NCBI RefSeq assembly: GCF_008727925.1
Contig: NZ_VTWT01000001.1
Location: 806,001-870,000, forward strand
From: Adhaeribacter soli
GTDB lineage: Bacteria; Bacteroidota; Bacteroidia; Cytophagales; Hymenobacteraceae
Length of the DNA: 64,000 nucleotides
Direction of reading: 5' to 3'
Within the stretch, counting starts at the first letter, position 1. The number at the start of each line of letters is the position of its first letter. Below are positions 1 to 64,000 of the stretch, piece by piece. Under the pieces are notes generated by a model. It made no database searches and had not been told where the DNA came from. It worked only from the letters and a program-made list of their open reading frames with translations. A program made the position numbers and the translations under genes.

Positions 1-1
1 C

Positions 2-127
2 CGGCTTATGACTTCCTGGATTTTTAATCCTGTTCAGGCTACCCAGTGGGATTCGGTTAATAATACCGGTTTTGTAGAATTGAAAAACCAGGATTATGAG
101 ATCAGATTTATTTTAAATCTGAAATAG
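2..127 (+). CDS. 3' end of an unidentified gene (partial)
   Basis: The window opens inside a reading frame that runs to a TAG at 125-127, leaving 41 sense codons that end in EIRFILNLK. The composition (hydrophilic, then alternating hydrophobic and charged residues) looks like the end of a real protein. The stop is followed by a hairpin terminator at 358-395. Too little is visible to name a family. It could be a chance frame, but there is no competing gene on either strand here. Confidence 0.4.
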   Translation, partial: RLMTSWIFNPVQATQWDSVNNTGFVELKNQDYEIRFILNLK

Positions 128-357
128 TGTAACTCTACTGGTTGGTAATTGTACAACTTACAGGAGTGCAATTCTAATATTAAACAAAGTCCTACGATCT
201 TTCACTGGAAAACTTCATCTTAACCAATGCCTGGAATATTTTCGTGAAATGAACGGATAGTAAGACAAGTACGATCAGGAAACCGCCAACGAAAGGGAAC
301 TAACTTTGCAGGCAGCCTGGAACCAGAATAAAGGGGAAAGATTATTTAAGCCGTTAC

Positions 358-395
358 AAAAAACGCCATTACTAAATAGCAATGGCGTTTTTTTT
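358..395. terminator. bidirectional hairpin terminator
   Basis: A 13-bp stem (AAAAAACGCCATT paired with AATGGCGTTTTTT) has a 10-base loop and a T run on both strands. It sits between the partial gene ending at 127 (+) and the gene whose 3' end is at 409 (-), so it can serve both convergent transcripts. Confidence 0.8.
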
Positions 396-408
396 GACAA
401 GGAAATTC

Positions 409-1674
409 CTAGGTCTTCATTTTCTTCTTCTTGGCTGCCGGGAAGAGAATATTATTCAGGATGAGGCGGTAACCGGGAGAGTTCGGGTGTAAGGCCAGGT
501 CGGTTGGGTCTTCGCCAACCATGTGCTGGTAATCTTCCGGATCGTGGCCGCCGTAGAAGGTCCAGGTGCCTTTGCCGAAAGTGCCGTGCAGGTAGCGCAC
601 TTCGTTTGCAGCACTGTTCTCGCCCAGAATAATGGTTTCCGATTTAATGAACTGCTTTTTGAATGCCGTTGTCTGCCCCATAAAACCTTTTACCGTTTTC
701 ACGTGGTCCTGGGTGAGCATGGTCGGAATGGGGTCGTATTTGGCTGAAAAAGTAAACAACTGGAAATAATCGTTTTCCTCGGTCAGGTTACGCTCCTGCG
801 CCTGATTATCGATATCGGAAAACTCTACGCTGTACGGATCGCGTACCAGTTTGAAGTTCTTGAAAGCGTAGGTTTTGCTGAAGTCAAGTTTGCGGTCGGC
901 ATTCGGGTCTACGCCGTCCCCGTCGAACATTACATCGGCAATGTCCACGCCTTCGGCTGCTAGGGCAATGTCATAAGTATCGGTGGCGGAGCACATAGCA
1001 AACAGGAAACCGCCGCCGGCCGTAAATTCTTTCATCTTTTTCACCACCGCCAGTTTCAGTTGCGATACCTTGCTGAAACCAAATCGTTTAGCGGCCGCTT
1101 CGGCTTCCTGTACCTGGGCAATATACCAGGGCTGGTAGCGGTAATTGATGTAGAATTTGCCGTACTGACCGGTAAAATCTTCGTGGTGGAGGTGGAGCCA
1201 GTCATATTTCGGTAATTCGCCTTTCATCACTTCATCGTCGAAAACCACATCGTAAGGAATTTCGGCGTAGGTAAGCACCAGCGTTACGGCATCGTCCCAG
1301 GGCAGTTTGCTTTTAGGGGAATACACCGCAATTTTCGGCACTTTTTCCAGTTTCATCACGTCCATGTTGGCATCTGGATCGTTGATCTGGCCCAGAATGG
1401 TGCTGTAATTGGCGTCGGAAATTACCTGGTAGGAAATACCGCGAACTACCATTTCGTTCTCTATTTTCGGATCGTGGCGGAAAGCGAAACTGCCGCCGCG
1501 GTAATTCAGCAGCCAGTCTACTTCTACCTGGTGCTGCAAAACCCAGTAAGCAATCCCGTACGATTTCAGGTGGTCTTTCTGACTTTCGTCCATGGGCACC
1601 AGTACATAGGTGGCAAAACTCCGGAAACTGCAACAAAGCAGCAGGAACAGAAGGGCAAAAAATTTATTTCTCAT
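409..1674 (-). CDS. conserved secreted Bacteroidota protein
   Basis: This is a 421-residue protein counted from the ATG at 1674. That start is preferred over an ATG ten codons upstream because it places a classic signal peptide (MRNKFFALLFLLLC..., cleavage near SFA-T) at the N-terminus. The mature part begins YVLVPMDESQKDHLKSYG and contains the segment AGGGFLFAMCSATDTYD in the middle and LHGTFGKGTWTFYGGHDPED near the end. The family is common in this phylum. From memory it is often labelled asparagine synthetase B, but no glutaminase domain or ATP-pyrophosphatase P-loop is visible, so I do not accept that function. An exact TAnnTTTG -7 element lies 38 bases upstream. The gene is monocistronic and divergent from the ABC permease at 1819. 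Role unknown; probably periplasmic. Confidence 0.7.
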   Translation of the reverse strand: MRNKFFALLFLLLCCSFRSFATYVLVPMDESQKDHLKSYGIAYWVLQHQVEVDWLLNYRGGSFAFRHDPKIENEMVVRGISYQVISDANYSTILGQINDPDANMDVMKLEKVPKIAVYSPKSKLPWDDAVTLVLTYAEIPYDVVFDDEVMKGELPKYDWLHLHHEDFTGQYGKFYINYRYQPWYIAQVQEAEAAAKRFGFSKVSQLKLAVVKKMKEFTAGGGFLFAMCSATDTYDIALAAEGVDIADVMFDGDGVDPNADRKLDFSKTYAFKNFKLVRDPYSVEFSDIDNQAQERNLTEENDYFQLFTFSAKYDPIPTMLTQDHVKTVKGFMGQTTAFKKQFIKSETIILGENSAANEVRYLHGTFGKGTWTFYGGHDPEDYQHMVGEDPTDLALHPNSPGYRLILNNILFPAAKKKKMKT

Positions 1675-1711
1675 GCAGAATGTTCTAAAGCAGGGTGTAA
1701 ACAAATTTACG

Positions 1712-1719
1712 AATTTTGA
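1712..1719 (-). promoter_or_regulatory. predicted promoter -7 element for the 409-1674 gene
   Basis: On the minus strand this reads TAAATTTG, an exact match to the Bacteroidota -7 consensus TAnnTTTG. It would start transcription about 30 bases before the chosen ATG. No clear -33 TTTG is present at the usual spacing. Confidence 0.45.
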
Positions 1720-1818
1720 CCGGTTTTGTCGGAAAATGCTTTTACATTTATACAGGCAAAACAGTACCGTTTAAACGATAAAAACCGGGTTTGGCGTATA
1801 TAAGCTTCCGGTCAACTC

Positions 1819-3057
1819 ATGGATTTAACAGAAAATATAAAAGAAAGCCTCCGCGCCATTCAGGGAAACCTGCTCCGCACGGTGCTTACCGCGCTTATCG
1901 TGGCAACCGGTATTATGTCGCTGGTTGGAATTCTTACGGCGGTAGACAGTATTAAATATTCGGTGGGGGAAACCTTTTCTTCGCTCGGCGCCAATTCCTT
2001 CGATATCCGGGCCAAAGGTTACCAGAACCGGAGGCACCGGGGCGGAAAATCCGAAAAAGTTTATCCGCCTATCTCTTTCTTCCAGGCAACCCAATACCAG
2101 CGGTACTACGGCGATAAAGCCCGCATCAGCCTGGCCACATCCATAACCGGGGCGGCTACCGTAAAATACAACCAGGTTAAAACCAACCCGAACACGGTAG
2201 TGGTTGGCGGCGACGAAAATTACCTGGCTAACGAAAACTACAACCTGCAGGAAGGCCGGCCTTTTTCCAGTTTTGAGCTCGAAAACGGTACCGATGTAGC
2301 TATAATTGGAAGTGAGATCAAAAGTAAGCTTTTCCGGAACCTGAACCCGATCTCCAAAACCGTTACCTTTCTGGGCCGGCATTTTAAAGTGGTGGGCGTA
2401 CTTGAACCCAGCGGTTCATCCATGGGCGGCCGGGGCAGCGACCGCATGGTGCTGATTCCGCTGGAAACCGCCAACCGGATTCCAACCAACCAGGAATTGA
2501 CCTATTCCATAAAAACCGCCGTACCCAACGCCGAACAACTGGAATATCTGATGGGGGAGGCCACCGGCATTATGCGCAACGTGCGGCAGGACAAACCGGG
2601 GCAGGAAGATTCTTTTGAAATTACGCGCTCGGATTCCATGCTAAAAACGCTCGACGATATTTCAGGCTTTATGAAGGTAGGCGGTTTTCTGATCGGTTTT
2701 ATTACCCTTTTAGGTGCAGCCATTGGCTTAATGAATATCCTGATGGTATCGGTTACGGAACGTACCCGCGAAATTGGCATCCGGAAAGCTCTGGGTGCTA
2801 CGGCTCAGAAGATCCGGCAGCAGTTCCTTATCGAAGCTATTGTAATTTGCTTGCTGGGTGGCATTGCCGGCATTATTATGGGCGTTGGGATCGGGAACCT
2901 GATTGCCAGCGCCATTAGCGAAGGTGCTTTTATGGTGCCCTGGCTTTGGGTTTTTGTTGGGTTAATAGTATGCATTACCGTAGGCGTTATTTCTGGCTGG
3001 TATCCGGCATTCAAAGCTTCCAAACTCGACCCGATTGAAGCGCTCCGCTACGAATAA
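1819..3057 (+). CDS. MacB/FtsX-type ABC transporter permease
   Basis: A 412-residue inner-membrane permease of the MacB type. The N-terminal transmembrane helix (about residues 18-42, LRTVLTALIVATGIMSLVGI) is followed by a periplasmic core domain. Three C-terminal helices (about 290-312, 338-360, 372-395) form the FtsX domain, with the conserved EIGIRKALGAT motif at about 318 and a final SKLDPIEALRYE. Such proteins couple a cytoplasmic ATPase to export of substrates or lipoproteins across the envelope. No ATPase or adaptor gene adjoins it here, so its partner must lie elsewhere. It is divergent from the gene ending at 409. Substrate unknown. Confidence 0.85.
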   Translation: MDLTENIKESLRAIQGNLLRTVLTALIVATGIMSLVGILTAVDSIKYSVGETFSSLGANSFDIRAKGYQNRRHRGGKSEKVYPPISFFQATQYQRYYGDKARISLATSITGAATVKYNQVKTNPNTVVVGGDENYLANENYNLQEGRPFSSFELENGTDVAIIGSEIKSKLFRNLNPISKTVTFLGRHFKVVGVLEPSGSSMGGRGSDRMVLIPLETANRIPTNQELTYSIKTAVPNAEQLEYLMGEATGIMRNVRQDKPGQEDSFEITRSDSMLKTLDDISGFMKVGGFLIGFITLLGAAIGLMNILMVSVTERTREIGIRKALGATAQKIRQQFLIEAIVICLLGGIAGIIMGVGIGNLIASAISEGAFMVPWLWVFVGLIVCITVGVISGWYPAFKASKLDPIEALRYE

Positions 3058-3150
3058 ACGCTACCTTTGGAAACTGGAAACTAATATAACCTTTAAGCAA
3101 TATTATTAGTAACCAAGTAATTAACTTTTAAATACCCGCATTCCGTCCTC

Positions 3151-3462
3151 ATGAAGCTCTGCATCCTGCAATTTTTACAAAAGCTCTCCAGCGAAGGGAA
3201 AATCCTGCCCCGGCTCCGGGAAATGGTGCGGGACGAAAAAGATAAATACGAAGGCATGCGGCAGGTTCTTTCCGGAGCCGAAAAAAACAAGGAAATGGTT
3301 CAGGGCTTGCTTGCAGAAATCGATGCTTACCTGCTGGACCTGATTATTCTGGAAAAGAAATTTAATTTCCCGTATCTGGCGCTTTTAAAAACTTCTCCGG
3401 CGGAAAAGCCTGAATTAAACCAGCAGGTGCTGGAAATCTTACGGAAGGTTAATGCAAAATGA
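3151..3462 (+). CDS. hypothetical small helical protein
   Basis: A 103-residue protein that I do not recognise. It is rich in Leu, Lys and Glu and predicted mostly helical (LREMVRDEKDKYEGM, LLAEIDAYLLDLIILEKK), with no signal peptide or membrane segment. It follows the ABC permease by 93 bases on the same strand and is closed by a hairpin terminator at 3471-3495, which supports it as a real transcription unit. A scaffold or coiled-coil role is only a guess. Confidence 0.5.
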   Translation: MKLCILQFLQKLSSEGKILPRLREMVRDEKDKYEGMRQVLSGAEKNKEMVQGLLAEIDAYLLDLIILEKKFNFPYLALLKTSPAEKPELNQQVLEILRKVNAK

Positions 3463-3470
3463 TAAATGAT

Positions 3471-3495
3471 AAAACCAGCCGCTAAGCTGGTTTTT
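3471..3495 (+). terminator. hairpin terminator
   Basis: AAAACCAGC pairs with GCTGGTTTT across a loop of about six bases, followed by further T residues. It begins nine bases after the stop of the 3151-3462 gene. Confidence 0.7.
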
Positions 3496-3513
3496 AGTTT
3501 TATAGTAGTTTTT

Positions 3514-3706
3514 CTGGCGCATGTGTTCAGCGAAAGCGTCACTTGGGCTTAAAGAAGAGGAGGAAGTCTCCAGACTTCCGTGTTTAACCCACCTGAATGG
3601 CTAAAAGCAGGGGAGGACTTTTTAGGAAAGATTTTGAAACGCCAGTCCGGTGACTGGCTTATGTCTTTCAGGCGCAAGTGACGCTTTCGCTTAACACTTG
3701 CGCCAG
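3514..3706. repeat. inverted-repeat element, about 193 bp (REPIN/MITE-like)
   Basis: The left arm at 3514-3547 and the right arm at 3676-3706 are imperfect reverse complements, sharing the core AGCGAAAGCGTCACTTG. Each arm is close to a hairpin in itself (GGCGCAAGTG paired with CACTTGCGCC on the right). Two further palindromes lie inside: GGAAGTCTCCAGACTTCC at 3562-3579 and GCCAGTCCGGTGACTGGC at 3641-3658. It fills the gap between the terminator at 3495 and the stop of the hybrid kinase at 3714. The arm motif resembles that of the element at 11090-11264. No coding capacity. Confidence 0.75.
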
Positions 3707-3713
3707 GAAAAGG

Positions 3714-6044
3714 TTAAGCTTCGATCTTCGCCTTTAACCTTGGAATGGCAAATTCACAGATCCGGCGGGTGCGATCCAGAAGCCGTTGTACCAGGTGCTG
3801 CTCAGCCGGATTGCCGGCATTTTGTTCGATGGCTACCATGTTCATTTCAAGTTCTTTAATGCCCACCAGGAACATGCTTGATTTAAGCTTGTGTGCAATG
3901 GCCTTTACGTTTATCCAGTCGTTTTCAGCAATGGCTTCCTGCATTTTTGCCAGGCTTTCGGGCGTAGAACTGATGAACATATCCACGATCTCGTTCATGA
4001 AAACCTGGTTGCCGCCGGCCATTTCTTTCAGAAAGGTCAGATCGATCTTAATGTCGCTTAATTGTTCCGGCTTTTCTTCGGCTTCCGGTTCCAGGCTTGG
4101 TTTAAAAACTACGCCTGGTTCCTTGCTTACCTGATCATAAATTTCGTTAAGCAGTTCGGCAGGTTTTAGTGGTTTCGAAACGTAGGCGTTGGCCCCTGCC
4201 AGCATACATTTCCCGATTTCCATTTTAGTAGCGTGCGCGGTAAAAGCAATTATCGGAATATTACTTTTCGGGCCCATTTCATTGCGGATGTACACGGTAG
4301 CTTCGTAGCCGTCCATTTCCGGCATTTGCATGTCCATCAAAACTACATCGTAATCTTTTTCCTTCAGCATTTCTACCGCAATGCGGCCGTTGCTGGCTAC
4401 GTCTAATTCAAAACCCCAGTCGGTAATTACTTTGCGGGCCAGCATCTGGTTTATTTCATTGTCTTCAGCTAAAAGCACGCGCACTTTTCCAAGCTCCGCC
4501 GGATCGATCTCCTGCATAATTTCCCTGGTTCCGGAAGCTTTCTCCGAAGCAGTTTTAAATTTCAGGGCAAAGCGGAACGTGCTGCCTTCGCCCACCCGGC
4601 TACGAACAGTTAGCTTGCCGCCCTGCATTTCTACCAGCTGGCGCGTAATGGTCAGGCCCAGGCCGGTACCGCCGTATTTGCGCGTGGTTTCGTTGCTGGC
4701 CTGGGTAAAACTTTCGAAAATGGAAGCCAGTTTATCTTCAGGAATGCCGATGCCGGTATCCTGCACTTCAAACTCCACCAATACATCTTCTTCCGTTGTG
4801 TTCACCAGGTCGGCAAGTATCCGGATCTGGCCGTTTTCGGTAAATTTAATGGCGTTCCCGATCAGGTTGGTCAGAATCTGGCTCAGCCGTACCTGATCGC
4901 CGACTACCTCCTCCGGAATTTCAGAATCAATAATTACTTTCAGGCGGTTGTTTCTATCCTTCGCCTGGGAACTGAGTAATTCAACTGTATCGGCAATAAG
5001 CTGGCGCAAGTTGAAACCGGTTTCATGGAGGGTAAGCTTGCCGGCTTCCATTTTAGAGAAATCTAGCAGATCGTTAATGATTACCAGCAGGCGTTCGGAG
5101 GACGTGCGGATGGCATCTAAATAAGTGCGTTGTTCATCCGTCATTTCCATTTTCAGCAGCACCTCGGTAAGGCCCATAATCCCGTTCATGGGTGTCCGGA
5201 TCTCATGGCTCATGTTGGCAAAGAACTGTTCCTTTATCTTTACCGAATCTTCGGCCAGGTCTTTTGCTTTTTGCAGCGTCCGTTCCGATTTAACCCGGTC
5301 AGTAATTTCGAAAGATATGCCGCTTAAACCGGTAACTTTTCCCTGGTCATCGGTAATAACCTGGTAAAGTGTCTGGTAACAGTAGCCCTGAGTTTCTACC
5401 GTGGCGCTATTTACTTCATTGTTTAAGGCTTTCCGGATATTATCCGTTACCGAAGGGCTGTCAGGAAAAACTTCATACATATTCTTTCCTATGGCATCTT
5501 CCGGTTTAATACCAAGCTGTTCCAGCCCTTTGCCCTCCATAATAACGAAACAATCGTTCTCGTCGATCTCCCAGACTACGATAGGGGTATTGTTTACAAC
5601 CGTATGCAGCCTTTCCTGGGTAGCCTGGAATTGCTCTTCAACGCTTTTTTTCAGGCGCTCGGCCTGGCTCAGGCGGATGGTGCTTCTGAGGCTATGCGAT
5701 ACACCTTCGGGCGTTAAGAGTGCTTTCGAAATATAATCGGAAGCGCCGAGTTTAATGGCTTCAGCGGCTACGCGCTCGTCGCCATATGAGGTTATAAGCA
5801 CCACCGGAACCAGCGCATCTTCTTCCCGGATCTGTTGCAATAGCTCCAGGCCATCGAGGTCGGGCAATTTGAAATCGATGAAAATGCAGTCGAATTTTTC
5901 CTGCCGGAATTTTTCCAGTCCTGCCGCTGCCGTATCGGCAACTGCCGTCCGGACATTGAGGCCCGCATTTTTAAGCGACCGTTTCAGCGTCAAACGGTCT
6001 ACATCATCGTCATCGATTATCAGGATATGAAGCGGTTCAGCCAT
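3714..6044 (-). CDS. hybrid histidine kinase, REC-PAS-HisKA-HATPase-REC-Hpt
   Basis: A 776-residue soluble phosphorelay protein. Order: receiver 1 (about 5-120, phospho-acceptor in FIDFKLPDLDG), a coiled linker, a PAS domain (about 150-260), HisKA with SHEIRTPMNG (His near 280), HATPase_c with DTGIGIP and GGTGLGL motifs, receiver 2 (AEDNEINQ; Asp near 570 in LMDMQMPEMDG), and a C-terminal Hpt domain (AHKLKSS, His near 717). It therefore carries both input and output receivers and a phosphotransfer module, but no DNA-binding domain and no transmembrane segment. It is the last gene of a four-gene minus-strand operon, 69 bases after the response regulator. Signal unknown; it likely exchanges phosphate with the neighbouring proteins. 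Confidence 0.93.
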   Translation of the reverse strand: MAEPLHILIIDDDDVDRLTLKRSLKNAGLNVRTAVADTAAAGLEKFRQEKFDCIFIDFKLPDLDGLELLQQIREEDALVPVVLITSYGDERVAAEAIKLGASDYISKALLTPEGVSHSLRSTIRLSQAERLKKSVEEQFQATQERLHTVVNNTPIVVWEIDENDCFVIMEGKGLEQLGIKPEDAIGKNMYEVFPDSPSVTDNIRKALNNEVNSATVETQGYCYQTLYQVITDDQGKVTGLSGISFEITDRVKSERTLQKAKDLAEDSVKIKEQFFANMSHEIRTPMNGIMGLTEVLLKMEMTDEQRTYLDAIRTSSERLLVIINDLLDFSKMEAGKLTLHETGFNLRQLIADTVELLSSQAKDRNNRLKVIIDSEIPEEVVGDQVRLSQILTNLIGNAIKFTENGQIRILADLVNTTEEDVLVEFEVQDTGIGIPEDKLASIFESFTQASNETTRKYGGTGLGLTITRQLVEMQGGKLTVRSRVGEGSTFRFALKFKTASEKASGTREIMQEIDPAELGKVRVLLAEDNEINQMLARKVITDWGFELDVASNGRIAVEMLKEKDYDVVLMDMQMPEMDGYEATVYIRNEMGPKSNIPIIAFTAHATKMEIGKCMLAGANAYVSKPLKPAELLNEIYDQVSKEPGVVFKPSLEPEAEEKPEQLSDIKIDLTFLKEMAGGNQVFMNEIVDMFISSTPESLAKMQEAIAENDWINVKAIAHKLKSSMFLVGIKELEMNMVAIEQNAGNPAEQHLVQRLLDRTRRICEFAIPRLKAKIEA

Positions 6045-6113
6045 AGCAAATGGAAATTAACCCTTGCAGGTTTAAAGGAAGGAATTACCGAAGGATACTG
6101 GGTTTTAAAACAA

Positions 6114-6527
6114 TTAAAGCCTTTCGCAAAGCTTCCAGTACTTATCTAAGGTGGCTACCGAAGCAATGAATTTTTCGAAAGAAAGCGGTTTCAGGATATA
6201 ACCGGCAACGTTCAGGTTATAGGCATTCAGTTTGTCGCTGTCTTCGTTGGAAGTAGTCATTACGAAAACGCTGATGTGTTTCAGACTCGGATCCTGGCGG
6301 AGTTCCTGGAGGAATTCGATGCCGTTCATTTTAGGCATGTTCAGATCCAGGATCACGATCTGGGGCATGGGCACGATCTTGTCGCGGAGCATTTCCAGGG
6401 CTTCAAGGCCGTTGCGGGCAATGTAAAGCGGGTTGGTGATGTTGTTTTTTTTGAAGGCGCGCTGCACATTCATAATATCTACTTCATCGTCTTCTACAAG
6501 CAGGATGTTTACCAGTTTTTCGCTCAT
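6114..6527 (-). CDS. single-domain response regulator (CheY/Rcp1-like)
   Basis: A 137-residue stand-alone receiver. The acidic pocket is EDDEVD near the start, the phospho-acceptor is Asp61 in ILDLNMPKMNG, the switch Thr is in VMTTSNED and the invariant Lys is in ILKPLS. No output domain follows, so it must act by phosphotransfer or protein contact. It sits 23 bases downstream of a soluble histidine kinase and upstream of the hybrid kinase with an Hpt domain. This is the arrangement expected for a shuttle between kinase and Hpt. It resembles the response regulators paired with phytochrome-type kinases, but no photosensor domain is visible in the operon. Confidence 0.92.
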   Translation of the reverse strand: MSEKLVNILLVEDDEVDIMNVQRAFKKNNITNPLYIARNGLEALEMLRDKIVPMPQIVILDLNMPKMNGIEFLQELRQDPSLKHISVFVMTTSNEDSDKLNAYNLNVAGYILKPLSFEKFIASVATLDKYWKLCERL

Positions 6528-6550
6528 GCTTAGGTTTATTTATTTAATTT

Positions 6551-7276
6551 TTAATTAGCAGATGGCATTTTTTTTGGCCAGGTCAGGGTAAATACCGCAC
6601 CGCCTTCCGGATGGTTGCCGGCCGTAATTTTGCCACCTACAAAGTTTACGATTTTATTAACAATTGCAAGCCCTGCGCCGGTGGTTTCCAGCTGGTCTTT
6701 GGGAAGTACGGTATAAAACATGGTGAAGAGTTTCGGCAGGCTTGTTTCCGGAAATCCCGGCCCGTTATCGGCTATCGTTATCTGCAGGGCTTCGGCATTC
6801 TCCTGCAGCTCCACCTTAATTTCAGGCTGGGTTTTACTGTTGAAAAAGATAGCGTTCCTTAGCAGCTCTCCAAGCACAAAAGTTAACTTTTCGGCATAAG
6901 TTTCTAATGGAGCGATTTTACCGGAAATTGTAAGTTTCAGTTCCCGGTTTTCAGCAACCTCATGGGCCAATTTTTCTATTTTACTTTTAACATCTACGGC
7001 GCCGGTTTCCAGCTGCAGGCGGGCTACGCGGGAGAATTCGAGCAAAGCCTGGATCATTTTTTCGAGCCTGCCTACGCGGTTTTTCAATAAGCGGAAATTT
7101 TCCTGGCTGTCCTCGGGTAACGTGCCTTCCAGGTCTTCCTCGATCCAGGAAGCCAGGTTCGTAATAGCCCGGACCGGCGCTTTCAGATCGTGCGAAACGA
7201 TGTAAGAGAACTCTTCGAACTCGGCATTGATTTTTTGCAAGCGTTCCTGGCAATCTTCCGCGTGTGGCTGCATCAT
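6551..7276 (-). CDS. soluble histidine kinase without sensor domain
   Basis: A 241-residue protein consisting almost only of the kinase core. HisKA begins immediately (SYIVSHDLKAPVRAI, phospho-acceptor His29). The HATPase_c domain has an N-box (ELLRNAIFF), a G1 box (DNGPGFPE) and a G2 box (TGAGLAIVNKI). There is no PAS, GAF or membrane segment, so it may take its signal from a partner, perhaps the membrane kinase encoded 66 bases upstream, whose kinase core is closely similar. It is the second gene of the four-gene phosphorelay operon. Confidence 0.9.
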   Translation of the reverse strand: MMQPHAEDCQERLQKINAEFEEFSYIVSHDLKAPVRAITNLASWIEEDLEGTLPEDSQENFRLLKNRVGRLEKMIQALLEFSRVARLQLETGAVDVKSKIEKLAHEVAENRELKLTISGKIAPLETYAEKLTFVLGELLRNAIFFNSKTQPEIKVELQENAEALQITIADNGPGFPETSLPKLFTMFYTVLPKDQLETTGAGLAIVNKIVNFVGGKITAGNHPEGGAVFTLTWPKKMPSAN

Positions 7277-7342
7277 GTTTGTATGTTAATTTGAATTGAA
7301 AAACAGGAATATTGAATAAATAATCCTGATACTTATGTCTGA

Positions 7343-8827
7343 TTAATGTTTAACCGCGTTATTTTTCGGCCAGGTGAAAATGAAAGAGGTAAATTCCTGT
7401 TCCTTCGATTCGATCCAGATGCGGCCGCCCTTTTCATCGATTATTTTCTTTACAATGGCAAGTCCCACACCTGTACTTTCCCGGGTATCGCGGGCTTCCA
7501 TGGTCTGAAATACCCCGAAGATCCGGTCCTGGAACTGCAGCGGAATTCCCGGCCCGTTATCGGTAACCGAAAACCGGTAAAACTCATTTTCTTCGCCGGT
7601 AAGGATTTCGATGCGGCCTTCCGGTTTATCGTTGTATTTAATACCGTTGCTGATGAGGTTGGTAAAAACCTGTTCCATAAAGATCTTTTCAGTAGTAAGA
7701 ACAGGCGCATTATCGGGTAACACAATGGTAAAGTTTTTAGGCGGCGCCAGGGAATCGACAATATCGGTGAGCAGTTTTGTAACCGGAAACGTTTCGGTAG
7801 GCACATCCTTGCGGCCGACTTTTGAATAAGCGAGAATACCGTTTATCAGGTTTTCCATCCGGTGCACGCGGCCGCGCATGAGCTGCAGGTTTTTATGGAT
7901 TTCCGGGTCCTGGTCTTTAATATCTTCCGAGATCCACTCGGCCAGGTTGTTAATGGCCCGGAGCGGCGCTTTCAGGTCGTGCGAAACCACATAGGCAAAC
8001 TGGTCCAGCTCCTTATTCATTTTGGTAAGGTTGGTAAAATAGGCATTGAGTTTGGCGCCCATTACGTTCAATGATCGGGAAAGCCTGCTCATTTCATCGT
8101 TTTCATGGTCGGCTATTCTCGCTTCGAAGTCGCCCTGGGCAATATGATCGGCCAGGTTTATCATCGCGGTAATTCGCCTCCGCACGGTTTGGCCCAGCAA
8201 AAAGGCTATCAGAATCCCCAATAAAATAGCCATTGCCGTTAGAATGATGGAAACTAACCGGGTATAATCCAGGGACTGGTTAAAGGCAGCAATCTGGGCG
8301 TTTTTATTTTCGATCTGATGCCGGTCGAATTCTTCGAACTTCTGCCGCACCAGAAGCATTTTCTGATTACCAAGGCCGGTTTTTACCTGGGCATTGAAAA
8401 TGGAATCGAAGGCCGGCTTTTTGGAGGGATCCTGAATGGATTTTCGTTTGGCTTCGATAACCGGTTGCGCAAAATTGTTGATCCAGTCTCGGCCGATGCG
8501 TCTGATTCCCCGAAGCATCTGCGCCTCGGCGCTGTCTTTTACCAGGGGAGTAAGTACAGGAAAAATTTTCAAACCTGTTTCATGCCCTTTTTTATAGGGG
8601 ATCAGAAAAGATTCATTTTCCACGATCATATACCCCCGGAAACCGGTTTCCATATCGATCAGGGTTTTTTGCAAGGCTTCCGAGTGGCTCAGGATCTCGG
8701 TGGAAAGTAATACTTTTTCCATCTCTGCCTTCACCTTTGATGACTGGTAAAGATAGGTGACAGTAACAACGGAAAATATAAATAAAATAAGCCCGATGCC
8801 CAGGTAAAGCTTGGTTATTAATTTCAT
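7343..8827 (-). CDS. membrane histidine kinase with CHASE3-like sensor and HAMP
   Basis: A 494-residue inner-membrane sensor kinase. TM1 spans about residues 7-27 and TM2 about 190-212, enclosing a helical periplasmic domain of CHASE3 type (METGFRGYMIVENESFLIPY is the typical motif). HAMP follows (about 212-265), then HisKA with FAYVVSHDLKAPLRAINN and HATPase_c with NLISNGIKYND, DNGPGIP and GVGLAIVKKI. It is the first gene of the phosphorelay operon and probably the sensory entry point. The ligand of CHASE3 domains is generally unknown. It is divergent from the 8949 gene. Confidence 0.93.
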   Translation of the reverse strand: MKLITKLYLGIGLILFIFSVVTVTYLYQSSKVKAEMEKVLLSTEILSHSEALQKTLIDMETGFRGYMIVENESFLIPYKKGHETGLKIFPVLTPLVKDSAEAQMLRGIRRIGRDWINNFAQPVIEAKRKSIQDPSKKPAFDSIFNAQVKTGLGNQKMLLVRQKFEEFDRHQIENKNAQIAAFNQSLDYTRLVSIILTAMAILLGILIAFLLGQTVRRRITAMINLADHIAQGDFEARIADHENDEMSRLSRSLNVMGAKLNAYFTNLTKMNKELDQFAYVVSHDLKAPLRAINNLAEWISEDIKDQDPEIHKNLQLMRGRVHRMENLINGILAYSKVGRKDVPTETFPVTKLLTDIVDSLAPPKNFTIVLPDNAPVLTTEKIFMEQVFTNLISNGIKYNDKPEGRIEILTGEENEFYRFSVTDNGPGIPLQFQDRIFGVFQTMEARDTRESTGVGLAIVKKIIDEKGGRIWIESKEQEFTSFIFTWPKNNAVKH

Positions 8828-8894
8828 AAGAAGAGTCGAACGGTATCAAAAATAGCCAGAAAACAACGCAAATCAAAAAAACGGAACCGGTAGT

Positions 8895-8924
8895 TTTGGG
8901 TTCCGCTATTTGGGCCTAACTTTG
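8895..8924 (+). promoter_or_regulatory. predicted promoter for the 8949 gene
   Basis: TTTG at 8895-8898 and TAACTTTG at 8917-8924 are separated by 18 bases, a close match to the Bacteroidota -33/-7 consensus (TTTG, about 19 bases, TAnnTTTG). Transcription would start near 8930. This excludes a frame start at 8910 and supports the ATG at 8949. Confidence 0.65.
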
Positions 8925-8948
8925 CACTTCAACTTGAATTACCCTGCT

Positions 8949-9944
8949 ATGGATTTCCGGCTTTACGACCCCTTTGTAAATATGACCTTCAGCAGCCACG
9001 CCTGTTTTTTGTGTGGCACCATTGTTTCGGACGATGAACGGATTCCTGTATTCTCCGGTTGGCTGCAAAAACGGTACGATTTAGGTCAAAAAAAGCTGCA
9101 GTTGCTCGACCAGAGTACGCTTACGTTTACCGAAATGCAAATTCCCTGCTGCCCGGTTTGTGCGGAAAAGGTAGCGGAACTGGACCAGAAAGTGGAAGCA
9201 GCCAGTAAGACCGGATTACCAGGTTTGCAGGCGCTGGAAGAAAAAACCTTGTTCCTCTGGCTTGCCCGAATGTTCTACGGCATTCTGGTTACCGAATTAA
9301 AAACCGAACAGAACCCGCTCATAAAACCGGAATACAGCGTAGGCGAAAACCCGAAGATGCTGCACAAATTCCAGTCGTTTTTCCAGTTAATGCAGGCCAT
9401 CCGGGTACCAATCGAATTCGATGATTTCACGCCCTGCTCTATTTTTATGGTGGAATTACAGCAGGGAGAACAAAAAACCGAATTCAATTACCGCGACGAC
9501 CTGACCACCATGATGTTCAGTTTGCAGCTTGATAACGTTTTAATAATTGCCAACCTGCTCGACAACGGTTTCCTGAAAAAAGCCATGACGCCGGTTTGGC
9601 GGGAAGTGGAAGGCAAAGTCCTGCATCCGATCCAGGCGGCCGAGTTTTCGGCCCGGGTTTACTATGCCGCGTATATTTTCAACCTGACCCCGGATTACTT
9701 TGTACGCCGCCAGAAACCCGAAGACACGCACCTGATCTACGATACGCTGGTAGATGATATTACGGCTACCATTTTTAATCCCTGGGAGCATAGCGTTTAC
9801 GCCACGGCTTTGGAAAAATTCTGGCTACCCTGGCAGATTTCCCGTAACCAGATCCTGCAAAATCCAGAAAGCCCTTTAAGTTTCCTGCTCGATGCCGAAG
9901 GCCGTTTCCGGGAACTGCAGGAGTGGGAAGTGCCGGTGATTTAA
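8949..9944 (+). CDS. unknown protein with two CxxC pairs
   Basis: A 331-residue cytoplasmic protein that I do not recognise. The start at 8949 (MDFRLYDPF) is chosen because the predicted promoter ends at 8924. The N-terminal 70 residues carry CFLCG and, about 45 residues later, CCPVC, the spacing of a zinc ribbon or treble-clef site. The remaining residues look alpha/beta with aromatic-rich stretches (ARVYYAAYIFNLTPDYFV) and no catalytic motif I can name. It is closed by a strong hairpin terminator at 9962-10011 and stands alone between divergent and convergent neighbours. Confidence 0.65.
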   Translation: MDFRLYDPFVNMTFSSHACFLCGTIVSDDERIPVFSGWLQKRYDLGQKKLQLLDQSTLTFTEMQIPCCPVCAEKVAELDQKVEAASKTGLPGLQALEEKTLFLWLARMFYGILVTELKTEQNPLIKPEYSVGENPKMLHKFQSFFQLMQAIRVPIEFDDFTPCSIFMVELQQGEQKTEFNYRDDLTTMMFSLQLDNVLIIANLLDNGFLKKAMTPVWREVEGKVLHPIQAAEFSARVYYAAYIFNLTPDYFVRRQKPEDTHLIYDTLVDDITATIFNPWEHSVYATALEKFWLPWQISRNQILQNPESPLSFLLDAEGRFRELQEWEVPVI

Positions 9945-9961
9945 GCCGAAATTTTGAACAT

Positions 9962-10011
9962 AAAAAAATCCGCTGCTTTTCGGGGATGTCCTCGAAAGGC
10001 AGCGGATTTTT
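9962..10011. terminator. bidirectional hairpin terminator
   Basis: AAAAATCCGCTGC with CTTTTCG on the left pairs with CGAAAGGCAGCGGATTTTT on the right, flanked by A and T runs on both sides. It lies between the 3' ends of the 8949 gene (+) and the SIMPL gene (-). Confidence 0.8.
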
Positions 10012-10038
10012 AATTTAGGTGTTTTCTCTAATAAATTC

Positions 10039-10146
10039 TGTCATCCTGAGCGTGAGCGAAGGACCTCGTCGGCTCGCAGCAGAAAAGTCAGAATTAACAG
10101 TATTGCAAACCGCCGACGAGTTGTTTCGCTGGCGCTCAACATGACA
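10039..10146. repeat. inverted repeat of the TGTCATCCTGAGCG type
   Basis: The left arm (TGTCATCCTGAGCGTGAGCG onward, through CCTCGTCGG) and the right arm (CCGACGAG to ATGACA at 10146) are imperfect reverse complements separated by about 35 bases. The TGTCATCCTGAGCG motif is, from general knowledge, a frequent intergenic repeat in Bacteroidota genomes. It is noncoding and lies between convergent genes. Confidence 0.65.
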
Positions 10147-10186
10147 TTTTTGGTAATTTGATAGTAGCTGGCAAAGGCAGGTCTTA

Positions 10187-10936
10187 CTATTGCTCTATTA
10201 CAAAGCTTGCTTCTACAGTTGAAGAAATAATGATCTGGCCGCCGGCAATAGTTGGTCCGCTCTGGTCGGACATGCTTGCTTCAGCCATTTTATTGTACAT
10301 GCCGCCGGCCATACCCCGGTACGGCATCGGGTAACCCACGCCGGAATTTTCGTTTATAGCATACACCCGGCCGATTTTGGTACCCAGTTCGCCGGTAAGG
10401 GAAATTGCTTTTTCTTTGGCGGCCTGAACGGCTAATTTACGGGCCTGTTCGCGGTGTTTCTTTAATTCGGAAGTCCGGAACTCGATGCCGTCTACCCGGT
10501 TGGCTCCGGCTTTATAGATCCCGGTCAGCAGGTCATCGAACTTATCGATCTTGCGGATGAGCACATTAACCGATTTCTGGGTGCTGTAAAAATCCGGGTT
10601 CGTTTGGCCGTATTCCCCGGAATGATAAATGGGTTGCACGGACATGTAAGTAGTTTGCACATCCTTCGATTCTACGCCGTACTTTTTCAGATAAGCCAGC
10701 ACCGAAGCTACTTTCTCGTCGTTCTGTTTGCGGGCTTCGTCAAGCGTTTTGCCGCGTACGTCTACAGCCAGACTCAGCATAATTTCGTTGGGTTGCACCT
10801 TCACTTCCCCGGTTCCGGAAACGGTAACCAACGGCGGGTAAGGCGTGGTTTGCGGCTGGGGTTTAGGCAGCTGGGCAAAAGAAGTTAAAGCGATAAACGA
10901 TAGCAAAAGGGCGCTCAGTAATTTCCGGGTTTTCAT
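10187..10936 (-). CDS. SIMPL (DUF541) domain exported protein
   Basis: A 249-residue protein with a signal peptide (about residues 1-21, cleaved near SFA-Q) and a SIMPL domain over most of the rest. Recognisable features are VSGTGEVKVQPNEIMLSLAV at the start of the domain, the middle VNVLIRKIDKFDDLLTG, and the C-terminal IIISSTVEASFVIEQ. SIMPL proteins are periplasmic or surface proteins of poorly defined function, linked in some bacteria to oxidative stress or envelope integrity. It has its own predicted promoter at 10979-11012 and is not in an operon. Confidence 0.87.
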   Translation of the reverse strand: MKTRKLLSALLLSFIALTSFAQLPKPQPQTTPYPPLVTVSGTGEVKVQPNEIMLSLAVDVRGKTLDEARKQNDEKVASVLAYLKKYGVESKDVQTTYMSVQPIYHSGEYGQTNPDFYSTQKSVNVLIRKIDKFDDLLTGIYKAGANRVDGIEFRTSELKKHREQARKLAVQAAKEKAISLTGELGTKIGRVYAINENSGVGYPMPYRGMAGGMYNKMAEASMSDQSGPTIAGGQIIISSTVEASFVIEQ

Positions 10937-10978
10937 AGTTTCATTGAAAGTATAAATTTGAATTTGTCAGGTGAGTTA

Positions 10979-11012
10979 CAAACATAATGCCTGAAATTGA
11001 ATTGATTCCAAA
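10979..11012 (-). promoter_or_regulatory. predicted promoter for the SIMPL gene
   Basis: On the minus strand TTTG (11012-11009) is followed after 22 bases by TATGTTTG (10986-10979), an exact TAnnTTTG. Transcription would begin about 35 bases before the ATG at 10936. The spacing is slightly longer than typical. Confidence 0.5.
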
Positions 11013-11030
11013 GCGCGGAATTTTGTTGCA

Positions 11031-11077
11031 AAAAAAACGGCCTGAAAAAGGAATTATCCTTTTTTAGGCCGTTTTTG
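11031..11077 (-). terminator. terminator of the metal-efflux operon
   Basis: AAAAACGGCCTGAAAAAGG at 11033-11051 pairs with CCTTTTTTAGGCCGTTTTT at 11058-11076. On the minus strand the stem is followed by a run of about eight T. It is the first strong terminator downstream of the efflux adaptor gene ending at 11365. Readthrough of the repeat at 11090-11264 would precede it. Confidence 0.7.
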
Positions 11078-11089
11078 AAAAAAACATCG

Positions 11090-11264
11090 CGCAAGTTTAG
11101 CAAAGCGTAACTTGTGTGTAACCATTTGGTCAGTTTGTAAAGACCTTGCCTGCAAGGCAACCAAAGCGGCTGCTATTGGATGCTGAAATATTTGATCAGT
11201 TATTTCCGCCAGTTACAAACTGGCTATATAAAGACCCCACAAGTTACGCTTCGCTAAACTTGCG
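11090..11264. repeat. inverted-repeat element copy A (REPIN/MITE-like), 175 bp
   Basis: Terminal arms of 27 bp (11090-11116 and 11238-11264) are reverse complements with one mismatch; each is itself a weak hairpin (CAAGTT paired with AACTTG). Inside are TTGCCTGCAAGGCAA and GCCAGTTACAAACTGGC, both palindromic. The whole element, interior included, aligns with the element at 48744-48930. A short open frame crossing it is read-through of the repeat, not a gene. Confidence 0.85.
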
Positions 11265-11277
11265 GGATGAACCTCAG

Positions 11278-11343
11278 CTACTTCCGCTTTACAAACTGGC
11301 TAATAGAAAAAAGCCACAAATTACAGCTCCGCCTAAATCTGCA
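11278..11343. repeat. diverged partial copy of the right half of the 11090 element
   Basis: CTTCCGCTTTACAAACTGGC, then GCCACAAATTACAGCTCCGC and CTAAATCTGC, parallel the right half of the preceding element (TTTCCGCCAGTTACAAACTGGC ... CCACAAGTTACGCTTCGCTAAACTTGCG). It lies 13 bases after it in the same orientation, so the right half appears duplicated and decayed. Confidence 0.55.
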
Positions 11344-11364
11344 ACATAGCCTTTCTATTACTCC

Positions 11365-12489
11365 TTACTCTTCCCCGGTATTCTTCATTCCCATTAAAAG
11401 GTTGTAAGCGCCTTTGGTAACAATATTCCTGCCTTCAAAAGCGGCGGCATTCTTAATTTCGATCCAGTTTTCATGACTTGCACCGGTTTGAACGGGAACA
11501 AGCTCGAATGTGTTTTTACCGGCGGCCACGAACAGGAAATCTTTGCCTTCAAAACTCACCACGGCTTCTTCCGGAACCGCCCAGCTTTCGTTGCTGGTTT
11601 GCTGCACTTCCGCGTTCAGGTAAGTACCCGGGATCAGGTTTTCGGCATTTTCCAGTTTGGCGTGTACTTCGATGGAACGGTCTTCGGCAAAGGTTTTTCC
11701 GGTATAAATAATTTCAGCGGCATGTTTTTTATCCGGGGCGCTGTTGGTGAAGGCAACCACCGGTTGGCCGGGCTGCAATCCGGCGATGTCCTTTTCAAAG
11801 GCTTTCAGGTTCAGCAGCAACTCTTGCGGGTTTACCAGTTCAAAAAGCACATCGGAAGGGGAGGCGTATTTCCCAACGTTCACGTTTACTTTGGCCACGT
11901 AGCCGTTAAAAGGTGCGTACAGTTTAATGGTCCGGGTTATGGAATTGGGCGTGAGGGTTTGCGGATTAATAGCGATGAGCTTCAGCTTTTCTTCCAGGGC
12001 CTGCAGGGCAATACGGGTGGCTTGGTTTTCGGCGGCGGCCTGCTGAAACTCTTTATCGGAGGTGGCTTTGCTTTGGTTAAGGTCTTTTTGCCGCGCGTAT
12101 TCCGCTTCAGTTTGCCGTAGCTTTGCTTTAGTGGTGAGGTAATCCTGTTGCAGTTCTATGTACTGGTTGTCTTCCATAGTGGCCAGCACTTCGCCTTTGC
12201 GGAAAGGCTTGCCGGGAATCAGGTTCGTGGATTTTACGTAACCGCCCAATGCATTGCTCATCGAAACCAGGTTTTGCGGGGGCAGGTCCACGGTACCGTT
12301 CAGCCGGATAGTCTGGGGAATTATTTTTTTCTGCAGCGGCTGGGTAGCGAGTTCAAACGTACTTAATTGTTTTTCGGAAAGCGTTACCTGGTTTGGTTGC
12401 GCTTTTTCAGCAGGTTGTTCGGTTTGGGTTTCTTTGGAATTGCAGCTTAGCAGCAGCCCGAAACCAATTATTAAAAATATATTTTTCAT
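11365..12489 (-). CDS. RND efflux periplasmic adaptor (CusB/CzcB-like lipoprotein)
   Basis: A 374-residue membrane-fusion protein. A lipoprotein signal ends at the lipobox LLLSC (Cys16). Then come a barrel-sandwich segment (LGGYVKSTNLIPGKPFRKGE), an alpha-helical hairpin rich in Gln/Ala/Glu (about 110-175), the second lipoyl half (LYAPFNGYVAKVNVNVGKYA) and beta-barrel/proximal domains. It links the inner-membrane pump to the outer-membrane channel. It starts 10 bases after the stop of the CusA-TolC fusion and so is the last gene of that operon. The N-terminal His/Met-rich metal domain of some CusB proteins is not evident. Confidence 0.92.
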   Translation of the reverse strand: MKNIFLIIGFGLLLSCNSKETQTEQPAEKAQPNQVTLSEKQLSTFELATQPLQKKIIPQTIRLNGTVDLPPQNLVSMSNALGGYVKSTNLIPGKPFRKGEVLATMEDNQYIELQQDYLTTKAKLRQTEAEYARQKDLNQSKATSDKEFQQAAAENQATRIALQALEEKLKLIAINPQTLTPNSITRTIKLYAPFNGYVAKVNVNVGKYASPSDVLFELVNPQELLLNLKAFEKDIAGLQPGQPVVAFTNSAPDKKHAAEIIYTGKTFAEDRSIEVHAKLENAENLIPGTYLNAEVQQTSNESWAVPEEAVVSFEGKDFLFVAAGKNTFELVPVQTGASHENWIEIKNAAAFEGRNIVTKGAYNLLMGMKNTGEE

Positions 12490-12499
12490 GAGGGATTTC

Positions 12500-15400
12500 T
12501 TATTTTGAAAGGAGGAAGTTGAGCGTGATGATGCTTTGGTTCAGGTCGTTCAGGTAATTGAAATAATTGGCCTGAATCTGCAGTGCCTGGTTGCTGAGCA
12601 TGGCCCATTCCAGATAATTTATTTCGCCGGCGGTGAATTGCTGCCGCGCCGTTTTCAGCATCTGGGTTGCGTCCGGAAGCTGTTTTTGCTCGTAGCTGCT
12701 TACCAGTTCCTGAAGCTGCCGGTATTGCGCCAGCGTGGCGTCGAAGGTGGTTTGTAACTGGGCTTGCTGTTGTTGCAGTTCGTTTTTCGCCAACCCCAGT
12801 TGTTTTTCCGAAGCTTTGATCTGGGCCCGTTGCGCCCCTGAAAATAGCGGGATACCCACACCAACTTCTACGGAACTGAACCGGTCGCGCGCATCCAGTA
12901 TTTGATCGTTCGCCACTGTATTTACAAAGCTCTGATTGAAGTACCCAACGCTCAGCGAAGGCAGCAGTTTCGACCGTTCCAGCTTCAGGGCGGCATCGGC
13001 AGTTTTAAGTTGCTGTTGCGTTATTTGCAGCGCCGGATGTTCCTTCAGTAAAAGGCTATCGGTTTGAACCGGGAAACTCATTTTAGGCGAAGTGGCAACC
13101 GGCTCTACGGACTCCGGCGCCTGCAGCAATAATTGCAACTGCAGTCTGGCTAACTGTAATTCAGCCTGCAACAGCCGGAGCTGGTTACTGCTGTTTTCCC
13201 GCTGCAGCCGTGCCGATGTTATTTCCAGTTGGTTTGTAGCGCCCTTGTCGAACCGTAATTGCGCGCGCTGCAAAAATGCCTGGTACAGGCTGTCTGTCTG
13301 CTGCAGAATTTTCTCCTGTTCCCGAAGCACCAGAATATGGTAGAACAAGCCGGTTACATTTTTCCGGATCTCAGCTTCGGCCAGGGTCACGCCCATTACG
13401 GCTGTATGCCATTCTTCCTGCAGCACTTTTTTCTGCCGGGCGTATACCGTTGGGAAATTCAGGGTTTGGGAAACGCCCAGGCGCGTATCGAAATAATTGC
13501 TTTGAAACTGCCCCAGCTCCGCCGAAACGGCGGTTTGCGGCAGGTCGTAAGCGGTTCCTATCCGGAGTTTCTGGTATTCGGCCAGAAGCTTTTTATTTTT
13601 CAGGGCAAAATTTTGTTCGGTGGCCTGGTTCAGGGCTTCGGGCAAGGTTAGTTTCTGAGCCCAAACATCCGTACCACTTAAACTTACTATTCCCGCAATA
13701 ATCAATCCTTTGGCCAAGCCGCGCTTCGGCAGGTTTACTTTTTCGAACAGAATATAAAGCACCGGCAGCACGAATAAGGTAAGGAAGGTTGCCAGTAGCA
13801 AGCCGCCGATCACTACGGTGGCCAGCGGACGCTGCACTTCCGCACCCGCGCCCTTGCTCAGGGCCATCGGTAAAAAGCCCAGCGAAGCCACAAAGGCGGT
13901 CATGAGTACCGGGCGCAAACGCATTTTGGTTCCGGCTAAAACCACCCGGGAAAGGTCGCGCATGCCGCCCTTCTTCAATCGGTTAAATTCAGCCACCAGT
14001 ACAATGCCATTCAGCACCGCTACGCCAAACAGGGCTATAAAACCCACTCCGGCGCTGATGCTGAAGGGCATGCCACGCAAGGCCAGCAAAAAGATCCCGC
14101 CAATGGCCGAAAGCGGAATAGCGGTATAAATAAGAAGGCTGTTCTTTACGGAGTGGAAAGCGAAATAAAGTAAAATGAAGATCAAGAGCAGCGATACCGG
14201 AACCGCGATCATCAGGCGTTCTTTGGCCTTGTTCAGGTTCTCGAAAGTACCGCCGTAGGTAATGGTATAACCGGGCGGCAGTTTCAGCTGGGAAAACTGT
14301 TTTTGCTGCAGTTCATTCACCAGGCTTTGCACATCACGGCCCTGAGCATTAAACCCGACAATAATTCTCCGTTTGGCATCCTCGCGCTGGATCTGGAACG
14401 GACCATCTTTAATTTCAACGGAAGCCAATTGGTGCAGCGGAATTTGCAAACCTTGAGGCGTAGGAATAAGCAGGTTCCGGATATCATCCATGCTCTGGCG
14501 CTGCTCGTTTGCCGACCGCACCACCAGATCGAAGCGCTTTTCGCCTTCAAAAACCATCCCGGCCGTCTGTCCGGCAAAAGCTGTGTTCACGATGTTGTTC
14601 ACGGCCGCAATTGATAAATTATATTGCGCCATGGCCGGCCGGTTATAGTCGATCACTACCTGGGGCATACCCACTACCGGTTCCACATACAGGTCCCGGG
14701 CGCCTTCTACGGTATTGATGATGTGTCCGAAACGTTGCGCGTAAAAGGCCAGCGTATCCAGGTCCTCGCCGAAGATCTTCACCACAATGTCCTGGCGCGC
14801 GCCGGAGATCAGTTCGTTGAAACGCATTTGCACCGGGAACTGGAAACTGGTATTCATGCCCGGAATGGCTTCCAGGGATTTACTCATTTTCTGGGCCAGT
14901 TCGTCGAAACTTGCCGCCGAGGTCCATTCCTTTTTGGGTTTCAGGGTAATGATCATGTCGCCGGCATCCATGGGCATGGGCTCGGTGGGCACTTCGGCGC
15001 TGCCGATCTTGGTTACCACGGTTTCCACTTCCGGATATTCGGTCTTCAGGATATGAGCGGCTTTCTGGGTGGCTTCGAGGGTGGTTCCGAGGGTGCTGCC
15101 GGTCAGGATGCGGGTTTCCACGGCAAAATCGCCTTCCTCCAGGGCCGGAATAAATTCCCCGCCCAGGGTTGAAAACACCAGGAGCGCTGCCACAAATAAA
15201 CCCACCATGGATGCGACAATGGCTTTCGGGAAACGCAGGGCTTTCACCAGGGTAACCTGATGCAATTTTTCTAAACGGTACATCATTTTATCCGAAAAGT
15301 TAGGTTTGTGAAAGCGTTTTTTGCTTAATACCAGGGAACTCATCATCGGAATATAGGTCAGGGAAAGAATAAAGGCGCCAATCAGGGCAAAAGCTACCGT

Positions 15401-16846
15401 CTGGGCCATCGGCTTAAACATTTTCCCTTCAATGCCCTGCAAGGCGAAGATCGGGAGGTACACGATCAGGATAATGATCTGCCCGAAAACGGCGCTGTTC
15501 ACCATTTTTCCAGCCGAAGATTTTACCTGGTTGTCCATTTCTTTCTGGGAGATCAGATGCTGGCCTGGGAGTTTTTTACTGTGGTAAAGCTGATGCATGA
15601 CGGCTTCCACAATAATTACGGCGCCATCCACGATCAACCCAAAATCCAGCGCGCCCAGGCTCATCAGGTTTCCGCTCACGCCAAAGGCATTCATCATAAT
15701 AATGGCAAACAGCATGGATAAGGGTATCACGGAAGCCACTAAAAGTCCGGCCCGGAAATTCCCCAGGAAAAGCACCAGAATGAAAACCACGATCAAAGCG
15801 CCTTCCGCCAGGTTTACCAGTACCGTATCGATCGCGTTGTTCACCATTTTGGTGCGGTCCAGGAACGGCTCGATCACGACGCCTTCGGGCAGGGTTTTCT
15901 GGATAATGGCAATGCGGTCTTTAACATTCTTGATTACCTCGTTGCTGTTGGCGCCTTTCAGCATCATCACAATGGCGCCCGAAACTTCGCCCTGGTCGTT
16001 GTAACCCAGCGCGCCGTAGCGAAGCGCATGACTGGTATTGATCTGGGCAATGTCTTTTAAGAGAATGGGAATACCGTTTCCGGTTCCTTTAACCGCAATA
16101 TTTCCAATATCGGCCGGCGAGTTGATGAGGCCTTCGCTCCGGATGTATAGAACCGTAGGGCCTTTTTTTATGTAAGCGCCGCCAGTGTTCTGGTTGTTGT
16201 TTTCCAGGGCCTGAAAAACATCGTTTATGGTAAGGTTGAAAGCCTGCAGTTTATTCGGATTTACGGCTACTTCGTACTGTTTCAACTTGCCCCCGAAACT
16301 GCTTACTTCCGCTACGCCTTTCACGCCCAGCAACTGCCGCCGCACGATCCAGTCCTGAATGGTGCGCAAGTCAGTTTCGTTGTAGCGGCTTTCGTAGCCT
16401 TTTTCCGGCCTCACCACGTACTGGTAAATTTCCCCCAATCCGGTAGAAATTGGCCCCAGTTCGGGCGTACCGATGCTTTCAGGGATTTGGCCCTGTACCT
16501 TCTGCAGCCTTTCGGCCACCTGCTGCCGCGCCCAGTAAATATCCGTTTCATCGGTAAAAACAATGGTAACCAAAGAGAGGCCAAAACGGGAAAAGCTACG
16601 GATCTCTTCCAAGCCGGCAATGTTGCTGGTGGCCTGTTCTATGGGGAAAGTAACCAGCCGTTCGATGTCGGTGGCGCCATAAGAAGGGGCCACTGTAATT
16701 ACCTGAACTTGGTTGTTGGTGATGTCGGGCTGGGCATCGATGGGCAGGCGGGTGGTTTCATAAATTCCCAGCCCGATGAGCGCCAGCGTAAATAGCCCGA
16801 TAAGGAGTTTATTCCTTACGGAAAACGCAATAATATTATTTAACAT
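12500..16846 (-). CDS. CusA/CzcA heavy-metal RND pump fused to a TolC-like outer-membrane factor
   Basis: A 1448-residue fusion. Residues 1 to about 1035 form a complete HME-type RND pump: N-terminal TM, porter domain, the TM4 motif LDFGLIVDGAVIIVE carrying the proton-relay Asp, and a second half ending at LFVLPVLYILFEKVNLPKRG. Residues about 1065-1448 form a TolC-type outer-membrane efflux protein (LTLPEALNQATEQN; ITSARLQREN; later the second helical repeat). Between them is a hydrophobic stretch ending DVWA-Q (near 1060) that looks like an internal signal peptide, which could free the TolC part after export. Pump, channel and adaptor are thus made from two genes. Exact metal (Cu, Ag, Co, Zn, Cd or Ni) cannot be read from sequence. 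Confidence 0.93.
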   Translation of the reverse strand: MLNNIIAFSVRNKLLIGLFTLALIGLGIYETTRLPIDAQPDITNNQVQVITVAPSYGATDIERLVTFPIEQATSNIAGLEEIRSFSRFGLSLVTIVFTDETDIYWARQQVAERLQKVQGQIPESIGTPELGPISTGLGEIYQYVVRPEKGYESRYNETDLRTIQDWIVRRQLLGVKGVAEVSSFGGKLKQYEVAVNPNKLQAFNLTINDVFQALENNNQNTGGAYIKKGPTVLYIRSEGLINSPADIGNIAVKGTGNGIPILLKDIAQINTSHALRYGALGYNDQGEVSGAIVMMLKGANSNEVIKNVKDRIAIIQKTLPEGVVIEPFLDRTKMVNNAIDTVLVNLAEGALIVVFILVLFLGNFRAGLLVASVIPLSMLFAIIMMNAFGVSGNLMSLGALDFGLIVDGAVIIVEAVMHQLYHSKKLPGQHLISQKEMDNQVKSSAGKMVNSAVFGQIIILIVYLPIFALQGIEGKMFKPMAQTVAFALIGAFILSLTYIPMMSSLVLSKKRFHKPNFSDKMMYRLEKLHQVTLVKALRFPKAIVASMVGLFVAALLVFSTLGGEFIPALEEGDFAVETRILTGSTLGTTLEATQKAAHILKTEYPEVETVVTKIGSAEVPTEPMPMDAGDMIITLKPKKEWTSAASFDELAQKMSKSLEAIPGMNTSFQFPVQMRFNELISGARQDIVVKIFGEDLDTLAFYAQRFGHIINTVEGARDLYVEPVVGMPQVVIDYNRPAMAQYNLSIAAVNNIVNTAFAGQTAGMVFEGEKRFDLVVRSANEQRQSMDDIRNLLIPTPQGLQIPLHQLASVEIKDGPFQIQREDAKRRIIVGFNAQGRDVQSLVNELQQKQFSQLKLPPGYTITYGGTFENLNKAKERLMIAVPVSLLLIFILLYFAFHSVKNSLLIYTAIPLSAIGGIFLLALRGMPFSISAGVGFIALFGVAVLNGIVLVAEFNRLKKGGMRDLSRVVLAGTKMRLRPVLMTAFVASLGFLPMALSKGAGAEVQRPLATVVIGGLLLATFLTLFVLPVLYILFEKVNLPKRGLAKGLIIAGIVSLSGTDVWAQKLTLPEALNQATEQNFALKNKKLLAEYQKLRIGTAYDLPQTAVSAELGQFQSNYFDTRLGVSQTLNFPTVYARQKKVLQEEWHTAVMGVTLAEAEIRKNVTGLFYHILVLREQEKILQQTDSLYQAFLQRAQLRFDKGATNQLEITSARLQRENSSNQLRLLQAELQLARLQLQLLLQAPESVEPVATSPKMSFPVQTDSLLLKEHPALQITQQQLKTADAALKLERSKLLPSLSVGYFNQSFVNTVANDQILDARDRFSSVEVGVGIPLFSGAQRAQIKASEKQLGLAKNELQQQQAQLQTTFDATLAQYRQLQELVSSYEQKQLPDATQMLKTARQQFTAGEINYLEWAMLSNQALQIQANYFNYLNDLNQSIITLNFLLSK

Positions 16847-16951
16847 GAAATAAATCTGTTAATACAGCTGAAGCAGCTTTAGAAAAAAAATACATACCAG
16901 CCAGGCAAACACGCAACGTGTATGCAAACAGCAGGAAAGATTAAAGGGGTA

Positions 16952-17329
16952 TTAACAGGATTTTGGCGGCTGCCAGATAGAGGAAAGGTAAGTAGCTTTC
17001 AATTGCAGATTGTAACAGGAATTAGCCTGGGAGGCTTCCTGAAAAGTAATTTTCTGAATAGAGAAAACAGGAGGAGTGGGAGCAAAAAAAGCAAGGGTGA
17101 GCGTTTCAATTTCCGTCATGAAAGGCAGCATCATGTCGGTTTCGTAATCGGCATCTTTTTCATGGCCACCATAATGATGCACCATAAAATCCACAAAAGA
17201 CATGTTACGGTCTTCTTCCTTATGTTCGAAAAAGTGCCCAACCAGTACCGGTAGCTTCAGCAACTGGCAAAATTGCGTTGTTGAGAGCAGGTACACGGAA
17301 AGAAAAATAATTCCAAGCACTTTTTTCAT
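16952..17329 (-). CDS. small exported His-rich protein of the efflux operon
   Basis: A 125-residue protein with an N-terminal signal segment (MKKVLGIIFLSVYLLSTTQF) and a central acidic/His-rich region (VGHFFEHKEEDR, then HHYGGHEKDADYETDMM). Similar small proteins often precede CusA-type pumps in Bacteroidota. I infer a periplasmic metal-binding or sensing role from the histidines and position; this is not proven. It is the first gene of the efflux operon, with 105 bases to the pump gene. An exact TAnnTTTG element ends six bases before the ATG, implying a very short or absent leader. Confidence 0.65.
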   Translation of the reverse strand: MKKVLGIIFLSVYLLSTTQFCQLLKLPVLVGHFFEHKEEDRNMSFVDFMVHHYGGHEKDADYETDMMLPFMTEIETLTLAFFAPTPPVFSIQKITFQEASQANSCYNLQLKATYLSSIWQPPKSC

Positions 17330-17334
17330 GCCGG

Positions 17335-17342
17335 CAAAGGTA
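17335..17342 (-). promoter_or_regulatory. predicted promoter -7 element of the metal-efflux operon
   Basis: The minus strand reads TACCTTTG, an exact TAnnTTTG match. Transcription would start at about the ATG itself (17329), so the mRNA may be leaderless. No clear -33 element is seen. Confidence 0.45.
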
Positions 17343-17452
17343 TAAAATAATTTTTAGTCTTTGGCGGGGACCCTTTGGTTTTAAACCTGAAGGCTGAGCA
17401 CATGCATGAGATCCGCAAAGGGATTAATCAGGGTATAAAGAACAATTAACCC

Positions 17453-17550
17453 GTCATCCCGACGGCAGGAGAGATCTCATCCGGTTGGTAGTAGCTTCAT
17501 TCTGGCTTTACTACTTTATTCCGGAGATCTCTCCCTTCGGTCGAGATGAC
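17453..17550. repeat. inverted repeat of the GTCATCCCGA type
   Basis: The 27-bp arms 17453-17479 and 17524-17550 (GTCATCCCGACGG..AGAGATCTC and GAGATCTCTCCCTTCGGTCG..GATGAC) are near-perfect reverse complements around a 44-base centre. It occupies most of the noncoding gap between the efflux operon and the gene ending at 17676. This sequence type recurs in Bacteroidota intergenic regions from general knowledge. Confidence 0.75.
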
Positions 17551-17619
17551 CGTTTAAAACCGCTTAATTTACAGGATGAGTTAGTAAAAATTTATATTTT
17601 CGGAATATCAGCCTTAAAA

Positions 17620-17652
17620 AAGAAAACCCGGATTGCGGCAGCAGATCCGGGT
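17620..17652 (-). terminator. hairpin terminator
   Basis: ACCCGGAT at 17626-17633 pairs with ATCCGGGT at 17645-17652; on the minus strand a T-rich tract follows. It lies 24 bases downstream of the stop of the 17676-17918 gene. Confidence 0.7.
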
Positions 17653-17675
17653 CTCTGAAAAAGCTTATCTGGAGC

Positions 17676-17918
17676 TTAGTCCATTTCTTCTTCCACTTTC
17701 TTCGCTACAAAGATACTGGCAATAGCTACGCCGGCTACAATCAGGATCAGCTGGGTAGTGGATAATTTCTTGCTGGCTTTCATCAGCAGGTTGCCCGTAT
17801 CGGTGAGCAGGTCCGGAAGTACGTCGTGGTGGCCCTGCACTACGTGCAGGCTGTTCTGAAATACTCTGGAGATATCTTCCGGCTCTATTTTTGAAGAGTT
17901 TTGCATTCCTTTTTCCAT
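17676..17918 (-). CDS. hypothetical small membrane protein
   Basis: An 80-residue protein counted from the ATG at 17918 (MEKGMQNSSK); a longer frame to 17984 has a basic, low-complexity extension that is less likely coding. The N-terminal half is hydrophilic, and one transmembrane helix lies near the C-terminus (TTQLILIVAGVAIASIFVA), ending in an acidic tail KKVEEEMD. Family not recognised. It is followed by a terminator and lies about 110 bases downstream of another small gene on the same strand. Confidence 0.55.
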   Translation of the reverse strand: MEKGMQNSSKIEPEDISRVFQNSLHVVQGHHDVLPDLLTDTGNLLMKASKKLSTTQLILIVAGVAIASIFVAKKVEEEMD

Positions 17919-18027
17919 AGTTTTAAGCGTGAATTTTTTAGTATTTGGTTTGGGGCGCTGGTTTGCAGCAGTTTTTATACGCAACTTATTCGCCGGTGTT
18001 GTACTTAATTTCCGGCTTGAAAGCTTA

Positions 18028-18300
18028 TCACACCTGCTTGCCGCCGGCCTTGGTAACTGCTTCCGAGATCATGCCCAGTACTTTATCGGAGCTGAACATC
18101 ATACTGGCAGGGAAACTGACATTTACATTCTGGATGCTTAAGGTCTGGTTTGCTTCGTCGAAAGCGTAATCTGCCGAAACGCCTTTTTCGGAAACTTTAC
18201 CGGAAGTGCCCTGTAGGTTAATGCCGAAACCGGAAAGCTTGCTTTTTAAAGAGTTGTAAACTTCAGGCGAAACCCCTGAATACTGTGCGCTGTTAGCCAT
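18028..18300 (-). CDS. hypothetical small soluble protein
   Basis: A 90-residue protein (MANSAQYSGVSPEVYNSLKS...) with no signal peptide. It reads as a short helix followed by beta strands (GVSADYAFDEANQTLSIQNV) and a C-terminal helix ending KAGGKQV. Not recognised, although it has the look of a conserved small cytoplasmic protein. It probably shares a transcript with the 17676-17918 gene, as both are minus strand with no terminator between. Confidence 0.55.
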   Translation of the reverse strand: MANSAQYSGVSPEVYNSLKSKLSGFGINLQGTSGKVSEKGVSADYAFDEANQTLSIQNVNVSFPASMMFSSDKVLGMISEAVTKAGGKQV

Positions 18301-18379
18301 AAGGATATGTTTGTTATAAATTATTCATGTTAACGAAAGGTTGCTGCTGAGGTTATATGGCAGCCTTGAAAAAAAACCG

Positions 18380-19231
18380 TTAGAGCGGGATATGGTTGGC
18401 AAGTTTTACGGAAGCAAACTGATACGCAATTACTGCCGCCAGCCGGGCTGTCCGGTCGTCGATGTCGAATTCCGGGTTCAGTTCATAAATTCCCAGGGAA
18501 ACCACTTTCGGATTTTCGGCTGCCAGGCGTACCATTTCCACTACTTCCGAAGGCATAAATCCTTCCGGGGCGGGCGCTGAAACCCCAGGCGCAAAAGCAG
18601 CCTGCAGCGAATCCAGATCCAGGCTGATCACGATCCGGTCGGTACGTTCGCTCAGAAACTCCAGGGATTTCTTGAAACCGCTCACCACGTTGCCACGCAA
18701 GTCGTCGAACTTCACCAGCGAAACCTTATTTTCTTCCGCAAAAATGAACAACTCTTCGGCATTGGCATATTCCTGTATCCCGAATTCCACCAGATTTTCG
18801 CCTTCCAGTAAACCGGCATTCAGCGCCATATAAAAAGGCGAACCGCTGGTAATTACCGGGTTATCGGGCCGAAGATCGAGATGCACATCGATGTTGATGC
18901 AGCCGAGTTTTCCGCCTGAATCGGTAGCGTTCTGGTAAGCTTGCAGGTGCGGAAATACCAGATCATGGCCGCCGCCCACCACAATGGTAAAAAAGCTGCT
19001 TTCACGGGCATCGGTTATAAAAGCGGCTATTTCGCGATGGGTTTCTTCTATGCTTTGCTGAATGGCCACATCCCCCAGATCATGCAACTTTCCCTTCACA
19101 AGCGGATTGCCTTTCAGTTTCTCAAAAAACGTGCGAAAAGCAGCCGGTCCACCAGCCGCGCCGGTTCGGCCGTTCACATTCTTCACGCCGGTATCGTCGG
19201 GCAACCCGATCAGGCTCCAGTGTTTTTCCAT
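18380..19231 (-). CDS. arginase-family ureohydrolase (formimidoylglutamase-like)
   Basis: A 283-residue enzyme of the arginase/agmatinase/formimidoylglutamase fold, which hydrolyses a guanidino or formimino group at a two-manganese centre. Metal-ligand motifs are present: GGGHDLVF, INIDVHLD (DxHxD) and ISLDLDSL (the SxDxD motif, with Ser-Leu where arginase has Gly-Leu-Asp). The N-terminus (SLIGLPDDTGVKNVNGRTGA) is typical of the HutG-like branch. No other hut or arginine genes adjoin, so substrate is open. The ATG at 19231 is preceded within seven bases by a heptanucleotide tandem array at 19238-19296, which displaces any normal ribosome-binding site. Confidence 0.85.
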   Translation of the reverse strand: MEKHWSLIGLPDDTGVKNVNGRTGAAGGPAAFRTFFEKLKGNPLVKGKLHDLGDVAIQQSIEETHREIAAFITDARESSFFTIVVGGGHDLVFPHLQAYQNATDSGGKLGCINIDVHLDLRPDNPVITSGSPFYMALNAGLLEGENLVEFGIQEYANAEELFIFAEENKVSLVKFDDLRGNVVSGFKKSLEFLSERTDRIVISLDLDSLQAAFAPGVSAPAPEGFMPSEVVEMVRLAAENPKVVSLGIYELNPEFDIDDRTARLAAVIAYQFASVKLANHIPL

Positions 19232-19237
19232 AGTTTT

Positions 19238-19296
19238 CGTTGTTCGTTGTTCGTTGTTCGTTGTTCGTTGTTCGTTGTTCGTTGTTCGTTGTTCGT
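19238..19296. repeat. heptanucleotide tandem array (CGTTGTT)
   Basis: About 8.4 perfect copies of the 7-bp unit CGTTGTT fill 59 bases directly upstream of the arginase-family start codon. A related inverted tract (CGAACAACG, AACGAACAACG and similar) lies at 19442-19472 on the other side of the terminator, so the two can pair. Confidence 0.9.
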
Positions 19297-19345
19297 ACAG
19301 ATATTAACCGGTAAAGTTAAAGCAGTTTTTTAATTTTTGGGAAAG

Positions 19346-19384
19346 AAAAAAGCCGGCCCCGGAATTTCCGGGGTCGGCTTTTTA
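19346..19384. terminator. hairpin terminator of mtaB
   Basis: AAAAAAGCCGGCCCCGGAA pairs with TTCCGGGGTCGGCTTTTTT with a one-base offset. Strong stem with A and T runs on both sides. It is downstream of mtaB (3' end 19475, minus strand) and upstream of the arginase-family gene. Confidence 0.8.
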
Positions 19385-19441
19385 TCGTTGATAGTTAATT
19401 CAAGTTCGTTATTTGATAACCATTATCCATTACCTGAAATT

Positions 19442-19472
19442 CGAACAACGAAAAACGAACAACGAATAACGA
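19442..19472. repeat. inverted relative of the CGTTGTT array
   Basis: The tract is made of CGAACAACG/AACGAATAACG units, the reverse complement of the unit at 19238-19296 with some changes. It abuts the mtaB stop codon region. Confidence 0.6.
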
Positions 19473-19474
19473 TA

Positions 19475-20803
19475 TTAGTGCTTCAGAACTTCCAGCTCGG
19501 CTTCTTCCACTTCCATTAAGCCTTGGGCATTCAGGCCGGTGAGTTTTACCCGTTTAGTTTCGTTTACCAGAATAGGATCGTATTTAACCGCTACCCTGAT
19601 ATAGTTTTCAGTAAAGCCCTCCATCAGGCCGTTGGTAATATCCGCTTCGAAAAGCACGTTGGTTTCCATTCCGATGTGTTGCTCGTAGAAAAAGCGTTTT
19701 TTCTTTTCCGATAATATGCGAAGCATGTCAGCGCGACGGTTGCGTTCCTTTTGCGGCACCACGCCCGGCATGTTTTCGGCCAGGGTATTGTCGCGCTCCG
19801 AGTAGGGGAACACATGCAGGTAGCTGATGTCGAGTTCGTTCAGGAAATTATAGGTTTCTAAAAAGTCTGCTTCTGTTTCGCAGGGGAAACCTACGATCAC
19901 ATCCACACCAATGCAGCAGTGCGGCATCTGTGCTTTGATGCTGGCTACCCGGTCGGTATATACCTGCCGTAAATACCGGCGGCGCATAAGTTTCAGAATT
20001 TTATCGGACCCTGATTGCAATGGAATATGGAAGTGCGGCATGAACTTCTTTGAATTCGCTACCAATGAAATGATCTCATCCGTCAGCAAGTTTGGTTCAA
20101 TGGAAGAGATGCGGAAACGCTCGATACCTTCCACTTTTTCGTCCAGCGCTTTGGCTAGCTGGTAGAACGTTTCTACCCGGCCTTTGTCTTCCTGAATGCC
20201 AAAATCGCCCAGGTTTACGCCCGTAAGCACAATTTCTTTCACGCCCGATTCGGCAATTTCGTTGGCCGAACGCAAAATATTCTCCACGGTATCGGAGCGG
20301 CTTTTGCCGCGCGCTTGCGGAATGGTGCAGAAGGTGCAGGAATAATCACAGCCGTCCTGGACTTTTAAAAAGGTACGGGTCCGGTCGCCAAAAGAGTAAG
20401 AATTATGGAAGGTATTGGCAGTAGATACCGGACTGTGGAAGATCGCTGATTTATCTTTTTTCTCGAATGTTCCCAGCAAATCTACCAACTGGAATTTTTC
20501 GGCAGCGCCTAAAACTGCATCCACCCCCGGAATTTCAGAAATTTCCTGAGGTTTCAGCTGGGCATAGCAACCCACAATGGCCACGAAGGCATCCGGCGAA
20601 TGTTTCAGGGCTTCCTTTACCACTTTCCGACACTTCTTATCGGCATTGTCGGTAACCGAGCAGGTATTAATTATATAAATGTCGGCCGCTTCCTGAAAAT
20701 CTACCTTCTGAAATCCGCGTTCGGTAAAAAGGCGGGAAATGGTAGACGTTTCAGAAAAATTCAGCTTGCAGCCGAGGGTATAAAAAGCAACTTTTTTACT
20801 CAT
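19475..20803 (-). CDS. mtaB: tRNA t6A37 methylthiotransferase MtaB
   Basis: A 442-residue radical-SAM methylthiotransferase that converts t6A to ms2t6A at position 37 of tRNAs. The N-terminal UPF0004 domain carries the cluster cysteines (TLGCKLNFSET, INTCSVT, VGCYAQL). The radical-SAM motif is CDYSCTFC at about 151-158, followed by IPQARGKSRS. The C-terminal part ends in a TRAM-like segment (TKRVKLTGLNAQGLMEVEEA). Length and motifs fit MtaB rather than MiaB or RimO. An exact TAnnTTTG element at 20811-20818 lies just eight bases upstream of the ATG. Confidence 0.93.
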   Translation of the reverse strand: MSKKVAFYTLGCKLNFSETSTISRLFTERGFQKVDFQEAADIYIINTCSVTDNADKKCRKVVKEALKHSPDAFVAIVGCYAQLKPQEISEIPGVDAVLGAAEKFQLVDLLGTFEKKDKSAIFHSPVSTANTFHNSYSFGDRTRTFLKVQDGCDYSCTFCTIPQARGKSRSDTVENILRSANEIAESGVKEIVLTGVNLGDFGIQEDKGRVETFYQLAKALDEKVEGIERFRISSIEPNLLTDEIISLVANSKKFMPHFHIPLQSGSDKILKLMRRRYLRQVYTDRVASIKAQMPHCCIGVDVIVGFPCETEADFLETYNFLNELDISYLHVFPYSERDNTLAENMPGVVPQKERNRRADMLRILSEKKKRFFYEQHIGMETNVLFEADITNGLMEGFTENYIRVAVKYDPILVNETKRVKLTGLNAQGLMEVEEAELEVLKH

Positions 20804-20810
20804 AAGGCCG

Positions 20811-20818
20811 CAAAGTTA
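20811..20818 (-). promoter_or_regulatory. predicted promoter -7 element of mtaB
   Basis: The minus strand reads TAACTTTG, an exact TAnnTTTG. Its position predicts a transcript starting within a few bases of the mtaB ATG, again a nearly leaderless mRNA. No clear -33 box. Confidence 0.45.
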
Positions 20819-20895
20819 CGGAATTTATGGTTTAATTGCTTTATTGTTAACGGGTTGGTTTAGGGGAGTTTATGTTTTTAGGGGATGAATCTGCT

Positions 20896-21510
20896 CCTGA
20901 ACACGATTAAAGGATTTTATAGATGGACAAGCTTTCTTTTGAATTCAATGCCATCGGTTTTAGCGGACGTTTTCTGGATAAGCAAACAGTCTGCTATCCG
21001 TCAGCTAAAGCAGACGGCAATGAAGTTTAATCTTTGAAAAAGTTGGTCTTTTGAATATGAATTTCCTTCGCTGTACTTTAAATTTTATTGCAACGTAAAA
21101 CCAGGCTGAAGGATAGTTTTATAGTGAAATACCATAGCCGTCAGGCTAAGATGATTTATTGTGATTTTTGGCTGTAGAGACGTAATGCATTAAGTCTCCT
21201 TCGGGGTACAAACCATAGCGATTGATGCTAGAGCCAGCTACAGGGCGGGTTCCAGACCTTGCATATTTGCCACAATGCTGTGAAAGACGTAATGTATTAC
21301 GTCTCTACAGTGGGCAATTAACCTAACGGCTTTGGTGAAAATATGCAACAACGGCGAACGGAATAACCCGACAATTTAATCTATAGTAGTATTAGGGGAA
21401 TTTCCGTTTAGAATTTACCCCTTAAACTAAAAGCATACCTTTATCAAATTCAAAAGAATTCCATCCAGAGAAATCCTGTCCATCCTCATAATCCGTAAAA
21501 TCGTGTTCAG
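20896..21510. repeat. outer inverted pair CCTGAACACGATTAAAGGATT / AATCCGTAAAATCGTGTTCAG
   Basis: The arms at 20896-20928 and 21478-21510 are imperfect reverse complements, sharing GTCCATC, AATCC and ATCGTGTTCAG blocks. They enclose nearly the whole 715-base noncoding stretch between mtaB and the sulfatase gene. Related single arms occur at 28758-28786 and 63171-63203. No gene is seen inside; a second inverted pair (21172-21310) is nested in it. Confidence 0.6.
21172..21310. repeat. inverted repeat of the GTAGAGACGTAATGCATTA type
   Basis: The left arm 21172-21198 (CTGTAGAGACGTAATGCATT..) and right arm 21285-21310 (..AATGTATTACGTCTCTACAG) are reverse complements with a few changes. Each arm contains the smaller palindrome AATGCATT or TAATGTATTA. 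Noncoding. Confidence 0.75.
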
Positions 21511-21519
21511 AAATCCTGA

Positions 21520-23349
21520 TCACTTCTGCAAAAAATCCTCAAACGAAACCTGCATGTATGCTTTTCCTGTTTGCAGGTCCTTTTCCGAAACTTCGCCGCT
21601 TCGCATGATCTCTTTTTGGGATACGTTGTCAAAGCTGAAATTCCCTTTATCGGTCAGGTAGCCAAATCCGTCGTTGAACACATAAAAAGCGAAAGGCTTG
21701 GCCTGATCGTTAAAAAGGTCTTTTCCCCATTTAAAATCCTGGTTGGGCAGGTTCAGTTGTTTCAGAAGGGAATAGGCCAGGTCGGTTTGAGAAGCTACGG
21801 TAGAAATGGTTTTGCCGGTTTGGGCTAAGGCGCCGCCGGTTAAAATCAACGGTATCCGGAATTTACCTGGAGTATCCAGGCCTTCGTAATCCGGAAAGGT
21901 GTGACCGTGGTCTGCCACCAAAACCACCAGCGTATTCTGCCACCAGGGCTCTTTTTTGGCTGAACGGATAAAGTTGCCAATTGCCTGGTCGGTATAATAA
22001 AAGGAGTTCCGGAATTTGTTTACTTCATCCTCGCCCGGGAACTTCGTTTCCATAGGGACGTCGTAGGGCTCGTGGCTGCTTAAAGTGAAAACAGTGGAAA
22101 AGAAAGGCTGTTTTTCGGTTTTCAGGTCGGAAAACACCCGTTCGAGCAGCACGTGGTCGTGTACGCCCCATTTCGAATTATAGTCTTTGGCTGGGAAATC
22201 GGGTTTACTTACCAGGCGGTTATAGCCGGCCGTAAGCAGGTAGGATTTTATGTTGGCAAAAGCCAGTTCCCCGCCATAATAATAAGAAGTGGCATAGCCG
22301 GCCTTTTTCAGGGTCTTGCTTAAGTGCGGCAGCCTTTCGGCTTTACGGGGGATCTTTACAATAGAAGTGGTGGTCTGCACCGGGTAACCGCTTAGCAATG
22401 CTACCAAGCCTTTTTCGCTCCGGTCGCCGCTGGCGTAGAACTTATCGAACAAAATACCTTCCGAGACAAGCTTATCCAGCTCCGGCGTAATGCCTTTTTC
22501 CCCGCCTAAAGAGCCTACCAATTTTGCCGTATAGCTTTCCAGAATAATAAAGAGTACGTTCGGCTTTTGCGTTTTTAAGATATTTCCTGAAACGGGTGGA
22601 TACGTGTATAGCTCCTGTACCAGGTCCTGGGCTTCGTTTTCGGGTAAATATTGGTACGGATTGGTTTCTTTATCCTGGCGGTACAAAGAATATCCAACAT
22701 TCCACGGAACGTTTACGGCAGCATGGTTGGCATAGATTTTATCGGAAAAATAAACGTCGCTTTGGTTGATCGGGATCTGCTGCCAGCCGCCCCGGATCGG
22801 CAGAACCAGGATGATCAGCAAACAAAAACTCAACAGGTAATAGCCCGCTCGCGGATGATGGTTGCTTAGATCTGGTTTAAAAAACCGGAAATAAAGAAAT
22901 AAAGCCAAGCTTATCTGAGCCAGAAACAAAATGAAAAGCAAAAGCAGCGGCGCCGAAGCCGTGGAAGCCAACATTTCGGAAGGCGTGCTCAGGTACTGCA
23001 GCGGCGTGGCATCGAGGCGGAAACCCCAGATCGAATACAGTTGAAGATCGGCCGAAACCAGCAGCGTTACCAAAGAAGTAATAATGATCGCGTAGTAATT
23101 TACCAGTTTCCGGGTAATACGGGCCGGTATAGGTGGCGTGAATAACAGGTGCAGAAAGGGGATAACCGAAAAATAGGCTGCTGCCGAAAAATCTAAGCGT
23201 AACCCGTAGCCAAAAATTTTCAGGATATCGGATGCCTCTAGCTGGGAAGTTTTGGAATAATGAAAGCTTAAAAAAAAGGCCTTGCCAATAAATAAAAGGA
23301 GCAGCCAATATATAAACAGGAAAACCTGGTTAGGAACGTATTTTTTCAC
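21520..23349 (-). CDS. LTA synthase-like membrane sulfatase/phosphotransferase
   Basis: A 609-residue protein of the LtaS/OPGE superfamily. About five transmembrane helices occupy residues 8-180. An extracytoplasmic sulfatase-fold domain (about 260-590) follows, with KPNVLFIILESYTAKLVG (metal-binding Glu), a nucleophile region ASGDRSEKGLVALLSGYP, and VLVADHGHTFPDYEG (metal-binding Asp/His). Family members transfer phospho-groups such as glycerol-phosphate or phosphoethanolamine to glycans or lipids. The organism is Gram-negative, so the true acceptor is probably not lipoteichoic acid. Monocistronic and divergent from glnN across a region with a 29-bp perfect palindrome. Confidence 0.87.
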   Translation of the reverse strand: MKKYVPNQVFLFIYWLLLLFIGKAFFLSFHYSKTSQLEASDILKIFGYGLRLDFSAAAYFSVIPFLHLLFTPPIPARITRKLVNYYAIIITSLVTLLVSADLQLYSIWGFRLDATPLQYLSTPSEMLASTASAPLLLLFILFLAQISLALFLYFRFFKPDLSNHHPRAGYYLLSFCLLIILVLPIRGGWQQIPINQSDVYFSDKIYANHAAVNVPWNVGYSLYRQDKETNPYQYLPENEAQDLVQELYTYPPVSGNILKTQKPNVLFIILESYTAKLVGSLGGEKGITPELDKLVSEGILFDKFYASGDRSEKGLVALLSGYPVQTTTSIVKIPRKAERLPHLSKTLKKAGYATSYYYGGELAFANIKSYLLTAGYNRLVSKPDFPAKDYNSKWGVHDHVLLERVFSDLKTEKQPFFSTVFTLSSHEPYDVPMETKFPGEDEVNKFRNSFYYTDQAIGNFIRSAKKEPWWQNTLVVLVADHGHTFPDYEGLDTPGKFRIPLILTGGALAQTGKTISTVASQTDLAYSLLKQLNLPNQDFKWGKDLFNDQAKPFAFYVFNDGFGYLTDKGNFSFDNVSQKEIMRSGEVSEKDLQTGKAYMQVSFEDFLQK

Positions 23350-23450
23350 GCCCTAAAGATACGGTTTTGCTGCCAAATTCTGGAACTGTTCTAAATTTAT
23401 CCTGAAAACCTTAAAAGAGGTGACTAAAGCTTAAAACCAACAGTTTTACA

Positions 23451-23479
23451 AAATACCCCTTAAAATTTAAGGGGTATTT
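23451..23479. promoter_or_regulatory. 29-bp perfect palindrome, candidate operator
   Basis: AAATACCCCTTAAA, a central A, then TTTAAGGGGTATTT form a perfect 14+1+14 palindrome between the divergent sulfatase (start 23349) and glnN (start 23591). A partial second half-site, TTAATTTTTAAGGGGTCT, lies at 23511-23528, just upstream of the predicted glnN promoter. It could be an operator or a transcript hairpin. Confidence 0.5.
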
Positions 23480-23553
23480 CTGAGATTCTGAGTTTCTTTT
23501 CTGAAAGTGCCTTAATTTTTAAGGGGTCTTGCTGGATTTCTGTATTTTATCTT

Positions 23554-23561
23554 TACTTTTG
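23554..23561 (+). promoter_or_regulatory. predicted promoter -7 element of glnN
   Basis: TACTTTTG is an exact TAnnTTTG. A TTG at 23529-23531 is 22 bases upstream and may be the -33 element. Transcription would start near 23568, about 23 bases before the ATG. Confidence 0.55.
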
Positions 23562-23590
23562 ACGCATCAAAATTCATCTCTCCTAAAAAC

Positions 23591-25780
23591 ATGGCAATCC
23601 TCAGATTTAAAGCATTAGAAGTAGTTGGCCAGCGCCAGCGGAACGACCTAATTTTACCGACCCAGAAAGCGTCGGAATATTTTGGCATAAACGTATTCGG
23701 TACCGAAGCGATGCGTGCCACTTTATCGTCGGAGTATTTCAAGAAATTGCAGAACGCTATTAAAAACGGTACAAAAGTAGAACGCAACGTAGCCGACGCG
23801 GTGGCTTCGGCCATGCGTACCTGGGCCATGAGCAAAGGCGCCACGCACTATACGCACTGGTTTCAGCCCTTAACCGGACAAACTGCCGAGAAACACGATT
23901 CCTTTTTTGACCTTACCCTCGACGGCAAAGCCATTGAACATTTAAAAGGCAGCGCCCTCGTGCAGCAGGAACCCGATGCGTCTTCTTTCCCGAGCGGCGG
24001 TATCCGGAATACGTTCGAAGCGCGGGGCTATACCGCCTGGGACCCAACCTCACCGGCTTTTTTAATTGAGAACGGAGGTTCTAAAACGCTGTGTGTACCT
24101 ACCATTTTTGTGGCTTACACCGGCGAAGCGCTCGATTATAAAGCACCCTTATTAAAATCGCTTGATCTGGTAGAAAATGCCGCGCTGGAAGTTTGCCAGT
24201 TCTTCGATAAGAATGTAACCAAGGTGCAAACCACGCTCGGTATCGAACAGGAGTATTTTCTGGTAGACCGCGCCCTTTTCGATGCCCGTCCCGATCTTTT
24301 AATGACCGGAAGAACCCTATTCGGCCACACTTCAGCCAAAGGCCAGCAGCTGGAAGATCATTATTTTGGTTCTATCCCGCGCCGCGTGCATGCGTTTATG
24401 GTAGAATTCGAAATTGAGGCGCTGAAACTGGGTATTCCGTTAAGAACCCGTCACAACGAAGTTGCTCCGAATCAGTTTGAATGTGCGCCAACTTTTGAAG
24501 AAGCCAATTTAGCGGTAGATCACAACCAGCTGTTAATGGACCTGATGGACAAAGTTGCGCAACGGCATAATTTTAAAGTGTTGCTTCACGAAAAACCTTT
24601 TAAAGGCGTGAACGGAAGCGGTAAGCATAACAACTGGGCGCTTTCAACCAATACCGGCGTGAATTTATTTGCCCCGGGCCGCCGTCCAAAAGAAAACCTT
24701 CAGTTCCTGACGTTCTTTATTACCACTGTAAAAGCCGTCCACCGCTACGCCGACCTGCTGCGCGCCAGCATCGCATCGGCCAGCAACGACCACCGCTTGG
24801 GCGCCAACGAAGCGCCGCCGGCCATCATGTCGGTTTTCGTAGGTTCCCAGCTTTCGGAAGTACTAGATGAACTGGAACAGAATTCCACCGTTTCCCTCGA
24901 CAAAGGCGACAACATGTACATGAAACTGGGCATCGATAAGATCCCGGAAATTTTACTGGACAACACCGACCGGAACCGGACCTCTCCGTTTGCTTTTACG
25001 GGCAATAAATTCGAATTCCGGGCTGTAGGCTCTTCTGCCAATTCCTCTTCCGCCATGACGGTGCTGAATACCATTGTAGCCGACCAACTCATCGAATTCA
25101 AAAATGAAGTGAACGCGCTTATCGAGAACGGCAAGAAAAAAGAAGTTGCCATTATTGAAGTGTTGCGTAAGTACATTATCGAGTCGAAGGCGATCCGTTT
25201 CGAAGGCAACGGTTACTCCAAAGAGTGGGAAGAAGAAGCCTTGCGCCGCGGCTTATCGAACTTACGGACCACCCCGCAAGCCCTCGATGCTTTCATAACC
25301 TCTCATACCGAAGACCTTTTCCTCCGCAACGGCATATTTTCGAGCGTAGAATTGCATGCCCGCCACGAGATCTTACTGGAAGACTACGTGAAAAAAATCC
25401 AGATCGAAAGCCGCGTTATGGGCGACCTGGCCATGAATCACGTAATTCCAACGGCCCTGAAGTATCAGAATAAGCTAATCCAGAACGTGAAAGGCCTGAA
25501 AGAAATAGGCTTAGGCGAAGATTATTCCGGCACCACCATCGACATGATCAAGAAAATTTCAAACCACGTAACTACCATTAAAACCTCCGTGGACGAAATG
25601 ATCGAACGCCGCAAGAAAGCCAATAAAATAGAAGACATGCGCGAGCGCGCCCTGATGTATTGCAACGAAATCTCTACCTTATTCCAGACCATCCGCTACA
25701 GCGTAGACAAGCTGGAACTGATGGTGGACGACGAAGACTGGCCGCTGGTAAAATACCGCGAAATGCTATTCAGCCGGTAG
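23591..25780 (+). CDS. glnN: type III glutamine synthetase (GlnN)
   Basis: A 729-residue enzyme of the long GSIII type found in Bacteroidota and some cyanobacteria; it makes glutamine from glutamate, ammonia and ATP. Characteristic segments are KGATHYTHWFQPLTG, SALVQQEPDASSFPSGGIR, the catalytic EQEYFLVD, RTRHNEVAPNQFE, the GSGKHNNWAL loop and FRAVGSSANSS. The length and these motifs rule out the ~450-residue GSI type. It is a single-gene unit with a palindrome upstream and a bidirectional terminator downstream. No PII or amtB gene is adjacent. Nitrogen control is expected but only the palindrome at 23451-23479 hints at it. Confidence 0.96.
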   Translation: MAILRFKALEVVGQRQRNDLILPTQKASEYFGINVFGTEAMRATLSSEYFKKLQNAIKNGTKVERNVADAVASAMRTWAMSKGATHYTHWFQPLTGQTAEKHDSFFDLTLDGKAIEHLKGSALVQQEPDASSFPSGGIRNTFEARGYTAWDPTSPAFLIENGGSKTLCVPTIFVAYTGEALDYKAPLLKSLDLVENAALEVCQFFDKNVTKVQTTLGIEQEYFLVDRALFDARPDLLMTGRTLFGHTSAKGQQLEDHYFGSIPRRVHAFMVEFEIEALKLGIPLRTRHNEVAPNQFECAPTFEEANLAVDHNQLLMDLMDKVAQRHNFKVLLHEKPFKGVNGSGKHNNWALSTNTGVNLFAPGRRPKENLQFLTFFITTVKAVHRYADLLRASIASASNDHRLGANEAPPAIMSVFVGSQLSEVLDELEQNSTVSLDKGDNMYMKLGIDKIPEILLDNTDRNRTSPFAFTGNKFEFRAVGSSANSSSAMTVLNTIVADQLIEFKNEVNALIENGKKKEVAIIEVLRKYIIESKAIRFEGNGYSKEWEEEALRRGLSNLRTTPQALDAFITSHTEDLFLRNGIFSSVELHARHEILLEDYVKKIQIESRVMGDLAMNHVIPTALKYQNKLIQNVKGLKEIGLGEDYSGTTIDMIKKISNHVTTIKTSVDEMIERRKKANKIEDMRERALMYCNEISTLFQTIRYSVDKLELMVDDEDWPLVKYREMLFSR

Positions 25781-25783
25781 TTC

Positions 25784-25860
25784 GATTGTTCGATCTTAAG
25801 ATATTCGATTATTCGATATATCTTTTGTCTAATAATCGAACGATCGAATATCGAACAATC
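25784..25860. repeat. inverted repeat of GATTGTTCGAT units
   Basis: GATTGTTCGATCTTAAGATA and ATTCGATTATTCGAT on the left face ATAATCGAACGATCGAATAT and CGAACAATC on the right as imperfect reverse complements. It lies immediately after the glnN stop and before the bidirectional terminator. Noncoding. Confidence 0.6.
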
Positions 25861-25862
25861 TA

Positions 25863-25918
25863 AAAGGCAAAAAAAAAGCCGCTCCTAAATATTTAGGAGC
25901 GGCTTTTTTTTTGCCTTT
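25863..25918. terminator. long bidirectional hairpin terminator
   Basis: AAAGGCAAAAAAAAAGCCGC with TCCTAAAT pairs with ATTTAGGAGCGGCTTTTTTT and TTGCCTTT, a nearly perfect 28-bp stem. It ends one base before the 3' end of the 25920-26402 gene (-) and serves glnN (+) as well. Confidence 0.85.
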
Positions 25919-25919
25919 T

Positions 25920-26402
25920 TTATGCTGCATGGCTGGTCGGCGGGCCGGCTTCCGGCTTTTTAAAGGTGAACTTTTCCCGGAGGGTTTCACCTAATTTAGT
26001 CAGGTCGTTCATGCGGTCGGTTATGCCGAATGTGTCCATCAGGTCAGTAACGGAATCGGATTGTAATACGCGGTGGGCCATTTTCGACAGGATGAGTGGT
26101 ACCAGAATGCCGGCTAAGCCGGTAGCAATGGCGCCGCGGAGCCCCATGCGCAAACCGATCTTGGTAGCAATGCTTTTAATAATTTTATCGATAAGGAGTT
26201 TGCGGCCGGCGGCCAGCGGCTTGCCTTTCAGGGTTGCAATAACTTCATCCACGTTGCCTTTTTTGAGTTCGTTGCGGAGGATCTCCATAATGGATTCTTT
26301 GGCAATAAAGATGGCTTCGCCTACCTGTTGCATCTTTAATCCACTTTTTTCTATAAAAGGCTGAAATTGTTGGGCCGGAGTTTTTCGTAGTAAATGTATC
26401 AT
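25920..26402 (-). CDS. hypothetical protein
   Basis: A 160-residue protein that I do not recognise. It is helical and mixed-charge at the start. The centre is Gly/Ala-rich with a possible hydrophobic helix (LRGAIATGLAGILVPLILSK, about 90-110), and the C-terminal region ends GPPTSHAA. No signal peptide. It may associate with the membrane. It lies between convergent glnN and divergent ispG, with no operon partner. Confidence 0.55.
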   Translation of the reverse strand: MIHLLRKTPAQQFQPFIEKSGLKMQQVGEAIFIAKESIMEILRNELKKGNVDEVIATLKGKPLAAGRKLLIDKIIKSIATKIGLRMGLRGAIATGLAGILVPLILSKMAHRVLQSDSVTDLMDTFGITDRMNDLTKLGETLREKFTFKKPEAGPPTSHAA

Positions 26403-26534
26403 AGCAGTCAGTAAATTAATCTTCTACACATGTTCAGATACAATTATACGTGGAAATACTACGTGAAGGTTTCTAAATTATGTACAAAAACATTCTTTCC
26501 TTGAGGCAAGATTTTATTCAAGCGTAAATAACCG

Positions 26535-26542
26535 TATTTTTG
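26535..26542 (+). promoter_or_regulatory. predicted promoter -7 element of ispG
   Basis: TATTTTTG is an exact TAnnTTTG, 60 bases upstream of the ispG ATG at 26602. No convincing -33 element is at the right spacing. Confidence 0.4.
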
Positions 26543-26601
26543 CCCCGTTTAAACGAACATTCCTGCTTCGCAAAAGGTTATGGAATGCAGAACCTGTGCT
26601 T

Positions 26602-28581
26602 ATGAATAAACAATATTGCTCCAGCCTGACCGAATACCGTCGCCGCAAAACCATAGAAGTTACAATTGGCGATCTGCCCATGGGCGGCGATAATCCAATC
26701 CGGGTGCAGTCCATGACCACCGTAGACACCATGGACACGCTTGGTTCGGTGGAACAGGTGATCCGGATGGTGGATGCCGGCTGCGAATACGTGCGCATTA
26801 CCGCGCCGAGCGTAAGCGAAGCCGAAAACCTCCGGAATATTAAAGCCGAGCTCCGCAAACGCGGCTACAACGTTCCTTTAATTGCCGACATCCACTTTAC
26901 CCCGAACGCTGCCGAACTGGCCGCCAAAATCGTTGAGAAGGTTCGGATTAACCCGGGCAATTACGCCGATAAAAAGAAATTTCAGGTTATTGAATATACT
27001 GACGAAACCTACCAGGCCGAACTGGACCGCATCCGCGAACGCTTCGAACCGCTGGTAAAGATCTGCAAGGAACACGGCACAGCCATGCGCATCGGAACGA
27101 ACCACGGTTCTTTATCGGACCGGATCCTAAGCCGCTACGGCGATACGCCACTGGGCATGGTGGAAAGTGCGCTGGAGTTTTTACGGATCTGTGAAGACCT
27201 TAATTACTATAATATTGTGCTTTCAATGAAGGCCAGCAATACCCAGGTAATGGTACAGGCTTACCGCTTGCTGGCTCAGAAACTGGAAGAAGAAGGCCTG
27301 GAACCATACCCGTTCCACCTGGGCGTAACCGAAGCCGGCGAAGGCGAAGACGGCCGGATTAAATCTGCTGTGGGTATTGGTACCTTGCTGGAAGATGGCC
27401 TTGGGGATACGGTTCGGGTTTCCTTAACCGAAGCGCCGGAACTGGAAGCTCCCGTGGCGCGAACGTTAATAAAACGCTACACCAACCGCGCCGGCCACGC
27501 GCCAATTAAGCCGGTTTGCAACGTTCCGATTAATCCCTTCCAGTACGAACGCCGCCACACGCGGGAAGTGGAGAATGTAGGCGGAACCAACGTGCCGCGC
27601 ATCGTAGCCGACCTGAGCCGGATCGAAAACATTCAGTACGCCGATCTGAAAGGAGTAGGGCACCTGTATTCCATGCTGCTCGATAAATTCAACATGAACG
27701 ACTTGGGCGCGGACTTTATTTATACCGGTGCCACGCCCATCAACTTCATGCTGCCGAACGGCCTGAAAGAAATTGTAGACTATGAAGCCTGGCTTTCAGC
27801 AGAAAACCGGGATGAACGCTATCCGCAACTTTCGGCCAAACAATACCTTTCCGGGGCAGAAAAGTCGGGACAGGTTAATTTTATTTTGGCAACTCTAGCC
27901 GATCTGGAACCGGAATTACTAGAAAAGCTGAAAACTGATAAAACGGCCGTGCTGGTACTGCAAACCGAAAACACCCATGCCATGGCCGAACTCCGCAAAG
28001 CCTTTTTCCGCCTTATGAACCAAGCGTGCGAAGTGCCGGTAATTGTGCGCCGCGACTTTACCGAAATGCCGGACGAAGACCTGCAGCTTTATGCCGCCAC
28101 CGACCTCGGCGGTTTGCTAATCGACGGTTTAGGCGACGGCATTATGCTGGGAACAAGTTTAATGGCCCCGAAAACCAAAGCCGAATGGCTCCAAAAATCG
28201 GAAACGCTGAACAACCTCGGCTTCGGTATTCTACAGGCTGCCCGCACACGTATGAGCAAGACCGAATACATTTCCTGCCCAAGCTGCGGCCGCACCTTAT
28301 TCGACCTCCAGGAAACCACCGCCATGATCCGCAAACGCACCGACCACCTGAAAGGCGTGAAGATAGGCATTATGGGGTGTATTGTGAACGGTCCCGGCGA
28401 AATGGCCGATGCGGATTACGGGTACGTTGGCGTTGGCAAAGGAAAAATAGCCCTGTACCGCGGACAGACCGTTATCAAGAAATCCGTTCCGGAAGAAAAA
28501 GCGGTAGACGAACTGATCAACCTGATCCGGGAAGATGGGAACTGGATCGAGCCGGTGAAGCTGGAAGAACAGGTACACTAA
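26602..28581 (+). CDS. ispG: 4-hydroxy-3-methylbut-2-enyl diphosphate synthase IspG (GcpE)
   Basis: A 659-residue enzyme of the MEP isoprenoid pathway that reductively opens 2-C-methyl-erythritol 2,4-cyclodiphosphate. The ATG at 26602 is preferred over a GTG two codons earlier. An N-terminal TIM barrel (RRKTIEVTIGDLPMGG; VQSMTTVDT; PLIADIHF) is followed by the extra central domain of the plant/Bacteroidota long form (about 280-520). The C-terminal [4Fe-4S] domain has SCPSCGRTLFD and GIMGCIVNGPGEMADADYGY. A stand-alone gene with its own terminator. Confidence 0.96.
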   Translation: MNKQYCSSLTEYRRRKTIEVTIGDLPMGGDNPIRVQSMTTVDTMDTLGSVEQVIRMVDAGCEYVRITAPSVSEAENLRNIKAELRKRGYNVPLIADIHFTPNAAELAAKIVEKVRINPGNYADKKKFQVIEYTDETYQAELDRIRERFEPLVKICKEHGTAMRIGTNHGSLSDRILSRYGDTPLGMVESALEFLRICEDLNYYNIVLSMKASNTQVMVQAYRLLAQKLEEEGLEPYPFHLGVTEAGEGEDGRIKSAVGIGTLLEDGLGDTVRVSLTEAPELEAPVARTLIKRYTNRAGHAPIKPVCNVPINPFQYERRHTREVENVGGTNVPRIVADLSRIENIQYADLKGVGHLYSMLLDKFNMNDLGADFIYTGATPINFMLPNGLKEIVDYEAWLSAENRDERYPQLSAKQYLSGAEKSGQVNFILATLADLEPELLEKLKTDKTAVLVLQTENTHAMAELRKAFFRLMNQACEVPVIVRRDFTEMPDEDLQLYAATDLGGLLIDGLGDGIMLGTSLMAPKTKAEWLQKSETLNNLGFGILQAARTRMSKTEYISCPSCGRTLFDLQETTAMIRKRTDHLKGVKIGIMGCIVNGPGEMADADYGYVGVGKGKIALYRGQTVIKKSVPEEKAVDELINLIREDGNWIEPVKLEEQVH

Positions 28582-28610
28582 AAGGGTAAGAAGTTTATCT
28601 TGAAAAGTGC

Positions 28611-28646
28611 AAACCTCACAGGTCTTGGAGACCTGTGAGGTTTTTT
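28611..28646 (+). terminator. hairpin terminator AAACCTCACAGGTCT
   Basis: Perfect 15-bp arms (28611-28625 and 28629-28643) with a 3-base loop are followed by a T run. It is 30 bases after the ispG stop. The same two arms with a different loop occur at 51648-51680. Confidence 0.8.
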
Positions 28647-28692
28647 AATTTGTCTGAACTAAGATTTTTGTGATTTCTATGATTTTTTCATG

Positions 28693-28834
28693 TGTACGGG
28701 CCAGGCTTGTCCCTGCCCCCACGCATTACTGATCAAAATCCCTATCAAAAATCCTGGCCATCCTGAAATCCCTTAAAACGTGTTCGGATAAATTGTCGCA
28801 ATATCGTGGGGACAGGTCAAGCCCTGTCCGTACA
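28693..28834. repeat. inverted-repeat element with GGACAGG/CCTGTCC-type arms, copy 1
   Basis: The left arm 28693-28723 (TGTACGGGCCAGGCTTG ... CCCCCACG) and right arm 28805-28834 (CGTGGGGACAGG ... CCCTGTCCGTACA) are imperfect reverse complements. The right arm ends directly at the malQ stop codon. The arms resemble those at 54630-54828. The spacer contains the separate motif CCTTAAAACGTGTTC. Confidence 0.7.
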
Positions 28835-30349
28835 TTAATAGGCCACCCGGTTATACATAGCCAGCAACTCCCGCCATTCCCGGGTATTTATTGATTTCAA
28901 TTGTTCTTCGGTAACCCGCCAGGTCCAGTTGCCTTCGCCTACGGAGGGCTTGTTCATGATAAACCGTTCGTCTAAATTTAGAAGATCCTGCAGCGGGAAA
29001 ATGGCCAGTTCTGCTACCGACATAAGGCAGGTTTTAATCAGGGCCTGGCTTACATTATTGGCCGTAATTTTCTGGTTCAGGTAGGCTTCCATGCGGGCGC
29101 GGTCTATGGGTTTCATTTCCTGTTTGAACCAGCCTTTGGTGGTATTATTGTCGTGGGTGCCGGTGTAGGCGATCATGTTGGGTTTGTGGTTGTGCAGGGC
29201 AAAAACGCTGGTGGCAATGTCTTCGCTGAAGCCGTATTGCAGCACTACCATGCCGGGTAAATTAAACCGGTCGCGGAGGTCGTACACGCCCGGGCTTACG
29301 TAGCCCAGGTCTTCGGCAATAAAGGGCATGTCCGGGAATTTCTTTTGCAGGGTTTTAAAGAAGTCATCGGCCGGACCGTCCTGCCAAGCGCCGTTTATAG
29401 CGGTTTTCTCGCCGGCCGGTACTTCCCAGTAATCAAAAAAGGCGCGGAAGTGGTCCAACCGGGCTACATCGAATAACTTCAGGTTGTGCGCCAGCCGTTT
29501 GATCCACCAGTCGTATTTAACTTTTTTGAGCTTTTCCCAGTTGTAGATCGGCGTACCCCAAAGCTGACCGGTTTCGCTGAAATAATCCGGCGGTACGCCT
29601 GAAACGGATACCGGTCTTTTTTCTTTATCCAGCTTAAAATATTCCGGATTGGCCCAAACTTCGGCGCTGTCGAAACTTACATAAAAAGGCAGATCACCAA
29701 AGAAGTAAATACCTTTTTCGTGGCAGTAATTCTTCAGCATAGCCAATTGCCGGTAAAAAAGGAACTGGCAGAATTTAACGTATTCCAGCTCATCGCGATG
29801 CTCCTGAATTGCGGCGGTTAGAGCTTTGGCATTCCGGTCGCGGAGTTTCGGGTCCCATTCCAGCCAGGTAACGTTGTTGTTCAGATCATCTAAAACTGTA
29901 AACAGCGCATAATCATCCAGCCAGTCGGCATTCTCCCGCACAAACTGGGTAAACTCTTTCAGGTTCAGCGCTTCCGATTCTGCTTTGAAATGCTGGTACG
30001 CTTTGCGAAGTAAGCCTTTTTTGTAAACAAAACCCTTGTCGAAATCGGCCTTGCTTTTTTTGAAGCCGTTCTTTGCTTTTACATCGTTGCGCGTCAGGTA
30101 GCCGTCTTTCACGAGCAGGTCCGGACTGATCAGCATGGTATTACCGGCAAAGGCGGATGTGCTGCTGTAAGGCGAGTAGCCGGTGCGTTTCTCGGCCGGA
30201 TTCAAGGGTAAAAGCTGCCAGTATTTAAAACCGGCCTCGGCCAGAAAATCGGCAAAGTTATACGCTTCCGGTCCCAAATCGCCCAAGCCGTAAGGCCCTG
30301 GCAAAGAGGTGATGTGCAAGATTATTCCGCTGCTTCGGGCTGTTTTCAT
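28835..30349 (-). CDS. malQ: 4-alpha-glucanotransferase (amylomaltase)
   Basis: A 504-residue GH77 enzyme that transfers alpha-1,4-glucan segments between acceptors and releases glucose. The catalytic residues lie in VARLDHFRAFFDYW (nucleophile Asp near 298), FIAEDLG (acid/base Glu near 345) and YTGTHDNNTTKGWF (Asp near 397). The N-terminus SGIILHITSLPGPYGLGDLG is diagnostic for GH77. Its ATG overlaps the treY stop (ATGA at 30346-30349), indicating translational coupling; it is the last gene of treZ-GH57-treY-malQ. Here it can reshape the maltodextrins left by TreY/TreZ. Confidence 0.96.
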   Translation of the reverse strand: MKTARSSGIILHITSLPGPYGLGDLGPEAYNFADFLAEAGFKYWQLLPLNPAEKRTGYSPYSSTSAFAGNTMLISPDLLVKDGYLTRNDVKAKNGFKKSKADFDKGFVYKKGLLRKAYQHFKAESEALNLKEFTQFVRENADWLDDYALFTVLDDLNNNVTWLEWDPKLRDRNAKALTAAIQEHRDELEYVKFCQFLFYRQLAMLKNYCHEKGIYFFGDLPFYVSFDSAEVWANPEYFKLDKEKRPVSVSGVPPDYFSETGQLWGTPIYNWEKLKKVKYDWWIKRLAHNLKLFDVARLDHFRAFFDYWEVPAGEKTAINGAWQDGPADDFFKTLQKKFPDMPFIAEDLGYVSPGVYDLRDRFNLPGMVVLQYGFSEDIATSVFALHNHKPNMIAYTGTHDNNTTKGWFKQEMKPIDRARMEAYLNQKITANNVSQALIKTCLMSVAELAIFPLQDLLNLDERFIMNKPSVGEGNWTWRVTEEQLKSINTREWRELLAMYNRVAY

Positions 30350-33114
30350 ACGTTTTCAGAAATTAATAAGGCTACTGGTAAGGAAGCAAAAACCTCGGAT
30401 AATTTCAGACTTGAATTTCCGGTAATCGTTTCATCAGTAAAATAATTGTGCCAGGTGGCAGGAGCGCCTGCTGGCAACTGAACCGCGCTGCTGCTCCAGG
30501 CTTGTTCGCCCAGCGGGAAAACACTAGGTTTGGAGATCTGACTTACATGAAGCGGCACCAGAACGAGGCACCATCCGGAGGCATGTTTCCGGGCATACCC
30601 AAGCACTTTGCCGGCACTTTCAGCATTCAGATTTAAAGGAATATATTCGCCTTCGGTGAAAAGCTCCGGGTTTGCTTTGCGGCACTGCAAAGCCTGCCAA
30701 ACCGTAAACTGTTTTACGCTGGCGTCGGTCCAGTTTTCGAGCAGACTTTTCAGCAGGTTTTTCCTATCGTTTCCGGCTTGTTTCTGCATCCGGGTTAACT
30801 GTCGCTTGCGAAGGTCAAAATTTACCGGGCGACGGTTATCCGGGTCTACCATGCTCAGGTCCCAGAGTTCGCAACCCTGGTAAATATCCGGAATGCCAGG
30901 TGCGGTGATCTTCACTAAGGTTTGCCCCAGGCTGTAAAGCATGCCGTAGAAATTGAGTTGCTGCACAAAGGGTATAAAAGTTTTCCGGAATTCGGAATTT
31001 TCGGCAAAGAGCTGCTGGGTGAATTCGTGTACGCCTTCTTCATACGCCTCGTTCGGTTCCGACCAGTTGGAGTACATTTTAGCTTCGCGCACGGCTTTGG
31101 TCATTGCTTCTTTTACCCGGTCCAGGAAATCGGCTTCTGGTTCGCCGGCCATCGGATACGCGCCGATCAAAGCTTGGTAAAGAAAGAACAAACGGTTTTT
31201 GGAAGGCGACTGCACATTGTCTTTCAGGATCAGGAAATCTTTATTCTGGTTCTGCCACAAGTCCAGTAAGCGGCTCCATTCTTCCGGCATTTCCGAAAGG
31301 ACATTCAGGCGCACGCGGGCATCTTCGCCGCGCTTGGTGTCATGCGTGGCGGTAGCATTTTGGGCGTAGGGCCACAGCTGTTGCCGCTTAACCATTTCCT
31401 GGTGAAACCGCTCGATACTGATGCCAAACACTTCTGGATTGTCGCCCACTTCGTTATGCGAAATGAGGCGGTTGTAGTTGTAGAAGGTCGTATCTTCCAC
31501 GCCTTTGGCAGCGAGCGGTCCGGTAAACTGCTGACACCGCATCAGGAAGCGCAAGCGGTTTTCGGGCGTGCCCGGCAAGGTGCTTTTTTCGCCCTGAAAC
31601 AATTGGTGAAAGTAGTTCAGTTCTTTCTTTAAAAGCAGCGCAAATTTCTCGGCCCGGGCAAAAGCTTTTTCCAGTACTTCGGCATCCTGACCAACTACCG
31701 GAAGTTCGTTCGTGTAGAGCCGGTAAACGGGGAAAGCGGCCAGTAGGATCTTGAGCGCATCTTTTAAATGCTGCTCCGAAAAGCCTACCGTTCCCGGCAC
31801 CAATTCCAGTTCCTGCATGAGGCTGAAAAGGTTGTCGAGTTCGCCCTGCATGTGGTTTTCCAGCATATAGATTTTTTTTTCGAAAACCATTTCTTCGTAT
31901 TTGAAATCCTGCACGTCGGGTACCTGGCGGGCGTAAATTTCATCGAACTTTCCTTTGGCAGCCGTGTTCGTGAAAAGCTGGTTTACAATGGCCAGAAAGA
32001 AATAACCCGTGGTGCCTTGAACCGGCCAGTCCGTTGGCAGTTCTTCCACCAATTCCAGTATTTTCTCAACCGTCAGGTACGTATTTTCGCCGGCGGCTTC
32101 GCGCAAGCCTTGCAGGTAGGTGGCCGGATCTAATAGCCCGTCTACATGGTCTACGCGCAAACCCTGGAAGTAGTCTTTTTTTACCTGTTGCAAAATGAAT
32201 TTATGGTACTCGGCAAATACTTCCGGCGCTTCCATGCGCAAACAAATAAGTTCGTTGATGGTAAAAAAGCGGCGGTAATTTATTTGCTGATCAGTTACTT
32301 TCCAGAGTTCCAGTTTAAAGTATTGCCGGTTCAGAATTTGGAGTAATTGTTCCTGGTTTTTATTCAGCTTTTCAATACCGTTTAGCAGCAGTTTCTCCAG
32401 TTCCGGATCTGCTTTAATTGCCGCTAAGGTTTCCGATTTCAGCTTATCCCAACCACCTAAATCTTTTTCAGAAATTTCTTCGGAATTAAAAGTTTGAAAA
32501 CTTTCGGATAACCTTTTCAACTCCTGACTTTTTAAGCCCTTTTCGGCACCATTTTCCTGGAACAAACTGAGCAGTTCCGGCCAAGTTTGCAGGCTTACCG
32601 GGTAGTGGTTTTCGTAGAACTGTACCTGAAATCCGGCTTCGGAAAAAGTTAGTTTTACCTCGCCGTTGGCAACCGCTTCTTCGAGGGTTGAACCCAGAAA
32701 TGGTGCCATTAATTTGCCTTTGTAAACCGGGTCTTCGTACTGCCAGTTCACGTCGAAAAAGTTGTAGAAATTAGAAGCCGGTCCTTTTTCGAAAACGTCC
32801 ATAAGCCAGGCATTGCTTTCATGAAAAGCCATGTGGTTAGGCACGATGTCCTGCAGCCATTTTAACCCGTGTTTTTTTACGACACCCATCAGGCTTTCAA
32901 ACTCTTCCGGCGTACCGATTTCCGGGTTCAGGACGTTGGCGTTCGTTACGTCGTAGCCGTGCGTGCTGCCGGGCCGTGCCTGAAAGATCGGGGAAGCGTA
33001 AATGGTATCGATTCCTAATTGCGCCAGGTAGGGCAGGTGCTGCTCCAGGTCCCGGAATTTAAAATCTTTGTGAAACTGAATGCGGTAAGTGGCAAGGGGT
33101 AAAAAAGGCTTCAT
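30346..33114 (-). CDS. treY: maltooligosyl trehalose synthase
   Basis: A 922-residue GH13 enzyme that isomerises the reducing-end alpha-1,4 bond of maltodextrins to alpha,alpha-1,1, making maltooligosyl-trehalose. The start at 33114 (MKPFLPLATYRIQF) is chosen because it overlaps the preceding stop as ATGA and begins with the family N-terminus; a frame 16 codons longer would overlap the GH57 gene. Motifs: DIVPNHMAF, catalytic Asp in RVDHVDGLLDP, Glu in LTVEKIL, Asp in ATATHDTKRGEDAR, and ITAPGIPDIYQG. Partner of TreZ encoded in the same operon. Length is on the long side for the family. Confidence 0.95.
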   Translation of the reverse strand: MKPFLPLATYRIQFHKDFKFRDLEQHLPYLAQLGIDTIYASPIFQARPGSTHGYDVTNANVLNPEIGTPEEFESLMGVVKKHGLKWLQDIVPNHMAFHESNAWLMDVFEKGPASNFYNFFDVNWQYEDPVYKGKLMAPFLGSTLEEAVANGEVKLTFSEAGFQVQFYENHYPVSLQTWPELLSLFQENGAEKGLKSQELKRLSESFQTFNSEEISEKDLGGWDKLKSETLAAIKADPELEKLLLNGIEKLNKNQEQLLQILNRQYFKLELWKVTDQQINYRRFFTINELICLRMEAPEVFAEYHKFILQQVKKDYFQGLRVDHVDGLLDPATYLQGLREAAGENTYLTVEKILELVEELPTDWPVQGTTGYFFLAIVNQLFTNTAAKGKFDEIYARQVPDVQDFKYEEMVFEKKIYMLENHMQGELDNLFSLMQELELVPGTVGFSEQHLKDALKILLAAFPVYRLYTNELPVVGQDAEVLEKAFARAEKFALLLKKELNYFHQLFQGEKSTLPGTPENRLRFLMRCQQFTGPLAAKGVEDTTFYNYNRLISHNEVGDNPEVFGISIERFHQEMVKRQQLWPYAQNATATHDTKRGEDARVRLNVLSEMPEEWSRLLDLWQNQNKDFLILKDNVQSPSKNRLFFLYQALIGAYPMAGEPEADFLDRVKEAMTKAVREAKMYSNWSEPNEAYEEGVHEFTQQLFAENSEFRKTFIPFVQQLNFYGMLYSLGQTLVKITAPGIPDIYQGCELWDLSMVDPDNRRPVNFDLRKRQLTRMQKQAGNDRKNLLKSLLENWTDASVKQFTVWQALQCRKANPELFTEGEYIPLNLNAESAGKVLGYARKHASGWCLVLVPLHVSQISKPSVFPLGEQAWSSSAVQLPAGAPATWHNYFTDETITGNSSLKLSEVFASLPVALLISENV

Positions 33115-35531
33115 GCTTTCATGTTTAAACTTTCGTACAGCGCATTGAAACGGTTGCACCAATTCCGGCTGTGCGGGTCATTCTGGCTACTAAGCTCGTG
33201 GTGGTGGCTGAACAATTTCCGTCTTAAGGCGAAGGCAATATTACGGGCCTCCCAAAGCTCGGGTTCAAGCTTCAGTTCTTTTATTTTTTCCAGAGCCGTA
33301 ATTATCACGTTCATCAGCTCGGTATCTTCCGGAGTTTTCTGCAGCTGGTACATCAGGCCGGCAATGCTTTTGGCTATACTGAAATCGAGGGTAACGGTAT
33401 CGAGTTCGGCCTGAAAACGCTTGCTGCTTTCGATGGTGCGGTGCAGCATTTCCACGTCCGGAACCGGACTGGAAAAGATGGCTTTCAGGTCGGTGTTTAT
33501 CACGTAATTATCGATGTTTTTCAGCTCGCTGGGCAGGCTCATGTGCAGTTGCTTCAACGCCTGCATGAGCGGGTAATTGCTTTCGTAAAGCCGGCGGAAA
33601 AGCGCATCTACACTCGATAAGGTCTTCTGCAAAACCGAAGTCAGGATCTTGCGCTGGTCGTCGCGGAAAAGGTGCCAGAAAGAGTAATTATGCGCCCCGA
33701 AGTATTTGTCCTGCAGGTAGATGATTTCGTGAATGTTGCTCCGCTCAAAACTCTCCACGATCTCTTCCCGCATCGACTGGTAGGCCGCTTCGTTCTGCAA
33801 CCTTCTTACGCCGCCAAACATTTGCTGGTCGCCTAAGTGCAGCACCGCGTAAGTAAATTCCGCGGTTTCCCAGGTCAGTTCCGATTTCAGGGCCGCCTGC
33901 CCGATGGCCAAACGATGGCGGCCGGCTTCGAACTCTTCGTGGTGCAGCGAAGTGGCTTGGTAGCAATAAATGTGGCTTTTGCGGGGGTAGCGCGTAAACA
34001 GGGAAGACACAGCGTAATGCACGCCCACGCGAAGCAGGTCCAGCATGGCCGGTTTTACCAGTTTGTCGTAAATGTCGCCGGCGCTTTCGTACTCGTCCTC
34101 GTTGCTTTTGGCCTGCGAGAGTTTTTCTTTGAAAGGCGTTTTGTAATCGTCTCCGGTTATGGAGGAGGCCAGTTGCAAGGCACGGGTAGCGTACGAAATA
34201 TCCTGAATGGTGCCCAGATCCGTCACTTCATCGAAGAACCAGCCGCAACTCGTGTACATCAGCATGGCGTGGTACTGCATTTCGAGCAGCTTCAGGATCT
34301 TTATTTTATCGAGTTCCCCTAAGTTCTGTTTAAAGTTTACTTTCAGAAAGGCCGCCACATTTTCTTCCGACCGGTTCCCAATGACCTCAATGTATTTGTT
34401 GCGGAGCTCCCACGGATCGTCGGAATAATTCCCCATTTCCGCTTCATACACCGGCACCAGCGTATCGCGCACCCAATCGAAGGTCTCCCTTAAGGGGCCG
34501 CGCCATTTCTGGTTCCAGCCGGGCCGGCCGCCGGTATTGCAGCCGCAATTGCTCCGCCAGCGTTCCACTCCGTGCGAGCAGCTCCAGGAAGTGTTTTCAA
34601 TAATTTCGGCTTCGTATTCCGGCGGAAATAATTCAAGGTATTGTCCATACACCGTAAGCTGGGCCAGTTTAGCGGTTTCTACGTGGTGCAGGGCATAGGT
34701 AAGCGCCATTTCTCCGAAGTGGTGGTGGTGCCCATAGGTTTCGCCGTCGGTGGCAATGTGCATGAGTTCAGGCTTGTCCTGTTCGGAAAAAGACCCCGTA
34801 AGCCGGTTGGCAAATACGATCCCGTTATTAAGCAGTTTCTCAAAAGCTACCGCCTGGGAAATACCGGCATGGTAAAAGAAAAGCGTTATCTCCTTGCCCG
34901 ATGGAAGTTTGCACAGGTACGGCCTACGCGGGTCAACTTTGGCATCGGTAGCATCTTTCCAGTCCCGCGAGCCAATTTTCCGGATATGCAAGGCCTGGTA
35001 AGGGGAAAGAATGGTGAACTTGATACCTTGCTCCGCCATTACTTCGAGCACTTCGGTGTTTACGGCCGTTTCCCCACACCACATGCCTTCCGGTTCACGG
35101 CCGAAGCGTTTTTCAAAGTCCCGGATTCCCCAGATCACCTGGGTTTCCATGTCGCGGCGGGTGGAAAGCGGCAGAATGGTATGGTTATAGGCCTGAGCCA
35201 AGGCAGAACCGTGGCCGCCGTAGCGTTCCTGACTTTCCTTATCGGCCTGCAAAATGGCCTCGTACACCTGGGGCGCTTTTTTCTCCATCCACTCCAGCAA
35301 GGTAGGCCCGAAATTGAAGCTGATGCGCGCGTAATTGTTCACGATATCCACGATCCGGCCTTCTTCATCCAGTATGCGGGAAGCGGCATTCCGGCCGTAG
35401 CATTCAGCCGTGATGCGCTCGTTCCAGTCGTGGTACGGATAAGCGCCGTCCTGCAATTCAACTTCGTTCAGCCAAGGGTTTTCGCGCGGCGGCTGGTAAA
35501 AATGACCGTGAATGCAGAGGTATTTATTCAT
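33111..35531 (-). CDS. GH57-family glycosidase with DUF3536 domain
   Basis: An 806-residue protein. The N-terminal GH57 catalytic domain (about 1-320) opens with CIHGHFYQPPRENPW and contains GMWCGETAVNTEVLEVMAEQ and ATDGETYGHHHHFGEM, followed by WSCSHGVERWRSNCGC. The rest is the helical DUF3536 region. GH57 enzymes act on alpha-glucans (amylase, branching or glucanotransferase), but the activity of the DUF3536 branch is not settled. Its position between treZ and treY, with ATGA coupling to treY, points to work on the same glucan. It starts 73 bases after treZ. Confidence 0.88.
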   Translation of the reverse strand: MNKYLCIHGHFYQPPRENPWLNEVELQDGAYPYHDWNERITAECYGRNAASRILDEEGRIVDIVNNYARISFNFGPTLLEWMEKKAPQVYEAILQADKESQERYGGHGSALAQAYNHTILPLSTRRDMETQVIWGIRDFEKRFGREPEGMWCGETAVNTEVLEVMAEQGIKFTILSPYQALHIRKIGSRDWKDATDAKVDPRRPYLCKLPSGKEITLFFYHAGISQAVAFEKLLNNGIVFANRLTGSFSEQDKPELMHIATDGETYGHHHHFGEMALTYALHHVETAKLAQLTVYGQYLELFPPEYEAEIIENTSWSCSHGVERWRSNCGCNTGGRPGWNQKWRGPLRETFDWVRDTLVPVYEAEMGNYSDDPWELRNKYIEVIGNRSEENVAAFLKVNFKQNLGELDKIKILKLLEMQYHAMLMYTSCGWFFDEVTDLGTIQDISYATRALQLASSITGDDYKTPFKEKLSQAKSNEDEYESAGDIYDKLVKPAMLDLLRVGVHYAVSSLFTRYPRKSHIYCYQATSLHHEEFEAGRHRLAIGQAALKSELTWETAEFTYAVLHLGDQQMFGGVRRLQNEAAYQSMREEIVESFERSNIHEIIYLQDKYFGAHNYSFWHLFRDDQRKILTSVLQKTLSSVDALFRRLYESNYPLMQALKQLHMSLPSELKNIDNYVINTDLKAIFSSPVPDVEMLHRTIESSKRFQAELDTVTLDFSIAKSIAGLMYQLQKTPEDTELMNVIITALEKIKELKLEPELWEARNIAFALRRKLFSHHHELSSQNDPHSRNWCNRFNALYESLNMKA

Positions 35532-35604
35532 ACGTTTACAGGCTCTAAAGGAAAAAAAACAGTACGGTTTCAGGCAAAAAAATGGCAGCCCCGGTTTCCG
35601 GAAA

Positions 35605-37416
35605 TTACCGCTCCAGGATCAGGATGCTTTCGGGCGGTACCGTTACCTTTCCGGAAACTGCTGTTGCCTTACTTTCGGAAGAGGACGGACTGCCGCTATT
35701 CAGCAACAACTGCCACGTGGTATTGTTTTCCAGGGATATTTCCTGAGCTTCCTTGCCGAAATTATAGCGGCATAAAACCTCTTTATTGGCGGTCCACCTT
35801 TTAACAGTCAGCAGTTTTTTGGCCGGATCGGCTATCGTTTTCAGATTGTCTTTATCCAGATTGCTGAAAACTTCGTGGCTTTTGCGAAGCTGAATTATTT
35901 GGCGATAAAAATCCCAGAGCGCATAATGTTCACCTTCCTGGTAATTCCAGCTTAAAATTGAATTCTGAAAAGTTTCTTCGGCTTGCGGGTCCGGCACTTC
36001 TCCGGCCCATTTAAAGGCTTTGAATTCTTCTTTCCGGCCTTTCTGTACCGCTTCCACCAAATCCTTATCAGTGTGGCTTATGAAATACTGGAAAGGGTTT
36101 TTCTCGCCATATTCTTCCCCCATAAACAGCATCGGAACGTACGGCGAAAGAATATAGGTGGCCGCAATGAGTTTCAGCATTGGAAAAGATACGGTTTCCG
36201 AGATCCGGTCGCCCAGCATGCGGTTGCCTACCTGGTCGTGGTTCTGGGCAAACACCACAAACTGCCGGGCCGGGTTTTCTGCCGCGCTGTTGCCGTAAGT
36301 TTTGTGCCTGTGCGGCGAGTAATTCCCGTTATAAACAAAGGTGTCGCGGAAGGCTTTTTCCAGGTCCTCCAGTTTGCCGAAATCGGCATAATAGCCGTCC
36401 GTTTCGCCGGTTACCAGGGCGTACAGGGCGTGGTGAAATTCGTCGCACCATTGCCCGTCCATGCCGTTCCCGCCTTTGGCCAACGGGTTCACCATGCGCA
36501 CATCGTTCAGGTCGCTTTCCGCGATCAGGAAATGTTTCTTACCCAGTTCCAGATTCAGTTTGTTTACTTCGGTGGCCAGTTCTTTCAGGAAATGGTTGGC
36601 GCTCATATCCATAATGGCATGCACGGCATCCAGACGAAGGGCATCGATGTGATATTCCCGGAACCACATTAAAGCATTCTGAAGAAAGAAATTCCGCACG
36701 CCATCGCAATACGCATCGTCAAAATTCAGGGCGCTGCCCCAAGGGGTTTTGTACTTGTCGGTAAAATAAGGGCCGAAATCGTTCAGGTAATTTCCTTCCG
36801 GGCCCAAGTGGTTGTACACCACGTCTAATATTACCGCAATTCCTTTCGCGTGGCAGGCATTTACCAGTTTCTTCAGCCCGTTCGGTCCGCCGTAAGATTC
36901 CTGCACCGCCGAAGGATAAACCCCGTCGTAGCCCCAGTTGCGACTACCCGGAAACTGGGAAACCGGCATAATTTCTATGGCCGTAATTCCAAGTTCCACC
37001 ACGTAATCGAGCTTCGAAATAATGCCTTCAAAAGTATGCTGATCAGTAAAGGTTCCGGTGTGCAGTTCGTAAATGATCATCTTTTCCAGCGGCACGCCGG
37101 TCCAGGTTTTATCTTCCCAGGCAAAATCGTGGTGGTTTACGACCGCCGAAGCTTCGTGCACGCCGTCGGGCTGGTGCATGGAAGCCGGGTCCGGCCGCTC
37201 CAGATCGCCGTTCAGTTGAAATTTATATCGGGTGCCAGCCGCCACCGCTTTTACATCCACGGACCAGTAGCCAAATTCCATGGGCTCCATCCGGATGCTT
37301 TTTTCTTCCGGGGAAGTAATTTTTAAGGTTACGGTTTCGGCTTCCGGCGCCCACACGGTAAACCGGCAGGTTCCGTCCGGTTGTAGCCAGGCGCCGGTTT
37401 TCTGATATAAACTCAT
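35605..37416 (-). CDS. treZ: maltooligosyl trehalose trehalohydrolase
   Basis: A 603-residue GH13 enzyme that releases trehalose from maltooligosyl-trehalose made by TreY. An N-terminal CBM48/E-set domain (RFTVWAPEAETVTLKI; GYWSVDV) precedes the barrel. Catalytic motifs are DALRLDAVHAI (Asp), HFLIAESDLND (Glu) and FAQNHDQVGNR (Asp). A short C-terminal beta domain ends VPPESILILER. It is the first gene of the minus-strand arm of the glucan/trehalose divergon. Confidence 0.95.
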   Translation of the reverse strand: MSLYQKTGAWLQPDGTCRFTVWAPEAETVTLKITSPEEKSIRMEPMEFGYWSVDVKAVAAGTRYKFQLNGDLERPDPASMHQPDGVHEASAVVNHHDFAWEDKTWTGVPLEKMIIYELHTGTFTDQHTFEGIISKLDYVVELGITAIEIMPVSQFPGSRNWGYDGVYPSAVQESYGGPNGLKKLVNACHAKGIAVILDVVYNHLGPEGNYLNDFGPYFTDKYKTPWGSALNFDDAYCDGVRNFFLQNALMWFREYHIDALRLDAVHAIMDMSANHFLKELATEVNKLNLELGKKHFLIAESDLNDVRMVNPLAKGGNGMDGQWCDEFHHALYALVTGETDGYYADFGKLEDLEKAFRDTFVYNGNYSPHRHKTYGNSAAENPARQFVVFAQNHDQVGNRMLGDRISETVSFPMLKLIAATYILSPYVPMLFMGEEYGEKNPFQYFISHTDKDLVEAVQKGRKEEFKAFKWAGEVPDPQAEETFQNSILSWNYQEGEHYALWDFYRQIIQLRKSHEVFSNLDKDNLKTIADPAKKLLTVKRWTANKEVLCRYNFGKEAQEISLENNTTWQLLLNSGSPSSSESKATAVSGKVTVPPESILILER

Positions 37417-37749
37417 ACTGTTTTTAATTCTTTTCAGGGTTTCGGAACAGAGCAGATCCGGTGCATTTTCCCGCGCAGTTTTTCAGCTTACTAAAAAGTT
37501 AATCATTTCAGCTAATAAAGTAATACTGCCGGCTGCTATTTTCCGCAAGATGCTTACCGGGTTTTTAAAGAAAGGTTATACTCCGCAAAGCAGAATTTAT
37601 ACGGAAATGCCCGGGACAAATTCTGAAAATCTTAAAAATTCTATATTCCGGGCGTAATAAAAGGCAACCGTATTCAAAAAAAATGGTAAAAACCTTATTT
37701 CATTGTATCAAGTATGAAACCTTGCTAATCGGAACAACTATTACACCTG
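37417..37749. promoter_or_regulatory. divergent control region of the glucan/trehalose cluster
   Basis: This 333-base AT-rich stretch separates treZ (-) from glgE (+) and must hold the promoters of both arms. I could not find an exact TAnnTTTG with a good -33 on either strand, nor a strong palindrome, so any regulator site is not visible by eye. Confidence 0.4.
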
Positions 37750-39753
37750 ATGAAACACCTCGAAGGAACCAAACGCGTAATCATAGATCATGTTAAGCCG
37801 GAAATAAACTCTGGCCAGTTTCCCATAAAAAGAGTGGTGGGAGAGAAGGTAGTGGTGCAGGCCGACGTTTTTACCGATGGTCATGACACCGTAAGGGCGC
37901 TGCTGCTTTACCGGCAGGCCGGCAAAAAGAACTGGCAGGAAAAACCCATGGAATTTCTGGGCAACGACCGTTGGGAAAGCGAGTTCGTTCCGACTGCTAT
38001 GGGCATGTACGAATATACCGTGGCCGGTTGGGTAGATCATTTCCTGTTCTGGCAAACCGGTTTAAATAAGAAATACGAAGCCCACCAGGATATTGCGGTA
38101 GAACTGCTCATCGGGGCCGAAATGCTGGAACAAACGGCTGCCCATACCAAAGGCGGGGTAAACAAAAAACTGCTGAAATGGGCCTCCGCGCTCCGCCAGC
38201 CTAAAAACATGGCGGAGGCAGTAGCCCTGGCAACCGGTCCGGAAGTTTCCGAGCTCATGTACGAGTACGCCGACCGTAGTTTTGCCCGCCAGTATCCAAA
38301 GATCCTACAGGTATCGGTAGAGCGGCAAAAGGCGCTGTTCAGTTCCTGGTACGAATTTTTCCCGCGCTCCACTTCTCAGGAATACGGCCAGCACGGCACC
38401 TTCCGCGATTGCGAACGCATTTTGCCGCGCATTGCCGAAATGGGCTTCGATGTGGTTTATTTGCCGCCGATCCACCCGATCGGGATGGCTTTCCGGAAAG
38501 GCTACAACAACGCCGTAACGGCAGAGCCCGGCAACCCCGGTTCGCCCTGGGCAATCGGTGGCGAGGCCGGCGGCCACAAAGACATTCACCCGGAATTGGG
38601 CACGTTAGAGGATTTTCATTCCCTGGTCAGAAGAGCAAACGAACTCGGAATTGAGCTTGCCCTGGATTTTGCCATTCAGTGCTCCCCGGACCACCCCTAC
38701 GTGAAATCGCATCCGCAATGGTTTAAGTGGCGGCCCGACGGCACGGTGCAATACGCCGAAAACCCGCCGAAAAAATACCAGGATGTGCTGCCCGTAAATT
38801 TCGAAACCGAAGACTGGGTAAACCTCTGGCAGGAACTCAAAAGCATCGTGGTTTACTGGATCAAACAAGGTGTCAATATTTTCCGGGTCGATAATCCGCA
38901 TACCAAACCGTTCCCTTTCTGGGAGTGGCTTATTAAAGAAGTACGCGCCGTGTACCCGAACACCATTTTTCTGGCCGAAGCATTTACCCGGCCGCGCATT
39001 ATGGAACGCCTGGGCAAATTAGGCTACACGCAATCCTATACTTATTTCACCTGGCGCGAAACGGCCGAAGAATTGCAGCAGTACATGGAGGAGCTTACCA
39101 AAACCGACATGCGCGAATATTACCGTCCGAATTTCTGGCCGAACACGCCCGACATTTTGCCGATCCATCTTCAAACGGGTGGCGAACCCATGTTCCTCAG
39201 CCGCGTGATCATGGCGGCTACCATGTCTTCGAATTACGGCCTCTACGGACCGGTTTACGAATTCGGCCTCAATACCCCGATGGCTCCCGGCAAAGAAGAA
39301 TACCTCGATTCGGAAAAATACGAGATCAAGCGCTGGGACTGGGACCAGCATACCCGCATCCGGGACGTCATTACCAAGCTGAACCATATCCGGAAAGAAA
39401 ACCCGGCCCTGCAAACTACCTGGCACATCGAATTTGCAAAAACCGATAACCCGAACATTATCTGCTACGCCAAAACCGACCAGGACATGACCAACCGGAT
39501 GATCATTGCCGTGAACCTCGACCCGCATAACCGGCAGGCCGGCTGGATACAGGTTCCGGAAAAAGAACTCTGGCTCGACCCGGAAGAACCGTACCTGGTT
39601 TACGACCTGCTTTCCGGCCACACGTATACCTGGCGGCACGAATGGAACTACGTAGAATTGCACCCGGACCAGGTGCCGGCGCACGTGTTCCGCATCGAAG
39701 GGCCTTTGCTCCGGCCCGAAAAAGCAGCCGGCGAAAACAAGCCTGTTCACTGA
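37750..39753 (+). CDS. glgE: alpha-1,4-glucan:maltose-1-phosphate maltosyltransferase
   Basis: A 667-residue GH13_3 enzyme that extends alpha-1,4-glucan with maltosyl units from maltose-1-phosphate. The N-terminal domain (VIIDHVKPEINSGQFPIKRV) is typical of GlgE. In the barrel are YLPPIHPIG, the nucleophile Asp in IFRVDNPHTKPFPFWEW (near 378) and the acid/base Glu in FLAEAFTRP (near 407). It opens the plus arm, and the substrate-making TreS-maltokinase fusion follows 133 bases later. No other maltose-1-phosphate source is in the window. Confidence 0.96.
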   Translation: MKHLEGTKRVIIDHVKPEINSGQFPIKRVVGEKVVVQADVFTDGHDTVRALLLYRQAGKKNWQEKPMEFLGNDRWESEFVPTAMGMYEYTVAGWVDHFLFWQTGLNKKYEAHQDIAVELLIGAEMLEQTAAHTKGGVNKKLLKWASALRQPKNMAEAVALATGPEVSELMYEYADRSFARQYPKILQVSVERQKALFSSWYEFFPRSTSQEYGQHGTFRDCERILPRIAEMGFDVVYLPPIHPIGMAFRKGYNNAVTAEPGNPGSPWAIGGEAGGHKDIHPELGTLEDFHSLVRRANELGIELALDFAIQCSPDHPYVKSHPQWFKWRPDGTVQYAENPPKKYQDVLPVNFETEDWVNLWQELKSIVVYWIKQGVNIFRVDNPHTKPFPFWEWLIKEVRAVYPNTIFLAEAFTRPRIMERLGKLGYTQSYTYFTWRETAEELQQYMEELTKTDMREYYRPNFWPNTPDILPIHLQTGGEPMFLSRVIMAATMSSNYGLYGPVYEFGLNTPMAPGKEEYLDSEKYEIKRWDWDQHTRIRDVITKLNHIRKENPALQTTWHIEFAKTDNPNIICYAKTDQDMTNRMIIAVNLDPHNRQAGWIQVPEKELWLDPEEPYLVYDLLSGHTYTWRHEWNYVELHPDQVPAHVFRIEGPLLRPEKAAGENKPVH

Positions 39754-39886
39754 ATACAACCGCTTGCCTCCTGAAAACATCTAAAAAAAATAGGGTTCGG
39801 GAGAAAAAAAGTAAAAACAAAAACCCCGGAATTTCCTTTTAATGAGCGGCGGCTGCAACCGCATGTTCAGATAACTGCAACACACA

Positions 39887-42800
39887 ATGGAAAAAACGCT
39901 GAAAGCACCAAAAACCCAAAAGGAACCGCAAACTACCAGTTCCGGCACGGCTCAGGAAAATGCGCTCCCTGACGAAAACCTTCGCTGGTACAAGGACGCC
40001 ATTATTTACGAGCTCCACATCAAAGCCTTTAACGATAGCAACAAAGACGGTATCGGCGATTTTGAAGGCCTGCTCAGCAAGCTCGATTACCTCGAAGACC
40101 TGGGCGTCACGGCCATCTGGTTGCTGCCTTTTTACCCCTCGCCCTTAAAAGACGATGGCTACGACATTGCCGATTATTATACCATTAACCCATCGTACGG
40201 CAACATCAACCATTTCAAGAGATTCCTGAAAGAAGCGCATGCCCGCGGTCTGAAAGTGATTACCGAACTGGTGATCAACCACACCTCCGATCAGCATCCC
40301 TGGTTTCAGCGGGCGCGCCATGCGGCGCCGGGTTCGGTAGAGCGCGATTATTACGTGTGGTCCGACGATCCGAATAAGTACAAAGACGTCCGGATTATTT
40401 TCCTCGATACCGAATCTTCGAACTGGACCTGGGATCCGGTGGCCAAACAATATTACTGGCACCGCTTTTTCTCGCACCAGCCCGACTTGAACTACGATAA
40501 CCCCAAGGTGCAGGAAGAAGTATTTAAAATGCTGGATTACTGGCTCGATATGGGCGTGGATGGCTTCCGGCTGGATGCTGTACCGTACCTGTTTGAGCGC
40601 GAAGGTACCAACGGCGAAAACCTGCCCGAAACCCACGCCTTCCTTAAAAAACTCCGCGCGCATTTAGATGTAAAATACCCGGGCCGTTTATTCCTTGCCG
40701 AAGCCAATATGTGGCCCGAAGAATCGGCTTCCTATTTTGGCAACGGCGACGAATGCCACATGAACTACCATTTCCCGATCATGCCGCGCATGTTCATGTC
40801 GGTGAAAATGGAAGACCGCTACCCGCTTATCGATATACTGGACCAGACCCCGGAAATTCCCGAAAGCTGCCAGTGGGCCATGTTCCTCCGCAATCACGAC
40901 GAGCTTACCCTTGAAATGGTAACCGACGAAGAGCGCGACTACATGTATAAAGTATATACCAAAGATCCGCTTGCCCGCATCAACTTGGGTATCCGTCACC
41001 GCTTGGCGCCGCTGCTGGACAACAACCGGAGCAAGATCGAGCTCATGAACATTTTGCTGTTTTCCATGCCGGGCACCCCGGTAATTTATTACGGCGACGA
41101 AATTGGCATGGGCGACAACTTCTACCTCGGCGACCGCGACGGCGTGCGTACCCCGATGCAATGGAGCCCGGACCGCAACGCCGGTTTCTCGCAGGCCAAT
41201 CCGCAACAACTTTACCTGCCGGTAATCATCGATCCGGAATATAAGTACGAAGCCGTAAACGTAGAAACCCAGGAAAAGAACCCGAACTCGCTGCTCTGGT
41301 GGATGAAACGGGTTATTGCCATGCGCAAACGCTTCAAAGCTTTCGGCCGCGGCAGCATCAAATTCCTTTCTCCGGAAAACACCAAAGTGCTGGCCTTTAT
41401 CCGGGCCTACGAAGACGAAACCATTCTGGTAATATGTAACCTGTCGCGCTTCCCGCAAGCCGTGGAATTGCCGCTGGAAGATTACGAGAATTATACCCCG
41501 GTGGAAGTATTCGGCCAGAACAAATTCCCGAAGGTGGGTAAAGATCCGTACCTGATCACGCTGGCGCCTTATGGCTTTTTCTGGTTCGCGCTCCGCCAGG
41601 AAGAAACCACCGGAACCCTTACCGAATTGCCATCCATAAAACTGAACAACCTGACCGAGATCGGCCACAAATCGGTGCAGGAACTGGAAAATAAAATATT
41701 GCCGCAATACCTGATGAAATGTCGCTGGTTTGGTGGCAAAGCCCGTATCATTCAGCGGGTGGAAGTTACCGAGTACATCCCGTTCCCGGTAGACGGCGAT
41801 GAAGCAGCCATGCTGGTAATGGAAGTTACTTACAACGAAGGCTTACCGGAACTCTACCAGTTAACATTAGCTTTTGCCGGCGACGAAGAAGCCGAATCCT
41901 TACGCAACCAGTCGGCCCAGAGCATTATAGCCAAGGCCTCGATCAATGGCCAGCCCGGCGTGTTGTACGATGCCGTGTTCAGCGAAGCTTTCCGCCATAC
42001 CATTTTCCAGTATATGGCTAAACGGAAACGGATGACGTTGGGCAGAAATGCCGAACTGGTTTTCCAGTCGGTTAGCGGTACCAAACTGGAGCTGAAAGAA
42101 GAACAGAATTTCGTACCGTCGCGGATTCTGGGGGCAGAGCAAAGCAATACCTCCATTATATACGGCGACCAGTACTACTTTAAATTCTACCGCAAGCTCG
42201 ACCGCGCCGTTAACCCAGACCTGGAAATTACCCGCTTCCTTACCGAACAGGCCAACTTCGCGAACGTGCCGGCCTACAAAGGCGACATTGAATTGCAAAG
42301 CCAGGGCAAGACCGGCATCATTCTGGGCATGATGCAGGAAATGATACCGAACCAGGGCGATGCCTGGGAGTACATCGGCGAATCCGTGAAACGGTATTTC
42401 GAAAGGGTATCTTCCATGGGCAAAAAAGTGACCCGTACCGTGCCTCGCGGCACGCTGGTAAATCCGGCCCCGTTCGAAAGCATTCCGGAAGAATTGCAGA
42501 ACCTGCTGGGCGGCGCCTACGTGGAAAGGATCCATTTGCTGGGTACCCGCACGGGCGAAATGCACCTGGCCCTGGCTTCGAACAAGACGAATAAAGATTT
42601 TACCCCGGAAGATTATTCCCTGCATTACCAGCGTTCCCTTTTCTCTTCCCTGAAATCCTTGGTGCGGAGCAATTTCGACCTGCTGAAAAAACGCCTGAAC
42701 GAGATACCGGAAAGCGCTCGTCAGGATGCCGAAGAAGTACTGGCCATGCGCGAAGAGATTCTGGAAAGATTCAAGCTCATTTTCGACCATAAAATAGATA

Positions 42801-43273
42801 CCCTCAAGATCCGGACCCACGGCGATTTCCATTTAGGCCAGGTGCTGTTTACCGGCAAAGATTTCGTGATCCTGGATTTTGAAGGCGAACCGGCCCGCGC
42901 TTACAGCGAAAGAAGACTAAAACGCTCGCCGCTCCGCGATGTAGCCGGCATGATCCGGTCGTTCCATTATGCGGCTTACAATGCCCTTTTAAAAGATGCC
43001 TATCTGGCCGAAGAAGAAGGACCGGTAATGGATTACTGGGCCGAGCAATGGTACCACTACGTAAGCGGGTTCTACATGGAATCGTACCTGGAAGTAATGA
43101 ATGGCAAAGATGTTCTGCCGGATAACCCGGAAGACTCCGAAGTCCTGATCCAGACCTTCCTGCTGGAGAAAGCTATTTACGAACTTGGCTATGAACTGAA
43201 CAATCGTCCGGATTGGGTAATGATTCCGCTTAGAGGTATAAAATCAATTATGAACGCAGAGAAGAATGGCTAA
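39887..43273 (+). CDS. treS: trehalose synthase-maltokinase fusion (TreS-Mak/Pep2)
   Basis: An 1128-residue bifunctional protein. Residues about 30-590 are a GH13 trehalose synthase (trehalose to maltose): WYKDAIIYELHIKAF, nucleophile in DGFRLDAVPYLFERE (near 227), FLAEANMWPE (near 270) and FLRNHDELTLEM (near 336). Residues about 600-1128 are a maltokinase: YLMKCRWFGGKARI, the catalytic loop THGDFHLGQVLF (near 978), VILDFEGEPAR and LRDVAGMIRSFHYAAY. Fusion channels trehalose through maltose to maltose-1-phosphate for GlgE. The stop overlaps the glgB start by eight bases, so the two are translationally linked. Confidence 0.96.
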   Translation: MEKTLKAPKTQKEPQTTSSGTAQENALPDENLRWYKDAIIYELHIKAFNDSNKDGIGDFEGLLSKLDYLEDLGVTAIWLLPFYPSPLKDDGYDIADYYTINPSYGNINHFKRFLKEAHARGLKVITELVINHTSDQHPWFQRARHAAPGSVERDYYVWSDDPNKYKDVRIIFLDTESSNWTWDPVAKQYYWHRFFSHQPDLNYDNPKVQEEVFKMLDYWLDMGVDGFRLDAVPYLFEREGTNGENLPETHAFLKKLRAHLDVKYPGRLFLAEANMWPEESASYFGNGDECHMNYHFPIMPRMFMSVKMEDRYPLIDILDQTPEIPESCQWAMFLRNHDELTLEMVTDEERDYMYKVYTKDPLARINLGIRHRLAPLLDNNRSKIELMNILLFSMPGTPVIYYGDEIGMGDNFYLGDRDGVRTPMQWSPDRNAGFSQANPQQLYLPVIIDPEYKYEAVNVETQEKNPNSLLWWMKRVIAMRKRFKAFGRGSIKFLSPENTKVLAFIRAYEDETILVICNLSRFPQAVELPLEDYENYTPVEVFGQNKFPKVGKDPYLITLAPYGFFWFALRQEETTGTLTELPSIKLNNLTEIGHKSVQELENKILPQYLMKCRWFGGKARIIQRVEVTEYIPFPVDGDEAAMLVMEVTYNEGLPELYQLTLAFAGDEEAESLRNQSAQSIIAKASINGQPGVLYDAVFSEAFRHTIFQYMAKRKRMTLGRNAELVFQSVSGTKLELKEEQNFVPSRILGAEQSNTSIIYGDQYYFKFYRKLDRAVNPDLEITRFLTEQANFANVPAYKGDIELQSQGKTGIILGMMQEMIPNQGDAWEYIGESVKRYFERVSSMGKKVTRTVPRGTLVNPAPFESIPEELQNLLGGAYVERIHLLGTRTGEMHLALASNKTNKDFTPEDYSLHYQRSLFSSLKSLVRSNFDLLKKRLNEIPESARQDAEEVLAMREEILERFKLIFDHKIDTLKIRTHGDFHLGQVLFTGKDFVILDFEGEPARAYSERRLKRSPLRDVAGMIRSFHYAAYNALLKDAYLAEEEGPVMDYWAEQWYHYVSGFYMESYLEVMNGKDVLPDNPEDSEVLIQTFLLEKAIYELGYELNNRPDWVMIPLRGIKSIMNAEKNG

Positions 43274-45308
43274 AAGAACCAAAAAAACGACCGAACCCGA
43301 ATTGAGCGGCGCTGCCTCCGATGTAGCCGAAATGCTGATGCCTGCAATAATTAACGATGCTTCCTTGCCGGCCGATCCGGCCCTGTCCGAAACGGAAATG
43401 CCGCCGCATTGCACCCGCTTTACCGAATTCGATATTTACCTGTTCCGCGAAGGCCGGCATTACAAACTTTACGAGAAATTCGGCGCCCACCTCATGACCT
43501 ACAACGGCGTGCAGGGCACATACTTTGCCCTCTGGGCGCCAAACGCTGCCGCCGTTTCCGTAATCGGGGATTTCAATCACTGGCAGCCGGATGAACTTCC
43601 GCTAATGCCAAGATTCGATCATTCGGGTATCTGGGAAGGCTTTTTCCCGCAGATCGGCCACGGCGACCTTTATAAGTACCACATCCGCTCGCACCACAAC
43701 GGATTTGAAGTAGCCAAAGCGGATCCCTTCGGCTTCTTTGCCGAAACCCCGCCGCATACGGCCTCCGTGGTCTGGGACATCCACAACTTTAAGTGGAACG
43801 ATAAGAAATGGCTGCAGACCCGGAGTAAATGCGTGGGTAAACCCCAGCCGTATTCCGTTTACGAAATGCACCTGGGTTCCTGGCGCCGCAACCACGAAGA
43901 AGAGAACCGCCACCTGACCTATCTGGAACTGGCGCAGGAATTACCGGCTTATATAAAAGAATTGGGCTTTACCCACGTAGAATTTATGCCCATAATGGAG
44001 CATCCTTTCTATGGTTCCTGGGGGTATCAGGTTACCGGGTATTTTGCCCCGACCAGCCGCTTTGGTACGCCGCAGGATTTTATGGTACTGGTAAACGCTT
44101 TGCACGAAGCCGGCATCGGCGTAATTCTGGACTGGGTGCCTTCGCATTTCCCTTCCGATCAGCACGGCTTGGTTTATTTCGACGGAACTCACCTGTACGA
44201 GCACGCCGACCCGCGCAAAGGGTTCCACCCCGATTGGAAGAGCTACATCTTTAATTACGGCCGCAACGAAGTAAAGTCTTTCCTGATCAGCAACGCGCTT
44301 TTCTGGCTTGATATGTACCATGCCGACGGCCTTCGGGTTGATGCGGTAGCCTCCATGCTTTACCTCGATTATTCCCGCAAAGAAGGGGAGTGGATCCCGA
44401 ACGAATACGGCGGGCGCGAAAACCTGGACGCCATTAACTTTATCCGGGAATTCAACAATGCCATTCACCAGGCGCACCCCGATACCTTAACCATAGCCGA
44501 AGAATCTACGGCCTGGCCGGGTGTTTCGAGGCCTGCTGCCGAAGGCGGTCTGGGCTTTAATATGAAATGGATGATGGGCTGGATGCACGACACGCTCAGT
44601 TACATGGAAAAAGAGCCGATCTACCGCCAGCACCACCAGGGCCAGATCACCTTCAGCATTATTTATGCCTTTGCCGAGAACTTCATGCTGCCGCTTTCCC
44701 ACGATGAAGTCGTGTACGGCAAACGCGCCCTGGTCCGGAAAATGCCGGGCGACGACTGGCAGCAGTTCGCCAACTTACGGTTACTCTACGGTTATATGTA
44801 CGGGCACCCCGGCGCAAAGCTTATTTTTATGGGCGGCGAATTCGGGCAAACCAGCGAGTGGGCGCACGAAAGCAGCCTGGAATGGCACCTGACCCAGTAC
44901 CCACTTCATGCCGGCATGCAGGCTTTACTGCAGCGGCTGAACCATATCTACAAAACCGAAAAAGCCTTGTATGAATACGAGTTCGATTCGGAAGGCTTTG
45001 AGTGGGTAGACTTCCACGATTCGGCCAACAGCGTGATCAGCTTCCTGAGAAAAGGGAAAGCCTCGAAAGACCAGATCATGGTGGTGTGTAACTTCACGCC
45101 GGTACCAAGGGAGAATTACCGCATTGGGGTACCGAAAAAAGGAACCTGGGCCGAGCTCCTGAATACCGATGATGCGGCCTTTGGCGGCAGCGGTACAGGC
45201 AACCCGGAAGAAGTGAAATCGGAAGCGATTGCGGCGCACGGCCGCGAAAATTCCATAGCGCTGAACCTGCCGCCTTTGGGTACAATTTACCTTAAAATGA
45301 GTAAATAA
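43266..45308 (+). CDS. glgB: 1,4-alpha-glucan branching enzyme
   Basis: A 680-residue GH13_9 branching enzyme that introduces alpha-1,6 links. A short N-terminal extension rich in Ala/Glu precedes a CBM48 domain (FALWAPNAAAVSVIGDFNHW). The barrel has YEMHLGSWRR, FMPIMEHPFYGSWGYQ, nucleophile Asp in DGLRVDAVASMLYLDY (near 357), Glu in TIAEESTAWPG (near 411) and Asp in LPLSHDEVVYGK (near 479). It overlaps the treS-mak stop and completes the GlgE route (TreS, Mak, GlgE, GlgB). A strong hairpin follows the stop. Confidence 0.96.
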   Translation: MAKRTKKTTEPELSGAASDVAEMLMPAIINDASLPADPALSETEMPPHCTRFTEFDIYLFREGRHYKLYEKFGAHLMTYNGVQGTYFALWAPNAAAVSVIGDFNHWQPDELPLMPRFDHSGIWEGFFPQIGHGDLYKYHIRSHHNGFEVAKADPFGFFAETPPHTASVVWDIHNFKWNDKKWLQTRSKCVGKPQPYSVYEMHLGSWRRNHEEENRHLTYLELAQELPAYIKELGFTHVEFMPIMEHPFYGSWGYQVTGYFAPTSRFGTPQDFMVLVNALHEAGIGVILDWVPSHFPSDQHGLVYFDGTHLYEHADPRKGFHPDWKSYIFNYGRNEVKSFLISNALFWLDMYHADGLRVDAVASMLYLDYSRKEGEWIPNEYGGRENLDAINFIREFNNAIHQAHPDTLTIAEESTAWPGVSRPAAEGGLGFNMKWMMGWMHDTLSYMEKEPIYRQHHQGQITFSIIYAFAENFMLPLSHDEVVYGKRALVRKMPGDDWQQFANLRLLYGYMYGHPGAKLIFMGGEFGQTSEWAHESSLEWHLTQYPLHAGMQALLQRLNHIYKTEKALYEYEFDSEGFEWVDFHDSANSVISFLRKGKASKDQIMVVCNFTPVPRENYRIGVPKKGTWAELLNTDDAAFGGSGTGNPEEVKSEAIAAHGRENSIALNLPPLGTIYLKMSK

Positions 45309-45314
45309 GGGCCT

Positions 45315-45356
45315 GGTTTTTAGCCGGAAAATAGTACTGTTTTCCGGCTAAAAACC
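45315..45356 (+). terminator. hairpin downstream of glgB
   Basis: GGTTTTTAGCCGGAAAA at 45315-45331 pairs perfectly with TTTTCCGGCTAAAAACC at 45340-45356. There is no long T tail, so it may act as a terminator or as an RNA 3' end stabiliser. It separates glgB from otsA. Confidence 0.6.
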
Positions 45357-45635
45357 TATATTTACCTCAGAAAGGGGGGTTGTTGCGTACTTTATTTGAA
45401 TTGTTTAAAGAATTATAACGTACGATACATCTTTTCTCCGCATACGGAAATTGTACCGATTTATACTTAATTTTTAATGCAATTCACCAACCGGAATTTT
45501 GTAAGTTATTCATTATTAGTGTAGTTAAAAAATATGCAATTTGTAATATATAGAACTTGTATAAACCTAAAGTCATAATATAAAGTAATACCTTTAAAGA
45601 AAGAAATCAGGCCCTAAACTCTAAGCTCTTACATC
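45357..45635 (+). other. AT-rich leader of the otsA gene
   Basis: About 280 AT-rich bases between the hairpin after glgB and the otsA ATG. No gene is seen. TACCTTTA near 45590 is a one-mismatch -7 element without a clear -33, so a separate otsA promoter is plausible but not shown. Confidence 0.35.
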
Positions 45636-47846
45636 ATGTCGAGGACCATTATTGTATCTAACAGACTTCCGGTTACTGTCCTTAAAAAAAACCAGCAAAT
45701 TGAATACAAAACCAGCGAAGGCGGTTTAGCCACCGGCCTTGGCAGCGTTTACAAGGAAGGAGCGAATAGATGGATCGGCTGGCCGGGCATTTTCCTGGAG
45801 GAAGAAAGTGACCAGCTTCAGGTTGCCGCCGACCTGCAGGCAGACCACATGCACCCGGTTTTCTTAACGAAAAATGAGATCAAGGAATTTTACGAAGGCT
45901 TCAGCAACGAAACCCTCTGGCCTACTTTTCACTACTTTTTACAGTATGCCGTTTACGACCAGAAGCTTTGGGAAACGTACCGCCGGGTAAACCAGAAATT
46001 CTGCAACGAGGTAATGAAAATTGCCAAACCCGGCGACACGATCTGGATCCACGATTACCAGTTATTGCTGTTGCCCCAGATGCTCCGGGAAAATTTACCC
46101 GACAGCAGCATTGGCTTCTTCCAGCATATTCCATTCCCCTCGTACGAAGTTTTCCGTCTGCTTCCCTGGCGCGAAGAGCTGCTTAACGGCATGCTGGGGT
46201 CCGACCTGCTTGGCTTCCATACCTACGACGATACCCGTCACTTTTTAAGCTCCGTAAGCCGGATCCTGGGGTACAATAACCAGCAGGGCCTGATCGACAC
46301 CGGTAAACGGACCGTAATGGTAGATGCTTTCCCGATGGGAATCGATTACGACCGCTACGAAGAAGTGGCCCTATCGGAGGAAGCCCATCGGCGCGAAGCT
46401 TCCTTCCGGAAATCTTTTGACGGGCAGCGGATCGTTCTTTCTATTGACCGCTTGGATTACTCCAAAGGAATTCCCCAGCGGTTGGAAGCCTTCGAAGGTT
46501 TTCTGAAACGGTATCCGGAATTCCATGAAAAAGTAACGCTGCTCATGATCGTGGTTCCATCCCGCGACCAGGTTGGCAAGTATAAAGAACTGAAAGAAGG
46601 CGTAGATGAAATGGTGGGCAGGATAAACAGCACCTACGGCACGCTGCACTGGCGCCCGATCAATTACTTCTACCGTTCCTTCCCGCTGGAATCGCTTTCG
46701 GCGTTTTACCGCATGGCCGATGTGGCCCTGGTTACCCCGATGCGCGACGGCATGAACCTGGTTTGTAAAGAATACATAGCCAGTAAAACCGACCAGAAAG
46801 GCGTACTGATCTTAAGTGAAATGGCCGGGGCTTCCAAAGAGCTTTCCGATGCCATTCTCATTAACCCGAACGACCAGAACCAACTGATCCAGGCTTTATA
46901 TAAGGCCCTTACCATGCCGGAAGAGGAACAGCACATGCACATGGTGCAAATGCAGGAATCGCTCCGCCGCTATAATATTCACCACTGGGTTAACCTGTTT
47001 ATGGACCGGCTCAGCTACATTAAAATTAAACAATTATCTATGGCAACCACGCTGCTCGACCAGCACGAAGTTCAGGTGCTCAATTCGGAATACGTTAACG
47101 CCCAGAACCGCTTAATTTTTTTAGACTACGACGGTACCCTGGTGGGCTTCCAGGACGCGCCGCAAAAAGCCCGGCCCGATCAGGAGCTGGTTACGCTGCT
47201 CGAAAACCTGACCGCCGACCATAAAAACCGGGTGGTAATTATCAGCGGTCGCGACCGCGTTACCTTAGATGATTGGCTAGGCAAACTGGATGTGGATATT
47301 ATTGCCGAACACGGTGTCTGGCTGAAAGAAGGCGGCGAAGACTGGCACATGATCCGCAACCTGAGCAGCGACTGGAAACGCGATATCCGTCCGATCATGG
47401 AACTGCAGGTAAGCCGCACGCCCGGTTCTTTTATCGAAGAAAAAGATTATTCCTTGGTTTGGCATTACCGGAAAGTGGAGAAAGGCTTGGGCGAACTCCG
47501 GGCCCGGGAACTGCACACGCATTTATCGTACCTGGCCTCCAACATAAACCTGCAGGTAATGGAAGGAAATATGGTGCTGGAAATTAAAAATACCGAAGTA
47601 AACAAAGGCGCGGCCGCTACCCGCTGGCTCGAGAAATTTCCGGCCGAGTTTATCATGGCGCTGGGCGACGACCGTACCGACGAAGATACTTTCCGGGCCA
47701 TGCCGCCGAGCGCTTTCACCATAAAAGTAGGGAACACCCGCTCATCCGCCCGCTATTACGTAGATGCCGTACGCGACGTGCGGCGGATCATAAGAGATTT
47801 GCTCACCCAGAATAAAGCTAATTCAAAGCTTCGGATCAGCGCTTAA
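45636..47846 (+). CDS. otsA: bifunctional trehalose-6-phosphate synthase/phosphatase (OtsA-OtsB)
   Basis: A 736-residue fusion. Residues 1 to about 475 are a GT20 synthase ([51 protein letters not shown] near 271; [15 protein letters not shown]), which joins UDP-glucose and glucose-6-phosphate. Residues about 490-736 are a HAD phosphatase with [11 protein letters not shown] (nucleophile near 496), VIISGRDR and [12 protein letters not shown], which releases free trehalose. It lies 327 bases beyond glgB, perhaps on its own transcript, and ends with a clear terminator. It supplies de novo trehalose that TreS can feed to the GlgE route. Confidence 0.96.
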
Positions 47847-47865
47847 TTTACCTTAAACAATTTGT

Positions 47866-47917
47866 TTCAGCACCCGGAATTAACGCATTTGCATTAAAGC
47901 CGGGTGCTGAATCTTTT
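47866..47917 (+). terminator. hairpin terminator of otsA
   Basis: TTCAGCACCCGG pairs with CCGGGTGCTGAA across a 22-base loop, followed by TCTTTTT. It begins 19 bases after the otsA stop. Confidence 0.7.
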
Positions 47918-48164
47918 TAGAAAGGGTAGGGGTTTCGGTTAAAAGAATACGTATAATTTCACAACACACTTTTGTAAAATGTAATTCAAGGATTTCACGA
48001 AGGCTGAATGGGGCCCATTATTTTTAGTCTCTTCAGGAAGATAAAATTGAAAGCCCGATAAAATGAAATAAAGGTCAGAAATTTTATGCCCCTTTAATAT
48101 TACCTATAATTGCAGAATTTTAAATTTTTCTCTACCTTGACTTGTTCTCTTAAGAGAAGTAAAA

Positions 48165-48344
48165 ATGAATAGTATGAAAGGCTTATTTAATTTTACGGAA
48201 GTGCTTACGTATTTTTTCCGGAAGCCCGATCCGAACCGGAAACCGACGTTCAACCTCCGTGTAATGCACGGAATTAATAAAATTTCGATCCTTATTTTCC
48301 TGGTTTGTTTAATTGTAATGGCCATAAGGTTATTTACCCGATGA
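48165..48344 (+). CDS. very small membrane protein (DUF6728-like)
   Basis: A 59-residue protein that begins MNSMKGLFNFTEVLTYFFRK and has one C-terminal transmembrane helix (ISILIFLVCLIVMAIRLF). The pattern of FFRK-PDPNR, NLRVMHGINK and the hydrophobic tail matches, from memory, a family of tiny conserved Bacteroidota proteins (DUF6728). Function unknown. Its TGA overlaps the ATG of the YjbR-like gene (ATGA at 48341-48344), so the two are translationally coupled. Confidence 0.65.
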   Translation: MNSMKGLFNFTEVLTYFFRKPDPNRKPTFNLRVMHGINKISILIFLVCLIVMAIRLFTR

Positions 48345-48727
48345 ACATAGAGGATTACCGCGAATATTGTCTGGCTAAGAAAGGGGTAACCGAAAGTTTC
48401 CCTTTCGATGCCGATACGCTGGTTTTTAAAGTCGGCGGCAAAATGTTCGCGCTTACTAACCTTTCCGATTTTAACGGCGGTATTGCCCTGAAATGTGAGC
48501 CGGACAAAGCTATTCAGCTCCGCGAGGAGTTTCCGGACGAAGTGGAAGGCGCTTATCACATGAATAAAAAGCACTGGAACAACGTAAAACCAAACGGCTC
48601 TATTCCGGACCTGGTAATTAAAGAATGGATCGATCAGTCTTACCTGCTGGTTTTTAATTCCCTTACCCGCTCCCAAAGGCTGGCCGTAGAAACCGAAAAC
48701 GAAAGACCACCAGGCCTGATTTATTAA
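48341..48727 (+). CDS. MmcQ/YjbR family protein
   Basis: A 128-residue protein counted from the ATG at 48341 (MNIEDYREYCLAKKGVTESF). That start overlaps the stop of the upstream small gene, so a frame 12 codons longer is rejected. The segments FDADTLVFKVGGKMFAL, ALKCEPDKAIQLREEFP and KKHWNNVKPNGSIPD place it in the YjbR/MmcQ family, which has a double-wing fold. DNA binding has been proposed for the family but is not established. The C-terminus is somewhat extended. Confidence 0.87.
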   Translation: MNIEDYREYCLAKKGVTESFPFDADTLVFKVGGKMFALTNLSDFNGGIALKCEPDKAIQLREEFPDEVEGAYHMNKKHWNNVKPNGSIPDLVIKEWIDQSYLLVFNSLTRSQRLAVETENERPPGLIY

Positions 48728-48743
48728 CGGCGCACTTTTCTAT

Positions 48744-48930
48744 CCCGCATGTTTAGGCGAAGCCGTAACTTGTGGGTTAATTCTTTGGTCAGTTTGTAAC
48801 TGACCTTGCCTGCAAGGCAAAGATCCTGCCTGCTATGGAAAACTGAAATAGTTGAACAGCAACTTCCGCCAGTTACAAACTGGCTATTTGAAGAAAGTCA
48901 CAAGTTACGCTCCGCTAAACTTGTGGCATG
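48744..48930. repeat. inverted-repeat element copy B (REPIN/MITE-like), 187 bp
   Basis: The left arm 48744-48775 and the right arm 48899-48930 are imperfect reverse complements (GTAACTTGTG facing CACAAGTTAC, and GTTTAGGCG facing CGCTAAAC). The interior has GGTCAGTTTGTAACTGACC, TTGCCTGCAAGGCAA and CCGCCAGTTACAAACTGGC, the same ordered blocks as copy A at 11090-11264. It lies just after the YjbR-like gene. A short open frame within it is read-through of the repeat. Confidence 0.85.
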
Positions 48931-49000
48931 CTTTAACCTTTTAGCCTGCTTAAAAGAAAAAGGCGAAACCTCCCTTCAAATCGGTAGCAAAAACAAACAA

Positions 49001-49027
49001 AAAACCCGGCCTTAAATACCGGGTTTT
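49001..49027 (-). terminator. hairpin terminator of the serine hydrolase gene
   Basis: AAAACCCGG at 49001-49009 pairs with CCGGGTTTT at 49019-49027; on the minus strand a T-rich run follows. It is five bases beyond the stop at 49032. Confidence 0.75.
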
Positions 49028-49031
49028 GCTA

Positions 49032-50396
49032 TTAATGAGGAAGTTGCGTTTGCATAGGCTGAGTTAGGTTTTCTGCCGGAGTACTTACTTCTTCCGAAGA
49101 AACCACCAACGGAGCAGTTTCTTTCAGGTGTTTGTCAGGCCAGGTATGTACTTTGCTTAAAGAATCCCACATCAGGCGGTCGAGTTCCGGGTAGAAATTA
49201 TCATCTTCCGGACGGGCATTTAAAAGCAGTACCCATTTCTTGCCGTCTTTAATATGCGCCATTAAGGTTGCGCTGCCGGTTAAGGCTCCCGTGTGCCACC
49301 AGTTGCCATTCGGGTTCACAAACCAGCCCATGGCATAGCCGCGACGGTCGCTGGTTGGAGTGGTCATCAGGGCAACCGTTTCGGGTTTAAGGGGCGCGGC
49401 TTCATCTTTGCGGTCGAGGCTGGCCATTAGCTTTATCAGATCGGGTGCCGAAGCGATCCAGCCTCCGTGTGCATCCATGGCTTCCAGGTTAAAGCCGCCG
49501 TATTGCAAAGGCACTTTTTTGGCTTCGCCGGTTACCGGTTTTACTTTCCGGTCCTTCGGATCGAAATAACGCACTTCCAGCGGATTTTTATCTTCGTAAT
49601 TGTTTTTACCCAAGGCCATGCTTGTAATTCCCAACGGCTGGAGAATGGCGTTCTGCACGTAAACCTCGTACGTATCCTGGGTTACCTCTTCAATAATGCG
49701 ACCCAGGATATTAAAGCCCAGGTTAGAATACGCAAACTGGGTTCCCGGGGTAAAATCGAGCGGCTTTTGCAGCATGTACCGGATAATGGAAAGGGCATCG
49801 GCCGGAGCCGGTACGTTCATGGCATCCGCAATTTTTACGGCATTGAACATTGGATCGCCCTCGGGGCTGGTATCGCGGTCCCAGCCGGCGGTATGCTCCA
49901 GTAAATGCTGTATGGTGATTTGTTCTACCCGGTTATCCGCATAATTCAGGAAAGGGGCGGAACTTAGCACCCCGCCGGCACCAAAAACATGGTCGTCGAT
50001 GCACAGAATATCATCCTGGATCAGCTTCATGATGGCCATGGCCGTTATAGGTTTGGATAGGCTGGCGATCCGGAAAAGATGGTCGGGCCGCATGGCCTGA
50101 TTTTCGTCGGCCTGACCAAAGCCCCGCGCATAAAGTAACTGATCATCCTGGGCTACCGCTACGGCCGCTCCGGGAATCTGCCATTTCTTCAGGAAAATGG
50201 TGACATCATCGTCTACCACGGTAAGTTCGGGAACAGGTGTACCGGTTTGCGAATAGGCAGGAGGGATGATGAAAAAAGTCATAACCTGAATAAGGAAAAA
50301 CGCCAGGTTAAAGTTCTGGTAAAAAATTAATGCCAAGGTAAAAAAGAAAATTGCGTTGCAAACGCTGCCAACAGAAATAAAAAAGCCAACGAACAC
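49032..50396 (-). CDS. serine hydrolase of the beta-lactamase class C/DD-peptidase fold
   Basis: Up to 454 residues. The SxxK motif is SLSK in FRIASLSKPITAMAIMK, the YxN motif is YSN in FAYSNLGFNILGRI, and the KTG-equivalent is HTG in WWHTGALTGS. These define the S12 family of esterases, DD-peptidases and class C beta-lactamases; substrate cannot be decided. The start is uncertain. The ATG at 50396 gives two hydrophobic stretches, whereas an ATG at 50282 (MTFFIIPPAYSQT) gives a short signal-like N-terminus with a TACCTTGG near-match to the -7 consensus about 50 bases upstream. Probably exported. Monocistronic. Confidence 0.87.
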   Translation of the reverse strand: MFVGFFISVGSVCNAIFFFTLALIFYQNFNLAFFLIQVMTFFIIPPAYSQTGTPVPELTVVDDDVTIFLKKWQIPGAAVAVAQDDQLLYARGFGQADENQAMRPDHLFRIASLSKPITAMAIMKLIQDDILCIDDHVFGAGGVLSSAPFLNYADNRVEQITIQHLLEHTAGWDRDTSPEGDPMFNAVKIADAMNVPAPADALSIIRYMLQKPLDFTPGTQFAYSNLGFNILGRIIEEVTQDTYEVYVQNAILQPLGITSMALGKNNYEDKNPLEVRYFDPKDRKVKPVTGEAKKVPLQYGGFNLEAMDAHGGWIASAPDLIKLMASLDRKDEAAPLKPETVALMTTPTSDRRGYAMGWFVNPNGNWWHTGALTGSATLMAHIKDGKKWVLLLNARPEDDNFYPELDRLMWDSLSKVHTWPDKHLKETAPLVVSSEEVSTPAENLTQPMQTQLPH

Positions 50397-50774
50397 AGCC
50401 CGAAGCTGCTAAGGAATTTTAGGCCATAGCTTTCCCTTGTAGCCGGAAATTCGGTAACGAAAGGGCAACCAGGCTGAAAACCTTCAGAGGAAGTATTGGT
50501 AATTCGCCAAAGTCACAGAAGGCCGGCGAAGAGTGGGTAAAAATTAATTCAAATTCCGGTGTTATAAAATTGTACTCAAATCCGGAAGCTTAAATCAATA
50601 TTTTGTCTAAAAGACTGAATTACAGGCTCCGAATCGATTAAATAACGGCAACACCAGAGAAAAAATTGTACAGTTTGTCAGGAAAAAATATCCAATGTTT
50701 AGCAAAAGTGCAAAAACGGATATTAATCCCGGAAATTACTGTTACAAAAGTTAGCGCTGAAAGAAAAGAAGGTT
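50397..50774. other. noncoding stretch
   Basis: Between the 5' end of the serine hydrolase frame and the remains of the reductase gene. No convincing gene, RNA or repeat was seen. One open frame from 50666 continues antisense into the pseudogene and is judged spurious. Confidence 0.4.
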
Positions 50775-51292
50775 TTATGCTTTGGAGAAGTAAAATAAGG
50801 CAACCCCGTTTTCATATACCTGGTGACGGGTTAATTTCAGGTTTTCCTGCTTTTTTATCGATGGAAAGAGTTCAATGCCTTCGCCCAGAATTACCGGAAT
50901 ATAAGCCAGAATAAACTCATCGATCAAACCGGCATTGTGCAGCAAACTCATGATCTCGCCCCCGCCCAGAAGCCAGATATCCTTGCCCCGGTTTGCTTCA
51001 AATTCTGTACAAACTTCACCGGGTCTTCGTTAATCAATTGCGCTTCCGGTATTAAGGTGCGCTCTTGATTGTGCGAGAAAACATAGCTGGTTTTATCTTT
51101 ATAAGCCCACTCGCCGAAGTCGGCACACACCTCGTAGGTTTTGTAGCCCATCACAATGGCATCGATTCCGGCCATGAATTCGGCATAGCCGTAATCGTAT
51201 TCTTCCAAAGGCGGCAACCAATCGATTTCGTCGTTAGGGCGGGCAATTTTACCGTCTAAACTGGTAGCGGTGTAAAGCTTGAGTTAGCGCAT
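50775..51292 (-). pseudogene. broken dihydrofolate reductase-like (RibD C-terminal) gene
   Basis: Read on the minus strand from the ATG at 51292, the frame gives M-R-stop-L-K-L-Y-T-A-T-S-L-D-G-K-I-A, the family N-terminus with TAA at codon 3. The frame continues (IDWLPPLEEYDYGYAEFMAG; IVMGYKTYEV) to about 50985. There one base is missing in a run of G, and the reading moves to another frame with DIWLLGGGEIMSLLHNAG, AYIPVILGEGIELFPS and ENGVALFYFSKA, ending at 50775. The 518-base span is one short of 173 codons. An intact copy would resemble the YyaP/YwjB-type reductases. Two independent lesions make decay more likely than sequencing error alone. Confidence 0.85.
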
Positions 51293-51373
51293 GAGGTTAT
51301 GGAATGGTAGCCAAAACTAACCAAGATTTTCCTTCCCGGCAACAGGTGTTTTTCATTTTCATGGGAATAGCCG

Positions 51374-51381
51374 TAGCTTTG
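51374..51381 (+). promoter_or_regulatory. predicted promoter -7 element
   Basis: TAGCTTTG is an exact TAnnTTTG, 19 bases before the ATG of the 51401 gene. No clear -33. Confidence 0.45.
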
Positions 51382-51400
51382 CAGAAAATTTAAATCTCCG

Positions 51401-51640
51401 ATGCGCCGTTCTATCCTCATCAAATATCTGCAAGTGCTGTTTTTTATCGTTGTTGGCTCCGTTAACTTTCTGAATGCTCTTAAAACCGGCAGCATTATAG
51501 ACTGGATCGTTTATGCTTTTTGTATGATCGGGGTAATGGTTGTGGCTTTCTCCATTAAAAGCCAACGGGATAGAGAACGGGGAATTGTTGACGAAAAACC
51601 TGCTGCTAAAATTAAGCTGAAAAAGAAAGTGAAGAAGTAA
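51401..51640 (+). CDS. hypothetical small membrane protein
   Basis: A 79-residue protein with two predicted transmembrane helices (about 8-26, YLQVLFFIVVGSVNFL; about 33-51, IDWIVYAFCMIGVMVVAF) and a very basic C-terminal tail ending KIKLKKKVKK. Not recognised as a family. An upstream exact -7 element and a terminator eight bases downstream support it as a gene; antisense frames of similar size have no such signals. Confidence 0.6.
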   Translation: MRRSILIKYLQVLFFIVVGSVNFLNALKTGSIIDWIVYAFCMIGVMVVAFSIKSQRDRERGIVDEKPAAKIKLKKKVKK

Positions 51641-51647
51641 TAAAAAA

Positions 51648-51680
51648 AAACCTCACAGGTCTCCGAGACCTGTGAGGTTT
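51648..51680. terminator. bidirectional hairpin terminator AAACCTCACAGGTCT
   Basis: 15-bp perfect arms with a CCG loop lie between the convergent 51401 gene (+) and leuS (-). Both arms are identical to those of the terminator at 28611-28643, with only the loop differing. Confidence 0.75.
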
Positions 51681-51762
51681 GGATATCAGATAACTTAAGA
51701 TTTAAACTCTAGGCTACTTTTTTTGAAAAAATTCATTGCCGTCTGCTTCAGCTGACGGAAAA

Positions 51763-54531
51763 CTACACAACAACGTTCACGATCTTATTCGGCACCACGA
51801 TTATTTTCTTTGGCGTTTTGCCTTCCAGGTATTTCTGGATTATTTCCGATTCCAGCACTTCTTTTTCGATCTCTTCTTTCGGTTTGTTTACCGGGAAGGT
51901 GATCTTACCGCGCATTTTACCATTTACCGAAACCGGGTATTCGAACTCATTTTCCGTCAGGAATTTTTCTTCCCAAACCGGAAACGGTGCATAGGCTACG
52001 CTTTCGTTGTGGCCCAGGAGCTTCCAGAGTTCTTCCGAAATATGCGGCGCATAAGGTGAAAGCGTAATTACCAACGGTTCCAGAATGGCGCGCTTGTTCG
52101 TTTTAAAAGCCATTAGTTCGTTAACGCAGATCATGAACGTACTTACCGAAGTGTTGAACGAGAAACGCTCGATGTCTTCCTCTACTTTTTTGATGGTTTT
52201 GTGCAGCGTTTTCAGTTCGCCGGAAGTTGGTTCGGCATCGCTTACGCTGAAGTTGCCTTGTTCGTCGTGGAATAAGCGCCAAAAACGCTTCAGGAATTTA
52301 TGAACGCCGTCCATGCCGGCCGTATTCCAAGGCTTGAACTGCTCCAAAGGTCCCAGGAACATTTCGTACATCCGCAACGTGTCCGCCCCGAATTTCTCTA
52401 CCAGATCATCCGGGTTCACCACGTTGTACTTCGACTTCGACATTTTTTCTACTTCCCAGCCTACCAGGTATTTGCCGTCTTCCAGGATAAACTCGGCATT
52501 GGCAAAATCTTCCCGCCAAGACTTGAAAGCATTAATGTCTAAAATATCGTTTTCAACCAGGTTTACATCTACGTGCAGCGGGGTAGTGTCGTACTGATCT
52601 TTCAAGCCAAATGAAACGTATTTTCCGCTTTCCTTATCCCGGTAAACAAAATTCGACCGGCCTTGAATCATACCCTGATTGATCAGCTTTTTGAACGGTT
52701 CTTTCTCCGGTACCAGACCTAGATCATACAGGAACTGATTCCAGAAGCGGGAGTAAAGCAGGTGGCCGGTTGCGTGCTCCGAACCGCCAATGTACAGGTC
52801 CACATTCTGCCAGTAATCGATGGCACTTTTGGAGGCAAATTCAGTATCGTTTTTCGGGTCCATGTAGCGGTACCAGTACCAGCTTGAACCGGCCCAGCCC
52901 GGCATCGTGCTCAACTCATATTCATAGTGATTTTCATACTTCCAGTCTTTGGCACGGCCCAGCGGCGGTTCACCGGTTTCAGTTGGTTTGTATTCGTCGA
53001 TTTCCGGTAGCACCAGCGGCAGTTCTTCTTCTTTGAGCAAATGCGGAATACCGTCTTTAAAGTACACCGGTACGGGTTCGCCCCAGTAACGCTGACGGCT
53101 GAACACCGCGTCGCGCATCCGGTAATTTACTTTGCCTTTGCCCACGCCTAGTTCTTCCGCTTTTTTAATGCCGGCTTCAATGGCTTCTTTCACGCTCAAG
53201 CCATTCAGGAAACCGGAATTAATTATCTTACCATCTTTGGCAGCATAGGCTTCTTTAGAAATATCGCCGCCGGAAACTACTTCCAGAATAGGTAAACCAA
53301 AATGCTTGGCAAAGGCATAATCGCGGGTATCGTGCGCCGGAACGGCCATTACCGCGCCGGTTCCATAACCGGCCAACACGTAGTCGGCTACCCAGATCGG
53401 CACGCGTTCGCCGGAGATCGGATTGATGGCGTAGCTGCCCGTAAATGCACCGGAAATGGTTTTCACGTCGGTCATGCGGTCGCGCTCAGAACGGTTTTTG
53501 GCCATTTCCACGTAGGCTTCCACTTCGGCTTTGCGATCTTCGGTAAACAAGGCAGCAACATGGTCATGTTCCGGTGCCAGTACCACAAACGTAGCGCCAA
53601 AAACCGTATCGATACGGGTGGTAAAAACGGTAATGTGGTGCAGGGAATTTTCGATGGCAAAATGCAGTTCCGCGCCGGTCGATTTTCCGATCCAGTTGCG
53701 CTGCATTTCCTTCACCGGCTCCGGCCAATCGATGGTTTCTAAACCTTGCAGCAAGCGTTCGGCATAGGCCGTGATCCGCATGCTCCACTGGCGCATCCGT
53801 TTGCGTTCTACCGGGAACCCGCCACGCTCCGACAAACCATCTTTCACTTCATCGTTCGCCAGTACGGTACCCAAAGCCGGGCACCAGTTCACCATTGCTT
53901 CGGAAAGAAAAGTCAGGCGGTATTTCAGCAATAATTCCTGTTTCTGCTTTTCGTCGATCCGGGCCCAGGCGTCGGCAGTTACGTGCGGGGTGTCTTCGTC
54001 GCAGGCTGCTTTTACGAAACTGTTGCCTTCCTTTTCAAAGATCGCGATCAGCTTTTCAATGGGTTCGGCTTTGTCGGTTTCGTAGTTGTACCACGAGTTG
54101 AAAAGCTGCATGAAGATCCATTGGGTCCATTTGTAGTAATTCGGGTCAGAGGTGCGCACTTCGCGGTCCCAGTCGAAAGAAAAACCGATCTGCTGCAACT
54201 GCTCAATGTAGCGGGCAATATTCTGCTCCGTAGTAATGGCCGGGTGCTGACCGGTTTGAATGGCGTATTGTTCGGCCGGTAAACCAAAAGAGTCGAAGCC
54301 CATCGGGTGCAGCACATTAAAACCTTTATGGCGTTTGTAGCGGCTCACAATATCGGAAGCAATGTAACCCAGCGGGTGCCCCACGTGCAGACCAGCCCCG
54401 GAAGGATACGGGAACATATCCAGGGAGTAGTATTTCGGTTTGCTGCTTTGATTTTCGGCGCGGAAGGTTTTATTTTCTTTCCAATACTGTTGCCAGTTCT
54501 GCTCTATTGCTTTAAAGTTATATTCGGCCAT
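51763..54531 (-). CDS. leuS: leucyl-tRNA synthetase
   Basis: A 922-residue class I aminoacyl-tRNA synthetase. The start at 54531 ([17 protein letters not shown]) is the family N-terminus; a longer frame adds 20 unrelated residues. HIGH-type motif is HVGH at 49-52, after [12 protein letters not shown]1 editing domain carries [12 protein letters not shown] and the [12 protein letters not shown] segment. The KMSKS motif is near 697 ([15 protein letters not shown]), and a C-terminal anticodon-binding domain ends [13 protein letters not shown]. Monocistronic, convergent with the 51401 gene. Confidence 0.97.
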
Positions 54532-54629
54532 CGGTGTAATTTTCCTGTAAAAGGGTAGGGGTTTGCGGTTAAAAAGTGGTTTGGAAACCAACGTGCAAAT
54601 TAAGGGATTTTTACGGAATTGGCGTTACC

Positions 54630-54828
54630 CGTAGGGACAGGTCGCGACCTGTCCGCACAATTATTGCGACAAATTATCTGAATCCGATTACAAGTATTTT
54701 GGTAATGAACAGGATTTGGAACCGGAATGCGGAGAAGTAGTTTTTTCCGGCAATGCATTAATCTATAATACTTGATCGGGAATGTTTGATCGGGAATGTG
54801 TGCGGACAGGTCGCGACCTGTCCCTACG
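54630..54828. repeat. inverted-repeat element with GGACAGGTCGCGACCTGTCC arms, copy 2
   Basis: The 30-bp arms 54630-54659 and 54799-54828 are exact reverse complements. Each arm contains the perfect 20-bp palindrome GGACAGGTCGCGACCTGTCC. The 139-base spacer has no gene. It fills the space between leuS (-) and the DsbA-like gene (+). The arms resemble the element at 28693-28834. Confidence 0.9.
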
Positions 54829-54960
54829 GTGGTACCATATTTTTTCGTTTTCCGATGTTTTTTCGAAAACCTTACAGATTTCACCACAATTCTTTATCCG
54901 AAACTACCGGAATCCGTACTTAAACCGGAAACTTTTCTTTCACGCTTTATAAACTAAACT

Positions 54961-55614
54961 ATGCAACAAGAAGAGAATAAGCCCCGGTTACTTTATTTCA
55001 CCGACCCCATGTGCCCCTGGAGTTACGGTTTCGCGCCGGAGATCAGCAAACTTTACGGCGAGTATCAGGAATACGTAGACCTCCGGCTAGTGATGGGGGG
55101 CCTTGAAGTAGACAACAATCTGGTTTTAACTGAACCGGTGAAACATGAAATGGCTCGTCAATGGATTCGGGTGCAGGACATAACCGGCCGCCGCTTCAAC
55201 TTCAACTTTTTCAACAACAAGGAAAACTACCTTTACAACACCGAACCAGCCTGCAGGGCCGCGGTTACCGTCCGCTATTTGCACAACGAAGTGGCATTCG
55301 ATATTTTCAAAGCCATGCAGGAAAATTTCTTTGTGGAAGGCGAAGACCTTACGCAGGAAGATTCCCTGGTAGATGTTTTGCTGAAGTTCGACGTAGATGA
55401 AGAAGATTTCCTGAACATGTTCCACTCCGAGAACATGCACCTCGAAACCCAGGATGATTTTGACCTGACTTCCCGGATCGGAGTAAATGTTTTTCCGAGC
55501 GTGTACCTGCAGGCAGACAACAGCCTCACGCTTATTACCCGCGGCTACAAACCTTACATGGACATGATGCCAAGGCTGGAAGAAGCGTTGTACCGCGTAG
55601 GGGTACTTTCCTGA
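54961..55614 (+). CDS. DsbA-family (FrnE-like) thioredoxin-fold protein
   Basis: A 217-residue cytoplasmic protein. The thioredoxin-like start LLYFTDPMCPWSYGFAPEI is followed by a helical insertion and the cis-Pro region NVFPSVYLQ. The active-site position reads C-P-W-S, so the second cysteine of a DsbA CxxC is replaced by serine. Disulfide oxidase activity by the classical mechanism is thus unlikely; isomerase, glutathione-dependent or binding roles remain. No signal peptide. Monocistronic, transcribed away from leuS. Confidence 0.85.
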   Translation: MQQEENKPRLLYFTDPMCPWSYGFAPEISKLYGEYQEYVDLRLVMGGLEVDNNLVLTEPVKHEMARQWIRVQDITGRRFNFNFFNNKENYLYNTEPACRAAVTVRYLHNEVAFDIFKAMQENFFVEGEDLTQEDSLVDVLLKFDVDEEDFLNMFHSENMHLETQDDFDLTSRIGVNVFPSVYLQADNSLTLITRGYKPYMDMMPRLEEALYRVGVLS

Positions 55615-55766
55615 AAACCTGCTTATGAATTAAGGCAGCGATTAAGATCAGACGATTAATGGAAGGCGGCCGGTATGGTCGTCTTTTTTATTTAGTACAA
55701 CGTTGGATTCAGGTTTAAACTGAGGTATTTATACCAGATCATATTTAGCAACTTCCAATATTTGAA

Positions 55767-55857
55767 ATAGCGCAAGCGTCCGCTTGTGCTCTCTACCTGT
55801 GCTTTCTAATTATCGCAGAGCAGGAATTAAGCAAGCACAAGCGGACGCTTGCGCTAT
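55767..55857. repeat. inverted repeat ATAGCGCAAGCGTCCGCTTG
   Basis: The 24-bp arms 55767-55790 and 55834-55857 are exact reverse complements around a 43-base spacer. Each arm is itself palindromic (GCGCAAGCG/CGCTTGTGC). It lies between convergent genes with nothing else recognisable in the 387-base gap. Confidence 0.9.
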
Positions 55858-56001
55858 AATCTGCCAAAATTTTTGTCTAATGGAATCCGGTATTTACGAA
55901 TTGGTATTATACTTTTGAAACCGGCGGTGTGAACAAATTATATACTAAAAACGCTATCATTTGGGCTAAAAAAGTAGCTTATCCCCTTTATCACCCACCT
56001 A

Positions 56002-56724
56002 TTAAAGCACTACCGGATTGCAGCCATTCCACAGCCCTTCGGTTTTAACCGGAACAAACCGGGCAAACAGGTCCTCTTTAAACCAGTTTTGCTGGCGGGT
56101 GCGTTTTATGGCTTCCTGGTGATGTTTATTCTGGTAAGCGTATTTTTTCAGAGCTTCGGTATTTTCCCAGATACTGAAGGTAACCGGCCGCACAAAAGGA
56201 AGCTCGCCTAAGCCAATGGAACATAAGCGGCCGGAAGCATCGGCAAGCGCCCGGCTGGTATAAGGCACGTGGCGCCAGAAGGAGGGAAGCGCCTGCCACC
56301 GGATGGTAGCCCGGGTAAGCGCGGCTACAGGGCCGTCAGACTTAACGGGTTTATCGGCCGAAGGGAACGGATTTACCCCATCCCACAAACCATGCGCCTG
56401 GATTGGTTGCAACCAGGTAGTCCAAAGTTCCGACGTATGCGTGGTATATTCCAGAAACGGTAGGTTTTCGGCAAAGAAAGCCTGGGCGCTGGCTTCGTCG
56501 TGCCAGACGCAAAGCAGACCGTAACGGAAAAAGTCCGGTTTCAGGCTGAACCCCAGGCCTTGGCCGCTGCCCATCATTTTATGGAATTTCAGCCCTTGCA
56601 CCTTCATGAGTTCTTTAGGCATTAGGCCCATTTGGGCAAGCCCCCAGCGCAGGTTGCCGGGTTTAAGACCGAAAATGGTAAGGGTAGTAATTCCTGCCGG
56701 TGATGAATTAAGGTTCAAGTGCAA
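56002..56724 (-). CDS. CrtA-like (spheroidene monooxygenase family) protein
   Basis: A 240-residue protein resembling the CrtA family, whose founding member oxidises spheroidene in purple bacteria. Typical segments are LTIFGLKPGNLRWGLAQMG, FHKMMGSGQGLGFSLKPDF, ALTRATIRWQALPSFWRHVP and FSIWENTEALKKYAYQNKHHQ (an ABM-like monooxygenase fold). No carotenoid genes adjoin it, so a carotenoid substrate is only inferred from the family name. It is downstream of the flavin-type oxidase gene but a terminator lies between them. Confidence 0.82.
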   Translation of the reverse strand: MHLNLNSSPAGITTLTIFGLKPGNLRWGLAQMGLMPKELMKVQGLKFHKMMGSGQGLGFSLKPDFFRYGLLCVWHDEASAQAFFAENLPFLEYTTHTSELWTTWLQPIQAHGLWDGVNPFPSADKPVKSDGPVAALTRATIRWQALPSFWRHVPYTSRALADASGRLCSIGLGELPFVRPVTFSIWENTEALKKYAYQNKHHQEAIKRTRQQNWFKEDLFARFVPVKTEGLWNGCNPVVL

Positions 56725-56764
56725 AAGTGGTTTTTAGAAGCAAAAAGATAGCGTTTTAACGTAA

Positions 56765-56794
56765 AAAAAAGGGAGTTGACTGACTCCCTTTTTT
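56765..56794 (-). terminator. hairpin terminator
   Basis: AAAAAAGGGAGT pairs with ACTCCCTTTTTT around a six-base loop. It lies between the oxidase gene (3' end 56810) and the CrtA-like gene (5' end 56724), both minus strand. Confidence 0.8.
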
Positions 56795-56809
56795 GAATTT
56801 CCGGCAACT

Positions 56810-57316
56810 TTAAACCCGAATGTTGCCATGCTCGCCGGGACCGGGTTTATAAGGTTCGCCGGTAACCATAGCTTTGGCCATGCCAATAAGCTGCACTACT
56901 TTGCTCGAAGGGGAATCCCAGAACTCGGCGCTGTCGATGCTTACTTTCAGCAGCGAAATATTCGGGTCATTTTTCCCTTCCGGGAACCAGGCCTTCAGCA
57001 TGTCGTGCCAGAGCTCGTCTATTTTGGCTTTGTCGGTTACCTGGCTTGCGCGGCCGCAAACGGCAATGTACGTGCTGCTGTCCGGGTCTGCATAGCCCAG
57101 ACTCACGTGCGAATCGTTTCTGATCTCGGCAATTTTATGGGAATTTTTCCCCGTGAAGAACCACAGGTTCCCGTCATCTTTCATTTCCTGGGTTTGCATG
57201 GGCCGGGTATGCAAAGATCCATCGGGATTAACGGAAGTAAGCATGGCTACTTTAATATTCTTGATCTTGTCTTTGAGCATTTTAAGCCCTTGGGTTCTGT
57301 CCTGGGTATTTTCCAT
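56810..57316 (-). CDS. pyridoxamine 5'-phosphate oxidase-like (general stress protein 26 type)
   Basis: A 168-residue flavin-binding split-barrel protein. Segments LTSVNPDGSLHTRPMQ, LWFFTGKNSHKIAEI and HVSLGYADPDSSTYIAVCGR are typical of the general-stress FMN-binding branch rather than true PdxH. Cytoplasmic; likely binds FMN or F420-like flavin, substrate unknown. It has its own terminator and is unlinked to vitamin B6 genes. Confidence 0.87.
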   Translation of the reverse strand: MENTQDRTQGLKMLKDKIKNIKVAMLTSVNPDGSLHTRPMQTQEMKDDGNLWFFTGKNSHKIAEIRNDSHVSLGYADPDSSTYIAVCGRASQVTDKAKIDELWHDMLKAWFPEGKNDPNISLLKVSIDSAEFWDSPSSKVVQLIGMAKAMVTGEPYKPGPGEHGNIRV

Positions 57317-57651
57317 AGTTTTTCGACTTTGCGTGCGCCTTCAGGCGCGTTAAGTTTTACGATTTATTGGGTACGGCAGGCTTCCGTTTTAGGTTATTGC
57401 CCCGCATTATTCCGGCTTTATTTTATTCTGAAGCTTCTTAAAAGCGTTCCGCCAATTAAACAAACAAGCATCACAAAGGTTTTGCAACCCGCATCTGACC
57501 CGCATTTTCAGGCGTTTAAGCCCGTTTCACCGCTTCCAATTCAACCAATCCGGGCTCTTATCGTTCAGAGTAATTAGGCAGGTGGGAAAAGTAAAGCTAT
57601 TTCCGCCTTCAAGCCTGTTCAATAAATTCTGTAAACCTAAAATGTAAGCGT
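57317..57651. other. noncoding stretch between divergent genes
   Basis: Separates the oxidase (-) from the lipoprotein gene (+). No exact TAnnTTTG pair, repeat or RNA gene was seen. A short hairpin GCGCCTTCAGGCGC lies at about 57335-57348, near the oxidase start. Confidence 0.4.
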
Positions 57652-58233
57652 ATGAGAAACAAAAATCTACTTTACCTGCTTTTTTTCACCTTAACCGGCC
57701 AGCTGTTTTTTGCGTGTAATTCCGCCCAGCATTATCAGTTTGCCGGCAGCAGCCAGGCGTATCATTCCGAAAAAGTCAGGGCCATAGCCAACCCGGCAGA
57801 AATAAAAGAAATTTCAGCCGAAAACAAGCTGGCGGAAGCACAAGCCCAGCCGGAAAACCTGACGGCAGATGCCGGCTTAGCCGCGCCCATGGCGGCCAAA
57901 CCAACGGTCGATCTGCAGGAACCTGTCGTAAAGAAAACCGCTAGCGCGGTTGCTGCAGAAACAAAAAACCTGACCATAACGAAAGCTCAGAAAAAAGAAT
58001 TGAAATCGGCTTTGAAACAGCTCAAAAAGCAATCGGTTCAAAACCCGCAGGATGTAGCCAAACCGACCGTAAATATTGTAGAGCTTATTTTTGCCATTAT
58101 CCTTCCGCCGGTGGGCGTTTTACTGCACGAAGACGGCCTTAACAGCCGGTTCTGGATCTCGTTGCTCCTTACCCTGTTGTTCTTCATTCCGGGAATGATC
58201 TATGCCATTCTGGTGGTAACCGATACTATTTAA
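57652..58233 (+). CDS. lipoprotein with C-terminal YqaE/Pmp3 membrane domain
   Basis: A 193-residue protein. The N-terminus is a lipoprotein signal (MRNKNLLYLLFFTLTGQLFF-A-C, lipidated Cys22). A long Ala/Lys/Glu-rich linker (about 30-140) follows. The last 55 residues are a Pmp3/YqaE unit: IVELIFAIILPPVGVLLHED, then a second helix LLLTLLFFIPGMIYAILVV. Pmp3 proteins are usually about 55 residues and stand alone, affecting membrane potential and salt stress. Here the unit is joined to an envelope anchor. A strong terminator follows. The true topology is unclear, since two membrane helices and a lipid anchor would coexist. Confidence 0.75.
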   Translation: MRNKNLLYLLFFTLTGQLFFACNSAQHYQFAGSSQAYHSEKVRAIANPAEIKEISAENKLAEAQAQPENLTADAGLAAPMAAKPTVDLQEPVVKKTASAVAAETKNLTITKAQKKELKSALKQLKKQSVQNPQDVAKPTVNIVELIFAIILPPVGVLLHEDGLNSRFWISLLLTLLFFIPGMIYAILVVTDTI

Positions 58234-58252
58234 CCAGGGTAATAACTCAGAT

Positions 58253-58284
58253 AAAAGCGCCGGCAAAACCGGCGCTTTTTTTTG
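58253..58284 (+). terminator. hairpin terminator
   Basis: AAAAGCGCCGG pairs with CCGGCGCTTTT across CAAAA, followed by a T run. It is 20 bases after the lipoprotein gene. Confidence 0.85.
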
Positions 58285-58340
58285 TTCCTGCAATCAATTC
58301 TACAAATACAACGTTAAAGTCATGAAACCCAACAATTGCT

Positions 58341-58925
58341 TTGAATTACCTGGCCCACGTTTTTCTTTCCGGAACCGATACCGAATTAATGATCGGAAAT
58401 TTTATTGCCGATGCCGTGCGGGGGAAACAGCTCCTGCAATTTCCGGAACGGGTGCAGGAAGGTATTTTGCTCCATCGCCAGATCGATGCCTATACCGACC
58501 GTCACGAAGTGGTTGCTCAAACCAAAAACCGGCTCCGGCCGGAATACGGCAAATACGCGCCCGTTATTGCCGATATGTTTTACGATCATTTTCTGGCGGC
58601 CAATTTTAAAACAATTTCCGGACAGGACCTGCAGACTTTTACCCAACAAACGTATACCGTTCTGCAGGCTAATTTTAACTTAATGCCCGAACGGGTGCAG
58701 CAATTTTTACCCCACATGATGCAGCATAACTGGCTGTTGAGCTACGCCCAGCTCCGGGGAATAAACCAGGCGCTTTCCGGCTTAAGCCGCCGTACTTCTT
58801 TTGATTCCGGCATGGAAACCGCCACTCAGGAACTTGAACGAAATTACCCGCAATATGCCGCCGACTTCGATCTGTTTTTTCCTGAGCTTCTGCATTTTAC
58901 CCGGAATTGGCTGGAACAGCATTAA
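58341..58925 (+). CDS. acyl carrier protein phosphodiesterase-like (AcpH/DUF479)
   Basis: A 194-residue protein starting at TTG (MNYLAHVFLSGTDTELMIGN), the family N-terminus; no ATG is in frame upstream. It is helical with the HD-like residues of the family: GNFIADAVRGK, LLHRQIDAYTDRHEVV and FYDHFLAANF. E. coli AcpH removes phosphopantetheine from ACP, but activity of Bacteroidota homologues is not proven. It is separated from the lipoprotein gene by a terminator. Confidence 0.85.
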   Translation: MNYLAHVFLSGTDTELMIGNFIADAVRGKQLLQFPERVQEGILLHRQIDAYTDRHEVVAQTKNRLRPEYGKYAPVIADMFYDHFLAANFKTISGQDLQTFTQQTYTVLQANFNLMPERVQQFLPHMMQHNWLLSYAQLRGINQALSGLSRRTSFDSGMETATQELERNYPQYAADFDLFFPELLHFTRNWLEQH

Positions 58926-59203
58926 AAGATTTCTTTGCTACTTCTCCGGACTTTTCACTCACCAAATAATTGCATTCCCTTTTTCGTGGTGAAGGAATCT
59001 AGCCAGGAGAAGCCCTTTTTATTTAATTTAAACAATATTCTTTATTAGTTAAATTATATTATACACCAAAAATAAACAACTTTAAAAGAGTCAAAACTTA
59101 TAAGGAAGTATCATTACAGGTGTATTTCCAATTTCTTCCTAAGGTAATAAGATTTGAAATTTCCTGTTTTGTGGATTTTTCAACTTAAGCTTTTTCGGGA
59201 AGT

Positions 59204-62200
59204 ATGAAAAAATTTACCTCTTTCCTTTTTGTGGCCTTACTATTCTCTTTCAGATTATTTGGCCAGTTTTCTTCCGTCCTGCAGCTGAACCCGGTTCCCA
59301 TAATAAGTTATACTGCCGATAAACCCCAGTCTAAAACCTGGTTTCTGGACGGAAAACACTGGACCGTATTGGGTACCAGTGCCGGTGCATATATCTGCCG
59401 GCTGGATGGCACCACCTGGACCAAGGTGTTGAGGCTGCATTCCAGTGGCTACGGCCGGGCCGATTGCAAGGTAGTCGGGAACGTGGTGCACGTACTCATT
59501 TTCAAGAAAGACATTTCCAGGCTGGTTTCTGCCGAATATGTGGCTTCCACCAAATCGTATAAATTGTGGACGGAACGCCCCAACACCGTTGACCTGCCTT
59601 TAGACGATGGCATTGAAACCGCCACCATCGATATCGATACGCACGGGCGCATGTGGCTGGCTTCCGATGGCGTTACGACTGTGAATATCCGGTGGAGCGA
59701 TTTTCCATATGCCGTCTGGAGCCCGCCCACTACCATTGCCACCGGCATTACCGACGACGATATAGGGGAAGTGGTAGCCATGCCATCGTTGGGTAAAATC
59801 GGGGTTTTCTGGTCGAACCAGGCTACCAAACGCTTTGGCTTCCGGACCCATCAGGACGGCGACAACCCAACTAACTGGACCGTAGACGAAGTGCCGGCCT
59901 CCCAATCTGCCTTAAACGTTGGGCATGGTTTTGCAGACGACCACATGAATATTAAAACCGGCAGCGATGGCACCTTGTATTGTGCCGTTAAAACCAGTTA
60001 CGACAAACCCGGTTACCCTAAACTGGTGCTTTTAGTTCGCCGGCCCGGCGGCACCTGGGACAACCTGTATACCGTTTCGGAAACGGGAACCCGGGCCATT
60101 GCCCTGCTAAACGAAACAATTGGTAAAATTAAGGTTGTTTATACTTCCGTTGAAAGGGGCGGCGATATTCTTTACCGCGAATCCAGCCTGGCTAACATTG
60201 CCTTCGGTCCGCCATATACCTTAATACCGGGCCGCTACGACAATGTAACCAGCATGAAGCAAAACTATGATCAGGAAATTTCGATCCTGGCTTGCGACAG
60301 CTTAAATGCCGTGGGCGTAGTTGGTTTCGATTCTCCGGCAGTACCGGTTGCACCAACGCTGCTCTCGCCAACCCAGGCCGCTACCGGCATTCCTGATTCC
60401 GCTTTTTTTAGCTGGAATCCTTCGGTTGGAGCCTTGGCTTATACCCTGGAAATTTCTGATTCGGCTAATTTCGCAACCAGCATTTATTCCGGGAATAATC
60501 TTAATCCAACTTCCGTATGGGTTACCGGGCTGAAAAGAAATAATTTGTATTACTGGCGGGTGAAGGCGGTAAACAATACCGGCAGCAGTAACTGGAGTCC
60601 GGCGTGGTTCTTTACAACTTTGCCGAATAAGCCGGCTGCTCCAGCCCTGGTTGCCCCGCCAGACGGTGCCACTACCCTGAATGTACCCTTAAAAACCACC
60701 TGGACTGTTGTTCCCGGAGCCACGGCCTACGAGCTTCAGGTTTCCGAAAAGCCGGACTTTTCCTCCTTAATCTTTCAGCAGGCCGGATTAACTTCCGATT
60801 CCGCTTTGCTGCAGCATTTAATTAGCAATACGGTTTATTACTGGCGGGTCAGAGCCTCGAACGATGGCGGAGCAAGCGCCTGGTCACTGGTCTGGCATTT
60901 CAAAACAAAATCCATGGTTCCGGCAAGCCCTGTGCAGGTTGCACCGGTTCAGGCGGCCATTGGCGTACCGAATCCGGCGGTGTTAACCTGGAGGCATACC
61001 ACCGGAGCTAGTTTCTATGATCTGGAATTGTCGGATGCAGCAGATTTTTCCCACCAGGTTTTTACCATGAAATACTACCCGGATACCACCATTCAGGTAC
61101 CCGGCCTAAAGCCAGATACCGAATTTTTCTGGCGGGTGCGTGCCTTGAACAACGAAGGAGTTGGAAACTGGAGCAGTGTCTGGAATTTTAAGACCCTGCC
61201 GCTGCTGCCGGAAATGCCAAACCTAATCGCACCCGCCGATAATGCCCTAAACCTGGCCGTTCCAGTAACGCTGCACTGGCAACCCCTTCCGGATGCAGAC
61301 ACTTACCACTTCCAAGTTTCAACCCAGCCCGATTTCGGAACTTTAACTTACGATTCAGCCAACCAGATAACTGATTCTGTGAGACTGCAAAACTTAGATA
61401 GCAATACCCGGTACCATTGGCGGGTAAAAGCAACTAACCTGGCCGGCAGCAGCAACTGGTCAGCGACTCGAACTTTTACCACCCAACTGCTTCCACCGGC
61501 CACCCCAAACCTGCTGTTGCCAGCTCAGGGTGCCACCGGCTTGCAGGACCCGGTCACCCTTTCCTGGAGTGCTGTTCCAAATGCCGGTACTTACACGCTG
61601 GAAGTTTCGGAGTTGGCAGATTTTTCGACTGTGGTTTTTACCCGTATAAATCTAAACCAGATTTCCGAACAGGTAGCTGGTTTAAAATCTAAAACGCTAT
61701 ACTATTGGCGGCTAAAAGCCGAAAATTCGGCCGGAAGCAGTAACTGGAGTATTGCCTGGAATTTTACCACCATGCCGCTTATTCCCGCCGCGCCTACGCT
61801 TGTTTCTCCAACCGATGCAGCTACCGGGGTTCCTGTTACGGTTACAACAACCTGGAATGCGGTGCCGGGTGCCGACAATTACGAACTGCAGGTTTCCGCC
61901 GCACCAGATTTTTCCTCGTTGATTTCAGATTTAACGGGTCTGGCTGCCACGAATGCTATGGTATCGGGGTTAAGCAACAGCTCGCGCTATTACTGGCGGG
62001 TAAGGGCGGTAAATATTGCCGGCAACAGCCTTTGGTCCGACATCCGCAGCTTTACCACCCTTCCAGCCCTGCCACAGGTTCCTGTTTTGGTTTCGCCGGT
62101 AAACGGTTACTCAAAAGCAGCTCCATTCTTAACCATCACCTGGCAGCCTTCCACTGGAGCAGACATGTATCAGGTACAGGTTTCCAACCGATCCGATTTT

Positions 62201-63034
62201 GCCACCTTAATATTTAACCAGACCAACCTGCTGGCTACCAGTATAGAAGTGCAGGGCCTGACCGATAAAGCAACCTATTACTGGCGGGTTCGGGCTAGCA
62301 ATACTGCCGGCAGCAGCAACTGGTCCGGAACCTGGAGTTTTATGGTTAACCTGCCGGAACCGAAGCTCAATTCACCGGCCGATGGCGCTACCAAAGTAAG
62401 TTTAACGCCTACCTTGAGCTGGAAAAATGCACCGGGAGCTACGGCTTACGAAGTACAGCTTTCTGTAAGAGCCGATTTCCAGACTATAGCCTTTTCTAAA
62501 AGCAACATAAGCGCGACCAGCACAAATATTACCGGGCTGAATGCCAATACCGTTTACTATTGGCGGGTAAGGTCTGCTAACGTTTCCGGCTATAGTCATT
62601 GGTCCCTGAGCCGAAAATTTACTACCGGAGGTACAAGCCTTACAGCCCGGCAGGCGCAGGAAAACTCTGCTGACTCAACCATGCTGGAGTGCAATAGCCC
62701 AGCTTTAATTCGGACCGGATCCGATCAGACAGTACACGTTCAAAATTCAGCCTGGCCGGGAATTCAGGATCTTGCGCAAAACCTGATCGCATTTCCAAAT
62801 CCGTTTACAAACCATACCACGTTTCAGTTTAAAATTCCTGAAAACGGATTTTACCGGGTTATCTTATACGATAATTTAGGCAAAAGAATTTCCGTACTTA
62901 AAGAAGGACAAGCCAGTGCCGGAGAAACTTACCACGTAGAAATTGATGGCCAATTATTGAAATCTGGTTTGTTTGTGGTCCGGCTCGAAACCGAAAAATC
63001 GGTGAATGCCCTGCACCTGATTCACAAAAAATAA
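59204..63034 (+). CDS. secreted multi-FN3 protein with T9SS type A sorting domain
   Basis: A 1276-residue exported protein. Signal peptide about 1-20 (cleaved near LFG-Q). The N-terminal part (about 25-375) looks like a beta-propeller made of repeats such as SDGTLYCAVKTS and RRPGGTWDNLYTVSE. Eight fibronectin type III repeats follow (about 380-1143), each near 92-95 residues and ending in YYWRVRAxNxxGSSNWS-type motifs. A linker precedes the C-terminal T9SS domain (about 1185-1276: LIAFPNPFTNHTTFQF; GLFVVRLETEKSVNALHLIH), which directs export across the outer membrane. Ligand unknown; adhesion or polysaccharide binding is an inference. Terminator at 63047-63098. Confidence 0.9.
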   Translation: MKKFTSFLFVALLFSFRLFGQFSSVLQLNPVPIISYTADKPQSKTWFLDGKHWTVLGTSAGAYICRLDGTTWTKVLRLHSSGYGRADCKVVGNVVHVLIFKKDISRLVSAEYVASTKSYKLWTERPNTVDLPLDDGIETATIDIDTHGRMWLASDGVTTVNIRWSDFPYAVWSPPTTIATGITDDDIGEVVAMPSLGKIGVFWSNQATKRFGFRTHQDGDNPTNWTVDEVPASQSALNVGHGFADDHMNIKTGSDGTLYCAVKTSYDKPGYPKLVLLVRRPGGTWDNLYTVSETGTRAIALLNETIGKIKVVYTSVERGGDILYRESSLANIAFGPPYTLIPGRYDNVTSMKQNYDQEISILACDSLNAVGVVGFDSPAVPVAPTLLSPTQAATGIPDSAFFSWNPSVGALAYTLEISDSANFATSIYSGNNLNPTSVWVTGLKRNNLYYWRVKAVNNTGSSNWSPAWFFTTLPNKPAAPALVAPPDGATTLNVPLKTTWTVVPGATAYELQVSEKPDFSSLIFQQAGLTSDSALLQHLISNTVYYWRVRASNDGGASAWSLVWHFKTKSMVPASPVQVAPVQAAIGVPNPAVLTWRHTTGASFYDLELSDAADFSHQVFTMKYYPDTTIQVPGLKPDTEFFWRVRALNNEGVGNWSSVWNFKTLPLLPEMPNLIAPADNALNLAVPVTLHWQPLPDADTYHFQVSTQPDFGTLTYDSANQITDSVRLQNLDSNTRYHWRVKATNLAGSSNWSATRTFTTQLLPPATPNLLLPAQGATGLQDPVTLSWSAVPNAGTYTLEVSELADFSTVVFTRINLNQISEQVAGLKSKTLYYWRLKAENSAGSSNWSIAWNFTTMPLIPAAPTLVSPTDAATGVPVTVTTTWNAVPGADNYELQVSAAPDFSSLISDLTGLAATNAMVSGLSNSSRYYWRVRAVNIAGNSLWSDIRSFTTLPALPQVPVLVSPVNGYSKAAPFLTITWQPSTGADMYQVQVSNRSDFATLIFNQTNLLATSIEVQGLTDKATYYWRVRASNTAGSSNWSGTWSFMVNLPEPKLNSPADGATKVSLTPTLSWKNAPGATAYEVQLSVRADFQTIAFSKSNISATSTNITGLNANTVYYWRVRSANVSGYSHWSLSRKFTTGGTSLTARQAQENSADSTMLECNSPALIRTGSDQTVHVQNSAWPGIQDLAQNLIAFPNPFTNHTTFQFKIPENGFYRVILYDNLGKRISVLKEGQASAGETYHVEIDGQLLKSGLFVVRLETEKSVNALHLIHKK

Positions 63035-63046
63035 AATGCTAATAGA

Positions 63047-63098
63047 AAAAACTTCAGCAGCTTTAAAACGCATTTTATTTTAAACTGCTGAAGTTTTT
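63047..63098 (+). terminator. hairpin terminator
   Basis: AAAAACTTCAGCAG pairs with CTGCTGAAGTTTTT; between them TTTAAAA and TTTTAAA extend the stem. It starts 13 bases after the FN3 protein stop. Confidence 0.8.
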
Positions 63099-63170
63099 CC
63101 TTTCGTTTAACCCATTAATATTATGCTCCACGAGCTCCGGTTGCGTAGGAATTCTATAGGCTAAAATCCT

Positions 63171-63218
63171 GTAAATCCTTGAATCCTAAAAATCGTGTTC
63201 CAGACAAAAATTCCTGAT
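63171..63218. repeat. single arm of the TCCTAAAAATCGTGTTC motif
   Basis: GTAAATCCTTGAATCCTAAA followed by AATCGTGTTCCAGAC, TTCCTGAT resembles the arms at 20896-20928 and 21478-21510 and the spacer motif at 28758-28786. No partner arm is visible next to it. Confidence 0.5.
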
Positions 63219-63316
63219 ACTATTGTCCTTTTCCTTCGTATTGCATGAACCCGAAGAATTAATTTTTTTTGCAGCTTAAAATTACTGGTTGTACCTCAAT
63301 TTCTATAATCAAACAA

Positions 63317-64000
63317 ATGCTTGCTCAAAACCCCAACGTTTCTTTCGATATTATTGGTGATGTACACGGCTGTTACCCGGAATTGCTGGAACTGCTGGCT
63401 GTGCTCGGCTATAAAATATCAGTGCCGCCGAAAGGGGAGATCGGGATCCAGGCGCCGGAAGGCCGCAAACTGGTCTTTGTAGGAGATCTGGTCGACCGGG
63501 GGCCTGATTCGCCTGCGGTATTGCGCCTGGTTATGCAGGTAATTGCCCGAAAATCCGGCTATTGCGTAATTGGTAACCACGACGACAAACTGATGCGCAA
63601 ACTCATGGGCCGGAACGTGAACATCAACCACGGCCTTGATGTAACCCTGGAGCAACTGGAAAAGGAACCTCCTCATTTTCCCATGCAGGTGCGCCGCTTT
63701 TTCGAAACCATGCCGTATTACCTTTCCCTCGACAATAAAAACCTGTTGGTAGCCCATGCGGGCTTGCCGGAAAAATACCACGGCCAGATCAGTAAAAAAG
63801 TGCGCGATCTGTGCCTGTTCGGCCTCACCACCGGCAAGCTCGACGAAGCCGGTTTACCCGTTCGCCTGAACTGGGCCAAAGATTATGCAGGAAGCCCCCT
63901 GGTAGTTTACGGCCACACGCCGGTGCGTGAACCCAATTGGCAGAACAATACCGTGAACATCGATACCGGTTGCGTTTTCGGCGGTAAACTTACGGCCTTG
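63317..64000 (+). CDS. PrpE-like metallophosphoesterase (partial, runs off window)
   Basis: 228 residues are visible from the ATG at 63317, with the frame still open at 64000. Calcineurin-type motifs are DIIGDVHGCYPEL, VFVGDLVDRGPDSP, GNHDDKLMRKL, LLVAHAGLP and VYGHTPVREPNW, ending with NIDTGCVFGGKLTAL. These fit diadenosine tetraphosphatase/PrpE and the phosphatase module of bacterial polynucleotide kinase-phosphatases. The absence of an upstream kinase domain favours the PrpE-like form. The first visible residue order is complete, so only the C-terminus is missing. Confidence 0.9.
   Translation, partial: MLAQNPNVSFDIIGDVHGCYPELLELLAVLGYKISVPPKGEIGIQAPEGRKLVFVGDLVDRGPDSPAVLRLVMQVIARKSGYCVIGNHDDKLMRKLMGRNVNINHGLDVTLEQLEKEPPHFPMQVRRFFETMPYYLSLDNKNLLVAHAGLPEKYHGQISKKVRDLCLFGLTTGKLDEAGLPVRLNWAKDYAGSPLVVYGHTPVREPNWQNNTVNIDTGCVFGGKLTAL

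Follow-up and report, generated by a model that had tools for sequence, protein, structure and literature searches.

RAYT–REPIN systems have been studied mainly in Proteobacteria. The REPs and BIMEs of E. coli are imperfect hairpins with a conserved mismatch zone, arranged as inverted pairs, associated with a RAYT and marked by a GTAG foot. The elements described here resemble them in all of these respects except the foot, which they lack. They are also like REPINs in their inverted REP-like hairpins, their dispersal, their folding back as a single strand and their linkage to RAYT genes (here in relatives), but differ from REPINs, as these are presented in the sections of Bertels and Rainey (2011, PMC3116915) on which we draw, in having two hairpins per arm, a length of 185–190 bases, no GT[AG]G foot and no linked RAYT found in their own genome.

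We take the names of RAYT groups from Quentin et al. (2018, PMC6006769), in whose relevant sections the Bacteroidota branch is on record mainly through ‘atypical structures’: the genes of subclass 2.6 (RAYT group 5) are flanked by ‘atypical secondary structures’ without GT[AG]G, copies of which occur elsewhere in the genome. The RAYTs considered below resemble this group, as characterised there, in their occurrence in Bacteroidetes, their length of roughly 180 amino acids and their WQ and Y[IL]HQNP-type motifs. A second precedent is provided by TIRtrons, RAYT-like genes between inverted repeats, some of them double-palindromic, with copies that also occur as dimers; the parts of Di Nocera et al. 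(2013, PMC3733652) used here report them for Pseudomonas, Stenotrophomonas, Acidobacteria and others, whereas the present case is in Bacteroidota. In two Pseudomonas cases in the same account, a degenerate REP is joined to an unrelated stem-loop and present in hundreds of copies (PMC3733652). The 26 TIRYTs in the pertinent section of PMC6006769 belong to subclasses 2.1, 2.2 and 2.5, not 2.6.

In this work, we analysed a window of 64,000 nucleotides from Adhaeribacter soli, together with the rest of its genome and those of its relatives, starting from two similar intergenic elements. We observe a family with inverted two-hairpin arms, its dispersal, two empty sites, linkage to RAYT genes in relatives and no target duplication of fixed length. 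On this basis, the two elements are very probably old copies of a RAYT-mobilised, non-autonomous element of the REPIN kind, a type that we observed solely in Bacteroidota.

Two elements with inverted two-hairpin arms

Copy 1 spans positions 11085–11269 (plus strand, from CAT to ATG) and copy 2 positions 48741–48930 (plus strand), ends slightly wider than in the first-pass annotation. In a whole-genome search, the 175 bases of copy 1 used as query match copy 2 with 81% identity over query bases 1–173 (E value of 6.1 × 10−37). The earlier description of two homologous elements with inverted terminal arms and the same internal palindromes is confirmed by this match and by the presence of TTGCCTGCAAGGCAA and GCCAGTTACAAACTGGC, in the same order, in both copies. 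It had also placed both between genes, with lengths near 180 bases, and this holds at 185–190 bases: copy 1 lies between two minus-strand open reading frames (ORFs; 10187–10936 and 11365–12489), copy 2 between convergent ones (48305–48727 and 49032–50396), and no ORF of at least 100 amino acids overlaps either copy.

In copy 1, the left outer REP-like hairpin (11090–11116, plus strand) is composed of a CAAGTT stem, a TA/GT mismatch zone, a GC stem and a variable loop. Adjoining this left arm is an extra inner hairpin, GGTCAGTTTGTAAAGACC (11128–11145, plus strand), followed by the interior palindrome TTGCCTGCAAGGCAA (11146–11160, plus strand), the right inner hairpin GCCAGTTACAAACTGGC (11208–11224, minus strand) and the right outer REP-like hairpin (11238–11264, minus strand). 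The corresponding parts of copy 2 are its left outer hairpin (48746–48774, plus strand), the left inner hairpin GGTCAGTTTGTAACTGACC (48787–48805, plus strand), TTGCCTGCAAGGCAA (48806–48820, plus strand), GCCAGTTACAAACTGGC (48868–48884, minus strand) and the right outer hairpin (48899–48925, minus strand). Adjoining copy 1 is the lone, decayed right arm of a second element (11285–11348, minus strand; 53.1 bits, E value of 1.3 × 10−10).

Read from the outside in, an end consists of CAT, two variable bases and CGCAAGTTTAG(G)CGNAG(C)CGTAACTTGTG, with the opposite end as its inverse and some letters differing in copy 2. The outer hairpin has the mismatched stem CAAGTT-TAGCGNAGCGT-AACTTG, and each arm is completed, 11–14 bases further in for the window copies, by an inner hairpin that reads inwards as GGTCAGTTTGTAACTGACC on the left and GCCAGTTTGTAACTGGC on the right. 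The suggestion that each arm is a hairpin as in REPINs is therefore right as to hairpin arms, but the arms are double and have no GT[AG]G at the hairpin foot (0 of the 21 ends scored, out of 22 in 11 copies).

Across the 22 arms of these 11 copies, the mismatch zone above the CAAGTT/AACTTG stem is strongly preserved, with A opposite G in all 22; the neighbouring T (C once) stands opposite T or C in 21 arms and opposite A in one. Cleavage of the E. coli REP requires a mismatched bulge in its stem, according to the section of PMC8266576 on this point. The structure as drawn pairs in 94.6% of cells, compared to 27–40% when the partner is slid by one to three columns. Covariation in the own copies is weak. 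Pairs with both partners altered number two, where shuffles give 1.2 (170 of 500 reach this value), and further pair types number seven, where shuffles give 7.4 (478 of 500 reach it). The count of doubly changed cells (reached by 2 of 500) and the covariation score (3 of 500), by contrast, are higher than in most shuffles. As single-stranded DNA, copy 1 (11090–11270) folds with a z-score of −8.09 and copy 2 (48741–48930) with one of −6.16, in each case as one long fold-back that none of 200 shuffles equals. The two arm loops of an element are identical in 10 of 27 pairs from mixed species (2.0 expected from shuffles), compared to one of eight in the own genome (0.99 expected); since the latter is the shuffle level, we make no claim of concerted evolution of the loops.

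A dispersed and old family

In the 4.97-Mb genome there are 11 near-full-length copies, the two in the window included, where near-full-length means that at least 170 of the 175 query bases are covered (one locus, L007, is excluded as its right end is decayed). Matching pieces number 55 in all, many of them single ends. With an arm model built from the 22 arms of the 11 copies, we count at least 59 arms here at an E value ≤ 0.01, a lower bound because 150 of 2,665 first-look candidates were scored, and 27 in a genome of the same genus (G001); of 17 family genomes scanned with the model, 15 have matches, counting the own one. By a hand count over 43 of the 59 own arms, 16 neighbouring pairs lie no more than 500 bases apart; 15 of these are inverted (plus, then minus), 12 spanning 185–212 bases, and the single same-direction pair is that formed by the lone arm beside copy 1. 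An inverted REP-like pair as the unit and many dispersed copies, two marks of a REPIN, are thus both found here, with the intergenic setting checked for the window copies. A different dispersed repeat (around GTTGTTTCGCTATCGCTCAACATGACA, in both orientations) lies in the downstream flanks of L002 and L020, and the flanks of L006, L010, L020 and L051 contain short near-exact matches to a G001 locus, L274.

At the DNA level, a search of 39 genomes gives matches only within the family: 13 of its 25 genomes, counting the own one, have them, and at an E value ≤ 0.001 the other 12 and all 14 genomes from other families have none. The exact core motif CAAGTTTAGCGN{2,4}GCGTAACTTG reaches further, with at least 114 loci in genome contigs. 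The titles of all 114 loci listed are ones we take to be Bacteroidota, and they include Pontibacter, Rufibacter, Botryobacter, Paludibacter and Mucilaginibacter as well as metagenome-assembled genomes (MAGs) of Flavobacteriaceae, Saprospiraceae and Prevotellaceae.

In G001, the element is missing from both window sites, and the flanking genes are kept in order. The distance between matching flanks is 322 bases in the own genome against 91 in G001 at one site and 449 against 205 at the other, and reading the G001 letters reveals no element at either; these empty sites rest on flank-match coordinates and that reading, as base-by-base alignments there are poor and the exact target site is not fixed. 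The first-pass annotation had proposed looking for further copies and for empty sites in a relative, and both were found. Together, dispersed family, inverted arms and two empty sites bear out its view that these are copies of one mobile unit, not chance hairpins.

Their positions relative to ORF ends indicate that both copies may be transcribed: judged by eye, copy 1 sits between the end of an ORF and a terminator-like hairpin (11040–11085), and copy 2 begins 13 bases past a stop codon. One could therefore regard the elements mainly as structured RNA of untranslated regions, for example as 3′-end stabilizers, with movement incidental. We consider this very improbable, as a scan of the window against Rfam at gathering thresholds matched no family, the nearest genome keeps the genes and lacks the element at both sites, and in relatives the bounded inverted-repeat ends are linked to a nuclease gene.

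Small size and inverted ends would equally suit a MITE of a DDE-type insertion sequence with terminal inverted repeats. We found no target duplication of fixed length in the 11 copies, in which the longest flanking direct repeats are 3–5 bases with varying length and offset, and rejected a DDE MITE on these grounds; the same ends moreover bracket RAYT genes in relatives, and we give this reading almost no credence.

The copies in this genome look old. Even the best pair among the 11 is only 88.1% identical, so recent movement is not supported there. When 29 own loci, some overlapping, were compared with 12 from G001 with the elements masked, one shared copy was found (own L011 and G001 L275), with flanks matching on both sides at 87–89%, and at least one insertion thus predates the split from G001. 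We did not count L007/L014 and L284 as shared sites, their protein-level similarity being weak, one-sided and out of order. In Botryobacter ruber, two copies with this outer hairpin, L175 (read in reverse) and L208, lie on different contigs and agree at 98.0% over 148 bases, more than the three other copies compared. This speaks for movement in that species, although one flank of the pair is alike for about 13 bases and may point to a larger duplication instead. Together with L229, these B. ruber loci are shorter REPINs with the same outer hairpin, in each of which the loop letters agree between the arms.

RAYT genes with the same arms in relatives

We scanned 12 relatives for Y1 transposase genes, of which 11 have any, and three of them place a RAYT inside or beside the arms. 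In G011, a 182-amino-acid RAYT (L097) lies inside inverted CAAGTT two-hairpin arms. In G022, a RAYT split over two frames (L102) is preceded by a REPIN, with outer stems of CAAGTT on the left and CCAGTT on the right, and in G018 a REPIN with CAAGTTTGAGCG-type hairpins lies downstream of a RAYT (L296). The L097 protein scores 88.6 bits against NF047646, the NCBIfam model for REP-associated tyrosine transposases, and a RAYT from contig C5 of the own genome 83.3 bits (cut-off 80; the scan covered these two). Also in G018, three similar RAYT genes lie within about 7 kb (L298, 848–7918 of G018:C45), each with an arm of one and the same type downstream. This arrangement fits an autonomous, transposable REPIN with its RAYT inside the arms, but also tandem duplication.

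Across the wider set of core loci, we searched with a profile based on nine of these RAYT proteins. It detects such a gene no more than 500 bases from the core motif in 11 of the 114 loci listed, and farther away in two. The 11 loci represent 10 genes, one gene being split between L182 and L204. By chance fewer than one would be expected, an estimate based on roughly five RAYTs per 5 Mb rather than on a control run. The gene lies between two inverted arms at five core loci, two from Rufibacter (L185 and L226) and one each from MAGs of Flavobacteriales (L172), Cytophagales (L174) and Cyclobacteriaceae (L271). RAYTs flanked by the same REPs therefore exist in relatives, and L097 and these five loci can be likened, by description, to TIRYTs or TIRtrons in having a RAYT-like gene between inverted repeats. 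One arm pattern scan overlooked L097 owing to its loop length and may overlook others.

These genes inside or beside the same arms are what makes a RAYT-mobilized REPIN the best reading. Mapped on a 32-protein tree, the CAAGTT-arm label, which 10 RAYTs carry, requires three changes, compared to a mean of 7.5 for shuffled labels (0 of 500 as low). These RAYTs fall into two groups, whose support values of 92/96 and 85/93 do not rank with those of the strongly supported forks; the first group also includes L086, with a stem of another type. The five RAYTs that have the shared core but differ in stem show no clustering (159 of 500 shuffles as low). The tree leaves out L182 and L204, which are cut by locus ends, the frameshifted L102, L134, which had been read on the wrong strand, and, among others, L089, L098, L103, L108, L110, L116, L190 and L296–L299.

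Arm types and RAYTs in the own genome

The first-pass annotation had also suggested looking for a RAYT between the same arms. Found in relatives, such a gene did not appear in the own genome by Pfam families, the L097 protein or arm matches. The Pfam search gives seven Y1 transposase matches there, two IS200-like and five RAYT-like, and the search with the L097 protein adds three distant homologues, for eight RAYT-like genes in all. None of these eight has CAAGTT arms in its 1.5-kb flanks, nor does any of the seven Y1 loci, so our searches turned up no cognate RAYT between matching REPs in this genome. Of the eight RAYT-like proteins, the seven placed in the tree all fall outside the CAAGTT-arm groups. 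Given that the assembly consists of 16 contigs, a RAYT may be hidden in a gap. The G001 genome has copies of the family and no RAYT match.

The own RAYTs have hairpins of other kinds around them. The subclass 2.6 motifs NH[LIV]H, WQ and YIH[QN]NP, as given in the corresponding section of PMC6006769 and compared by motif letters, are exact in L024–L026, which have NHLH, WQ and YIHQNP, whereas L097 departs from them with NHAH and YLHQNP. The C5 RAYT, which is 60% identical to that of L097, has SHVH. Together with L023, the three genes L024, L025 and L026 are flanked by different hairpin families, such as ACGAGCCGGAGGCTCGCACCAGC and TTCCGGACATCTTTGTCCGGA. At G000:C5:92194–92730 (L114/L027), the C5 RAYT is uninterrupted and sits inside inverted two-hairpin arms with a GTAGAG stem.

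A further REPIN in the window (3515–3706, plus strand, ends set by eye) has the same two-hairpin layout with an arm of a second type, with a CAAGTG stem and the inner hairpins GAAGTCTCCAGACTTC and GCCAGTCCGGTGACTGGC. Allowing up to three mismatches, the CAAGTG hairpin occurs 34 times here and 14 times in G001, against none in a reversed control; by coordinates, none of those in the own genome is near a RAYT. The same stem is found in the arms around a RAYT of G018 (L100), where the loop is shorter and the CAAGTG pattern, with the loop length used, has no match. For both of the larger arm sets, CAAGTT and CAAGTG, the linked RAYT is thus lost, in a gap or replaced in its service by another RAYT.

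That last option, in which the REPIN would still be served in trans by a non-cognate own RAYT such as the one at G000:C5:92194, is conceivable in view of the TTAGCGNAGCG core and the two-hairpin layout that the arms have in common despite their differing stems. This RAYT is intact between arms of like layout and has a small set of its own, 10 GTAGAG hairpins in the genome, two of them its own flanks and some with matched changes on both sides of the stem, and RAYTs of several lineages have the TTAGCGNAGCG core in arms whose stems differ. Against such service, the RAYTs whose flanks were read each carry an arm stem of their own, the CAAGTT copies here have diverged and G001 keeps copies with no RAYT match; we regard it as unlikely.

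For the RAYT-mobilized REPIN, the earlier proposal of movement by a RAYT stands as far as the linkage of RAYT and arms in relatives goes, but here the copies are old and show no link to any own RAYT. The transposase was probably borrowed. Movement may have begun with the arms folding when their strand is single, for instance on the lagging-strand template, whereupon a RAYT-type HUH nuclease with a single tyrosine, close to group 5 (subclass 2.6), would bind the outer hairpins, cut, and rejoin the ends. The excised or copied single strand would then join a new single-stranded target without target duplication, and the mobilizing RAYT would since have been lost from this genome.

Taken further, the family may belong to a REPIN system spanning the Bacteroidota, with one core, TTAGCGNAGCG, exchangeable stems and, where a RAYT gene lies inside the two-hairpin arms, an autonomous transposable REPIN. 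One RAYT lineage might mobilize related REPINs in trans, and large populations might outlive their own transposase. We put this forward tentatively, as a conjecture that we hold to be considerably less likely than not.

What we describe is a real, dispersed family of RAYT-type REPINs of Bacteroidota, old in this genome and of a kind already known. Taken singly, two-hairpin ends and RAYTs between inverted ends have precedents, as both the flanking structures of group 5 and TIRtrons are published, in the portions of those accounts on which we rely. Our analysis adds the two-hairpin layout in the Bacteroidota branch, one core across the phylum and sets of copies without a linked RAYT; a literature search for the letters CAAGTTTAGCG returned two papers, both unrelated by title. 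The missing RAYT partner and the wide distribution of the core are the interesting parts. With them, the Bacteroidota branch gains a concrete end structure, RAYT genes inside such ends and sets of copies that persist where no matching RAYT was found, and whether REPINs depend on, outlive or share their transposase can now be tested.
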